64,000 bases of DNA, taken from NCBI GenBank assembly GCA_021292105.1, contig CM037874.1, positions 54,976,540-55,040,539 of the forward strand. Direction: 5' to 3'. This stretch comes from Anadara kagoshimensis. Taxonomy: Eukaryota > Mollusca > Bivalvia > Arcoida > Arcidae. The first letter of the stretch is position 1. Each line of letters opens with the position of its first letter. Under the pieces are notes generated by a model. It had not been told where the DNA came from, searched no databases, and saw nothing but the letters and a program-made list of their open reading frames with translations. Shown piece by piece: positions 1 through 64,000 of the stretch. The translations under genes and the position numbers were made by a program.

Positions 1-359
1 TCTGTTACGCTGCTCTGTGCCTAAAACCATACTGACATCTCGACACGCGTGCAATTTTGTATCCGGGTATAAACATGTACAGTGTCGGACAATCGGAAAT
101 GAGATGGCTAGTTACTTATTGAGTCGCCCTCTTAAAATGAGATAGAAAAAAGCTCTACACATTCTATACGTCATAACGCTATATTGTCGACTAGTATTTT
201 GAGTCTAGTGATATTAACATAAACACCACCTCTAAATAAGAACAGCTTATATATATTTTATATATATATAATGGCCACTCATCCGTGATGCTGTTTGAAA
301 CGTGTTTTGCTTTACCTTGAATCGGCAATTATAATCATTCCATAGACAAGAACAAGTTC
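1..359. other. No gene seen
   Basis: AT-rich sequence with a short TA-rich stretch near 250-270. No coding exon, RNA gene or repeat boundary could be supported, except that the Penelope-like relic to the right may begin somewhere inside it. Confidence 0.4.
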
Positions 360-1452
360 TAATCATAATGATAAAGTATTATTACACTTTACACCACTAT
401 CCCTCATTCTAAATTGAAAGAACGTCTTACAGAAATTATTCACTTGTCTTTCTTTTACAAAAAGGGTAAGCCAAGATACAAATATCTGGTGCTGAATTGG
501 GATTCTGGTTATTTTGTCAAGCATCATACGGATTCCAAACAAAAATATACTGAAGATACCATCAACAAAATGTTGGAGTTTTTGATAGATAACATATTTG
601 TTGTGTTTGGTTATATAGTTTTTCAGCAAACAATCGGTATACCAATGGGTACAAACTGTGCACCATTGCTTTCTGATTTGTTTCTTTATTCTTATGAAGC
701 AGAATTTATGCAGAACCTTGTTAAATCTGGAGAGAAGACTGTCGCCAAATCATTCAACTCAACATACAGATATATAGATGACGTTCTGTCTCTTAACAAT
801 CCTAAATTTGGAGACTATGTGAATGTCATCTCTCCTAGTGAGCTTGAAATAAAAGACACGACTGATTCCTCAAGTTCTGCTTCGTATTTGGACTTATACC
901 TAGATTATGACGCACACAAAAGGCTACATTTGAAACTTTATGATAAACGTGATGACTTCAATTTTTCTATTGTCAACTTTCCATTTTTATGCAGCAATAT
1001 ACATGTACCTGCTTCTCCTCCTTATGGTGTATTTGTTTCCCAATTAATACACTATGGTAGAGCTTGTTCCTACTACGGGGACTTTGTACAACGAAGTAGA
1101 CCTGCTTGCAAATAAATTGTTAATTCAGGAATATTGCAAGCCTAGGCTTTTCAAGGTCCTCAAATAGTTTTATGGCCGTCATCACAGTATTGTTGACAAA
1201 TTTGATGTCCCTGTGTCCAGGATTGCCCTGGATATATTTGACGCCTCATAGTTCCATGTTCGTTTCACGCAATTTTGATTACACGCGTGGCTGGTGTAGC
1301 TAGCTAAACAAAAGGTGCTTACCCTTCCGGAGCACCCGGTCTCACTTCCCTGGTGGAAGTTCACGCGTATAACCTAACTTGTCAGTTCCAAAGTTTTTAC
1401 TTTTCTTCTGGATTGTGATTCGGATATGGATTAGTATGTTTGTTTTTGATAC
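360..1452 (+). mobile_element. Penelope-like retroelement relic (reverse transcriptase part plus 3' tail)
   Basis: A reading frame of about 230 residues around 414-1115 carries reverse-transcriptase motifs: a YIDDV catalytic block (near 772-786), an upstream IPMGTNCAPL block, and a KLYDKRDDFNF block typical of Penelope-like reverse transcriptases. Similarity appears to begin upstream, near 370, and to continue past 1115. A non-coding tail follows (about 1285-1452, containing CTTCCCTGGTGGAAGTTCAC and ending near GTTTTTGAT). At least seven other places in the window carry that tail, so 1452 is probably the element's 3' end. The copy is 5'-truncated and looks broken. No endonuclease domain was seen. 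The family assignment rests on motif recognition. Confidence 0.8.
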
Positions 1453-3252
1453 ATATACCAAGCACCAACTGGCTGCAGTTTCACAATCATTTCTTAAGAT
1501 TTGTCTAATTTAAATAGGTTTCTTTTGGTGAAACAGCACAGCTTTACTGAGCTTTCCTCATTTCTAAAGTTTAATAATTTTCCGTAACTGCCTCATAAGT
1601 GATGAATAGTAGGTGTTATTGATGTTTTGTCCTTTTTGGAAATATTCTACCAGCATAACTGGAAGCCGTCCGAGGTCATACCCTCTCAAGCTCGTCAAGC
1701 AGGTCTTCTAGAACAAGGGTCTTTCTGTTGAGTTTAAATCCCACCACCCACACTTTTACTTTAGAGTTGGAAGGTCATATGTTCCTAGTTCGGATACCAT
1801 ATAAGTTTGGATATCCTTAAGTGTTAAACATTTCTTATAAAAATATTGGATCACTATATGCCTCTTAATATTGGCGATCTACCTAATTAAATTTTGAAAT
1901 CAAGGTTAGAACCTTTTCTATGAACACCTAATATTAACTTGCACCGTGAAACTTACTTATTATTGTATGCACCATGCATACAAACTGTATCATAAATTCG
2001 CAATCCCCAATTTCTTTAAAAATTAAGACTTGAAAATAATGTTATACACGATTCTCGGTAACCGTAACCTCGCAATTCCCGGTACACTAAAACGATGGCG
2101 AAAATCAATTCCCAGTACACCGCGTCGATCTTTAAACGTCTCCTGCTCCTTTATTTCGCAAAACATTGAATTTAAATTTGGTCAACATGTAGTTCTGAAC
2201 ATCTTTGAGGAATTGTGCGCTCAGAATTTTTAATTATCAAGTGAAAATTGAAATATTGGAAAGAAACCCCCAGCTACGTCAAAATCACATGTGAGCACTT
2301 GCGCTTCATCAATTTGTTTCAGTGTTTAAACAGTGTATCACATGCAGTTAACTATTTCAGTAGAATCATTTATGTGTCCGATTGATGACCCAATACACCA
2401 CCAGATGTTAAAATGAACAGATAAGTCAAAAATCGGCATTCGACTAACGCTGGTGTTGTTTACATGGGCTGTTTGGCTCATTTTATGCTGTAATATCCCG
2501 TGTACGCTGTACCACAGTGTTACAAATAGAAGTGAAATCGCGGAAGAGTTTCTGACAGGCGAAATGTATTGATGATAAATGTATGGAGAGTTCCCTTAGT
2601 GCAACCTGGGTTTTAAGTACGCGCGTACTTATTTATCATTTGTTTTTTATTTCTAATTTAATTGATTATTTTATTATTTTTGACTTCAAATAATTTATAT
2701 CAATCCAACGACCATCTACGCCCTTGTAAGTGTTAAATTTTTGACAGGGTTCTACTATACAATAGCCCATAGCGAAGTGTTTCTAATGCTACCAAATCAT
2801 AGTCAGTTTTTATACTAAATGTTATTGATATACTGTGTTAATATTTTATATATTTTACGTTTTAATGGTTTTGTGATTATTTTATCATTTAAGTCTCTTG
2901 TGTAACTCTATTAAGTGTGACATATACATGTACGTTTTGATTTAATTTTGAACTTGTTGATCTCTAACTGTTTTGTTTACGTTGTCAAATCAGATTTAAC
3001 ACAGTATTGAAAAGTCAAATAAATTGTGTGAAAAACCAATAAATATTATCAAATTCATTAAAAATCTTGACATCCTTAAGTGTGCAATAAGCGTTGACAT
3101 AATATTTGATCATAAATTAAAGATGAGAAAATAATTAAGTTTTAGTTATTGAAACCCATTCATTTAATATTTTTGACCTTTTTAATATTTTCATTATGTT
3201 TTTGTCATACTTGTAATAATGTTCTAATTCATTGAACTTTATTAATTACATA
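1453..3252. other. Intergenic, no gene recognised
   Basis: AT-rich non-coding sequence. The longest open frame (about 67 codons near 2030) shows no recognisable protein, no splice context and no codon bias. I see no repeat structure worth naming here. Confidence 0.4.
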
Positions 3253-3454
3253 CCTGTCGGAAGTTTAACACTGAGCTAACGAAAAGGAGTCGAACCTCGG
3301 CTGCGGAGTCACTGAGATATTGATACATGTAGTTAGTGTTCAAAAAATTGTCGAGAGGTTGAAACCATCTGCCGAAAAAATGCATCGAGATATTGCTATC
3401 GAGGGATCGAGATCGGTACTATAATTCGTTAGCTGAGTTGTAATTTTCGACAGG
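3253..3454. mobile_element. Short inverted-repeat element (CCTGTCG family)
   Basis: The left end reads CCTGTCGGAAGTTTAACAC followed by TGAGCTAACGAA. The right end is its inverse, TTCGTTAGCTGAGTTG then CGACAGG, giving imperfect arms of about 32 bp around a 140-bp core. A related copy lies at 12227-12395, and fragments of the left arm occur near 35085 and 62885. There is no coding capacity, so this is a non-autonomous DNA element of unknown superfamily. Confidence 0.6.
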
Positions 3455-3765
3455 TTTCTAGTTGTCCCGAGTTTTCAAGTTCAAGATGCGAATAAAATTT
3501 TGATGATTTAGTAGTAATTTAACCATCTAATTTTTTAATCTATTGTCTGTCAATGAGTACATTTTTTGTTATGTTCTGGAGTATGACATATTTTCTATCT
3601 TATATTCACTGCCATTATAGATCTTATATTCACTGCCATTTTAATTCAATAAAACCATAAGTCGGTCAGTTGAAGCCAACCATCCCCAATAAAATGCCAC
3701 AATCCCATTGCCAAGGTATTTGTTAAAAAACATTCAAGATTAGAAATTATATTTCAATAAAAGAC

Positions 3766-3766
<1 letters not shown>

Positions 3767-3804
<38 letters not shown>
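3767..3804. repeat. (ATTT)n microsatellite
   Basis: About nine uninterrupted TTTA units. Confidence 0.9.
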
Positions 3805-3807
<3 letters not shown>

Positions 3808-3888
3808 CACTGGAACAATATTGTCGTTGAAACTTTTGGGAGTTTTATAATTATTGACCCCAGTGCCAATGTGTATCTCTATTTTACA

Positions 3889-4122
3889 GGATTGCCCTGG
3901 ATATTTTTGACGTCTCATAGTTCCACGTTCCTTTCACATAATTTTGATTACACGCGTGGCGGGTGTAGCTAGCTAAACAGGAGGTGCTTACCCTTCCGGA
4001 GCACCCGGCCTCACTTCCCTGGTGGAAGTTCACGTGTCTAACCTAACTTGTCAGTTACAAAGTTTTTACTTTGCTTCTGGATTGTGATTCGGACATGGAT
4101 TAGTATGTTTGTTTTTGATTAC
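3889..4122 (+). mobile_element. Penelope-like 3' fragment, copy 2
   Basis: Nearly identical to positions 1218-1452, including the GGATTGCCCTGGATAT start, the CTTCCCTGGTGGAAGTTCAC block and the GTTTTTGATT end. It is a severely 5'-truncated copy of the element at 360-1452. Confidence 0.8.
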
Positions 4123-4417
4123 TTGATTCCAGGTTAAGTATTGGATTTAGATAATTACATGTCAAAAATTGCTTTCTTAATATTTTGTAATTTTAAAAAA
4201 TATATAAATGGTATGCGTAACTAGGCTACAATAACGAGATATCTTATTTCAAAGTTTTAAATTGATTATTTAATCAAATGCGCGCCTTATAGTTTGAAGC
4301 AAATGTACTAAACTTACCGTTTAATAATCTGAAACTGAAGTGGGGGATATGATTTGAATCGAACTAAAATGTTACAAGCCAATATACAGTATTCGTAGAG
4401 GTTTCATATCATTTTTT

Positions 4418-5098
4418 CATATAACTCTTATCATATATCATTTATTTTATATACATGTATCTGTTTTCATATATAACTTTTATCATATATCATTGTATCT
4501 GTTTTCATATATAACTTTTATCATATATCATTGTATTTGTTTTCATATATAACTTTTATCATATATCATTGTATCTGTTTTCATATATAACTTTTATCAT
4601 ATATCATTGTATTTGTTTTCATATATAACTTTTATCATATATCATTGTATTTGTTTTCATATATAACTTTTATCATATATCATTGTATTTGTTTTCATAT
4701 ATAACTTTTATCATATATCATTGTATCTGTTTTCATATATAACTTTTATCATATATCATTGTATTTGTTTTCATATATAACTTTTATCATATATCATTGT
4801 ATTTGTTTTCATATATAACTTTTATCATATATAATTGTATTTGTTTTCATATACAACTTTTATCATATATCATTGTATCTGTTTTCATATATAACTTTTA
4901 TCATATATCATTGTATTTGTTTTCATATATAACTTTTATCATATATCATTGTATTTGTTTTCATATACAACTTTTATCATATATCATTGTATCTGTTTTC
5001 ATATATAACTTTTATCATATATCATTGTATCTGTTTTCATATACAACTTTTATCATATATCATTGTATCTGTTTTCATATACAACTTTTATCATATGT
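4418..5098. repeat. 38-bp tandem satellite, about 17 units
   Basis: The unit is close to GTATTTGTTTTCATATATAA followed by CTTTTATCATATATCATT. It repeats about every 38 bp from near 4456 to 5098, with degenerate edges on both sides. Variants are few (TATCTG/TATTTG, ATATAA/ATACAA), so homogenisation looks recent. The 100-plus-codon open frames across it are artefacts of a stop-poor repeat whose length is not a multiple of three. Confidence 0.9.
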
Positions 5099-5463
5099 CA
5101 ATCATTTCATTTTTCCCATGCCATTTCTATCATATATCTTTTTCATATATCATTTCTTTCAAATGTCTTTGTTCATATATATTTTTCATATTTTTCCATG
5201 TATTGAATGATAATTTAACAAAATATGTATGGCAGAGGCAATGCATACTCATTATGATACTTTGGGTAGAGTATATATACATGTATCCCGTTAAACTAAT
5301 CAAGTTTTGCAAAAATAACTGGTACATGCATGTGAAACACGTTGTTGGTCACAGAAATATCTAAATATCTATAACAAGTTTATCTAGGACGTTAATAGGC
5401 CAGATTTTGACTTATGATCCGTATTTAGCGTTATAAACCCAGTGTTAATTGGTTTACAGTCAT

Positions 5464-5706
5464 ATATGCAAACAATATTGACCTGTCCGCTTGACCTTTA
5501 ATTTAAATGGTTTGTATTTTAGACAAGTACATTTCCATATAGGGAACACGAGTATTTAGCTCGTCTACATATATACCACTTAACCCGTACATGAATATAT
5601 ATCAACTGCGAATCCCAACACTACCCATCCGTGCATTGGGTGGATCGCCGTAATTGAATATTCATAATGAAAGGTCAAGTGGACAGGTCAACGGTGTTTG
5701 TCTACA
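5464..5706. mobile_element. Inverted-repeat element with GACCTGTCCGCTTGACCT arms
   Basis: The left arm contains TTGACCTGTCCGCTTGACCT. The right arm holds the inverse, AGGTCAAGTGGACAGGTCAA. Arms are about 40 bp and the core about 160 bp. A second full copy (10829-11390) and a half copy (11568-11612) occur. There is no open reading frame, so it is a MITE-like element. Confidence 0.65.
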
Positions 5707-6080
5707 TGTCGTATTGACAAAACCTGGGCATCATGTTTGTCATTAAATTCATTCTGTGTTTATCGTTTGTCACGTGAAATAGATTCCCTCAGATTTAACA
5801 ACCCAGAGAGCATTTAGGGAATCAAAGCTATGATTAAATTAAGCTTTTAAGAATCAAAATTGGATTTTTCTTCAACAAAGGAATATTTTGGAATTGAATG
5901 AAATATTTGAGATTTGATGATTTAAGAATAAGATTGCACTTACCTGTATGGATCAAAGCAAATGCTAAATGGATCTTAAATTAGCGGAAAAGTGAAATCA
6001 ACAAAAACCTACATGTCATAGCCAGGGAATACACACTTTATTTTTACAACCTGTAGATTATAACATATTACAGCAGGGAA

Positions 6081-6349
6081 ATGAACGACAGGGAGCTCGG
6101 TGTTTTGACTAGAAATCGGGTTTTATTGATAAAGAATATAATCCCGACGGATGATTTTTATACTGCATTAAAAACTTACAATGTTTTACCAGATTCTATG
6201 ATCAAAGAAGTCAAGGTACGTACACATGCACGTGGAGAGAGAGAGAGAGAGAGAGAGAGAGTTGAATTAGAAATTCGACAAAGTAACGACCTTTATTGCA
6301 AACAACATACTCCCTCTACATTGTGCTTACTATTGCAATCTTCCCCTCT

Positions 6350-6381
<32 letters not shown>

Positions 6382-9300
6382 ATACACCATGCGTTAGACA
6401 CCATGCTAAGTGGGGTTTCTGATATACGCATTTTAATTACGTTTTAAACTTAAAGTTACCTCCTTGATACTTATTAATTTATTGCAGACATACACATTAT
6501 ATAATATATGTGTAAATACTATTTGTAAATAAAATACTTTAAATTTCTTTCTTATTTTTATAGAAAACATAACAATCGATATCTTTAACCCAATACACGT
6601 TAATGAGGTTAACTAATAGATGAAGTGACTTTTTTCCCGCACTTTTAAGTAATTATACTTAATTTCTCGTAATCTTCAACCAATACTCTTATATGCACGT
6701 TTTTATTCAGTGCATTATACAAAAGTGTAATTGCGTGATAAAAATATTTCAGAATTAATTCGGTTAATTTGAGTTTGAATTTAAAATAAGGATTGTTCAG
6801 ATAATGTATGGTATTGCCCTTCTTACAAGTCGATACGATTATATCGTGTTAAAATAATGAAATTAAAATACGGCATTTTAAAGATATGCAGTTAAACCTG
6901 TCTATAAAGTTCAACCAAGGGAACCAGTAAAAGTGGCCTTTATGAGCAAGTGGCCTTAAATATACAGGTTCAAATAATATGAAGAAATAACAATTGGGAT
7001 ACAATGGTCTTAATAAGCACGTGGTCCTTATATAGAGGTGGCTTTTAAGGCAGGTTGGACTGCATATGGAAAATCTGATTGGAAGCATGAAAATTAATGG
7101 CGTCTGGTAAAAATTTCGCACTATCTTACGCGTTAGTAATTTTTAACAGAGACATATAAAACCCATTTATATGTCTCTGTTTTTAATATCAAATATTTAT
7201 TAATATTTGGCCTTATAAAATAAGAAAAAAATCCAGTCTTGACTTGAGAAGTCGTATTAACTTGCATGTTATTTATATATTTATTTGTTCATTTGAAGAT
7301 TTTAGTGACCATGTTGATCATTTGACAGGGTCATCGGTGTCCGAGTGGTATAAAGACGTAAGCTTGCAGATCACAAGACCTCTCAGTAGAGGCCTGTCTG
7401 AATGGGAATCGAACGGTTCATATCCCATTCAGGCAGATCCTACTTGGGCGAGATAGATTTTCATTTCGCTTGCCGAAAATCGCTGGTTTCCTTCGGGTAT
7501 TCCTGTTTCCCCGCAAGCCTAGAACCGGTCGTCTCGATATAAGTGTTAGAATCTTGACTTGGGCGTGTAAGACCATCCTTCCACTCCACTTCAAGGAAAT
7601 GTTTGACGAAATATTGTATGTAAAACAGGGAATTCTTAAGCAAATTGTCATATACTTTTGAATTTACTCATAAAATACACTAAAATAGTATATGACAATA
7701 TATTTTAAGTTGTATATGACAAAATGATATACAAGTATACTCTGTACTGTTACTATAGTAACCGTTTTACAGTTTCTCTGGCAATTAAAAAGATCGATCT
7801 AACACCTATCGTTTATCATGATTAAATGAACCATTTTAAACTGTTATATACAAGACCACGACATCTCATCATTAAAACTTGACGTAAATATAAACAACCA
7901 AAATAAACAAATAAACAACGGTATGGAATTCGAAAGTCACATTAATTAGTTAAACTCAATTTATCTCAGTTAAATTAAGTTTAACTCAGTTAAACTTAAT
8001 TTAACTGACAAATAATTCACATGAACTGGACTATCTCTTATTAACTGGAGATAAACCTGGTTATTCTCATTTTTGTGACTTTCGCGTCAGTTAATAGTAG
8101 TTGTAACTATTATGGAATTCGAAAGTCACATTAATTAGTTAAACTCAATTTATCTCAGTTAAATTAAGTTTAACTCAGTTAAACTTAATTTAACTGACAA
8201 ATAATTCACATGAACTGGACTATCTCTTATTAACTGGAGATAAACCTGGTTATTCTCATTTTTGTGACTTTCGCGTCAGTTAATAGTAGTTGTAACTATT
8301 ATTAACTGACAATTTGCATTAACTGCAGATAAGTTGAGTTGTTCAGTTCATGCGAGATAATAATATATTGATGTAATAAAGCATGTGTGACTTTACATGT
8401 TCAAGAAATTAAAAATTTATATAAATACACACATGTGGAGATCCTCTAAATGTCTATTTGTATTCACCATTAACAAATTAAGCTGACAATTGTATATTTT
8501 TTTAAGGAATTTAGTGCTTGAATATATTTATCAAAAAATATGAACAATTGATACTTTTATATTATTTTTTTAATTTAAAAGTTAATAATCAACCGAATAT
8601 GTAAATTATTCAGTGAGGAATAGTTAAGCAAATATGTAAATTATTCAGTGATAAATAGTTAAGCATTTTTAAGCATTCTGTTTTAGATTTTAATAAACAT
8701 GATACAATACACACTTGCTTACCTTGTTATTTTCATCATAAAAGTTCTTCCAAGATTTTATCTCTTACTAAGTCAATTGAACTAAGTTTCATGAGATACA
8801 AACCAATCAAAACGCTTGCCGAGTTCATACGAGTTAATTGTCAGTTCATGGCAATTATTTCTCAGTCAAGTATGGAATTCGAAAGTCACATTAATTAGTT
8901 AAACTCAATTTATCTCAGTTAAATTAAGTTTAACTCAGTTAAACTTAATTTAACTGACAAATAATTCACATGAACTGGACTATCTCTTATTAACTGGAGA
9001 TAATCCTGGTTATTCTCATTTTTGTGACTTTTGCGTCAGTTAATGGTAGTTGTAACTATTATTAACTGGCAATTTTCATTAACTGCAGATAAGTTGAGTT
9101 GTTCAGTTCATGCGAGATAATAATATATTGATGTAATAAAGCATGTGTGACTTTACATGTTCAAGAAATTAAAAATTTATATAAATACACACATGTGGAG
9201 ATCCTCTAAATGTCTATTTGTATTCACCATTAACAAATTAAGCTGACAATTGTATATTTTTTTAGAGGAATTTAGTGCTTGAAGATATTTATAAAAAAAT

Positions 9301-12300
9301 ATGAACAATTGATACTTTTATATTATTTTTTTAATTTAAAAGTTAATAATCAACCGAATGTGTAAATTATTCAGTGATGAATAGTTAAGCGAATATGTAA
9401 ATTATTCAGTGATGAATTGTTAAGAATTTTTAAGCATTCTGTTTTAGATTTTAATAAACATAATACAAGACACACTTGTTTACCTTATTATTTTCATCAT
9501 CAAAGTTCTTCCAAGATTTTATCTCTTACTAAGTCAATTGAACTAAGTTTCATGAGATACAAATCAATCAAAACGCTTGCTGAGTTCATACGAGTTAATT
9601 GTCAGTTCATGGCAATTATTCCTCAGTCAAGTCATATTAAAAGCAGATAAAATCGATTTATCTGAGTTAAATTAAGTTTTTCTCCAGTTAAGTCGAATTA
9701 ATTTGCATTTTCTTAGTTAAACTAAGATATTCTGTAATTCGCATTAACTGCAGTTAATGCAAATTAATTGACATTAACTGAGTTAAATTAAGTTTAACTG
9801 AGATAAACTTAATTTAACTGAGATAAATTGAGTTTAACTAATTAATGTGACTTTCGAATTCCATAGTCAAGTCATATTAAAAGCTATGGAATTCGAAAGT
9901 CACATTAATTAGTTAAACTCAATTTATCTCAGTTAAATTAAGTTTAACTCAGTTAAAATTAATTTAACTGACAAATAATTCACATGAACTGGACTATCTC
10001 TTATTAACTGGAGATAAACCTGGTTATTCTCATTTTTGTGACTTTCGCGTCAGTTAATGGTAGTTGTAACTATTATTAACTGACAATTTTCATTAACTGC
10101 AGACAAGTTGAGTTGTTCAGTTCATGCGAGATAATAATATATTGATGTAATAAAGCATGTGTGACTTTACATGTTCAAGAAATTAAAAATTTATATAAAT
10201 ACACACATGTGGAGATCCTTTAAATGTCTATTTGTATTCACCATTAACAAATTAAGCTGACAATTGTATATCTTTTAGAGGAATTTAGTGCTTGAATATA
10301 TTTATCAAAAACTATGAACAATTGATACTTTTATATTATTTTTTTTAATTTAAAACTTAATAATCAACCGAATATGTAAATTATTCAGTGATGAATAGTT
10401 AAGCGAATATGTAAACTATTCAGTGATGAATAGTTCAGCATTTTTAAGCATTCTGTTTTAGATTTTAATAAACATGATACAAGACACACTTGTTTACCTT
10501 ATTATTTTCATCATCAAAGTTCTTCCAAGATTTTATCTCTTACTAAGTCAATTGAACTAAGTTTCGAATTCCATAAAAAGCAGATAAAATCGATTTATCT
10601 GAGTTAAATTAAGTTTTTCTCCAGTTAAGTCGAATTAATTTGCATTTTCTCAGTTAAACTAAGATATTCTGTAATTCGCATTAACTGCAGTTAATGCAAA
10701 TTAATTGGCATTAACTGAGTTAAATTAAGTTTAACTGAGTTAAACTTAATTTAACTGAGATAAATTGAGTTTAACTAATTAATGTGACTTTCGAATTCCA
10801 TAAAACGGCGCTTCATTTATTTTTTATTGGTATAGCTAAACAACTTTGACCTGTCCGCTTGACCTTAATTTAAATACAGTCAAACGTACCTATAAAAGCC
10901 ACCCATGGGAACCAGTTAAAGTGTCTTTTAAGGGCAGGTAATCCTTATATATAGGTTCAAATAAGTGAATAAAGAGCAATTGGGATAAAAGTGTACCGGC
11001 CGTTATAAGCAGGTGACCCTTATATAGAGGTGGACTGTACAGTTAAACCTGCTTTAAAGGTCTCATCTATATAAGGAACACCTGCTTTGAAAGGCCGTTG
11101 AACTTTTATCCCAGTTGTTATTTCAATGATTCGTGTTAATGAAACCTATACATAAGGACCACCTGTCATATTAAGGTCACTTTTACTGGTCCCCGTGGAT
11201 GGCCTTTATAGACAAGATCGACTGTATTCGTTATGGACCAATGGCGCTGTACACAAGGAACACGTGTGTTTATTTTGTGTAGAGCATGTGGAATATGTAT
11301 TGTGTATGTATTATGTGTGAGTCCTAACATTACTTATGTATCGGGTTGATTGTGGTATATGAAAGCTCAAGTGGACAGGTTAAAGTTGTGTAGCTAGCTA
11401 AACAGGAGGTGCTTACCCTTCCGGAGCACCCGGCCTCACTTCCCTGGTGGAAGTTCACGTGTCTAACCTAACTTGTCAGTTCCAAAGTTTTTACTTTGCT
11501 TCTGGATTGTGATTCGGAAATGGATAAGTATGTTTGTTTTTGATTATCTTTAATAAAACTATCATGGTATATAAAAGGTCAAGCAGACAGGTCAATGTTG
11601 TTTGCCTATAGTAAAACTATCCCTTTCAATGTCCTTATGATAATGTTATCTTTTAATAAAACTTTAAATATTTATGTTTTTATTGTATCATAATTTATTG
11701 AGTTGATTTAGAAATTATATTGGATCATAAAACACTTGACTTTATCTTTTGTAATGATGGGACGAGTAAAGGATGAATACACCAAACAACATTTACTGAG
11801 ATACGTAACGTACTTTATAAATATGTGTCCAAATTGAATCCATAATGTAAATTTTGAAGCCTTTATGTACAGGGTTAAAAGTTCATCAGTAATATACAAC
11901 AAACCCTGCTTATAGCGACCACCCCTTATATCTATATAACGACAACCTTTCTTTACATCAAAACATGATATAGTGACCATCTCTATATGAAGACTACCTG
12001 TCTATAGAGTAAAACCTGCTTTAGACACCATTTCTTTGTAACGAATAACTGTATTTAAATAAAAGCTGTTATTGTGACCACCTCTATATAAGGACCACAT
12101 ACCAATTAAAACCACCAGTCCCTTTGCTTCAAATTTCAACCAAGAAACCCATCTATATATAAAGATCACCTTTCTATAAATTCCATATTTTCAAGGGTAG
12201 TCATTGTGCAGAATTTACTACATGCAGACCTGTCGAAAGTTTAACACTGGGCTAAAGAAAAGGAATAAAAGCTCGACGAGTGGTCCAGTATTATGGATAA

Positions 12301-15300
12301 CCAGTAACAAAACCTGCAAAGAGATAGATAGCAGCTCCTGAAAGGCCCGATGATGAGCTATCTTTTCGGCACTAATTTGTTTGCTGAAACTTAGTGTTAA
12401 ATTTTCTTCATACCTAGCCCGTGGCCAGTTGTTTGAAGCATAATTAGTTTGATCAGTGATTAATGCAAATTAAAAACATCAATAAAAATCAAAATAACAT
12501 CATCAAATTCATTTTTTTAACAATGTGCTTGAGTTTTGTGAAATTCCATCTATTTTTGAAATTTTCAAGTTTAATTTCACAACAAAATTGAAAAAATGCG
12601 AACTTCATTTTTGACTAATCAATTGATTAATCTAATCAGACTTCGAACAACTGACCCCTGTACTGTACTTCAACATTCAACTGACCCCTGTACTGTACTT
12701 CAACATTCAACTGACCCATGTACTGTACTTCAACATTCAACTGACCCCTGTACTGTACTTCAACATTCAACTGACCCCTGTACTGTACTTCAACATTCAA
12801 CTGACCCCTGTACTGTACTTCAACATTCAACTGACCCCTGTACTGTACTTCAACATTCAACTGACCCATGTACTGTACTTCAACATTCAACTGACCCCTG
12901 TACTGTACTTCAACATTCAACTGACCCCTGTACTGTACTTCAACATTTTCAAATTTTGAAAAAGTAACCCGATTATTCCAGGTACACTCCACTTATGAAT
13001 GTAAAACTATTTAAAATATTTTCAATTCATCATTGCACAATATGTGTATGAAATTTGTTTTTCTTAATAACGCGTTAATATGCATGTACAGAGCCTGTAA
13101 GGTTGCGTGTTTCGTATTTTCGAAGTGATATGTCGATTTTTCGTTACTTCATAAATTTGCAATAGCTAAATTCCTTAAAATCGTTTATTATGAATAGTAT
13201 TCCGTACATTCGTAATTATCTTTAGTATGAAAATACAAAATAAGTTTTGCAAAATTTTATATAAAATGAATATTGCGTACAAACGAATTTATTTGACTAT
13301 TGCGAATATACAAAATACAGTCACACCTGTCTATAAGGACCACCAAAGGAAACAAGTAAAAGTGGACTTTATGAACAGATGGACTTTATATACAGGTTCC
13401 AATTATATAAATAACGAATAATGGGGATACAATTCTACTGGCTGTTTAAGCAGGTGACCCTTATTTAGAGGTGACTTTTAAAGCAGGCTTGGTTGTATGC
13501 TATTATAACCTTTTCACAAGTCACCTTACGGACTCCGTCTGGAGTGTTGTCTATGATAATAAAATTTTAACGATTTACAAACAATCGTTGTTGTCGCGCC
13601 CATCATATATAGTCTGAACACCCAGTACAATACCGGATATATCATAAGGGTTAACTAAAGTATTAAAACAATTTTGATGATTTAAACAAACATACATGTG
13701 GTTAATATTGCCCCACCCATTGTAATTTATACACATACGTTATAAAATATATCATAAATCTTATACAAGGTGATTACAGTCTAACCTCTTTATAATGGTC
13801 ATCTAAAGGACCAAGTAACTTGTAGAGGTTTTCCTTCATAGTAACCACTAAGGTAGCTCATCTGATATCGTGCTCACTTCGTATGTGGAGGGTTGAGGTT
13901 CGAACTCCGAAAGGGGTCGGACATAGACTTGAAAATAGGTAGTGACTGTCCTTTTATTCTGAATTAAGCAATGAAAGTCATGGTGGTTCTTCGGGCGAAA
14001 CCTTAAAACCATGTGCCCCTTGTCACGACAGGCGTCAGGGCACGTGGAAGAACTCTCCCTGGGTGAAGTAATGGTGGTTTTTGTACCACTTATGATTTGT
14101 TTTCACTAGGTATTGAGTGGTTTGAGTAAACCAGAGCATTCAAGGAAATCCACGAACAGCGGTGAGACAAATCGTTTTTACTGTGAAGACTGAACAAAAT
14201 GTGGTGTGATATTTATTAAAAAGTTATACAAGATATAAAGTAAAACGTACAACTTGTATGGGGTGAATAGTGAACGTAGAATCCATACGTAAAAATACGA
14301 ATATTAGGTTAATACATTTGTATATGTAGAATGCATTATATTTTATTTTTTACAGTCAGGAAACACACGAGACGAGAAGATATCAACCTTGGTAAAATTA
14401 CTTCCCCTTGGATGGACAGATTCTTTCAGGAAATTCCGACAAGTTTTGAACGTCACAGGGCATTCAATACTTACTGACCAGCTTTATGAAGATGGTAATT
14501 CTAGCTTTAAAATTGTCGATGTAAATAAAGTCAATTGAAACAGTTTTTCGCAGGAAATGGCCTTTTGAACCGGCAGCAGAGTTATGTTATCACCTAATGA
14601 TTATTCAAAGTCGAGGGGTTTTAATTGATCACATTTTTTGAAATAGAGACCACTGCGGTAGCTCAGTTGGTAGAGTGCTCGCTCCGTAAGTGGGAGGTCG
14701 TGGGTTCAAACCCCGGCGGGGTCTGACCCAAGACTTGAAAGTGGGTAGTGACTGTTCTTTCGCCAAGCACTCTGCATTATGAAATGAAAGTCACGGTTCT
14801 TTTGGGTGTTAAAATAAACGACGTCCCGTGTCACGGGGGGCTTGGCACGCTAAAGAACCCTGTTGTATAATGCCATCAGCGCAACGCACAGGCAAAATTT
14901 CTGCACTTTCGTCTATGGCTGGCGACGTCTCGATATAAGTGAAATATTATTGACGGGGACGTTAAACACCATTACTACTACTACTCTTTTTTAAATAAAA
15001 GGAAATCTTTTCGAAAGGATCTAAAGTGAAAACTGTCAATTGATTGACCTGGCAAAAATTATCATGTTTCACAAACACAGCTGGTTTTATTATTTAATCA
15101 TATGTATCGGCCACATTTGCATTCCTCTATTTATGTACCACTGGTTGTTAACCACGCCACTATACATTTACTATATTGCCCGTCCAAACCATTGATATCA
15201 ATATGTGTTTGTCTTGTCTTGTTTAGCTGCTTTACATTGTGTCTTGTTCCTGGTTATTATTGCTTACCTGTTGTAAGTTTGCCGCAGCACTAGACGTCCG

Positions 15301-16646
15301 TTTCGAAATAAAATTCTGTACCAGTATTGTTAGGACCCAATTTGGGGAAATCCAAATATTTTAAGATGTTGAAATGCGAAAAATGTTTTCTGTTACCAAG
15401 TACATATTTTTAACTTTCAAATTTCTTCCTTTTATTTCAGATACAGAGATAAAACTACTGAATGCAGAAGAAACATTTTCTAAGTTTCCTTCCGTTTTTA
15501 ACCAAGTTAGTGACGACACAAAGTCAAAGTTTCTGAGGTTTCTGGAGACAAAGGTATGTGTCTGTACTATATCAGATGAACATTTGTTTATTGCGTTCCC
15601 CAAGAAATAGTGTCAACTCCATTTCTTCCGCATAAATGTTGTCCGCCACTTTTCTCGAAAACTATTCAACAGATCTTTATGAAACTTCACAGGAACAATC
15701 TTTGTGGAGTAGACGTGACATTTGCTTTTCGTATTTTTGATTATTTAATTGGTTGGTGATTTCCCAGTTTGTTTTTAGGGACAATTGTGAAAATGTATCC
15801 CATGCATAACATCTGCAGGTATAACAGAACGGTGGTTAACTGTTATCAACAAATGTTTCGTCAATTTGTACTCTAGTAAAATCTTTAACAATTTGTTTCC
15901 ACCATTTTCTTCAAGTTATTTACTATGTCGGGGTGTATAGGGTTTAATATGTATACCAATGGGTTTTGTCTTGAAGTTTTTACATATACATTCCCCTAAA
16001 ATACTCGTTTTTCTGATTTTACAGATTCGTGAAAAATTGGTGAAAAATGATTGGGTCAACTTTCCGCTTGAAAGGTGTGGGAAACTTGATGCAAAGAAAG
16101 CTATATTTGAAATGGAAAAAGAGTTTAAATCTAATTTAGATTCCAAAAAGAAACAGGTACAATATAACGTCCCTCAAACCAGAAGTAGGAGACATATTGG
16201 GTTTACTGCGTCAAGTTCTTCTTCCGCTTGAATTCTTGTTATTTAAATTTGGTGTATTACAATATTGAGAAAATAATTTTTTCCTAATTTTGAAAATTAA
16301 AACTGTATATTTATTGATTATTTAAAATCAAACGAATTTGATAAATTTAAGGATTCATATACGTAATTCCCTAGAGAGTAAGTTCCACAAATATTCCGGA
16401 TTTATAAGATAATCGGTATTTACTTAAAACGGGATAATTAAGGATAATCCCTCTGTCCCGGTATCTTAATCATTCTGATCACATTATCTTCGTCTTTTGA
16501 GCATGAAATAATTACCAAGTGGTTAACATGGGAGTAACTTATGTTTTAAATGTAGACTTATAGCTGTAAACATTTACTTGACAACAGCTAATGTAACCAA
16601 GAATGCCCTTACTATATACAGCATACAACAGAAAAAAACATATCAC

Positions 16647-16681
<35 letters not shown>

Positions 16682-18151
16682 AGAGATAAAAAGGTATTAG
16701 TAGTGTGATTAGTGGTTAAAGTATTGTTATACATGTATATCACTTTTTGAAGGTATTTTATGTTTAAATTCAAAAAAGCGATATATGACAGTATAAGTCT
16801 GTAATTGTACAGTAAGAAGATCGAATTTGTCCTTTTATTGTTCCCTTGTTTCTTCAATAAATATTTGCTGTTTGGTGTCTTAGATTGCATTTTGGCTATT
16901 GCATTTTTCATTCCTTTTAAAAGTGCTAGTATCATACGGACGAATGTACGAACAATCCTCTAAATACGTCTCATGTTTTATCGTTTTTAGGTAGAATCAG
17001 TTTCAACAGAAATCGCAGAAATGAAAGAAATTTGCAGACGACGGGAAATTGAAATAGAGATATTACAGCGGGAAATGGCTGAAATGCGTGACAAATACAA
17101 AGAATCGGTGAATATTCAAGGAAAATTTAATACCGCTAATAACAATACTATCATCAGACTACAGGAAAAGTTCACTGAATTCAATTCAAAAATCCGAACT
17201 CTGAATATATTGGTACAAAATTTTATGGGAGTACAAGAGACCAAATATGTGTCCGACTCCGACATGGTGAAAGTGTCCACACTGGAGAGGAATGTCCGGC
17301 ATTTGCTTCAAGTGTCGCAGTCCAACAAGGAAATAGCAAATAATGTCAGCAAGGAGCGCGAAGCCATCTTGTCACAACTAAACAAGTCAGTCAATAAAAA
17401 ACAACCGTTGTCTGAAATAATACAAAAATATCTAGAGAAAGAAGAAAAGAAAAAACTTGCACTTTTTCACGAAATTGAAAGGTTAAGTGAAAGCGCCTCT
17501 GATAAAAACTACGGAAGCTCAAAATGTCCAAGAGAAGTAACCGATATGAGAGCTCTACGTAATATGATTGCGACGGTAAGAGTTGAAGTTGAACATTTAA
17601 AGAAAAAGGTACAATGGAAAGATAACCAAATAACAGACCTTCTACAGGAGAATGCAAATTTGAGGCAAAATATCGGGAATTCAAAGAATTTAGACAAAAG
17701 TATGGCTACAACTATTACAACGTCGAGCGGTTCGGCGCTATCATCTCCGGATTCGACTTTTGACGTCAAATTTCACATTTCAAATCTTGAGAATTATATA
17801 CACACGGACCATTTGCCAGAATTTTCTAAAAGTTATGTGGCAGAAAATATCCAGTCGGACAATGGCATCGGGAAACTTTCCAGAGAATCTACAGACACGT
17901 CAATCACCGACCGATCGAAGGAGACGAAAGAAAATGGAACGCTAGACGATAAAACCTCGAGGGTTTCCGAAGAAAGACGTACTATCAACTTGACGGGTTT
18001 ACCGGTCGTAAGAGACAATGACGCTTTAGTAACAACGCCAAAAAGTAAAACAAACGACCAGTTATTTTATTACACAAATCCGAAAAGTACTGTTTCCGAA
18101 AAGAACCGTATTCCGACGCCTTTGGAATTTGTTCTGTCGTGGAGACGATGA
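6081..18151 (+). CDS. CARD-coiled-coil protein, about 559 aa, 5 exons
   Basis: Exons 6081-6215, 14356-14494, 15441-15553, 16025-16156 and 16991-18151 join with matching phases (0,1,0,0) at consensus GT/AG sites, giving 1680 nt. Residues 1-91 resemble a CARD: exon 1 carries NRVLLIKNI and VLPDSMIKEV (helices 1-3), and exon 2 carries TRDEKISTLVKLLP and NVTGHSIL (helices 4-6). This is the pattern of caspase-2 and NOD-type CARDs. Residues 92-173 are a charged helical linker. About 184-405 is heptad-rich coiled coil, and the rest is Ser/Thr-rich with no recognised domain. CARD proteins nucleate death-fold assemblies in apoptosis or innate immunity. The length and plan recall CARD9-type adaptors, but I see no specific sequence match and do not assign orthology. 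A 5' UTR exon may precede 6081, because a TTACAG lies just upstream. Confidence 0.8.
6236..6262. repeat. (GA)n microsatellite
   Basis: About 12 GA units, starting some 20 bp downstream of the donor site of CARD-gene exon 1. Confidence 0.9.
6346..6381. repeat. (TC)n microsatellite
   Basis: A TC tract with one interruption, 90 bp from the (GA)n tract. The two could pair as a hairpin in the transcript. Confidence 0.85.
6889..7062. mobile_element. CAGTCAAACCTG-family MITE
   Basis: It starts CAGTTAAACCTGTCTATAAA and ends with the inverse, TTTTAAGGCAGGTTGGACTG. The centre has the family signature AATTGGGATA. Six to eight related copies are spread through the window, and several are flanked by TA, suggesting Tc1/mariner-type mobilisation. 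Confidence 0.75.
7145..7182. repeat. Perfect short hairpin
   Basis: AACAGAGACATATAAA and its exact inverse are separated by about 6 bp, in intron 1 of the CARD gene. Function unknown. Confidence 0.6.
7326..7585 (+). mobile_element. tRNA-derived SINE, Leu/Ser-like head
   Basis: The head has an A-box-like TGTCCGAGTGGT and a B-box-like GGTTCATATCCC. The body ends with the shared SINE tail CGTCTCGATATAAGTG followed by a GAATCTTGACTTGGG-type motif. The head is too diverged to fold as a tRNA. Confidence 0.7.
7922..8299. repeat. 189-bp perfect-looking tandem duplication
   Basis: Positions 7922-8110 and 8111-8299 look identical to the eye. They duplicate the left 189 bp of the host element, so the event is recent relative to the element's insertion. 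Confidence 0.85.
8871..9865. mobile_element. Nested full-length copy (995 bp) of the TATGGAATTC element
   Basis: TATGGAATTC to GAATTCCATA, flanked on both sides by GTCAAG (8865-8870 and 9866-9871), a perfect 6-bp target-site duplication. The outer element resumes immediately afterwards. The open frame at 9417-9650 inside it is not protein-like. Confidence 0.9.
9885..10575. mobile_element. Nested 691-bp deletion derivative of the TATGGAATTC element
   Basis: Flanked by a perfect 6-bp duplication, AAAAGC (9879-9884 and 10576-10581). It matches the left two-thirds of the 995-bp copy, then jumps to the terminal GAATTCCATA, so about 300 bp of the right side is missing. Only about 10 bp of the right terminus was retained. 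Confidence 0.9.
10877..11037. mobile_element. CAGTCAAACCTG-family MITE
   Basis: Begins TACAGTCAAACGTACCTATA, ends GTGGACTGTA, and has the AATTGGGATA centre. TA flanks it on both sides. Confidence 0.75.
11040..11224. mobile_element. CAGTCAAACCTG-family MITE, opposite orientation
   Basis: Begins CAGTTAAACCTGCTTTAAAG and ends GACAAGATCGACTG. The centre reads TATCCCAGTT, the inverse of the neighbouring copy. Only two bases separate the two MITEs, so together they form a long imperfect palindrome. Confidence 0.7.
11391..11546 (+). mobile_element. Penelope-like 3' tail, copy 3
   Basis: Starts at GTAGCTAGCTAAACAGGAGG, contains CTTCCCTGGTGGAAGTTCAC and ends GTTTTTGATTAT. No reverse-transcriptase sequence is attached. 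Confidence 0.8.
11568..11612. mobile_element. Half copy of the GACCTGTCCGCTTGACCT-arm element
   Basis: A single arm, AAAGGTCAAGCAGACAGGTC followed by AATGTTGTTTGCCTATAG, directly downstream of the Penelope-like tail. Confidence 0.5.
12227..12395. mobile_element. CCTGTCG-family inverted-repeat element, second copy
   Basis: The left arm CCTGTCGAAAGTTTAACAC matches the element at 3253-3454. The right arm contains ACTTAGTGTTAAATTTTC. The arms are more diverged than in the first copy. Confidence 0.5.
12647..12948. repeat. 30-bp minisatellite, 10 units
   Basis: Ten head-to-tail 30-bp units (ACTGACCCCTGTACTGTACT then TCAACATTCA). Units 3 and 8 share a single C-to-A change, a spacing of exactly five units. 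The unit length is a multiple of three, so both strands read open for more than 110 codons as 10-residue repeats. I regard these frames as artefacts: the array is in intron 1 of the CARD gene, with no splice sites or homology. Confidence 0.95.
13318..13496. mobile_element. CAGTCAAACCTG-family MITE
   Basis: Begins CAGTCACACCTGTCTATAAG and ends AGCAGGCTTGGTTG, with an ATGGGGATAC centre. TA precedes and follows it. Confidence 0.7.
13850..14110 (+). mobile_element. Degenerate tRNA-headed SINE (GTAGCTCAGTTGG class)
   Basis: The head AAGGTAGCTCATCTGATATC and B-box-like GGTTCGAACTCC are followed by body motifs shared with 14646-14990 (AGTGACTGTCC, ATGAAAGTCATGG, TGTCACGACAGGC). Confidence 0.6.
14646..14990 (+). 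mobile_element. tRNA-headed SINE (GTAGCTCAGTTGG class), best-preserved copy
   Basis: The A box TAGCTCAGTTGGTAGAG and B box GGTTCAAACCCC are both intact, spaced as in a pol III promoter. The body contains AAAGTGGGTAGTGACTGTTC and ATGCCATCAGCGCAACGCAC. The tail has CGTCTCGATATAAGTGAAAT, GACGTTAAACACC and a short ACT microsatellite. The same element is antisense at 55733-56057. It resembles tRNA-derived SINEs of bivalves that I recall. The head does not form a clean anticodon arm, so I do not call a tRNA gene. Confidence 0.8.
15640..15705. repeat. Dispersed repeat (CTATTCAACAGATCTTTATG)
   Basis: About 65 bp nearly identical to 62300-62365 (AAACTATTCAACAGATCT, then ATGAAACTTCACAGGAACAA). Sited in CARD-gene intron 3. 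Element type unknown. Confidence 0.65.
16649..16680. repeat. (GT)n microsatellite
   Basis: Sixteen uninterrupted GT units in intron 4 of the CARD gene. Confidence 0.95.
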
Positions 18152-18316
18152 GGACAACGTTGAACTTGAACGAGTTAGTAGATATTATGGGGAGAAAACA
18201 AATCATTTAAGTTGCCTTCATTAAACGGTGCTAGCTTTGTTGACATCAATACTATCAAACAAACGGGTCAAAAGAAATTCAAATTATAATTAAATTAATT
18301 TCTTACTTTTTGTTTT

Positions 18317-18322
18317 AATAAA
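18317..18322 (+). terminator. Poly(A) signal of the CARD gene
   Basis: A canonical AATAAA 166 bp after the stop codon, followed by a GTTTGAGTCAGTTCTTGTTC GU/U-rich stretch. Confidence 0.6.
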
Positions 18323-18408
18323 TCATTACGTTTGAGTCAGTTCTTGTTCCATTATCTGTTTCCACGACAATATATGTACAGCCACTTGTTGTTGATGGTT
18401 GTTACACA

Positions 18409-18560
18409 CGTGACGGTTGTAGCTAGCTAAACAAGAGGTGCTAACCCTTCCAGCCTCACTTCCCTGGTGGGAGTTTAACCTAATTCGTCAGTTTCCAAGT
18501 TTTTACTTTGCTTTGAAATTGTGATTCGGACATGGGTTAGTATGTTCGTTTTTGATTATT
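18409..18560 (+). mobile_element. Penelope-like 3' tail, copy 4
   Basis: Contains GTAGCTAGCTAAACAAGAGG and CCTCACTTCCCTGGTGG and ends GTTTTTGATTATT. The GGAGCACCCGG segment seen in the other copies is absent. Confidence 0.75.
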
Positions 18561-18764
18561 AAATATGCAGTTATGCACTGTCTGGACTATAGAAGTAATC
18601 TAAAATCCATGACAAGAGCGTGGTATAATTGCCAGAACGGTATGCAGTGTTTATGGTCAAATGCACTAACTCTCTAAAGTTCGCGCAAATAAAAGGCAGA
18701 CCAGAAACACATGCTTAAAACATCGGCATTACCTGAACTAGCATAAGATAAGCCTTGAGATTGA

Positions 18765-19092
18765 GTCGCAAATGCCAATCCATGTCCAAATCACAATCCA
18801 AAAAGAAACATCCATGTCCAAATCATAATTTTTAAAGTCAAAAACAAACATACAAATCCATGTCCAAATCACTATAAAAACACCAAAAAAAACATCCATG
18901 TCCAAATTACAATACCAAAGTCAAACGCAAACATATCAATCTATGTCCAAATCACAATCCTAAAAGTAAAAAACAAACATATCAATCAATCCATGTCCAA
19001 ACCACAATCCCAAATCAATATAAACATTTTGAAACTGACAAATTAAGTGAAACAGGTGAATTTCCATCAGGGAAGTGAGGCCAGGTGCATCG
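18765..19092 (-). mobile_element. Antisense Penelope-like tail with its 3' end tandemly repeated
   Basis: On the minus strand, the CTTCCCTGATGGAAATTCAC block at the right is followed by about six reiterations of the tail's last 40-60 bp. On the plus strand these show as repeated AATCCATGTCCAAATCACAA motifs near 18776, 18820, 18860, 18896, 18940 and 18985. The extra units repeat only the terminal part. Confidence 0.7.
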
Positions 19093-19194
19093 GAAGGGCA
19101 AGAACGTCATTGATATTCCGCAAATTAATCGGTATCGTCTTTAGTTTTGTTGGAGATGTTCATCTAGTATTTTTGTAGGAGTAGAGCGGGGTAT

Positions 19195-19565
19195 TAGTAT
19201 TTTATGTCCCAATCAAGATTCGTTCACTTATATCGAGACGGCAGCTTGGGGATGGCGCAGTTAAGTAATGGTGTTTTACGTCCCAACAAAGATTCTTTTA
19301 CTTATATCGAGACGACCGATCCAACCAAGATTCTTTCACTTATATCGAGACGGCAGTTTTGGGATGGCGCAGTTGAGTAATGGTATTTTATGTCCCAACC
19401 AAGATTTTTTCACTTATATATGGGATGTCCGAGTCAAGTAATGGTGTTTCCAGCCTCAACCAAAGTTCTGAATTATATCAAGACGACAGTTTTGGGATGC
19501 GTTTTACGCCAAAACCAAGATTCTTTCACTTTTATCTAGACGCAGTTTTTTGGACGATGAAGTGG
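19195..19565 (-). repeat. Tandemly repeated SINE tail segment
   Basis: Five imperfect repeats (about 60-100 bp) of the SINE 3' region, each carrying CACTTATATCGAGACG and, in most, GGTGTTTTACGTCCCAACCA. No tRNA-like head is attached. The antisense orientation is inferred from intact SINEs elsewhere in the window. Confidence 0.65.
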
Positions 19566-20649
19566 CGTAATACACCGTAGGTATTACCCGAGTCGATATT
19601 AGTGAACAAGTCTTTTGGAATTGTTAAAACTCCCGGGTGAATCAGTAATTCAATAAAGAATATATTACAAATAAAAAAATAATAAAATTACCAATGCAAT
19701 CATTATATGTTTTCTTTCCTGGTTGCCCTAAATGTCATTGGTTGCTTATTTCTGAGAAATTCTTTCAAAAATTAACTCATTTTACAAATTTACACATGTC
19801 CATAAGTTAATTGTCACTTAAATGTAAATGTTATTATGGTAATAATAATTTTTTACTGTGGTATTGTGAAATTTACGAAAATTCCATTGACAATTTGTTA
19901 ATTGTTAATGTAAACTCATGAAATTGAGTGAATTTATTGCATATATATTCTTAAAATGCTGGAAATTTTCCAAATGTTCCGGGGAACATTTACGGACCCT
20001 AGCCAGTGGCGTAGCGTGCATATAAGCCAATAATCCTGTGCTTGTAAATAATTTTTTGATAAAATTCTTTAAAAAGCAATTCAGTCTGTTATCATGTACA
20101 AATAAATATAAAGTAGTAAAGATAAAGTAGTACAAAATATTACGAAAATAAAACAATGATATTTTTTTCAAATCTTAAACAGTAAATTTCTTCTCGCTCC
20201 GGCTTAGCCTACTAGAGATAATTAAGCCAATATGTTTCTTCTAACTCGGATGATAAGCCATGTTCATTTTCCTGGGATGCATGTAAGCAAAAAAAGACCC
20301 AGCTCAAATTACTACTGAAGATATGAGGGATGAGAGCATTAAACTATAACTTTTTATGGCATCTTCAGCTTGTGTAAACAACTCAGTTCCCCAATTAGGT
20401 GACACCAGGCTTGCGCATTCATCCCTTTCTGGCTACGCCACTGTTAGCTAGGATGGACAACTCCAACACCATAGATTGATCACGGATTTTTGTGTCAGTT
20501 TGTTTTTCTATTTGTGGATTAATAAAAACAATACTCTGGGTCGGTGAAATGTTTTTGAAAAGGCGATAATACATTATGGAGGAAGTTTTTGTGTAACTGC
20601 GATGGATTTGTTTTTGTTACGAAACAAGACTTAGGACAAAAAGGAAAAG

Positions 20650-23410
20650 ATGACGGACCGGGTGAAAATGGGAATGCCGCCAGCCACTGCGAGCATCAAC
20701 TGTTTAATTTCTTGGATCGGGTAATTAATGCTATATGGTTCAAAAGTATTCGGCAGCTATTTCTTAGAATTTTTGATACGGCAGGTGACAAGTCTGCTTG
20801 TCCTAATAGGCCTACTAAGCTGCCACAATTGTTGCTGGTCTGTCGCACATCCCACTGAGCTGCCACAATTGCTGATTTTATGCCACAAACCCACTGAGCT
20901 GCCACACTTGCTGCTTTTATGCCACAAACCCACTGAGGTGCCACACATGCTACTGACTGCCCACACCCGCTGGCCATAGTCCGACTAATCAGCCCACTAA
21001 ACAGCTAAACCCCCATTTTAATTTTTTTGACTTTTTGGGGGTTTGTGCCAAAAAAATTAAAATGGGGGTTTAGTGGGCTGATTAGTCAGACTACCGCTGG
21101 CCAGTGATGCATGTATACTGCTGGTCTGCCCTAGACCCCACTGGGCTGCCACACATGCTGCTGGTATGCATCACGCCCCATTGAGCTGTCACACATGCTG
21201 CTGGTATGCATCACGCCCCACTGAGCTGTCACACATGCTGCTGGTATGCATCACGCCCCACTGAGCTGTCACACATGCTGCTGGTATGCATCACGCCCCA
21301 CTGAGCTGTCACACATGCTGCTGGTATGCATCATGCCCCACTGAGCTGTCACACATGCTGCTGGTATGCATCACGCCCCACTGAGCTGTCACATGCTGCT
21401 GGTATGCATCACGCCCCACTGAGCTGTCACACATGCTGCTGGTATGCATCATGCCCCACTGAGCTGTCACACATGCTGCTGGTATGCATCACGCCCCACT
21501 GAGCTGTCACACATGCTGCTGGTATGCATCACGCCCCACTGAGCTGTCACACATGCTGCTGATCTGTATCACAACGAATTGAACTTCCATAGATGCTGGT
21601 GGTCTTCTCTACACCCCACTGAGCTGCCATAGATGCCTCTGGTTGCCCACACCTGACTGAGCTGTTGCACATGCTTCTGGTCTGTCCCACACCCCACTGA
21701 GTTGCCATAGATGCTGCTGGTCTGTCCCACACTCCACTGAGTTGCCATAGATGCTGCTGGTCTGTCCCACACTCCAATGAGCTGCCATAGATGCTGCTGG
21801 TCTGTCCCACACTCCAATGAGCTGCCATAGATGCTTCTGGTCTGTCCCACACTCCACTGAGTTGCCATAGATGCTGCTGGTCTGTCCCACACTCCAATGA
21901 GTTGCCATAGATGGTGCTGGTCTGTCCCACACTCCAATGAGTTGCCATAGATGCTGCTGGTCTGTCCCACTCCCCACTGAGTTGCCATAGATGCTGCTGG
22001 TCTGCCCCACACTCCAATGAGCTGCCATAGATGCTGCTGGTCTGCCCCACTCCCCAATGAGCTGCCATAGATGCTGCTGGTCTGCCCCACTCCCCACTGG
22101 GCTGTCACAGATGCTACTGGCTTAATTGGCAGTATAATAAACTTAATGCAATAAACAATTAGCTCATTAACTCTTAATTTTTAATATTGAAGATGCAAAG
22201 GTGATTTTGAAGCAGCTCATGTAAAAGCAGAGAAAATGTCAAAAAGTATACATGGATGGAGGCGGTACACTAGTGTATATACTGCTGAAGGAAATGTAAC
22301 GGTGAGTATATATGAGTCCACTTAACATACCAGTCTTGATCCAATGGAAAGTCAATGTCCAAATATAAGTGAAATATTCTTGACTTGGACATAAAAATTA
22401 TTCAAACAATCAATGGAAAATCACTCCCGAGAGTCAAGGGAATATTGATCCAAACTGCACTCATTAAAAATTTCATATTAAAAATTGCCAAAAATGTAAT
22501 TACATGTATTTCTATGTCTCTATATACAAAATTCTGGGTTCACAATTTTTCAAGCAAGAATAAACTGTTCTTTACCTATGACCTCTAAATTCATAGTGTC
22601 AGGTGAGGATACTTGTAGGCCTTGAAAGAATATTTATTTCATATTTTTGTGAACCAAAATGTTTAAATATACAGTCAAACCTGTCTATAAAGGTCACCCA
22701 GGGAAACCAGTAAACATGACCTTTATAGACAGATAGTCCTTATATACAGGTTCAAACATAAGAATAAAGAACAAATGGGATAAAATTTTACTGGCCTATA
22801 TACAGGGGTGGCCTTTAACACATGTTTGACTGTATTGTTACAATATGTATCTATATTTATTACTTATGCATCAATTACTGCAATACCAGGGTTTGACACT
22901 TACTTTTTTCAACAGTAGCCCACAGGGCTAGTAGTTGTTTGAAATCACTAGCCCTGCTTGAAGTTGGGTAGTCAGGGGCATGTCCACTTTCCCTCCCCCC
23001 TCACCCCAGAAAAATTGGTAAAATGGAGCAAAATCCAGCAATCTGGGGAAGTTTAGATTATGTATTCATTGGGTCTAAAAAGCTCTGTATTGAGTATATG
23101 ATCTACCTAATTGTTTTGAGATAAACTACTAGCTAATTGGGCTACTGGTAATACAAGATTCACTAGCCCTGACCAATTTTTACTAGCCTTGGGCTAGCAG
23201 GCTAGTGTTAGCGTCGATCCCTGAATACAGCACTAATTTGCGTTTCCTTGTTAGTAGTATGGCTACCATTTGTTGTATTAGTGTTTTTTTTGTTTGCAGG
23301 CATTTCTACTTTCCATTGCTCTTGTACCTGTGTATTATTATGGAGCTAAGTACATTATGCAAAGACGGAAAATGACCAGAAACAAAGAAATTAAGAATAC
23401 AACAGAGTAA
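20650..23410 (+). CDS. Unrecognised 96-aa single-pass membrane protein, 3 exons
   Basis: Exons 20650-20720, 22193-22301 and 23300-23410 have phases 2 and 0 that fit exactly at consensus GT/AG sites, giving 291 nt and 96 residues. Residues 1-24 read as a short Cys-containing, moderately hydrophobic N-terminus (ATASINCLISWIG). Residues 25-60 are polar and basic. One clear membrane span follows (about 60-76, TAFLLSIALVPVYYYG), then a basic tail (QRRKMTRNKEIK), so the C-terminus probably faces the cytosol or matrix. A YTSVYTAEG stretch before the span faintly recalls DAPIT-type ATP-synthase small subunits, too weakly to assign. A second in-frame ATG at 22236 would give a 58-aa form. Intron 1 is largely a 40-bp satellite. 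Confidence 0.65.
20800..22108. repeat. 40-bp satellite array, about 30 units in at least three sub-families
   Basis: Units near 20820-20965 are diverged and about 36 bp. Units at 21120-21565 follow CTGGTATGCATCACGCCCCA then CTGAGCTGTCACACATGCTG. Units at 21600-22108 follow TCTGTCCCACACTCCACTGA then GTTGCCATAGATGCTGCTGG. Because 40 is not a multiple of three and the unit lacks antisense stops, the minus strand is open in all three frames for 160-180 codons across 21547-22108. The array fills intron 1 of the small membrane-protein gene. Confidence 0.92.
20977..21093. mobile_element. 117-bp foldback MITE inserted in the satellite
   Basis: Ends TAGTCCGACTAATCAGCCCA and the inverse, TGGGCTGATTAGTCAGACTA, with arms of about 45 bp. 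The left arm has an extra AGCTAAAC. It is flanked by CCGCTGGCCA on both sides (20967-20976 and 21094-21103), a perfect 10-bp direct repeat that reads as a target-site duplication of 9-10 bp, the range of MULE-type elements. Confidence 0.85.
22672..22832. mobile_element. CAGTCAAACCTG-family MITE
   Basis: The cleanest copy: CAGTCAAACCTGTCTATAAA to CACATGTTTGACTG, flanked by TA on both sides, with AAATGGGATAAAATTTTACT in the centre. Lies in intron 2 of the small membrane-protein gene. Confidence 0.85.
22887..23223. mobile_element. hAT-like non-autonomous element, 337 bp, 5-bp target duplication
   Basis: The left end CAGGGTTTGACACTTAC matches the inverse of the right end (CAGGGATCGACGCTAAC on the other strand). 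AATAC flanks both sides (22882-22886 and 23224-23228). The interior has repeated CTAGCCC/GGGCTAG words. No transposase. Confidence 0.75.
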
Positions 23411-24101
23411 AGAGATATAGAATAAATCAAATATATAAGTTTGATATGGAATTTACCTCATGATATTACTGTTATCTCTAAAAATTAAATGTACCTGGAG
23501 TCTTGTATACGTTTAAAACAGATTTTAATTAAATCATTTATTATTTTTTTAACGTAGAATCTAGTATAAAACAGTGAAATTTATTCAGGCTAAGACAGTA
23601 CACACATTGTATGTCCATAGAGGAAAGTGTTTAAACCTTTTTAATTTATATTGCTTAATGCATTACCAGAGTGACTCATAATGAGCCATTAAAAGAATGA
23701 ATTATGGGATTTGAAAGAACTTTGGATTGCATGCAAATACCGATTAAGCATGCAATTACCTGATAAGCATGTAATTATGGGAAAAGCATGTAATTACCGA
23801 ATCGGTGCCAGATTGGCTCTTGTTAAAAGTTATATTACAAATGTATATATTTGTACTGTTTTTTTTTATGCAAATAATGTAATATGCTGATCCAGCATTT
23901 CTAAGGACCTGGTTTTAAAAGTAATTTTCAAAAATTTAGTAAATATTGTCATTTTTGGTGCTTGAATTGAAATTTATGTACCGGTAGTTAGTCTTAATTA
24001 TTTGTATTACTGTACTTAATGTCAACACTAGTCTAGATTTTTATCCTGTACATATTGTTGTTAAGTTTTTGATAAATATTGTATATATACAAACAATGTA
24101 A

Positions 24102-24111
24102 AATAAATAAA
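24102..24111 (+). terminator. Poly(A) signals of the small membrane-protein gene
   Basis: Two overlapping AATAAA hexamers (24102-24107 and 24106-24111) about 690 bp after the stop codon, before the convergent end of GPN1. Confidence 0.6.
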
Positions 24112-24319
24112 ATTTGGTAATATAAAAGAGAATAAAACTAAAATTTTAGTTTTTTGTTATCATGACCTAATCAGCAGTGTTCAAATTTGACATCTGTAAT
24201 ATGTTGCAAGTAGAAATCTGCAGCTGTGTGATGACTTGCCACGTGGTGACATCTTTCATAATGACTGTGGTGACATGCTTCTGTTATGATGATTTGTGAC
24301 ATATTTCCATTCTGATCGT

Positions 24320-24445
24320 GTGAAGTAATGAAGTTTTACAATTCAGTCAAGATTCTGTCACTTATAATGATGGTGGAGGAAACCAGAGTGCACAGAGAAA
24401 ACCACTGACCTTCGGCAAGCAAACTGAAAAACTTCAGGGGCAGGA
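24320..24445 (-). mobile_element. SINE body fragment
   Basis: Contains TCAGTCAAGATTCTGTCACT and GACCTTCGGCAAGCAAACTG, the body of the Leu/Ser-headed SINE class in antisense. The head is absent. Confidence 0.5.
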
Positions 24446-24526
24446 CCTTGTAATATGTACTCTTTTTGTATCATTTTTCACAATTTAGAAAACAGACTAA
24501 ACTTTACTTTAAAAAAAAAAAACAAT

Positions 24527-24532
24527 TTTAAT
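24527..24532 (-). terminator. Variant poly(A) signal of GPN1
   Basis: ATTAAA on the minus strand, about 60 nt after the GPN1 stop and followed by a long T run. No canonical AATAAA is closer. Confidence 0.45.
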
Positions 24533-24590
24533 GACAAATACAGTATACAAATATTGGCAAAAACGAGTCTCTAAAAATTGTCTCCCGGTA

Positions 24591-27370
24591 TCATGTCTGA
24601 TCACCAAACTTAGAATCATACTTTTGTTTTTGTTTATCTTTCATCATTGTCATAAACCTCTTAAATGATTCATGTTCTCTTTGTTCTTCCTCATCTGTAA
24701 TAGAGCGGTGAGATATCTTAATATTAACCTTTGATCCCAAAAAAACAGGTGCAAACATTAACATTGTGTAAATGACTCGCTTCATTGTAAACTAAGATTC
24801 TTTGACTTATATTGAGGCAGTCGTTCAGAGATGGTGGAGAAAGCCACTACAGAATGTCCAGAGAAAGCTACTGATCTTTGAGAAGCAAACTGGCAAACTT
24901 CCCACACTAGGATCTGCCCGAGTGGAATTCAAACCTAGGCAGTGTGATTCTTAAATGCATAGAATGAATAATAGTTTAATAATGGTGGACCTCAATACAG
25001 TAACCTGGTAAATTTTAGCAGCAGTTTTTTATCACTTAATATTGTCTAGGCTTTTTTCTTTAATTAAACTAAACATTTCTTTTGCAATGTAAAATTCCTA
25101 AAATAAGTAAAAAGTTCAATCTCGTTAAAATGTCCCTCAATAACTTTGCCACCTAGCTTAAGCTTACTGTCACGTTATTTTAAGTCACAAAAATATTTGT
25201 TTTCTTTGCTTCCCCTCAATTTTGACTGAACAAATGGTGGCAATGAATCGAGGTTATACTGTGAATATAAAGCAGTTTTTAAGTACCTGGAAAATCTTCA
25301 TTATTATGTGTATAATCTTCATCACTGTCTTCCTCCTCTACACCAGGTGTAATGGCCATACCTGTTAGTCTACTTTCTACTGTATCAACTAAAAGGAAAG
25401 AACATACAGTCAGACCTGTCTATAAAGACCCCCTAATAAAACCAGTATAAATGGCCTTTAGGGGCAGGTGACCCTCATATGCATGTTCAAAAAACATAAA
25501 TAAAGAGCCATTGGGAAAAAATTCCTGGTCATTAAAAGCAGGTGGTCCTTATATAGAGGTGGCTTATAATGAACTGTACCTTAACCATAGCTTAATAGTT
25601 TTTTATTATTTTCATGTGATCATAATTTCTGTAGTCAAGGTAGCTTACATGAAATAAATTTCAAGTTTTCAAGGTACTAAGGTATGTTGCAATCTTTATT
25701 CCCTCTGCATAAAATTTCAAATGTTAGCACAGTACTAGTAAATATTTCACAGTTCAATTAATTTGTAAGTTGGATTGCTTGATTTTGTGGTCTTCATGCA
25801 GGTGACAGACCAATGTGCAGACAGTCAATTGTAAGGACACAATGTATGATTTATATTTCCTTATACCTACCTTGTGTTTCCATGGCAACAGAATCCCCTT
25901 GACCCATATCTTTCTTCACTTGTGATAATTGTTGTTGAATTCTTGCTTCTTCTTTATCTTTTTTCTCTTGTCGTAATTTTTCATATTGTGGACGATACTC
26001 TCTATCAACCAAATGAACAAATAGAGAATAATTTCAAAAATGAAATTTATAGCAAATATTGGCACTTAACACTGGAAAGAATTTGAGATTGTAGAGTTAA
26101 GGTTTCAAAATTGCTAAAATCTACAATCAAGACTATAGTTAAGTGTAGCTAAAGATTGAATGATTGATTGATTGAATGGTGTTTACATCCCAGTCAAGAA
26201 TATTTAACTTATATTGAGACATTACCAGCTATAGGTGAAGTGGCTCAAATTTTGACCTTTGTAGTGTGCTTAAAGCACTATGCAAGAAGTCACCCCTGTA
26301 GTGATAAGAGAAATTGGTTTTCAAGGCCTCTTAAGAAGGACCCTGTGACTTTCATTTCTAAATGCCAAGTGCTTAGTGAAAGAACAGTTACCGGTACCCT
26401 TTTTTCAAGTCTTGACAGACTAAGCCAGGATTCGGCCCACACACTCCCATATAAGAAGCACCACTACTGAGCTGTAGCATAAAGACATACCCATCAAAAG
26501 CTGATGGTTCAAGAGTGTGTCTGGATTCTTGTTACAGACAGATACCATCTTAACAAAAAAACTCAGATTTATGGACACTTTGGACCAATTTATACTCATC
26601 TGGTATATCTTTCAATATATTTTTTTTGGTCTGTAAATATATAAATGTACTAATGTCATCTGACATCACCGTTCATTTCTAATTTCCTGGTACAAAAACA
26701 ATTGGTGTTTACATGACATCAAGTAAAATTTTGTCCTCTGAGGTAAGAAACTGCAATGTTGGTTCTGTGACATTAAATTGCAAGGAATTTTTTCAAATCT
26801 ATGTTCAAAATTAAAGATATTAGTCAACATTAACAGACCATATCACCCACTGTAAATAAAGAGCACCTGCTGAAGAAACTATGTTTACAGAATTGACTGG
26901 CAGGTTTTTAACTTCATGCTATGAAATGAATGTAATGTACATTTCCTCTTTTATGAGTCAGGAGTTTTGTATTCAACTTACTTGTTATATTCCTCTGTTG
27001 CGTCATCTATTAACTTTAAAAATTCAGGTAGACCCTCTCCAGTCATGGCTGACACGCCCACATTCTGAAAATTTTTATGATGCATTTTAAATACAGGTAC
27101 ATATGTATCAAGTAACCAAATTCAATAAAGGGCCTTGATAGCTTAGTGGTCAAAACCACTGACTTATGAGATCATGGTACTTCTCATCTTATCCATCATT
27201 CCAAAAACTGTTCATCTACATATGTGAAATAATCTTGACATAAAACATCATTTCTCAATCTATCCTACACCAAGCTATTCCATGAAATAGCTTGCCTTGC
27301 CAATGACAAATGTTAATCTCATCAATTTATGTCATTTTCAAATAAATAATTCTGAAAAACAGCATATAAG

Positions 27371-27414
<44 letters not shown>

Positions 27415-30400
27415 TATTGCTTCCTGTGAATGTATGGCCCATCCTGTTACAGAGGTCATTCTAGAAAAGGGCCATGGTGCCATTAATCCCTTATTTCACC
27501 AAATTACCCCACTGTTAAGGTCTTGGGGTCAAATTTAAAATTACATGAATGCAAAATTATTGATGAAATGGGGTTTTAGAGGAGTTTTTTAAATGGCCCA
27601 ATCTGAAAAATCCTAAAAAGAACACTGGTATTACACATGCACTGGTACCTGTCAGAATTTCTCAAACCCTGATCAGGATCACACTAGTTTGAAATTACTA
27701 ATGTGATCCTCCATGTCAATTTGCTAGTCCTCGGCATCACTTGAGTGGCTATCATATCAAATGTTTAATTTCCCTTACCCTTAACCCCGTGTAGAATTCA
27801 TCTAGAACCAAGCTCATAGACCGTGTAAGATTGGATACATATGATGTTTCATGCTCCAGCGCATCCTGAAAAGCCTCAAAATCTTCCATCCACTCCACGG
27901 CAAAACTGTTACTAACAATATCAATCTGTAGTAGTAAAATATATAAATCAAATAAAGTTTTAAAAAAAACACTGTCATCTCTGTACTCATAACTAGAATT
28001 GTCAGTGAAACTGACTTATTCCCCTGTGTTGGTTCTGTCATTGGGTCATGATCCTTGACCTATGCACCTAAAGTTTGGTATGTCACACAAAATAAATGTC
28101 AGTAAATCAGGTTCTACTGTAACTCTATAACACTGTACAGCATTTAAAATCCGCACATACATGTAAATATGTATAGCACAGTTATATTTTAGCAGAAGTG
28201 TCAGATGTTAAAACATAACTGCTGCTAAATTTTCTTATAAATGGAAAAAGTCTAAAAACAAGAATTTGCTAAAAGGGCTAATTATACTAACAATGTATAA
28301 GTGAAACATTACCTTGTTCATGGCCACAACAAAGGGTAGTTTTGTCTTATACAGTATACTACAGGCATATAACATGTTAGACATGAAGGTCACAGGATTA
28401 ACACTTCTAGATGTATCCATTACATACACAACCACTGTAGGGAATGAACTGGCCTGAAAAAAAAAATCACAGGAATAACATTTCTGATATCAAATAAAAT
28501 GAATGTGTAAACTGAAATGATTACAGCGGAATATAAGTTACACAGGTTATGTACAGGTTACACCATAGCCCCATGTCAAGGATTTATGTAGCCTGATCTA
28601 CAGGATAGAAGACAACCTAACCTTATTCAAAAGTAGCTTGCCAGAGATAGGGCTTTATAAAAACTGTAAACATGGTTATTTTTGCAAGTGGATTGTATTG
28701 TGGCATTTGGTGAGGGGGTTATTTTAAAGATTTTATCCATTCTCTAAACATGTAGCATATTTACACGAAAAGAGGGGGATATTTGTGGGGTTTTTTTCAA
28801 TCACAAAAATAGTGAAACTTTTCATCAAACTAAAATATTTAGGATACATCTGATGGCAAACATAGCACATAACAAAGAAAAAAGCTTGGTGCCTTATGTC
28901 CCAGCAGGATTGAAGAGGATAAGTAAGTTTGTAAATTAACTATGTTTACAGTATAAAGACTTACTAATGCTTCTGTAATGATGGTACCAGATGCGGACCA
29001 GGTAAATACTTCTATCTGTCCAGGTGTATCTAATACTACATATCTGAAATGAAAATAATAATTCTGAATCTACTAACTTCTATAGTCCCAATACTTTGTA
29101 TATACAGTTAGGTCTGCTATGGTGACCACCTCTATAATAAGCAACCTGTCTATTAAATCTTTTCAGATCCCATTTTTCTTCATATTTCAATCAAAATACC
29201 ACTTGTTTATCTATGAAGTACATATTTCTTATGACCCATGGGTGGTTTTTATACACAGATTTTACTGTACATACCACATGCAGGGATATATATTTATCTT
29301 GTCTTTTTTTTTTGCCAAGACTTTACTAATAGAATTAGATGGTGCCTAGGTTTCTTGCCTAAGGATTCACCAAATATTTGTGCCTAGGTTGGTTGCTAAG
29401 GATTCACCAAATATTTGTGCCTAGGTTGGTTGCTAAGGATTCACCAAATATTTGTGCCTAGGTTGGTTGCTAAGGATTCACCAAATATTTGTGCCTAGGT
29501 TGGTTGCTAAGGATTCACCAAATATTAAAAAAGTTTTAGACCACATTAAGGTTTCTGAAAAGTATAAAAGGGCAGGCATTCACTTTTATCATTAATCATT
29601 CTTACTAATGACATTTTTTAATTTTCTTGAAAATATTTTTAAAAAAAATATAGGCTATATAGTCTATGTAACCTGTACAAAATTAATATGAAATGAAATA
29701 AAAAAAATCTTTTTTTTTTAAAAATTAAAAAATGTATAAAACCATATTTACAATGAATATACTTTTAGTTTTGCACATAAAATACATGTACCATACTTAC
29801 TTGCAATCAGGAGATCTTTTGTCTAAAAACATCATGACCTACAACAAAAGCAGATACATTGTAAATGTAAACTGGAGATCTAATTACCTTACCAGTATTC
29901 ACCAGGGCCCTGAATGCTCACCTGAGCTTGATTTGCAACTTCATGTATTGTACATAATGTAATTTGATTTAGGTAAAAACAAATATGAAAAATGAAACTT
30001 CTAGTTTAATAAGGTTTGATTCTCAATAATATACTAATTTGACCTAACTTTTATCTGAGCAGTGAGTAATTGCAAGTGTAATTAAGATTGGCACACAAAT
30101 ATGGGGTCTACAGTGATAACATTTGCAGTCGGCCTAGTGACCCGATTTTGTCACAACATAACACATATATGAATTCTATCTACCATAGCTAATATTAAGT
30201 TCTTATTCAGATGAAGTTTGATACAGAATGAGGGAAAAATGTAGTTTTTAGAGTGCTAATGATGAAATGTTGACAAGGTAGTTGAAAGTCTTTTAATGGT
30301 GACAGACAAAAAATGATCACAATGTGGTGATAAAAATATCAATATTTTCTAAATGTTACTAACTTGAAACAGATCACAATATATTTTTTTGTCACCCTTC

Positions 30401-33400
30401 AAAAAAATTTCTCGCATAGCGATTGGTTAACTTGCCGGGGTACATGGAACTATGTTCGGAAATCTGCCGGGGTACATGAACGCTCGCGACATTTAGCGGT
30501 AAAAGGGAAGTAACTCGTACAACGGTGACGTCTAGTTACAGTAAACAAACATGGCGACAACGTACGCAAGTAACACAAAATACGAAATGGAAGTTAAACA
30601 GATCCAACTGGTAACGCTTTGAAGGGTGACAAAAACGTTATACAGGGTTTTGGCAGGTTACACGACCCCATGTACCCCGTCAAAGATGAATGTACCCTTC
30701 GCCTGCGGCTCAGGGTACATAAATTTTTGACGGGGTACATGGGGCTGTGTAACCTGCCAAAGCCCTGTATAACTTATAGTGTCTTTGATCTAAACTAATA
30801 TTACAGTAAAACCTTGTTATAATGCCCCCTTATAGCTATGCCACCTTTCTTATCACCACACTACTTCCCAGTCAAAAACCCCTTTTTTTCTATATAAGCC
30901 TCTGACAGCCAATTTATTACCAACCCTCATTATTATGCCAAAATTTCACTGAACAATTTATGGTGATGAATCCAAGTTTTATTGTTTATATTTGATATTA
31001 CATTTTATTGATTTCAATATACCTGATCAAATCTGGTAGCAAACAGATTCAATGATGTCATTATTCCTCCATTTGGCCCAAGTGAATATCTTTATTGTGT
31101 TAAGGTAATATAGTTAAAATTAAAGTGTCTTATTACATGTATACACTGAAACCTTTCTAAATTGAATCCTGAGAAAACAGAAAATCTGTTTAAAACTGTT
31201 TAATCCGGTATTAGTACAACATGACTGGGGGAGTGGTATGCTTGTTTGTGGCATACTGACTGTGTGACCTAGCACCTTAAAGTCACCCTAGTGTGCAATA
31301 GTAAAAGGCAGACCATAAAACACACTCACATCTCATACATACAACAACCTATTCTTAGATTAGCCCTTATACATTAATAAATAAACTTATATTGTCACAA
31401 ACAATGGAAAAATTACTAATGTGACATCAAGCAACATTACAACAGCAACAACATTACAGGTTTGATTTGTGAAAAAGGATACTGCTTCATAACTTCTTTG
31501 TAGTTAACTGTGTCTCTGATATCTGTAGAAATAAGACAAATATGTATATAACTGTCAGAGTCAGTCTGTTTGTGACAGTGAAGTTACGCTTTTTCCCATA
31601 GAAAATCAAATAAATTTGAATAAAAATTTATATTATTCACTTACTTGTACCTAGTCGTAACAGAAAATCTGTATGCACATCCGCAATTGCCATAACATAT
31701 ATCTGTAGTAAGGCAAATGTTGGCACTACGGGGGATTTTACATGGAGAAAAAGACGGCGTTTACACCGGAAGTGATGTCCTTGGTGACATTTTATGTCAT
31801 ATGCGCAACAGGGTCTGCCATTTGCCTGATTTTTTCAACATGTTAAATCCCCATAGCGTCAATGTTTTGCTCTATGCAGAAATATGCTACGCTATTCAAG
31901 GTGCGCATACAGATTTCCTGTTATGACTTGGTACAAGTAAGTGAAAAATATCAATCTTTATTCAAATTTATTTGATTTTCTATTGAAATAGAGAGTATTT
32001 CACTGTCACAGTCACAGTGGTTCCTACAGTAATTCTTCCTTTGATATACATGTACCAGTAGTTTACTGTAAACTGTCAAATTTTAGCAGTAGTTTTATTT
32101 TAGTGCTTTTGGCAGTCAGGTCTTTCTGCTAAAATAAAATTTTGCTAAAATTACCTGTAAGGGACTCTGAGTACAAACAAATAGTTGAGTACAATAGCTT
32201 AAATTGAGGAAAATAGATAAAATATGTCTGTGCCAATATAAAACAGTTCACAGTATTATTTTTAAATGTGCATTTTAATTTTATGACAAGGTAGAAGAAT
32301 TAAACCAAGAGAAAGGAGGAATGTGGTGGACTGTGGCTTGGTAGCTTAGCTGGTAGAGTGTCCCACTGGGATTGAGAAAGTCCAAGGTTCTAGTCTCAGT
32401 TTCAACTCTGCTGAACCAGCAGCTAATGCATCAGAAAAACAAGACTATTTGGGTGTATGAATAAATACCTACAGAAAATACTTTTAACAATGGTTTGAAA
32501 GACAGTTTAGTTTTGTTTCAAGAGTTAGCTCTAGATATGCTGTGCTACAATATATATAATACAATATACTTGCCAATATTAGCTGGATATGGTATCTCAT
32601 GAACTGCAGGATCTAAGTTGATGACATATGGTGGCGTCTTCTTGGCAAATAAATGAGCTACCAATCTCTGAAATTAGAAAAAGAAGCAAATCTTTGTAAT
32701 TATTTGAAATTCCTATAAAACTCAGGTGCCGTGCTTCAGTGCTTAAGACACCTCTGTAGAGTTCCAAAAAAAAAAAAGAGTAGGACATGTGGCAGCTAAA
32801 AAAACCGCTTACAACTAGAAGCGACTGAAACAGACTGAGAAAGACAAGATAAGAAAGTGATGAACTGACAATGATGTTGTCATCCGAGAGAATTGGATGA
32901 TATTTCCCACAGGAGCATGGGAAACTCAAGAATAACTGGAGAGAAATATATCAGTCTAGGTAGCCGAGTTGGTTGTTGTTGTTGAATGTTGCTTAACATT
33001 GCATCAGCAATTTTTCAGCTATTGGTGATGAGAACTGCTTGATTAATCTCCATGGATTCATCTATGAACAAGTTTGTGTATGCATGTGAAGTGTGAATGT
33101 GTTTTATGGTCCATCTTGTACTAGCACACACTCGGGCAAACTTTAACGTGCTAGCTGACTGAGTCAGTATGCCACAGACAACCGTAACACTCCCAAAGTC
33201 ACATTATACTGACAACGGATGAACTAGAAAAGGCCAACGAAAAGTAAAATTCACTTTCCCACATGTGGTCCAAGCAGGACTTGAACTCACAGTGGTGAGA
33301 GACCCTGGATTTAGAGACTGGCATTTTATCTATTAAGCCACTGGGGCCTCCCAGCTGAGTTAGTAGAGCACTTGATTATAGTGTAAAAGGTCACAGGTTC

Positions 33401-33811
33401 CATACCCTCTCTGGCCCTGTATTTTTTCTCCTTCCTATTACAATGACTATACATCTGTATCATTATAATTTGTATATTTAAACAAATATGACAATATCTC
33501 CACCACCTGTTAAATTGTTTAAGTCTAATGTGTTAAAATATTGTATAAAAATCATCAACCAGATGACATGTCACGATTTCGAATAGACATGCAGTTTGTA
33601 AAACTATTTATTTTGTTAGACAGGTGCTTGTCCCAAGCTGTGGCAGATCAAGTCCTGAGTGACAGGGGTTAATTCATACGTATACCTGTACAAATGTCGT
33701 TTTTCCAGAACCTGCCATTCCAAGAACAATGATACATGTTGGTTTTTCCGGACTGTTTTCACTAGATCCTTCTGTGTTTTCAACACGTGGGTTTTCAGCT
33801 GCCTCAGCCAT
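24591..33811 (-). CDS. GPN1: GPN-loop GTPase 1, 383 aa, 12 exons, complete
   Basis: Exons, 5' to 3' on the minus strand: 33811-33686, 32667-32574, 31522-31483, 31089-31023, 29838-29801, 29043-28965, 28453-28313, 27925-27779, 27064-26982, 26001-25871, 25388-25287, 24694-24591. They sum to 1152 nt with all phases matching; human GPN1 has 374 residues. Motifs: P-loop GMAGSGKT (31-38), the family-defining GPN loop LGPNGG (90-95), LDTPGQ (126-131), [24 protein letters not shown] (194-197) and a G5-like VSAMTG. The acidic C-terminal tail is less conserved. GPN1 works with GPN3 in cytoplasmic assembly and nuclear import of RNA polymerase II. The first intron has a GC donor. It is head to head with STK36. 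Confidence 0.95.
24786..24955 (-). mobile_element. Antisense SINE, Leu/Ser-like class
   Basis: Carries AAGATTCTTTGACTTATATT, GATGGTGGAGAAAGCC, AAGCAAACTGGCAAACTTCC and a B-box-like GGAATTCAAACCTAGGC. It sits within intron 11 of GPN1, about 90 bp from the last exon. Confidence 0.65.
25407..25576. mobile_element. CAGTCAAACCTG-family MITE at a GPN1 splice acceptor
   Basis: CAGTCAGACCTGTCTATAAA to AATGAACTG, TA-flanked on the left, with an ATTGGGAAAA centre. Its left end lies 18 bp from the start of GPN1 exon 11. Confidence 0.75.
26165..26475 (-). mobile_element. Antisense tRNA-headed SINE, degenerate
   Basis: Begins with the tail motif GTGTTTACATCCCAGTCAAG, continues with CCAGCTATAGGTGAAG and CTAAATGCCAAGTGCTTAG, and ends in a decayed head near CTACTGAGCTGTAG. 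In GPN1 intron 9. Confidence 0.65.
27128..27245 (+). mobile_element. SINE head fragment
   Basis: AGGGCCTTGATAGCTTAGTG with GTCAAAACCACTGACTTATG recalls the Leu/Ser-type SINE head, followed by a TGTGAAATAATCTTGACATA tail motif. Short and diverged. Confidence 0.45.
27374..27417. repeat. (TA)n microsatellite
   Basis: About 20 TA units with one interruption, in GPN1 intron 8. Confidence 0.9.
29105..29268. mobile_element. Diverged CAGTCAAACCTG-type MITE
   Basis: CAGTTAGGTCTGCTATGGTG to ACACAGATTTTACTG with ACCACCTCTATA and GGGTGGTTTTTATA sub-terminal blocks. The interior differs from the main family, so it may be a sister family (similar sequence near 11900-12190). Confidence 0.55.
29339..29527. 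repeat. 37-bp tandem repeat, 5 units
   Basis: The unit is GTGCCTAGGTTGGTTGCTAA then GGATTCACCAAATATTT. The first unit is diverged and the others look identical. In GPN1 intron 5. Confidence 0.92.
30385..30635. mobile_element. Inverted-repeat element, TTTTTGTCACCCTTCAAA ends
   Basis: The ends TTTTTGTCACCCTTCAAA and TTTGAAGGGTGACAAAAA are perfect inverses, enclosing about 215 bp. The interior has GGGGTACATG words shared with the palindrome that follows. In GPN1 intron 4. Confidence 0.75.
30637..30773. mobile_element. 137-bp palindromic foldback element
   Basis: The left arm GTTATACAGGGTTTTGGCAG and on (about 50 bp) is mirrored by the right arm ending CTGCCAAAGCCCTGTATAAC-like sequence. A second hairpin (ATGTACCCT / AGGGTACAT) sits at the centre. 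It starts one base after the preceding element. Confidence 0.8.
31572..32015. mobile_element. Inverted-repeat element with arms of about 120 bp
   Basis: The left arm (TGTGACAGTGAAGTTACG to TTCACTTACTTGTACCTAG to AATCTGTATGCACA) is mirrored by the right arm (TGCGCATACAGATTTCCTG to TTGGTACAAGTAAGTGAAAA to TTTCACTGTCACAG). The core is about 200 bp, so the long open frame at 31717-31926 is element sequence, not a gene. It lies about 50 bp upstream of GPN1 exon 3. Confidence 0.75.
32335..32430 (+). mobile_element. tRNA-like SINE head
   Basis: TTGGTAGCTTAGCTGGTAGA (A-box-like) and AGGTTCTAGTCTC (B-box-like) spaced as in tRNA-derived SINEs. No recognisable body follows. Confidence 0.5.
32945..33420. 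mobile_element. Composite of tRNA-derived SINE pieces
   Basis: A plus-strand head-like GGTAGCCGAGTTGGTTG near 32957 is followed by a short TTG microsatellite and a body. An antisense head ends near GCCACTGGGGCC (33339-33350) with B-box-like ACTTGAACTCAC. Another plus head follows, AGCTGAGTTAGTAGAGCAC with CACAGGTTCCATACCC. At least two elements have abutted or inserted into each other. Confidence 0.5.
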
Positions 33812-34035
33812 TCTTTGTTTTGGTAGTCAATTATTTAAAATTTAGTTTCGTATACTTTTTATTTCTGTTAAAACATATATTGTAATTACTTTTAATTTTG
33901 AAATATATTTTAGAATTTTTGTGGTTAAAATAATGAATAAAATTTGTTATTGTGAATAAAAATAATTTGATTTCGAACAAATTTTCAGCTTTATATTCTG
34001 TTGCGCAAGCGCAGTTGACCAAATATTTGTACCTA
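33812..34035. promoter_or_regulatory. Candidate bidirectional promoter of GPN1 and STK36
   Basis: A 224-bp gap separates the GPN1 start codon (minus strand) from an inferred first exon of STK36. TGCGCAAGCGCA (34002-34013) is one base from the NRF-1 palindrome TGCGCATGCGCA. The region has no TATA box next to either start, as is common for housekeeping bidirectional promoters. Transcription start sites are inferred only. Confidence 0.6.
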
Positions 34036-34076
34036 ATGGCGGCGATTATGAAGAGATTATCAACGAGTAAACAAAC
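34036..34076 (+). other. Inferred 5' non-coding exon of STK36 with uORF
   Basis: Begins ATGGCGGCGATT (a YY1-like ATGGCGGC element) and ends at AAACAAAC|GTAAAT, a plausible donor. Joining it to the acceptor TATTTGCAG at 35884 places a 14-codon upstream ORF that closes at a TAA just inside the next exon. The STK36 start at 35919 lies downstream and in its own frame. Confidence 0.45.
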
Positions 34077-34391
34077 GTAAATAATTTCTGTTTAAGTTAG
34101 ATAGACGGATCACACATCGAACTAAACACTTAAAATATGTATTTTGATATATTTCCACCCATAAATGACCATATGCATTGCTATTTCATCCACATTTTCC
34201 ATCTTAATTCTTGTTTGATTTAGATCCCTGTTTTGGCATGTCTGCTGTTTTTATGTTGACAGTTTCAACTGAACCCCCTCAACTTGATTCATTCCTTAAC
34301 ATATTCATGGAGTCTGTTTTGATTTTAAATATCGTACGGGACCCCTTGTACCTCACTTCAACACATACAGACACCAACATTGTTACTGTCC

Positions 34392-34403
34392 GGGGGGGGG
34401 GGG
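34392..34403. repeat. Poly(G) tract
   Basis: A run of 12 G in an otherwise AT-rich region between the inferred STK36 first exon and its coding start. Confidence 0.9.
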
Positions 34404-34654
34404 TGTGGTGGGCTGTGTTGGTTACAGTGATTTTGGGACCTGTTCTATAGGAGAAAATTCAGGTTTGACACATGTTTAAACTCTGTACTGCCTGCATAAT
34501 AAGAGACTTGCACCCCTCTGCTATTGTTTCTGAGGTTTCCATGGTCCTTGGAGTGGGAGATCTCACCCAGATTGACTATATGGACCACAATTGCCAGTCA
34601 ATTACTTTTAGGACCATACTGTACACCATTCTGTGATAGGAAAGAGAAAACAAT

Positions 34655-34712
34655 GCAGGACCAGACTTGACCTCCCACAATACAGTTAAGTGCTCTACCA
34701 ACTGAGCTATCC
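34655..34712 (-). mobile_element. Antisense SINE head fragment
   Basis: GACTTGACCTCCCACAATAC followed by GTGCTCTACCAACTGAGCTA, the antisense B-to-A box head of the GTAGCTCAGTTGG SINE class. Confidence 0.6.
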
Positions 34713-34982
34713 TTATTGCTTCAATAGAAAATCCAATAAAATTGAATAAAGTCTAGTAATTTTCAATTGCTTGAGCGTAGTTATAACAAAAACTACCTTT
34801 GCACAACTGTTGTTTCATAGAATATGAGCCATTAGCTGTATAAAGTAAAATTATGCTACTATTGGAATGCTACTTGTCAAACAGTCGGGAGACTGATGGT
34901 TCTTTTTGAACATAAAACATAATATGTTACCAAGTTTATCACTTCCAGTGAAAACGTCTTCGGTAACATTTTCCTTTCTGAA

Positions 34983-35655
34983 GTAATACTAGTGTGGCGA
35001 CACCTTTAGGGGTTTCGCGGGAAAAAATGGAACAATATAGAGGATTTCTATTAGTAGAGCTTATCCACAGAACTTGCCACTCAAAAGTTTAACACAGACC
35101 TAACGGATAAGTGCCAAACCTACCAATAATTTGGTAAAGAATTGGTTACTTTATTATGGGTACGAATTCAAAACGGTACCTTAAATTAATTTTGATGATA
35201 GGGTCGACTTTAAACAGTTATTGTGGATTTTATGTGCAAAATAGAAAAAATATAAAAATACCGTCTTTTCCGTCAGATCTTAAACTTTTTTCGGTCAATG
35301 GACGGCTTTTTCGTACAATGAACAGTTATTGAACAGGAGTGCGTTAAACGTATTTGTTTTCTGAAAAATCCATTTTTTGCATGTTTCACCCCAAAATTAA
35401 GTATGATCTGAAGTTTTCCCAAAATTCTAATCAAGTTAGATAGCTAGATCGCATTAGACTCCATAAACTCAGAAAGTTTGAGCAAAATCCTTAATTTTTT
35501 TCTCAACTTCCTCAAAAGTGCTGTAATACGCTGCTAAAAATGAGAAAGTTGTCGCCTTTATCATTTCACATCCAGAGGATGTTCCGAATGAATTCGTCAC
35601 TAATCCTCTAGATTGTTCCATTCTTTATTTTTGAGAGCTGTCAAAGTATTACTTG
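34983..35655. mobile_element. Probable inverted-repeat element, about 670 bp
   Basis: AAGTAATACTAGTG plus AATGGAACAATATAGAGGAT on the left is mirrored by AATCCTCTAGATTGTTCCAT and AAAGTATTACTT on the right. The terminal region between these blocks is diverged. No coding capacity seen. Confidence 0.5.
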
Positions 35656-35918
35656 ACTAGCAACACAATCTTTCCATTATAGCATTAATTAGGTACCGGT
35701 AATGAAAAATTAAATTTGAATCAACACTTAACCATTCAATGATGCATGTTGCTCATGTCATTCAGCAAGAATCTAGACATTTTTAGATGGTGACAAATCC
35801 TTTTTCTTTTTACATCTTTGCTAGTCTGAAACTAGTAATAGCTCTGACTCATCACATTTAGTGTTCTTTCTTTTATATTTGCAGATAAGTAATTATAAGT
35901 GTTGGTTACTAGGACAAC

Positions 35919-38900
35919 ATGGATAACTACCATGTTCTGGAGATTATTGGTGAAGGTTCCTTTGGTAAAGTTTACAAAGGGCGTAAAAAATTTACTGGTC
36001 AGGTGAGACTTTTACTGGAAAGTTAAAAAATTGACATTGTTGATATGATTATGAAACTTAAAATTTACTGGGATGGGGAAGTAAACTCGAGTGCCTGGAG
36101 AAAACCACATCATTGGCAAGCGAACTGACCAACTTTCTTACACTAGGATTTGTCCTGAACCAAGGCATTAAGAGGCACTGTGATCTATAAGCCAACATTT
36201 TAGACCACTTGGAAATTAAAGTCTGTTTTTTCAGTTACTGCAAGATGCACTAAGATGTATTGAAATTCCATGATTACTGTCGGACTACCTTGGATGAAAT
36301 CTCTAATCAAACATACAGTAAGCTTTTTAAATAAAATTAATAGAGCTCTGTAATTCTAATTCAAGATTTTCTTTTAAAAATATTTAATTTCATTAATTTG
36401 TATAAATTCTATTTTTACTTTTTGATTTGTTTACAGGTAGTGGCTTTGAAATTTATTCCAAAAGTTGGAAAACCTGAGAAAGAACTGCGTAATTTACGAC
36501 GTGAAATTGACATTATGAGAGGATTACATCATGACAATATAATACAAATGTTAGACAGCTTTGAAACTGACAAAGAAGTAAGTTACTGTTATCCTTCTAT
36601 TATTTCAAACAGATTTTAATAGATTCTTTTTCAAGCATCCTGGAATTTAGTGGAAATTTGAAAATTAAACATTTGAAAAATTGGCATGTCTGAATCATTT
36701 TATGCAAGAACTTCAACAAATTGATGATGCCATTTTCAAAAGACACAGATGATGGCATGAAAACGGGACATTTGATACAAATACTTATTTACAAATCATG
36801 ATTTTATGGTGCAGAGGAGTAATTAGTACTGTTAGGATTTTGTTAGTCCCGGTGCTTACACTTAACTTTTCAAGTTATTTACATATTTAATTACAGGTAT
36901 AATTGTAGGTGTCAAAATTATATTTGAGTTCTAGTCACAATGTTATATAAATAATGCTGTAATATATTATGATAGCATGTACATGTTGGTGTGTTGATAT
37001 ATTTGTAATAGATATTATTACAGATATGGTATGTAGGAAACACATGTTTGACTAATGGAAAAAAAGATGCCATTGAGCAATTATCAATTGTCATTCTCTG
37101 TAGCTCAAAAAATGGCTCTCATTTAATGAGTTGCTCCCAAAATTTCCCCCATTAGATAGTAAACAAAATTAATTTTGAATGTAATAAATGAATTGACGAA
37201 AGTTCATGTTTGATCGTCTATTGTTTTCTGTGTTACAGGTTGCCGTAGTAACTGACTATGCAGAAGGTGAATTGTTTCAGATTCTTGAAGATGATGGCAG
37301 CTTACCTGAGGAGCAAGTATGTTATGTTAAGTTAAACTGTTTTGAAAATCAATACTATAAATCAGCTCCCATCTCTACCTATGTTAGAAAGTTTGTCAGT
37401 TTGTTTAACGTTAAAGTACTCTGTTGTACTTCACTGTCTTACAACTGACTGTTGTAAAAAATTGTTTTTTCCATTGATCTCTCTCAAGCACTGTTAGCGC
37501 TTACCAAACAGAATTATACCAACTGATCATCCGATTTAAAGTTTTAGCAATGTGAGTGAAATGGGGTTTTACATAAAATTTAAGTTATTTCCTTTATATT
37601 TAGATGTCACCAGCTATAGACTTTCACATTGTAATAATGATAATGAGGAGGAAAGTCTTCTTTTTTGCCATGTCACAGGACATTGATTCTTAAAGTCTGT
37701 GGTCCTCTCAAGCATTGACACACTTGTTGTTTGTTTTTCTTGCACATATTTGCATTAATTTGTATTCTGAAAGGACTTAGAATTCCTTGAAAAAATTATG
37801 ATAAATTAATTTTTTGCATTTCTATTTCAGGTGCAGCACATAGCATGTCAGTTGATTTCAGCACTTTATTACCTTCATTCTCATAGAATTCTTCACAGAG
37901 ATATGAAACCCCAGAATATATTACTGGGTAAAGGAGGAATTGTCAAACTATGTGATTTTGGATTTGCCAGAGCTATGAGCTTTAACACTTTGGTGTTAAC
38001 CTCCATAAAGGTACAATAATACTTTGGTTTTTGTAACCCCTCACAAGGTTTCATCAATTTTAAAATTATTAGGAGACAAATTTACTTTAGAAATATTTTT
38101 TTATTAATTTGCTAAAATAAATAATTTTTTATGGAATTTTTTAAATGGAATTTCTCAGAAATCAGTATCCAATGGTTTTCAGTCACTCTGAAATAATTTC
38201 TAACTTCCCTTTTGGAAGTTCACATGTTGAACTTAATTTTCAAAGTGTTTGCTTATTGTAATGATTTGAACATGGATCAGTATGCTTGATTTTGATTACT
38301 AAGTTAATATTTATGAACATGCCTACCAGATGATTCATACCTTTGTTGTTTTTTCCAGGGTACTCCATTATATATGTCTCCTGAGTTAGTAGAAGAAAAA
38401 CCTTATGACCATACAGCTGATCTGTGGTATGTGAATATGCATGTAACAACTCCCAATATTCATACAATAACATTATGTAATAAAAATCAGTATGAAATTT
38501 ACATGTCACTAAGTTCTGTATTTTTACATTACATGTGCTACAATTGTTTATTATGTTTATTCCATGATCTGTAAATTTGTAAATTTGCTTTTTTCATCAT
38601 AAACATGCACATGTATACTAAAACTGTTTTGTGTTTGCATTTTAAAGCAAGCTATTATTTATTTTTGGGCCTTTGGTTATGATTCACAGCTATCTCACTG
38701 GTTCAAATCCCACTGGTGTACAATTTGCTTGTTGAAAGTTGGCTTTCTCCAGATATTCCGATTTTGTCCACCATCCCAGAACTGACCATTTTCATATAAG
38801 TGTAAAAAGAGATACATGTATACTCCAAAACAACATTGTTCCACTTGAAAACAGAATTGCTCTTCTCCAAAACAGAATTGCTTCACTCCAAGCCACAAGT

Positions 38901-41900
38901 CACATTAGTGCCCTTATTAAGCACCAGTATTAAGTTCCTCTGAAATATATACCAAATTCTTTATTTACTTGTATTCCATTGCAGGGCACTGGGTTGTATC
39001 TTGTACGAGCTGTTCACAGGAACACCGCCTTTCTACACCAATAGTATTTTCCAGTTGGTCAGTTTAATTATAAAAGATCCAGTGAAGTGGCCAAAAAACA
39101 TGAGTCCAGTATTTAAGGATTTCCTACAAGGTCTGCTGACCAAGAATCCAAGGTCAAGGTTATCATGGCCAGAATTGTTAACACATCCATTTATTTCTGA
39201 TGGGGTAAATGGTAAGTGTCAAAAACACAGAGAGTTTACTCACAATGGAAATGAGCTAAGTCCATGTGTGGAAATGCTTAGTTGAGAGATTTGGTGTCAC
39301 TGATACCATGCCTAGCAATCAGTTCTAGGTCTTTGAAAATGAACTTGAATTTCTCATTGTTTAAGCAAACTCGGCTAATAAATTAAAAGGATACTTTGAC
39401 TGTACAGGTATAACCTTGCAGTGAACAGCTAGCTATCTCATCCAAGTGAATTTAACATGTTTAAATCACTAAAATCAAGATAATAGCTACTCTCTCTCTC
39501 TGGTCAGAATGTATATACCATCACTTTGAAGAAGAAGAAAAAAACGAGTAAATACTGATATATTTGTTCAAAGCATCCACATACGAGTGGTTTATGCAAT
39601 GTATAAGGGAAAAATTACAGACTGATACCATAATTGTTATAACATCACTCTTTAAAATCTTATCAATAAATGACTTACTTTTGACTTATGCCTCTGGATT
39701 TCCTAGGGAACAATAGGCTGCATTTTGGAGTTTCTGTAACAAGAGTGATTTGAGTAATGGTGCTTAATGTCTCAGTCAAGAACATTTCATGATATGGAGA
39801 TGTCGCCAGCTATAGGCATATCTGCAGCAATTTTTCCTTAGCGTTGTGCTGATGGCATTATACATCAGTGTTCTTTATCATGCTATGCCTACCGTGAGGC
39901 AGTTTATTTTAAAGTGACTTTCATTTCATAATGACGAGTGCTTGGCGAAAGAACTGTCACTACCCACTTTCAAGCCTTGGGCCAGACCCGGTCGAATGGA
40001 GTGAACACTCTACCAACTGAGCTAGCATGTTAATGTTAATTGTTAACCCTATGCGTAACCCTCCTCCTTTATCTGGGCTTGGGTCGGCTGATTATATCCC
40101 AAATGTTATATTGAGACTGAGTTTATCAATAAATACTGATATGATTATTGAATATACCAACATAAATGTGAATTATGCAGACTTTACAATGTATATTGTC
40201 GTCGTTATTTGTCAGATTCTATCATTTATACCTGACTAATTTATCTAATTTGATATGTATTTCAGTATCAGAAGAGGATACAAAACTACCCAGTCCATTT
40301 ACACAGCCGCTTACAGCATCTATGATAATGAAGAAAGAACAGCAAGCTAAAGAAAAGGCCCATCCTCCTGGCACATCTAAAATCTTAGCTAAAGCAAGGA
40401 GGAAAGCCATGGAAGAGGAGAAAAAGGTTGATAACATAATTTACAAATAATAATAAGATTTTGGGGTTTTGTTGAAATTAAGGAACAGTGGAGAATGCTC
40501 TCCTTGCCAGAAGGCACACAAGGTCACAATGCTATCCTTTCATTTTTGTCCTTCGCTGCTGCTTTGGCTGTGTTCCAGCTAGTCCTTAAAGCGGCTTTTC
40601 TTTCCTTTTTCTGTTGTTAGAATAGAGGGGAAACCTGTGTAATATTCTAGAGTGGTAGAGATTGGTGTGATGCTGTTTTTCGATTCAATCGCCGTAGACC
40701 TTTGCCAATGATAAGGTTATACTCATATCCTTGGCCCAAAAATGCGAGGACAGAGTGTCAGAAATGCATACTTATGGATCAAAGCTTCTCTTAAAATCTA
40801 AGTTGAATCCAACTTGGGTAGATGATAGTGTAAGGAAATATATCTGTTATAACCTTATCATTTATCTCATCAAATGAGTCAGTTTGATGTTCTCACCTAA
40901 CATTCTACCTGGTTGACTAAATGTTTATATTCTCTGTTTTATTATAGAAGGAGGGTGATCCACAAAAAGGTGGTGCCAAAGATCCCAGTAGTAAAGAGGC
41001 CTGGGGTCCAGCCAAGAAAAATGGTGCTAACCAGAACAATGGGGCTGGTAACCAAAACAATGCAGCTGTTACCGAGGAGACACAGCAACAACAAGAGGAT
41101 AGACCACCCACAGAACAGTGGCAAAACACTGGTACAAGTAAGGTTGGTATCTGGTGTACATTATATCTAGTGTGTAATACCTTCACGACTGCCAAAGTGT
41201 ACCATGTTTGATATTCACTTTCATACCCTCCTTCCATCTTTGATTGCGTAACATTTTCATCAGAAAATTGATTACAGATGTGTAGTTTTAAAAATTTTAA
41301 AATATTATTTTATTTCCATTTTTTTGTAAATTGGTCTTAAATAAGGTCAAAGTTCAGACATTTCACACTGCAGTCAGTTTTTTTGTGAAAATTGAATTGT
41401 GATGTGAAAAAGAAAGGCTTTCTAAACACTTCTCCCTTTTAAAGTATTGTTATTATAACCTCAAGATTTCAATAACTGGTTTGATGAATAATGCTTTTAA
41501 ATTTTATCTGGTCATGAAATAATGTTACTTTTGCAAGAAATATCACAATTATTTGATTCTATGGTCTTTGGCAATGACAGCTCTGCACAAATGTTAAGTA
41601 CCGGTAAATCTTTAGTAAAATTTCCCAAAAAAATTTAAAAACTGACGTCTAAGGGTTTTACATGTAGTTTCAGTTTCAAAATTGTTTTCTTAAAGTGATT
41701 TAGATTGCCTTAAAGCTTTGTGTATTGTAAATAACATTTGTTGTCTTTTTAAATGTATTACGGTAATTGCTGTGGCATTAATATTTTGTAAGATTTTATA
41801 CAAATTTATGATTAATGCTTGTTGATTTGATTGTTTTAATCATTTTTTGTACAGCGTGAACAAAGTGAACGTGTACATTGCTATCGCTTTCTTCCAAGAT

Positions 41901-44900
41901 ATCGAGCTTCTTTGCTATGAAATTATAAGATATGAGTACACCTGGAAATAGTGCGCCTGGTAAATGAGCGTGAAAGAAGTATATCTGTTTTATCGTGAGA
42001 TATGTATTCTGAGACGGGTAATGCATTTGGTTACATATGCACATTTGGAATAAATTTTCGGAATACATTTCGGAATCTAGTAAAATATTGCGACGGGATG
42101 CATCTAATAATTTCTACAATTTGGCGAACTGATTTCATGTTTACAATAAAAAGTAGTTCGAGAAGTTTGCGTCCTACGATGTAAAATCATAACTTTTTAT
42201 GAAATGAACAGCAACGGCTGGTTGTTTAATTAATTCTACGTGAAATCTACGGAAATTTAAATTTATTTTGAAGGTTATGATAACGTATTTTGATGTTGAG
42301 GCAGTTGTGTCATATTTTAAAATGTTTATCGATTAGATTTTACTTTCGTGAAAGGGAGATAATTTGTACAGTTTTGTGTGCAAATTTTAAATACAGTCGT
42401 TTTACCTGTTCCGAACAGGGTTTCATATAAGCGCTGCTGCAGACGTCATCCACAAGCAGAGGAAATAAAATTTTTGTGGTGTAATAATACAAATGTTTAC
42501 TGATTCCAAATATCGACACCTGTCCTCAAAAACACGTGGTAGTATGTTTTCTGGAAAAAAGCATTTCCGTGATCACGATTTGTTTATATTGTTAAACTAG
42601 GTCACCAACAATCTGTCGACCTGTCCTGCACATACATTAAGGAAGCGGTTGAAGTTTATATTATTTAAACAATTAATGCCCATACATTCAAGTAGAAGCA
42701 GATTTAGAAAGTTATTTTGCGATTCCTTTAATTGAACGGGATTGAAATTTTTTATTATTCGGTAGTAAAAATTCGGAACTGGTAAAACAACTGTACTTCA
42801 CCATTAACATGAAACGGGAATATTGTGAGTGATAATCAGCAGTTAATTAAAACCCAGATTAACAGCAAATGATCCAGTTACATACAACCGCTAGAATGTA
42901 CCCCCTCATAGCGACGGTAGGATCTGCAAAACTCTACTTTCTCTCTATCCGAAATGACAAAACGATCGGGTACAACTTTTTTAAATTTTAATTACCGATT
43001 GTCTTTTTCATATATTTATGAAATTATTATTTTCTACCATTTAATTCAGCAATACATGGTTTGGTACATTGCACATCCGTCGGACTATGCATAGATCGAC
43101 CCCCCCCCCCCCCCCCCCCCTCGGTTATATTCTGTCTTGCCACAACACAATTTTCCCAACTACGCTGTACAACAGCACGGCAGTGCTATGTTTATCCCTC
43201 GCCTTTCAAAGAAAGAATGGGATATTAAATTTTAACTTCTCCATCCTTTCTGTCCATCCAGACACTTCTTGTCCAAAGTAATTCGATAAAACTATAAAGC
43301 ACTATTGTATGAAACTTTGTGCCAAGCATCAACATTGATAGGAGATGCACATATCATTAACCAAAGTTGGTTTGCTCATGAATTTTCCTGGGAGTCACGC
43401 CCCTTTTGAACATTAGTGCAAATTATAAATAAGTACTACTGGCAGGGAATCCTAATTTATTGAATTTGCTTGTTTTTTAAGCTTTTCTAAATTTTCCATT
43501 ACAATTTGTTACCTAATGCCAATTCACAAAATATTAAATTTGTTAGATAGAAAAAATTACATGTAGATACACAGATAATACATAAAAAAATCACTTATTA
43601 TTAACAGTCTGGTCTATTAAACTTATCACACACCCCTACATACCAGTGGTTTGGTCCAATAACAACTTGATAGATCATACCATAGTGTAGAATGTAAAAT
43701 AGGTTATAACATTACAAAATTTTGATGAAAGTGTCCAATCTTAGTTTTACAAATGATAATTAATTTACATCATTGTGGTGTTATTAGAATGTAATAGAAT
43801 TTAGATTTTGACATAATCACCACACATGCATCAATATTCAATGTGTCAGTTTAGGTTCATAGTTCTTTATCAACTAGAAGTGCAGGGAAGTAATGTTGTT
43901 CTTCTGACAACTATAGCTAGACAAATAAAAACCGTCTGAGGTCCAATAATTTTGAAGTGTTGTAAACTGTCAAGAAATAATAATTTTATCAATTTTTTCC
44001 AATCATATACGTCTAAACATGAACAGAAAATTTATGTATGGAAAGCAAATATTGGTTTAATGCTTGAAAAATATAAATTACAGCTGGTTTTGTTTTTTAA
44101 TATATAATTTATTAAGTTTTTAAAATATTTTGAAAATTAAAATTTAATTTAATAAGAGCTTCAATAGTTTTATAATACATGTATGCATGAACAATTTTAT
44201 CAGATTTAATACTCACTTAGTGAGAAGTCATAAAATTTGTCTAAAATTTAGTTGTTAGAATTAAAAAAATTGTGACAGGGGATTATAAAATTTTGATAAT
44301 CGTAGAAAGGTTGCAGTTTAAATTATTTCCCTTGTTGGAGTTCTTTGGAATTGAAGGATACAATTGTCTGTGGATACAACATCAACTTTACTGAGAAGGT
44401 GTTTCCGATAGGCGTAACCATTGAAACTTATATCAGTGACTATAAGTACTTCCATGATGATAGTGCATTTTATTCTGGAACAGTATATTATTTTTTTCAG
44501 ATCTTGTGTATTTGTCCAATATGGCCCATTTAAGTAGAAGATGGTCCTTTTCAAAAGTTTTGGTTATACATTTGGTGTATGTGATAAAAAGAAGTTTCAA
44601 ATGTCTATGAAATGTAAAAAAAATAGTTAAAATAAAAAAGAACAGTTGAACCTGCTTTAAATGCTACCTCTGCATAAGGGACACCTGTCCATGATATAAG
44701 CCATTTTTACTAGTAACCTCAGGTGTCTTTTATAAACAGATTTGACTGTAAATAAATAAATACATGTAGTTGACATCCTTTCACACAAACGGAATAGAAA
44801 AAATAGCAATGGAACATTGACTTATTGATATAAAATATAACCCTTTTACAGCTATCATGGAATATTGGTGCAGGCCCATCAAGAATTTGAAACATTTGCA

Positions 44901-47413
44901 TAAATATTTTCCCATAGGTAACATGTATTCATAGACCTGACAAGTTGAAAAAATATGTTGGGTAATTTTGTTCATGCATACGGGTACTTGCCTATTATAT
45001 TAATTTTATTTTAGCATTTACATATATAATATATTAGTTTAGTGTGTTGTTTGTTTTTGTTTTTCATCTAACCCATGTTTTTTATATCATTTTTCACAGC
45101 AAGGAGAACACCTAATTATAGAGGTAATAATTAAAATTTTGTTATAATTTGCTAAATGCTTACATCACAGACCCAGTATTTATTATATTTATTATTGTAC
45201 ATGTATATTAATATTATTATATTGTTTTGTCTTTTATGCTCCAAAGACACACCCTATTCAAATGTATTCATTCATGCATCCACAAAATTAATTATTTCTC
45301 AGAAACTTTTAATTCCTGGGTCAAAGTAACACTTTAAATATTGTCTCATTAATCAAATGTATTCTTTCATCCACAAAATTAAAGAATTATTTCTCAGAAA
45401 CTATTGACTTAATTCCGGGGTCTGGACGACCCACTAACTTTAGCTCTGGATTGAACATCCAACCTAAGGTTTGTATAGCTCTCTATTTAACATGTACATG
45501 TATGTAAATATAAATGTTATCTTTTCCTTTATAATTATATATTTCTTGCACCTCAGATAGAAACATTCATACAAGAACAGTGAAAAATCTTGTATCACCT
45601 GGTGCAAGATAGTCTACACACTCTTTTTCCCATCATTGAAATTAGTTGTATTGATGGTTGAGAGCATGTTTGAAATACATTTAAATTCCATTACTTCTTG
45701 TATATTTGACCAATCCTCGTTCTTGACTGAATATATCAGAACTTGGCTTGAGATTTTCCTATCTTGTACCACAAATTGTGATAAATTCTATTACAGGTAA
45801 TTATTGTACCCTTTTCCTTATATCAGTCATGTAGTCCATCTGTTCCCTTCTTTTATCACTGAGACATAGCTTTTGTAGAAAGATAGCATTTGTAGTTAAC
45901 TAGTTTTTAGAGATATGCCGTAGGTAAAATGCATGTGCACAATCACATAGGGTATGTTTAAAAGTTGACTAAAACTATCGAAACAAGGTGGTCAACCTTA
46001 TGAAAAAATGAGTAAATCTGTGCATGAAAGGTGTTATATGTAATGGTCCACTTAAAGGGACAAATTCCTATTTAAGTATTTTCCCCCCTGCCTTTTGCAT
46101 GCTTTGGAAATTCTTCAAAATAATGAAGCTCTATTTCACGAAACTTGGTGCACAACATCAGCATAGTTAGAAGATGTGCATACCCTTAACTCAAGTTTGT
46201 TTGCTCATTTTCCTGGGAGTAATGGCCCATTTGAACATAATTGCAAATTACAAAAAAAGAAGAACTGCTGGCAGGGGCTTTTAATTCACTGATTTTGCTT
46301 GTAGTAGCAAGGTTGAGGATGAATTCATTTTTGCACAAAAATAACACAACTTAACAAAAACTAAATGAATTCATTTTCTGTCTTTATGGTGCTATACTGG
46401 TTAAACAGACAAATAATCTTGGGTACAAATAATGTAGTTTATAGTTTAGCAATTCTGTAACATCAACTTACCCTTTTGAAATTGAGAGCTTTGGTGGCTG
46501 AGTGGACTAAAGTGTATGCTTAAGGATCATAGCACCTCTCACTGCCTCTAACCACCTAGATTTAAGTGCCACTCAGGACAGATCCTAGTGTGAGAAAGTT
46601 TGTCAGTTTGCCTGCCAAAGGTCAGTGGTTTTCTCAGAGCTATCCATTTATCTCCATTATCAGTTGATGTATTGCTGCTCATGCCTTTTATGTTCACCCA
46701 TTGGCTGCCATCACTGTACCAAGGCAGCACCACGGCAACTAATGACGTACTAATGTCAGTGATGTCATTTAATGGCACAATTCAGGCCGAGTTTTCATTC
46801 TTTTTGTGTGTAATTCAAGGATACTGGGCCTTTGTCAGAACATTGTGGGCGTGGCTGGCCATTCGTCAATTAACCACCTCAAAATAAATGAAAGAATGAC
46901 TGGTAAATAAAACTCCATTAATCCACTCTGATGGAATCTAAATTTAACGAAGATTCTTTTGCTGTAGCAAAAAATATTGTATAAATGGTTACCTTAACGA
47001 AGGCATAACTTTTCCATGTGACTTGACATACCTTGCATGGCTTTATCCTTAGGTAGTAGATTCATTAGCATAATGAATGTCTTACTGCTGTAATAGTTAC
47101 TACCTTTACATATAAAGATATAGCAGCATGTTATCTTTGTAATTTTACTTAAACGTACATGTAGCATGCTGTATCCTTGGAGAGAAGAAGAAAAATGCTG
47201 TAGTGCAAAGCATATAATTTTTTATACCCCAACTACACATATTTACGATGTACCTGGTAGCATTATGTAATACCCTACATTTCCATTGTAGGTGTTTGTC
47301 CATCTGTTTGTCTGTCTGTTCTGATGGTTTCCAGATGATAACTTAGATCATTTCAAAAGATTTTTTTTCAGACTTTAGACATTTATTCAGTACTTTTTAG
47401 CTCACCTGAGCCA

Positions 47414-47445
<32 letters not shown>

Positions 47446-47471
47446 GTCCGTTGTCTGTCGTCGTCGTCGTC

Positions 47472-47510
<39 letters not shown>

Positions 47511-47558
47511 ACGAACCACTGGGCAGATTTCAACCAAATTTGGCACAAAGCACCACTA

Positions 47559-47597
<39 letters not shown>

Positions 47598-50500
47598 CCC
47601 TCTTTAAAGGGGAGATAATTGAGAATTATTGAAACTTTGTTGGTATTTTTCAAAAATCTTCTTCTCAAAAACTATTCGGCCTGTAAAGCTTAAACTTTTG
47701 TGGAGGCATCCTTAGGAAGTGTAGATTCAAGTTTGTTCAAATCATGGTCCCCGGGGGTAGGGAGGGGCCACAAGAGGGGGATCAAGTTTTACATAGGAGT
47801 ATATAGAGAAAATCTTTAAAAATCTTCTTCTCAAAAACTATTAGGCCTGAAAAGCTCAAATTAAAATGGAAGCATCCTGAGGTAGTGTAGATTCAAGTTT
47901 GTTCAAATCATGGTCCCCGGGGGTAGGGAGGGGTCACAAGAGGGGGATCAAGTTTTACATAGGAATATATAAAGAAAATTTTTAAAAATCTTTTTCTCAA
48001 AAACTATTAGGCCAGAAAAGCTCAAATTAAAATGGAAGCATCCTCAGGTAGTGTAGATTCAAGTTTGTTCAAATCATAGTCCCTGGGGGTAGGGTGGGGC
48101 CACAAGAGGGGGGTCAAGTTTTACACAGGAATATATAGAGAGAATCTTTAAAAATCTTCTCCTCAAAAACTATTAGGCCAGGAAAGCTCAAATTAAAATG
48201 GAAGCATCCTCAGGTAGTGTAGATTCAAGTTTGTTCAAATCATGGTCCCCGGGGGTAGGGAGGGGCCACAAGAGGGGGATCAAGTTTTACATAGGAGTAT
48301 ATAGAGAAAATCTTTAAAAATCTTCTTCTCAAAAACTATTAGGCCTGAAAAGCTCAAATTAAAATGGAAGCATCCTCAGGTAGTGTAGATTCAAGTTTGT
48401 TCAAATCATGGTCCCCCGGGGTAGGGAGGGGTCACAAGAGGGGGATCAAGTTTTACATAGGAATATATAAAGAAAATTTTTTAAAATCTTTTTCTCAAAA
48501 ACTATTAGGCCAGAAAAGCTCAAATTAAAATGGAAGCATCCTCAGGTAGTGTAGATTCAAGTTTGTTCAAATCATAGTCCCTGGGGGTAGGGTGGGGCCA
48601 CAAGAGGGGGGTCAAGTTTTACACAGGAATATATAGAGAGAATCTTTAAAAATCTTCTCCTCAAAAACTATTAGGCCAGGAAAGCTCAAATTAAAATGGA
48701 AGCATCCGCAGGTAGTGTAGATTCAAGTTTGTTCAAATCATGGTTAAATAATAGTGTATTTTCCATGCTGTATTCTTTTATATAAGTATTTTGATATAAA
48801 GTTAAATATATTGTTCATGAGAAATATATTAATTGTACTTGTATTTAAAAGCTAATTTTTAATGTAAATCCTGCTGTATTCTATAATTTCTATTTGCCAT
48901 TTCCCGATTACAGTATTCGGCCTATGCATTTTCTCTCTTTTGAGATTGGTAGATTGCATGATGAAAATTTTTTTTAAAATTATTTCATTGGTTGAAATGC
49001 TGTAAGAAAAAGGTAACGGAATAAGCCGAGGCTTGTCGAAACATCAACCTTTTACGGTACATAGAAATACTTACAAATTGTTTAGTGAAAAGCATCGGTA
49101 GGAAGTATAGATTTCAGTTTGTACAAAACCTCCCTCCCCTGCACTCACTTCAATACTGAACTCATTTCGGCTTCTACCTAGCAAGTTGCTCAGGTGAGCG
49201 ATGTGGCCCCTGGGCCTCTTGTTTATATCTTCCCCCCTCACTTATCAACACATTATTACAGAAAGAAATGAATCAATTTTAGGCCACACCAATTTTTATT
49301 TCTACAGAGTTTTGATGTACATAGATTTATTGCCCCACATCATGGCTAGTTACCAATTAATGTTCCAATAGATGACCTATTTTACAGTCTTTAGTATCTA
49401 ATAGTAGAAATTAGCAGAAATAATACCAATATCTGATGGAAAAGTTCAACATCAATATAAATTACATATAACCTTTGCCAATCTTTTTTTTTCAGTGTTT
49501 GTTGAGAGCATTCTTAATACACAAGAACCAAACACATTTTATAATATTAAATATTGTCATTTACTTGTGATATTCACTTTTTTCTCATGTTATATTTTGT
49601 AGAATATAAGTCCAACTCCTCGACCAGATAGGATTAGTAAAGATTACGAGAAGGAATATCCGAGTATAGAAGTAGAAGGAAGGAGAACAGTACGGAAAAG
49701 TCCTGATGCCAAGAAAGAAAAGAAGAAAAATATTGAAAATGTCAAACTGGAAGCTGAGGTATGTTAGAAAAATTAAGTTATAGAGTTTCAGATATTTAAT
49801 AAAGGTGAATGTCAACATATACATGTAATTACAATAATACATCATCTTTTATCAGGATATTTTGCAAGGTTTAGCAGCTATACATACAATTCCCATTCCT
49901 TTATTCATAGTTTATAGATGTATCACTTATATGGGAGGTTGGGGTACAGACACAGGTCGGGTCTGACTAAAACTTGAAAATAGGAAGTGACAGTTCTTTT
50001 GCCAAACAGATTGCAATTAGAAATGAAGATCACATGGTCATATTCAATCAAGTTTTCTTTTGATCTTCAGTTTGTTATTTTCAACAACTTATTGTGAGAT
50101 ATATACTTTTACTCATCAGTTGAATACATATACTAAATTTATACAAAAAAATTATGCAATTTTTGTTTCAGGAAGTTGACAGCGATGATGAGTGGCAGGG
50201 TCTGATAGATGCCACCGATCAAGAAGCCGACTCAGAAGTGGCACTCAAGTTACTCAAAGATTCTAAATTCCATAGCAAGCTGAAGACAAGGCTTCAAAAT
50301 AGTCATGCTCAAGTTTTAGATGGAATGTTGGAAGGAGCTGCTCGACTTAAAACAGTTCTACGAGTTGTAACAAATCTTGTCACATTAAAATGGTATGGGA
50401 CTAAAGTTATTTGGGAATGAATGGATTGATACTGTTTTATGTCCAAGTTAAGACTATTTCACTTATATTGAGGCAGACAGTTCTAGGTTGGTGGAGTGGA

Positions 50501-51527
50501 GTAATGGTGTTTTATGGTGATTCTTTCGCTTATGTAGAGGCAGTCAGTTTTGGGATGGTAGAGAAAACAGGAGTGTCTAAAGAAACTTCTGACCTTTGGC
50601 AAGTAAACTGACAAACTTTCTAACAAATAATGGCCCTGAGTGGATGAGATTCACACCTAGGCAGTGAGAGGTGTTTTGATTCATAAGCACCCGCCATTGT
50701 CCACTTGGTCACAGAGGCCCTATTTAAAAAGTTTTATCTAACATTAGACTAGTTTTTCTATCTGATTTGTCGAAATGCAAGTTTTATCGAACACGCATGA
50801 TACAGAACCTTGTATCACCACAGTGCACTTTCTCATTGTGACGTCATTAGGGAGAATGTAGAACAAATGTCATAACATAGTTCAGTGGTTTTCTGTGGTA
50901 AAATGTAATTTTTTCACATAAAGTATTGTTTTTTTATTATTTTAAATAACCTTATTGGAAATGTTAGATAAAAATATCATATACACAGTGTATATGTACA
51001 ACCCTTCGTATAGGGTCTCGTCCTTTTTTCGTAGCTGTATCACTACTCGTCGCGCAAGTGCGACTCGTACTGATACGGCTACGAAAAAAGGACTCGACCT
51101 GATACTGAGGGTTGTACATACACACTGTATATAATATGTATTTATCAACAGTACATATGGAAAATGGGGGTTTATACAGATTCATAGAATACCCCTAGGA
51201 TCATACTACTGTAACATGTTAAAACTAAAAAAAAAATCTTCATTGTTTTTGAATTTTATAGAAAAATGAAATTTGCAGATGGGCTTTAATTATGTAAAAA
51301 TTAATATTTAATTTATTAGTCAAAATTAAAACATTTGGTAAAAGTTTCTTTTAAATTTTTTTTATTTGATAAATAATTTGTAACAGTTTCTGTATAACTG
51401 TTTTCTCTTTTCAGTGAGGTAGATTTGATAATTAAATTTGTAAAAGCTATGAATTTACCACAGATACCTCTAAAGTTGTTAACAGAAATACTGGATAAAG
51501 CTTCTGTTAGACAGGTAATAAATTAAT

Positions 51528-51589
<62 letters not shown>

Positions 51590-54500
51590 CATACATATAT
51601 TTGCTTCTGTCTTGCCAATCTCTCAAAATTATTTCCTCAATTTTAGTTTTAATGTAAGTTTTTGTCTTGCATTTAACATACCAGACAGCAATCATACAGA
51701 ATAGAACAAACTCTTTTGTCAAAGTAACTCAGAGATGCCAACCCCTCCGATTTTGGCGGAGTTTCCCTGAATTTGCACCCCTAAATCCGCTCTCCGATCA
51801 TCTGAACGAGTTCAAATTGAAAAACTCCGATTTTTTTTCAATTCCGGAAAATTTTCGTGTTCGGGTCCGAAATCGGTGCGTTTTTTATAATATTGATCAC
51901 TTTTGCGCTTGAAATTCCCGCTTGAAAAAGCGTTTGTCTGATTATGATGAAAAAAAAATATGGCTGCGCCTGGTAGCCCCGTGGCCAAGAAAGGAAAACT
52001 AGACAATAAAAGCCATAACCAGAAGTTCCGTAATGAATATTTGGAAATATTTCCATTTATATCAAAATCTACTAGAGAAGGCTTTGCCTTTTGTACCGTA
52101 TGTTGCACGGACGTTTCTATAATTCACGTAGGAAGAGGTGATATCGCCAACACGAGAAAATGACAAAGCATCAAAGTTTGTCGAAACTTTCAAAAACGAA
52201 CATGTAGCTTACTAATGTTTTTTCTGTTGACACAGATAATTCGGTTATAAAGTCTGAAGTGACTTTTACTACATTTCTTATACAGAACAATGTACCTTTG
52301 TCAGTAGCTGACAATGCTGGCAAAATGTTTCGCCACATGTTTCCCGACTCTAAAAATTAGTAAAATAGCCAAAAAATATGCGTGTGGCAGAACCAAAACA
52401 ACTTCCATTGTGCATGCATTATCAGAGAATGATGATTCCCAACTCATCACCCCCATTTTGAAAACAGCATTTCAGCGTTGGTACTGATGGATCAAATGAC
52501 ATTTCAGACAAGAAACTGTATCCTATTTTTGTAAGATGTGAGTATCCAGTTACAAATAAATTGAATATCAAGGATTATATTTGTCTTTTGAACCTTATGT
52601 TATAGATGCAATTACTATCATATTAAACAAGCTGAAAATTTATTCAATTTTTTTTGTTTGTTAATTTTTTTAGTGTGAAAAAAAATTAAGTTTAAAAAAA
52701 ATACTGTTAGAAGTGCAAAATATGATAATTTACAATTTTGAATAAGAGGTTGTTTCAAAAAGTTATCTGATTCTACTGACTAAGTACTTAAAAAAGTTCA
52801 AAATCTGTATGAAAAAAATAAGTTCTTGGATGTCATTATTTGCTCCCAGAAAAGTGCCAGAATGCAGGATTTTGCGTCTTATACCCGTCAGCTTCGGGGG
52901 GCCTAAAGCGGCCCCCAGACCCCCGGCCGGATTTACTCCTATTTCCATTCAGAAAGGGTTGGCATCGCTGAAAGTATATGTACATGTATTTTAAAATCCT
53001 ATTTCTTTTCAAATTGTATAAGTAATATGAAATTGAAACTTGAGACATTGACTCATTGGTAAGCATGTTTGATTGCACCTGTACCTTGGCATTTTATGCT
53101 AAAGATGTGCAGGGTATTCTTCTGATGCTTACAAAATCCATGTGAAATCAAAATTTAAAGCTAGTGTCATGACTGATAATTTGGTGATATGTATCATTAC
53201 ATATTTGTGTTTATGTTTCAGCAACCCTGGAGTCAACAGATACTAATAGATCTAGTCATTATACTTAACGCTTACTTTGCTTGTGAAATAAGTTGGACAG
53301 ACAATCTAGATAAAGACATGTAAGTCATCACAGTTATTCCATTCATTCCTGAATTCAGGTGTTTAAATCTGCAGGTCTAAAAAGTTCACTGGTTAACAAT
53401 TAACAAATCACTATTTTATTGAAAGCCATTGGTCTTAATGAAAAATTTCAAGTCAAGTATTAGTTAAACAATACCGATATTATTAATTTCCAAAAATATA
53501 TTGGTCTAGAAAAAAATTCATTGGTCAAGGTTTGGCTAATCACTAATTTACTTAAACTCTTTTGGTCTAGTATAAGATTTTTAAAATCAGTAGTAAGAGG
53601 GCAAAGTTTCTTGACTCAGGCCCTGGGAAAATCTTTTGGACTCAAACCTGGGTAAATCTTTTGGACTCGGACCTGGGACCATTGGAATTGTCAGGGTCTG
53701 CTTTGATCTTGTGAGAATGACAGTAAGATTAAAACCCTATGTAATGAAGATTAACATGTAATATTTTGAAATATTTATTTATTTATTTATTTTTATATTT
53801 TTATTTATTTATTTTATTTATTTTATTTATTTATTTATTTATTTATTTACAGAGTACAAGAATACTATGATGCAATATTACAGTTTATGTCTGTGCTACC
53901 TAAAATTATGTGTTACCAAAGTGATGACGATCTTAGACTCAGAGAACAGGCAACTTTAGTATGTATATTTATAATAGGTACAGAATACATGTAGCAGGGT
54001 TCATACAGGCCTTGAAAAGTCCTTAAATTTTTAGGTTTGCCCTAAAAAGACCCTAAAAACAAGTCTAACCCTAAAAAGCCCTTGAATTTACCCTGAAGGC
54101 CCTAAAAAGCCCTTGAATTTGGCCAGTTGGGTGTCTGTATTTCGATATTAAGTGGTTGCAAATAGACTAATATCAATAAATAATTAATTGATAAGTTATG
54201 TTGAAATGGACAATTTAAACTTAAAGGTACATGGCCCAACCGAACGCCCAACTTCAACCTCCACTTCAAGTGTCATTACTATGGACATGTAAATAATTGT
54301 TTTATTTATTTAATTGGCTTTGCACCATTATTTTTTTTGGCTAAAATTGTCCCTTTGATTAGGCCTTAAATTTGCAAATAAGACCCTGAAAAGACCCTAA
54401 AAGTCCTTTAATTTGGATTCCAAATGTCTGTACGAACCCTGTGTAGGTGTTATAGTTTCTGTAAAAACAATTGATTGGTAAGAGATCTTCAGAGAAAATC

Positions 54501-57500
54501 AACAAAACTTTCAAGTTTTCAAAGATATGACTTACATGTATACATTTGTATATATGGCATTATGATTGACATCATTACAGGTAACTATGGCAATGACCTG
54601 TCCACAGATAGAAATAACCTCCAAAACTCTTGACAATGCCAAATATTTCTCATTTTGATTTCATTTATATGTACATGTACTTGTTCAACATTGTATTTCA
54701 TAGAGGTTAAATTTGATACAGGATAGACTGCACATGAAGATGGTACCAGTTATAAGAGTGGAGTGGAGTAATGGTGTCTTAGACCACAGTCATGATTCTT
54801 TCCCTGATATAAAGTCTGTCAGTTCAGGGATGGTGGAGGAAACTGGAGTGCTCTGAGGAAACCACTGACCTTCAGTAAGCATACTGACAAACTTTCTCAC
54901 ACCAGGATGTGCTTGATAAGATCTGAACCAACGTGATGAGAAGCGCTGTGATCTGTTGAGTATACAGCTTTTGAAACTCCACCAGTTGTAGAAAATATGG
55001 ATAGAATTAGATATTTACTATGGTTTAAAGGCAAGTTTTTTTTTTGACTACATTTAAATTTATTTTATTTCGATTTTTCAGTGTGCTATGTATACATGTG
55101 AAGTTATGGAGAGAAATAAGATGGGCCTGGCCACTCAATACTTTACAACTCTGGCATCCAAACATACAGCCGCTTTAGATATTATCTTAGAATGTACCAA
55201 AGGTGACCCGCTAGTCCTTAAAAAGCTTACAGGTAACTTAATATATGATATGGTGATACAGGTTAATTGGCGCTTTAACTGCTGTAGCTGTTGAAGACAA
55301 ACTGAATAAGATGCTTAGTGGAATTCTCATTATTAATGTCAACATGTACATAATTATGTAGGCAGGCATAGCTAAGTGCTACCATCACTGGTGTTTGAAG
55401 TCAAAGGTTTTAGGTTCAAACCTCAAATGGAAGTTATTACATATAGGCAGCATTAGTTGAAGGGTTATATCACTGGTTTTTGAAGTCAAAAATTGTGTTC
55501 AAACCTCACTTGGAAATTTTCTAATTTGCCTTCATTAGATGAGTAAAAACCTAGTTCTTTGAATAGGATGAGACTGAAAATTAAGGTCTCATATCTTTGT
55601 GCACAATAAAGGCACCTCTGGATATTTTTTAAATTCTGAAGACCACCTGTGGTCACTACAGAGAATGTTTACACATTACAAGTGTTTGAAACAGACTTAG
55701 TGCAATTAGAAAAGAGTTGAGTTGAGTAATGGTGTTTAACGTCCCAGTCAAGAATATTTCACTTATATCAAGACGTTGCCAGCTATAGGCGAAAGTGCAG
55801 AAATTTTTCCTGTGCGTTGCGCTGATGGCATTATACAGCAGGGTTCATTATTGTGCCAAGCCTACCAAGACACGGGACCTCGATTATTTTAAGTTCCCAT
55901 CCAAAAGAACCATGACTTTCATTTCGTAATGCCGAGTGCTTGGCGAAAGAACAGTCACTACCCACTTTTAAGTCTTGGGTCAGACCCAGCCGGGGTTTGA
56001 ACCCACGACCTCCCACTTACGGAGCGAGCACTCTACCAACTGAGCTACCGCAGTGCATTTAGAAAAGACAATTCATGTATATACAATGTACATGAATGAA
56101 ATGTTGGACTGAACATGATGGATTATCCTACATTTATCACTATCACTATTATGTTATTGTTATGGCTGTGTTTACTGATAGATGTTACTTTGGTATATTT
56201 TCAGATCTTGCTGAAGGTAACACAGAAGCAGCAGCAGAGAGAATGGAAATGTTAATTAACATTTGTACGACAACGCTATCTGCCATGGTTAATATACCAC
56301 TGTCTGTAGATGAAGGTGCTGATGGTCGAAGAAAGGTAATATAAAGTGTAATTTTAGAGAACTAAAGGTTTTTGCTTTGATGGTCAAATGTTGCCAGTTA
56401 TTGTCTGACAGCTCTTGTTCATGCAGAGTTTCTTTGTGTTTTTGCTAAGAATAAATACTGCACACTCAGGCAATCATATTGACAGGGTAAAATTTTTGTT
56501 ATTTTTTTGAAGCCTGACATTTTGCATGTCTGTACATATAATTTCTATTTTATGGAAACAAACTTGGATGTGAATATAGTGAAAGTAAAACCTACCCCAT
56601 TTTAGAGTATTTTCTTTATGAATACTATCATATTTAACAAGTAGCTGTATAATGTATTTTATGCCAACCTTTTCTTATTCCTTATATTGTTACTTTCTCT
56701 CTTTTACATAGATTGCCCATTATCTTGGAGAAAAGATGTCTACTAAGGGTGAAGAACCATTGACAGATGAATTCTTAATTCTGATGAGACATCCAGGACA
56801 CTGTTCTAATGTTTTGAAGGTACTGTATTTAAAAAAAATATTTTGGAGTCTGATGTGATATTTGATCTCAAAATGAAAATTTACAATGATCTTTTATGTT
56901 GGTTATTGTAGAATAATTATATTTTTATCCAAAACCTAAATAATTCTAGGGGATATCCTAGATATTTTTGCATTGGTTGATTTTTGCAAAAAACAATGTG
57001 CATGTATGCATGATGTTTCTTCTGTTGGTTACAACAGTCAAAACTTTTTTGTAGTGTAAATTTTTGCAGTCCCTAGCTATAGGTATTTCAAGATTGATAT
57101 CTGGATATTTTGTTTCAATTTGTAATATGGTGATTGATTGGTCACCATGGAAACCACAAATAATTTATACTTTTGACTTTAAACATTTGCAATACATCAA
57201 CCAACATCAACGTGAAGTCTAGAAATTACCAACCTGTTTCTGTTTCTCAACAATTTTATAAATTTTGGTCTTTTAATTTTGTAGGTTGTATACATGTGTT
57301 GTCAAGTTTCATCTTCATTTTGTAAATTTTGTTTTGCAATTTTGTAGGTTGCGTACATGTGTTGCCAAGTGTCATCTTCATTTTGTTCATACATGTCCAC
57401 TAGAGCACAACATATGGATTCTTTAATGGGAATCTTAATGGGGAAGGTCAGTATTTATATTACTATGCCATTTTATGATATTATTTTATTCATAAGCATT

Positions 57501-59993
57501 TTACTTGATTGAATTGGTTGGTTGGGGTTTTACATCCCAGTCAAGAATACATCACTTACATGAAGATGCCACCAGCTATATGTTAAGTGGCAGAAAAATC
57601 AGTCTTTGCAGTGTGCTCAGGGCAATGTGTAGGGAAGTATCAGATTTTAAAGTGTTTTCCAAAGTACCCTGTGACTTTTATTTCTAAATGTCAAGTGCTT
57701 GGTTAAATAAATAAGTGACTACCTATTTTCAAGTCTTGGTGAGACCTTGCAGGGATTATGACCTCCCAAAACAGAGTGAGCACTCTACTAACTGATCTAC
57801 CATAAATCATTATGATACAAAAGAATCATGATAATGAAGGTAGAAAATGTTACCATTTCTTAGACTGTCGCCATCTCATTCAACTCCACGTACAAATATA
57901 TAGGCGATATTCTGTCTCTTAACAATCCAAATTTAGAGACTGTGTGAATGCCATCTATTCTAGCTAAACAGAATATTTTTATCCTTCCGAAGCACCCAGC
58001 CTCACTTCTCTAGTGGAAGTTTATGTTTTTAACCTAACTTCCAGTTCCAAAGTTTTTACTTTGCTTCTGGATTGTGATTCGGACATGGATTAGTATGTTT
58101 GTTTTTGATTAATCATCATTGTTTTGTGTGTGTAAGTTTGACTAAGTTTTGAAATTGGTATCCTCAAAACAGGAATAAGGAGACATGTAGGTACAGTTGA
58201 ACCCGGTTAATCACATAGTCTCCTTGATTCAAAATTTTATGCGATTAACCGATAAGCAAGGTTAACCGATGTTGAGACTTAGGGGTGGGGGGTGATGATC
58301 TTCATTTACAGTTGTCATCAAGTACATTGTACTTGTATATAATTTCAGAATAAGTAACATGTCTACACTTCTTGTGTTAAACAAAAAGAAAGATTATAAT
58401 CCCGTGAATAAAATAATTTAAAAAGTGTTTGTTGTTGTCGTTTTTTTAGCCACGAGTTGAATAGAATACAACAGAAAACTTGATACGGTAACTTCCGTTT
58501 TGAGAGTATTACTAAGAAGTGTAACATGTGCTCGATAATGTGTACATGAAACAGCATCTACATCAAGTTATTAAAACAATTTTTTTTTTAAATAATTTTA
58601 TTAAGTTGTAATAATTTTAAAGTTGTAAAATAAGAAACTTAGGAAAAATTGCATGAAAATAATTTCCGTCTATTGGTGAAGTAACTTAACTGAACTTTTT
58701 GTAAGTGCCTTCTTTTTTCGGATCACCATCAAAGATCGTGATTAACAACATTAGAACTTTTTCTAATTATAAAAGTAGTTTTTATTCCAATCGTTGTTAT
58801 TTAAATAATCAAAGTGTTGTCTCCTGTGATTATAGAACAATCCCCAATGCTTACTTTACTATCATTGGTTTCAGTTTCTTTACCTACCACTGTGTTTTTT
58901 TAACAATTAAAATTATAACTGACATATGTCACTGAAGTTATTGCTGTTTGTATCAGAATATTTACACAATAAAAACTTCAAACAGCTCTAAATGGCTTAT
59001 CGGAATGACCCATTGTAAATAAGTTAAACACCTGTGAGTTCTGTTAGGTTTTGTGTCATCGGCGATACACATTTTAGTACATTTCCGATAAGGGAGACAA
59101 ACCAATAAAATAAAAATGGCGGCTGTGTTACTGGAGTACCGCGATATGTTCAGAAAGAAGGGAAAATACAAAACACAAACAAGTAAACACAATTTATACA
59201 ACATATTTTATTCATTAAATACAAATGTTCTTCTACGTCTGTATAATATACATATTTGACACTTTCCCTCCATAACGGTGACGATCTTGGGTTTGTCACA
59301 AAACCTGGAAATGAAATCGAGTGCACATCGTATTTTGAAGAAAAATTATGATTTTTTGAAAAAAATCCTAGGGTTTTGGGATCGGGTCGGGAAATTTTCT
59401 ATGCGATTAACCGGAGTTGGGCATTTTTGGCTATGCAATTACGCGGGTAATTTTCAATAGAATAAATAAGAAATGGTTTTGGATTTCAAAATCCTATGTG
59501 ATTAACCGATTTATGCGATTATCCGATATGCAATTAAGTGGTTTCGACTGTACATACATAGTTATAAGTTACTATTACTTATCAGAGTATATGATTTATT
59601 TTTCTGCTTTAGGTTGATGTGCAGGATATGGAAGTAAATTCTGTTATTGAGACAGTTATACATATATTTAGTACAATTGTAATACAGCTTCAAGCAATGC
59701 CTTCTGTGTAAGTATATACATGTAGATAAACATATGTAAAAGTATATTTAGAACTTTGTCATTATCATATGTGCCTTTCCAATAATAAAATACCTTCTAT
59801 AGATATTGGAAACCATGATGGTACATATCACCTGTAGTTACCTCTTATTATATATAGTCGTATATAATAAAACATGAAAAAAATCCCGAAATAGTACTCA
59901 AACTACAAACAAATTATTAGAATATGCCTCAAATAATACAGGTAAAAATTTATTGTCTCCAATTTGAAAAGTAGTGTTATTCTAATCAGAACT

Positions 59994-60038
<45 letters not shown>

Positions 60039-63000
60039 ATAGTTGCTCTGTTTTATGGTACACATTGTAACATGATATCTCTATTGTATTTCAGATTATC
60101 AGAATCAGCAGCTTTGATGGTGTCAATTTTCTTAGAATCAACAATTGCAAGTCACACTGTAAGTCTGTCACACACATACAACCAGATGTTATGTTTAAAG
60201 ATTCATTGCATTATTTGAATGTTTATAATAAAGTAACAGAAAATATTTGTTTATACATAAAATATACAAAAAATAACAGAAAAATGTTTTATTATACAGT
60301 CACTGTGAAACCTTTCTTAAACTGAACACCCTTATTACTAAAGATTTTGTTTGGAATAAAACTTATTTGGTTTCTACAGGTTTACATGTATTTACTTAAG
60401 GATATTAATGGTATTAATCCTTATAAAATGGTTGAGTTTAAAAATCTTTTTGAATTCATTAAATTCATGTTTTACTGTATTGTGTTAAGAAAAAAACCAC
60501 TTGACTTCATATGACTTATTTAACTTATTTATTTGTTGCTACTCAAAGGAGTGGAGTATAGGTCTTATATAAAGATTTTTCACTTACATGTATGTCATGA
60601 CAGTCAGTTCTGGGATAGTGGAGGAAACCTGAGTGTCTCTAGAAAACTACAGACCTTCACTACTTGAATAGAATTTATAACTGACTGTGTTTAGTACTTA
60701 GCAATAATAAAACTTACAGGTTACCAAATTAAGTAGTTTTAGCATTGAATTGGTTTTTCTTCAAAATTTGGACTTTTGCCAAAATTTAGTAAGAATGAAA
60801 AGTTAAAACTTAATTCATATTCATTGAGAAAAATATAGTCAGTGTTCATTTTAGGATTTTTCAGATAGGGCCATTTTCAAAAAAAAAAAAAAGATCCTCT
60901 AACACACCATAATATCAATATTTTTTGCATTTATGTAATATTAAATGTTACCCACTAATGTAAAGCCGAGACAATGGGGCCATTTGGCAAAAGAGGGATC
61001 AATGGCCCCATTGACCCTTCTAGAATGAACACTATATATGTAGTAACTTTTTATATTTTCTTACATTATGCATCCATTTCTATGTTATGTCAGGCTGCAG
61101 CAGCATTATTATTTAGTCAGATGGTTTATTGTGGTGTTGCAGTAGAAGTACAACCAGAGGAGATGTTACAAGCTTGCCTGTCTGTCTTCACTGACTTACA
61201 ACAGGTAAATATGTTCCCATGATACCAGGACATTGTAAGATTTTAGTTTGAGTTGACTGAAAAAAAAAATTAATTTGAGTTTTTTGATTAAATAATAAAG
61301 AGTAATGTATTCCAAACTTTTTTAAATAATTAGACTTATTCAGAAAGTTTTTGAAATTCCACATTATGAGAATTAGTGCCATTGCATTACATAGTGAAAA
61401 GAAGGTGTGGAAGTAAAGACACAGCATAAAATTTATCAGTTTATTAATTTCTATTATGTTATATTTACAGATCTGTGTAAGATGTCCATTTGATTATGGA
61501 GTCATGGATGGATTGATGTTACTTTTGTGTGAAATGTTAACACAGGTATCTATACTCTTTATAGCTTGAGCTTAAACTGCCAGAGCAACTGGTTTTATTT
61601 TTTACACCAGTCAGACCCTCGTATACCTCATTTATGCAACTTCAGTTTTGCTAACATGGTTTGTGACAGACTTTATTTAATGATTTATATGCACATTCAG
61701 TAGAAGTTGGCATGACAGCTTAATCCTGTATAAGTATATGTTTATGAAATGAAATAATTACTAAATAACTATCCACAGATACATGTACTTTTCTTTGAGA
61801 ATTACACAATGTGCACAACACCCTTTTAGACTGTTTCTCAATGCCATGAATGAAAAACAGTTTTATTGGTATTTCTTCAATAATCAGTGTTGTAATACAT
61901 GTACATTTTATTCATTTTGTACCATTCAGTGTCTGGATATAAAAGTAATTGTTTATTTTTCAGTCGGAAGGACCTGTTGCACAGTTATACATAGAGACGG
62001 GTATTTGGAGTACCTTGTGGCATCGAGTGGCACAGGCGTTACAAGTAACTAACCCAGAAACAGACACACCAATACATGACATAGAGACAGAGGCCCAGAT
62101 AGCCGCAGGGTTCCAACCCCCTGACTGGACACTGGTATCACCACAAGGACTAATGGCCGTGTTACAAATAGCAGTGACTGTCTTTACAAAGGTAAATGGG
62201 AATTATGTCACTAAGCAGTTTATGATAATGTTGTTGCATATATTTTCCTAAAACAAAGTAGGGGATATACAGTAATTACTCTATATGTATATAACGTTTT
62301 GTCCGCTACTTTTCTTGAAAACTATTCAACAGATCTTTATGAAACTTCACAGGAACAATCTTTGGGTGTAGTAGTGTTCTATTGGCTATTCCTCATCATA
62401 CACATTGTTAGGGATTTTTTGTTGGGGTTTGTTTGAAGACACTTGAAACAGCATCTCATTTCAGTTATAATTTGTCGTAAAATGATGATACATGTAATTT
62501 ATATACTGCTAATCATATCATATTTTAATCAGGCATTTTGTAGAAGAAATAAATTTGCAACTGATGTAATTGAAATTACATAGTTTCCATAGAAAATATT
62601 TTGTTGTTAACAAAATTTGTCAATAATATCAACTCGTTATCTGATTCAGTGACAACTTTAAAAACTTGATTGGCTGAAAACTATATAGAGTATTAGATAT
62701 AAAACAGCTGAAAAGAGAAGACCTGTCACCATTGTTGTTTTATTGTAGGAGACAAGTCAGTGTATACCAAACTTAGCAGTACCTGACAGTGTTATATTAC
62801 TGACTACAATACATCTACTACATAAAGAATTCTTATCACTTATGTTTAAAGGGTAAGTTTATATATCATGTAAAGTAGAACTGTCAGAAACTCAACACAG
62901 AGTAAACTGGAGTACTGTTTAAGAAAAAATATTAGCGGTAGGAATGTTGCGAAGTTTTGGTCTTGTAAACTTTTTCACGGTTCCTGCTGTAGGGAAAGTG

Positions 63001-63616
63001 AACCAAGAGAAATTAATATTTTCAAATGTCATCATGAAAATCTGGAATATTTCTTCCCCGCGAATGTTTCTTCTTATACAGGAGGTGCTTACCTTTCAGA
63101 AGCACCCGGCCTCGCTTCCCTGGTGGAAGTTCACCTGTATAACCTAACTTGTCAGTTCCAAAGTTTTTACTTTGCTTCTGGATTGTGATTCGGATATGGA
63201 TACGTATGTTTGTTTTTGACAGTAAACGGAACATGGAGTGTTCTGAATACTTAATACTGGTATACTGAACACTGAGTAAAGGGAACACCAAATTTTCGAC
63301 CATTTCTTAGGATCCACAAATTTTTAGTCCTGTACATTGCATGCACCTTTAAAAACAATATTTCAACACATTTTTTGAAATAAAAATGTATTAAATTGAA
63401 AATTAATTACAGTTTTTAGTACTATTTTCATTTAGAGGCTTTAATTTTATTTAATAATATACATTTATTTTAATACAAATATTATTTGTAACTTCATTTT
63501 AGTTTTAATGGTGATGGTCCTCAGCTGACATCAGATATGGTATTACAAGTTACACAACTTTGTTGTTTCCCGTTTGCTGTTGATATTACAGAGGAACTTC
63601 TAACAGAAGTTCAACA
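35919..63616 (+). CDS. STK36: STK36/Fused serine-threonine kinase, 24 exons visible, 3' end outside the window
   Basis: Exons 35919-36002, 36437-36577, 37239-37316, 37831-38010, 38359-38426, 38985-39211, 40266-40426, 40948-41142, 49603-49758, 50172-50392, 51415-51514, 53222-53319, 53853-53958, 55082-55232, 56205-56335, 56712-56819, 57348-57446, 59613-59707, 60095-60158, 61094-61204, 61471-61545, 61964-62191, 62749-62852, 63503-63616. All phases match: 3095 nt, about 1031 residues (human about 1315). The kinase domain (about 4-254) has GEGSFG, Lys33, HRDMKPQN with Asp125, DFG 143-145 and [12 protein letters not shown], so it should be catalytically competent. An acidic linker (VDSDDEWQ) and helical repeats follow, including the conserved [13 protein letters not shown]36 acts with KIF27 and GLI in central-pair assembly of motile cilia, and in some animals in Hedgehog signalling. 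The last exon ends in phase 2. Confidence 0.95.
36066..36216 (-). mobile_element. Antisense SINE fragment in STK36 intron 1
   Basis: GAGTGCCTGGAGAAAACC, TTGGCAAGCGAACTGACC and CTTACACTAGGATTTGTCC match the Leu/Ser-type SINE body and head in antisense. Ends in a decayed head near AGACCACTTGG. Confidence 0.55.
38195..38300 (+). mobile_element. Ancient Penelope-like 3' tail, copy 5
   Basis: AACTTCCCTTTTGGAAGTTC, TTGAACATGGATCAGTATGC and a TTGATTTTGATTAC end match the tail family at clearly lower identity than other copies. Lies in STK36 intron 4. Confidence 0.6.
39745..40028 (-). mobile_element. Antisense tRNA-headed SINE
   Basis: Runs from GAGTAATGGTGCTTAATGTC through CCAGCTATAGGCATAT and GCTGATGGCATTATACATCA to a head CTACCAACTGAGCTAGCA. 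Same class as 14646-14990, in STK36 intron 6. Confidence 0.75.
43100..43120. repeat. Poly(C) tract, about 21 bp
   Basis: An uninterrupted C run in STK36 intron 8. Length may be unreliable in assembly. Confidence 0.9.
43225..43465. repeat. Dispersed repeat, copy 1
   Basis: Shares CTTTGTGCCAAGCATCAACA, TTTTCCTGGGAGT and ACTACTGGCAGGGA blocks with 46075-46305 over about 230 bp. Type unknown; its internal wording (GAAACTTTGTGCCAAGC) recalls the 47.4-49.2 kb repeat. Confidence 0.6.
44643..44748. mobile_element. Short CAGTCAAACCTG-family MITE
   Basis: CAGTTGAACCTGCTTTAAAT to ATAAACAGATTTGACTG with an internal deletion relative to full copies. Confidence 0.65.
45100..45123 (+). other. Candidate 24-nt microexon of STK36
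   Basis: TTTTTCACAG precedes and GTAATAATT follows a 24-nt open segment (QGEHLIIE). Its length is a multiple of three, and the flanking exons meet in phase 0, so it could be included without changing the frame. No homology support. Confidence 0.25.
46075..46305. repeat. Dispersed repeat, copy 2
   Basis: About 230 bp similar to 43225-43465 (AACTTGGTGCACAACATCAG, TTTTCCTGGGAGT, CTGCTGGCAGGGGC). Confidence 0.6.
46485..46640 (+). mobile_element. Leu/Ser-headed SINE, 5' part
   Basis: TTGGTGGCTGAGTGGACTAA (A-box-like) through ACCTCTCACTGCC to GTCAGTTTGCCTGCCAAAGG body. The normal body-tail is lost beyond about 46640. Confidence 0.6.
47457..47482. repeat. (CGT)n microsatellite
   Basis: Eight GTC/CGT units just inside the left end of the 1.8-kb repeat. 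Confidence 0.9.
47650..48745. repeat. 166-bp tandem array arranged as a three-unit higher-order repeat
   Basis: Units begin at CTCAAAAACTATTAGGCC roughly every 165-167 bp (near 47830, 47997, 48162, 48329, 48496, 48660). Three variants, distinguished by GGGAGGGGCC, GGGAGGGGTC and GGGTGGGGCC plus downstream changes, occur in the order A-B-C-A-B-C. This gives a period of about 498 bp. Confidence 0.85.
49915..50040 (+). mobile_element. SINE fragment
   Basis: ATGGGAGGTTGGGGTACAGA, GGTCGGGTCTGACTAAAACT and AGTGACAGTTCTTTTGCCAA match the central part of the GTAGCTCAGTTGG SINE class. Confidence 0.55.
50425..50722 (-). mobile_element. Antisense Leu/Ser-headed SINE with duplicated tail
   Basis: Two consecutive tail copies (TTTCACTTATATTGAGGCAG and CTTTCGCTTATGTAGAGGCA) precede the body (GACCTTTGGCAAGTAAACTG). 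The head reads in antisense from TTCACACCTAGGCAG to CCACTTGGTCACAGAGGCCC. Confidence 0.7.
50979..51135. mobile_element. Palindromic foldback element, about 155 bp
   Basis: The left arm CAGTGTATATGTACAACCCT and on, with CGTCCTTTTTTCGTAGCTGT, is mirrored by ACGGCTACGAAAAAAGGACT and AGGGTTGTACATACACACTG. The loop is GC-rich (TCGCGCAAGTGCGA) and forms a second hairpin. In STK36 intron 10. Confidence 0.8.
51531..51588. repeat. (TC)n microsatellite
   Basis: About 29 TC units starting 16 bp after the donor of STK36 exon 11. Confidence 0.95.
51730..52970 (+). mobile_element. hAT-like transposon remnant with BED-type zinc finger fragment
   Basis: Ends CAGAGATGCCAACCC and the inverse, GGGTTGGCATCGCTG. 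A partial reading frame (51960 onward) begins [15 protein letters not shown] and has [12 protein letters not shown] and [19 protein letters not shown], which resemble the Cys-x2-Cys half of the BED-like finger of ZBED/hAT transposases. [10 protein letters not shown]-like His part lies in another frame after a frameshift. The catalytic RNase-H-like and dimerisation regions are missing, so this is a deletion derivative. The flanks AAAGTAAC and AAAGTATA are at best an imperfect target duplication. Confidence 0.7.
53767..53851. repeat. (ATTT)n tract abutting an STK36 splice acceptor
   Basis: An imperfect then regular ATTT tract that ends in TTATTTACAG, the acceptor of exon 13 (53853). It supplies the whole uridine-rich tract of that 3' splice site. 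Confidence 0.9.
53995..54441. mobile_element. hAT-like non-autonomous element, 447 bp, 5-bp target duplication
   Basis: The left end CAGGGTTCATACAGGCCTTG matches the inverse of the right end TGTCTGTACGAACCCTG. TGTAG flanks both sides (53990-53994 and 54442-54446). The interior repeats GACCCTAAAA and CCCTTGAATTT words. It lies 36 bp after exon 13 of STK36. Confidence 0.75.
54735..54978 (-). mobile_element. Antisense Leu/Ser-headed SINE
   Basis: GAGTAATGGTGTCTTAGACC, TGATTCTTTCCCTGATATAA, GGGATGGTGGAGGAAACTGG, CTTTCTCACACCAGGATGTG, and a decayed antisense head to 54978. In STK36 intron 13. Confidence 0.65.
55733..56057 (-). mobile_element. Antisense tRNA-headed SINE, well preserved
   Basis: An almost complete reverse copy of 14646-14990: tail GTAATGGTGTTTAACGTCCC, CCAGCTATAGGCGAAAGTGC, GCGTTGCGCTGATGGCATTA, then antisense B box GGGGTTTGAACCC and A box CTACCAACTGAGCTACCGCA. 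The intact pol III boxes suggest a young insertion. In STK36 intron 14. Confidence 0.85.
57258..57386 (+). repeat. 63-bp tandem duplication spanning an STK36 splice acceptor
   Basis: AATTTTGTAGGTTGTATACA (57276 on) and AATTTTGTAGGTTGCGTACA (57339 on) are 63 bp apart. They include the acceptor and the first 13 or so codons of exon 17. The upstream copy still has an AG acceptor, but its frame runs into a stop within the copy. Confidence 0.85.
57515..57805 (-). mobile_element. Antisense tRNA-headed SINE, degenerate
   Basis: GGGGTTTTACATCCCAGTCA, CCACCAGCTATATGTTAAGT, TTCTAAATGTCAAGTGCTTG and a head CTACTAACTGATCTACCATA. Same class as 14646-14990. In STK36 intron 17. Confidence 0.65.
57870..58112 (+). 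mobile_element. Penelope-like relic with RT fragment and tail, copy 6
   Basis: A short reverse-transcriptase segment around TCAACTCCACGTACAAATAT (matching the block before and after YIDDV in 360-1452) is joined, after a large internal loss, to the 3' tail ending GTTTTTGATTAA. Broken. Confidence 0.75.
58194..59550. mobile_element. 1.36-kb Tc1/pogo-like non-autonomous element
   Basis: Left end CAGTTGAACCCGGTTAATCA and right end GCAATTAAGTGGTTTCGACTG-type inverse, with TA on both sides (58192-58193 and 59551-59552). Sub-terminal GCGATTAACCG words recur inside both ends. CAGT-GAACC-type termini with TA duplication are typical of pogo/Tigger-like elements. No transposase frame was recognised. In STK36 intron 17. 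Confidence 0.7.
59995..60033. repeat. (TC)n microsatellite
   Basis: About 18 TC units, 60 bp upstream of the acceptor of STK36 exon 19. Confidence 0.9.
60545..60660 (-). mobile_element. SINE fragment
   Basis: AGGAGTGGAGTATAGGTCTT, GACAGTCAGTTCTGGGATAG and GGAGGAAACCTGAGTGTCTC match the Leu/Ser-class SINE body in antisense; the head is missing. Confidence 0.5.
62300..62365. repeat. Dispersed repeat (CTATTCAACAGATCTTTATG), second copy
   Basis: Nearly identical to 15640-15705 over about 65 bp. Confidence 0.65.
63075..63222 (+). mobile_element. Penelope-like 3' tail, copy 7
   Basis: Contains GGAGGTGCTTACCTTTCAGA, CTTCCCTGGTGGAAGTTCAC and ends GTTTTTGACA. In STK36 intron 23, 280 bp before exon 24. 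Confidence 0.8.
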
Positions 63617-64000
63617 GTAAGTACATACATCAAAACATCATCATAATATACCTTACTACATGTGTGGGCCTTGGTGGTCTAGCAGTCAAGTATTTATTAT
63701 AATTTGCCTTCGTATTTTTGATACCGCCTAAATTAAGTTCAGCAGTAAGTACATACTATAAAACATCACAATACATGTAACTTTGCTACATCCCGACAGA
63801 TTTTGACCTCAACTGGCTATTTCTTTTCCTTTTGAACCTACTGTGCCAATTAAAGCCGAATTTGGTGTGGAGGGTTTTTAGGTAACCCTAATTATGACTC
63901 TTTTTGACATCCAAGATGGCAGTTGTTACTATAAATAGAAAAAAAGTTTTTGATGACTCCATTTGACATCCAAGATGGATGTTACTATAAATAGAAAAAA

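Follow-up and report, generated by a model that had tools for sequence, protein, structure and literature searches.

In resting CARD9 and CARD11 the caspase-recruitment domain (CARD) is described as packing on linker and coil, and once freed as forming helical templates that nucleate BCL10; in CARD9 the linker residues V102, F103, M105, I106 and I107 pack on the CARD (PMC6624267). Homologues of such coiled-coil CARD (CARD-CC) proteins and of BCL10 have been reported from molluscs (PMC5978004). According to an oyster study, a CARD-bearing APAF-1 homologue had not been identified in Mollusca, from which a distinct activation of caspase-9 was inferred (PMC5550854), and the missing APAF-1 CARD is also discussed in a study of bivalve caspases (PMC7836458). 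Here we describe a gene encoding a CARD followed by a predicted coiled coil, located in a 64-kb stretch (C18:54976540-55040539, referred to as the window) of an animal genome assembled into 36 contigs totalling 1.115 Gb, in which all own-genome searches were performed. Among the papers listed in literature searches, no caspase-type CARD coiled-coil protein of molluscs is described in a title or abstract beginning.

Gene model and a CARD split between two exons

The gene is modeled as five exons on the forward strand (6081-18151) with GT/AG borders and phases 0/1/0/0, which give a stop-free protein of 559 residues; the ATG at 6081 is the earliest Met in its open frame (ORF 6057-6422). The features are listed below, where copy 2 is a second copy of the gene elsewhere on the same contig.

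6081..6215 (+): exon 1, carrying the start codon and encoding CARD helices 1-3 (residues 1-45); ends in phase 0 with a GT donor; retained in copy 2
6216..14355 (+): intron 1, 8.1 kb, rich in repeats, among them tandem repeats of 20, 35 and 189 bp as well as a 30-bp x10 array
14356..14494 (+): exon 2, CARD helices 4-6 (residues 46-91); 43% identity with the exon of a paralogue on contig C13
15441..15553 (+): exon 3, linker with a KFP motif (residues 92-129); the C13 exon has KFP and the same phases
16025..16156 (+): exon 4, charged linker into the coil (residues 130-173); 99.4% identity in copy 2, flanks included
16991..18151 (+): exon 5, predicted coiled coil (residues 174-412) and Ser/Thr-rich, probably disordered tail (residues 413-559)
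18120..18190 (+): region of several small indels between the window copy, which ends at 18151, and copy 2
18317..18322 (+): AATAAA read in the sequence and shared by copy 2, a likely polyadenylation signal

The junction across intron 1 was evaluated from both sides. Exon 2 was joined to 281 upstream GT sites ending phase-0 open stretches of at least 15 codons, and exon 1 likewise to 401 AG sites up to position 30,000. By the CARD profile score of the join, donor 6215 ranks first of the 281 and acceptor 14355 first of the 401; all other joins were rejected, the next best scoring 12 and 15 bits lower, respectively. The phase agreement claimed for the five-exon model in the initial annotation holds, as the borders are canonical, the phases compatible, and every exon's splice sites conserved between the copies. 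Its extent stands for the five exons, whereas the C-terminus is doubtful over the last ~10 residues, since the reading frame of copy 2 continues to 606 residues. Judged from sequence, the CARD coiled-coil gene is real and the model correct except for this doubtful C-terminus.

Taken singly, exons 1 and 2 have no Pfam match, and the CARD appears only with the two joined. The initial annotation had placed a CARD-like fold across this junction and proposed a profile search of residues 1-91 against CARD families; with Pfam PF00619 these residues score 19.2 bits (E 0.0012, aligned 3-80 of 85), below the curated cut-off of 23.9, and the whole 559-residue protein scores 15.3 bits (E 0.02). Because such CARDs diverge, a profile was also built from 28 CARDs of the genome itself (loci L001-L028, from at least 92 genome CARD matches). 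With this profile the joined exons score 37.8 bits along the whole domain (positions 2-81), versus 11.1 bits for exon 1 alone, 16.0 for exon 2 alone, 10.0 for the best of 200 shuffles and 1.2 for the reversed sequence. By profile, then, exons 1 and 2 encode a CARD that is split between them as had been proposed. A second CARD in residues 92-173 was ruled out (1.6 bits with the 28-CARD profile), and the window CARD had 0 matches among PDB sequences at E up to 10. In helices 1 and 4 of the window CARD basic residues outnumber acidic ones, as they do in the genome's CARD caspase, and helices 2-3 are less acidic than those of the caspase, a difference that says little about the partner.

Linker, coil and tail

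A linker of ~80 residues lies between CARD and coil. AlphaFold2 applied to exon 5 alone (single sequence) predicts long helices at residues 175-254, 263-309, 313-343 and 353-412, followed by mostly disorder from residue ~413, with low confidence (mean pLDDT 51.6). Coil signal was quantified with a simple heptad-contrast measure and compared with 500 shuffles. No shuffle matches the measure for residues 174-254 or for 353-412, whereas its value is reached by 20 of the 500 for 263-309, by 109 for 313-343, by 117 for residues 92-173 and by 214 for the tail. The outer coil parts are therefore supported and the middle is weak: ~240 residues are predicted to be helical, with coiled-coil signal in the first and last parts. 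The coiled coil of ~220 residues originally described is thus borne out at its two ends but is weak between them, and the Ser/Thr-rich tail described with it is confirmed by composition (Ser+Thr make up 27% of residues 413-559). Weak Pfam matches to TSC22, EzrA, MAD and similar families, all below cut-off, were set aside, as was a TRAF6-like PxExx motif at residue 353, the lone match in the 606 residues of copy 2 and judged to be due to chance.

Second copy, relatives and neighbors

An own-genome search with the spliced protein recovers a second set of the five exons, in unchanged order, at C18:55867107-55875834, 0.88 Mb from the window copy, and a kinase exon of the window likewise has exactly two genome matches (contig positions 55015558 and 55907484). 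Two collinear copies and a doubled kinase exon together imply that the segment is doubled, either because a haplotype was left uncollapsed in the assembly or through a recent segmental duplication; the occurrence of several genome CARD matches as pairs ~1-2 Mb apart suggests the uncollapsed haplotype. At aligned sites the copies differ by 6.1% in intron 2, 10.2% in intron 3 and 2.3% in intron 4, plus indels. Over codons 1-549 there are 35.5 synonymous versus 7.5 non-synonymous changes (dS 0.110, dN 0.0058, dN/dS 0.05, binomial p 5e-17), and residues 1-91 carry a single change, which is conservative. By this substitution pattern the gene is functional and held by purifying selection. The different ends of the two reading frames, of which the window copy stops at residue 559 amid the small indels at ~18,120-18,190, may reflect allelic variation or assembly error. 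In intron 2, a segment of ~350 bp (14636-14983) is missing from copy 2; it may be a tRNA-derived SINE, with tRNA-like sequence seen by eye at ~14655-14725, and ARAGORN called no tRNA in the 64-kb window.

The paralogue on C13 shares intron places and phases with the window gene and has a similar coil; its CARD half scores 24.7 bits with PF00619, just above the cut-off. For its exon 1, 236 joins were tried within 9.4 kb upstream and none stands out, and a counterpart of exon 4 was not found, neither of two candidates being similar. Elsewhere in the genome, locus L037 (C7:36708000-36711000) combines a CARD (54.8 bits when the upstream exon is included) with a coiled coil, and similar half-CARD matches occur at five further places on C7. 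A CARD initiator caspase is represented by L036 with L050 (C14), its CARD being nearest to caspase-9 among PDB sequences. Tandem CARD-like pairs occur in long open frames at L010 (two Pfam places) and at L042, L043 and L044 (two profile rows each), and were seen by eye at L003, L006, L013 and L017 as well.

The window also contains a reverse-transcriptase-like open frame at 375-1115 (+; RVT_1 19.9 bits, below cut-off), which we take to be Penelope-like; exons of an ATP_bind_1 (PF03029) gene at 27752-29069 (-), presumably GPN1; protein kinase exons at 36344-39285 (+), which, with their doubled exon, we assume to be STK36; and minisatellites at 4433-5100 (38 bp units), 12648-12947 (30 bp) and 21118-22120 (40 bp). 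Contig C22 (728,465 bases) carries at L062 (C22:363040-366324) an intron-free 901-residue frame that by eye resembles bacterial DNA gyrase A and does not use TGA as a codon, together with a short lipoprotein-like frame, also identified by eye. This contig is probably a bacterium assembled with the host, perhaps a mollicute-like one.

Comparison with known CARD systems

We lean towards the view that the window gene encodes an oligomerizing CARD scaffold that works in the manner of CARD9 and CARD11 while belonging to a separate small family, and whose partner would more likely be an initiator caspase of the CARD type, or a different CARD adaptor, than BCL10. As in CARD9 and CARD11, an N-terminal CARD is followed by a coiled coil and then a further tail, and the shared order of parts makes a shared principle the simplest inference. 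The coil would join several chains, bringing their CARDs together to seed a helical filament, as expected by analogy with CARD9/CARD11; the filament would recruit a CARD-bearing effector; and linker and tail may hold the scaffold off at rest, as in those two proteins.

A closer kinship, in which the protein is a second, fast-evolving member of the CARD9/10/11/14 type that seeds BCL10/MALT1 filaments, is unlikely. The window CARD scores low with that family and has its nearest CARD elsewhere, the coil is not detectably of that family, and the CARD intron differs in place and phase. The genome's CARD9/11 orthologue sits separately on C5, and CARD and coiled coil come together in at least three arrangements (C5, C7 and C18/C13) whose coil is not clearly common; a CARD plus a coiled coil does not by itself make a gene CARD9-like. 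A regular-expression search of the 559 residues found no CARD9-type hydrophobic linker pattern, although a linker of divergent sequence could serve equally well. The initial suggestion of a death-fold scaffold is thus retained for its plan of CARD then coil, whereas CARD-CC membership finds no match in nearest CARD, coil or linker; by most features tested the window gene is not in CARD9/10/11/14, and the window and C13 genes are best read as a separate small family with a CARD nearer the caspase-2/9 type.

CARD-only proteins act as decoys or brakes by sequestering. An initiator-caspase-type CARD fused to a coil could likewise sequester CARD caspases or adaptors, a role compatible with the caspase-like CARD and intron and with the 11 Pfam matches to the 559 residues (E up to 10), among which there is neither a caspase catalytic domain nor a nucleotide-binding family; however, the conserved long coil and tail point to assembly over simple sequestering, and we consider this role improbable. 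Quite unlikely, in our view, is a structural (e.g. cytoskeletal) coiled-coil protein with the CARD as a mere docking module outside immune or death signaling: ~240 residues of predicted helix and non-CARD Pfam matches that are largely to coiled-coil families, though weak and below cut-off, would fit it, but such coil-family matches are generic, and the CARD is constrained between the copies.

With the oligomerizing scaffold as the preferred reading, the remaining comparisons are with BCL10 and the caspases. BCL10 has a Ser/Thr-rich tail, so that CARD and tail are a point of likeness, but the window CARD is not BCL10-type and identity with BCL10 was ruled out; caspase identity was ruled out by the lack of a caspase domain among the Pfam matches. 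These outcomes agree with the original failure to match the gene to CARD9/10/11/14, BCL10 or a caspase. The CARD of the window gene, like those of caspase-2 and caspase-9 as described in PMC7836458, is divided between two exons, with a phase-0 intron at the H3/H4 border, and the CARD intron of the L036 caspase has the same place and phase. Pairwise, the window CARD scores best with L037 and second best with caspase-9-type CARDs; a tree groups it with caspase-9 CARDs with support of just 84/57 and L016 within, a stricter clade having p 0.26. That the window and C13 genes are, provided the genome is a mollusc's, coiled-coil oligomerizers whose caspase-9-type CARD replaces that of APAF-1, and which cluster CARD initiator caspases, is a slim prospect; a conserved oligomerizing scaffold with a caspase-like CARD would be a concrete candidate for a molluscan caspase-9 platform, differing from caspase-2 and caspase-9 themselves in having a coil and tail in place of the caspase domain.
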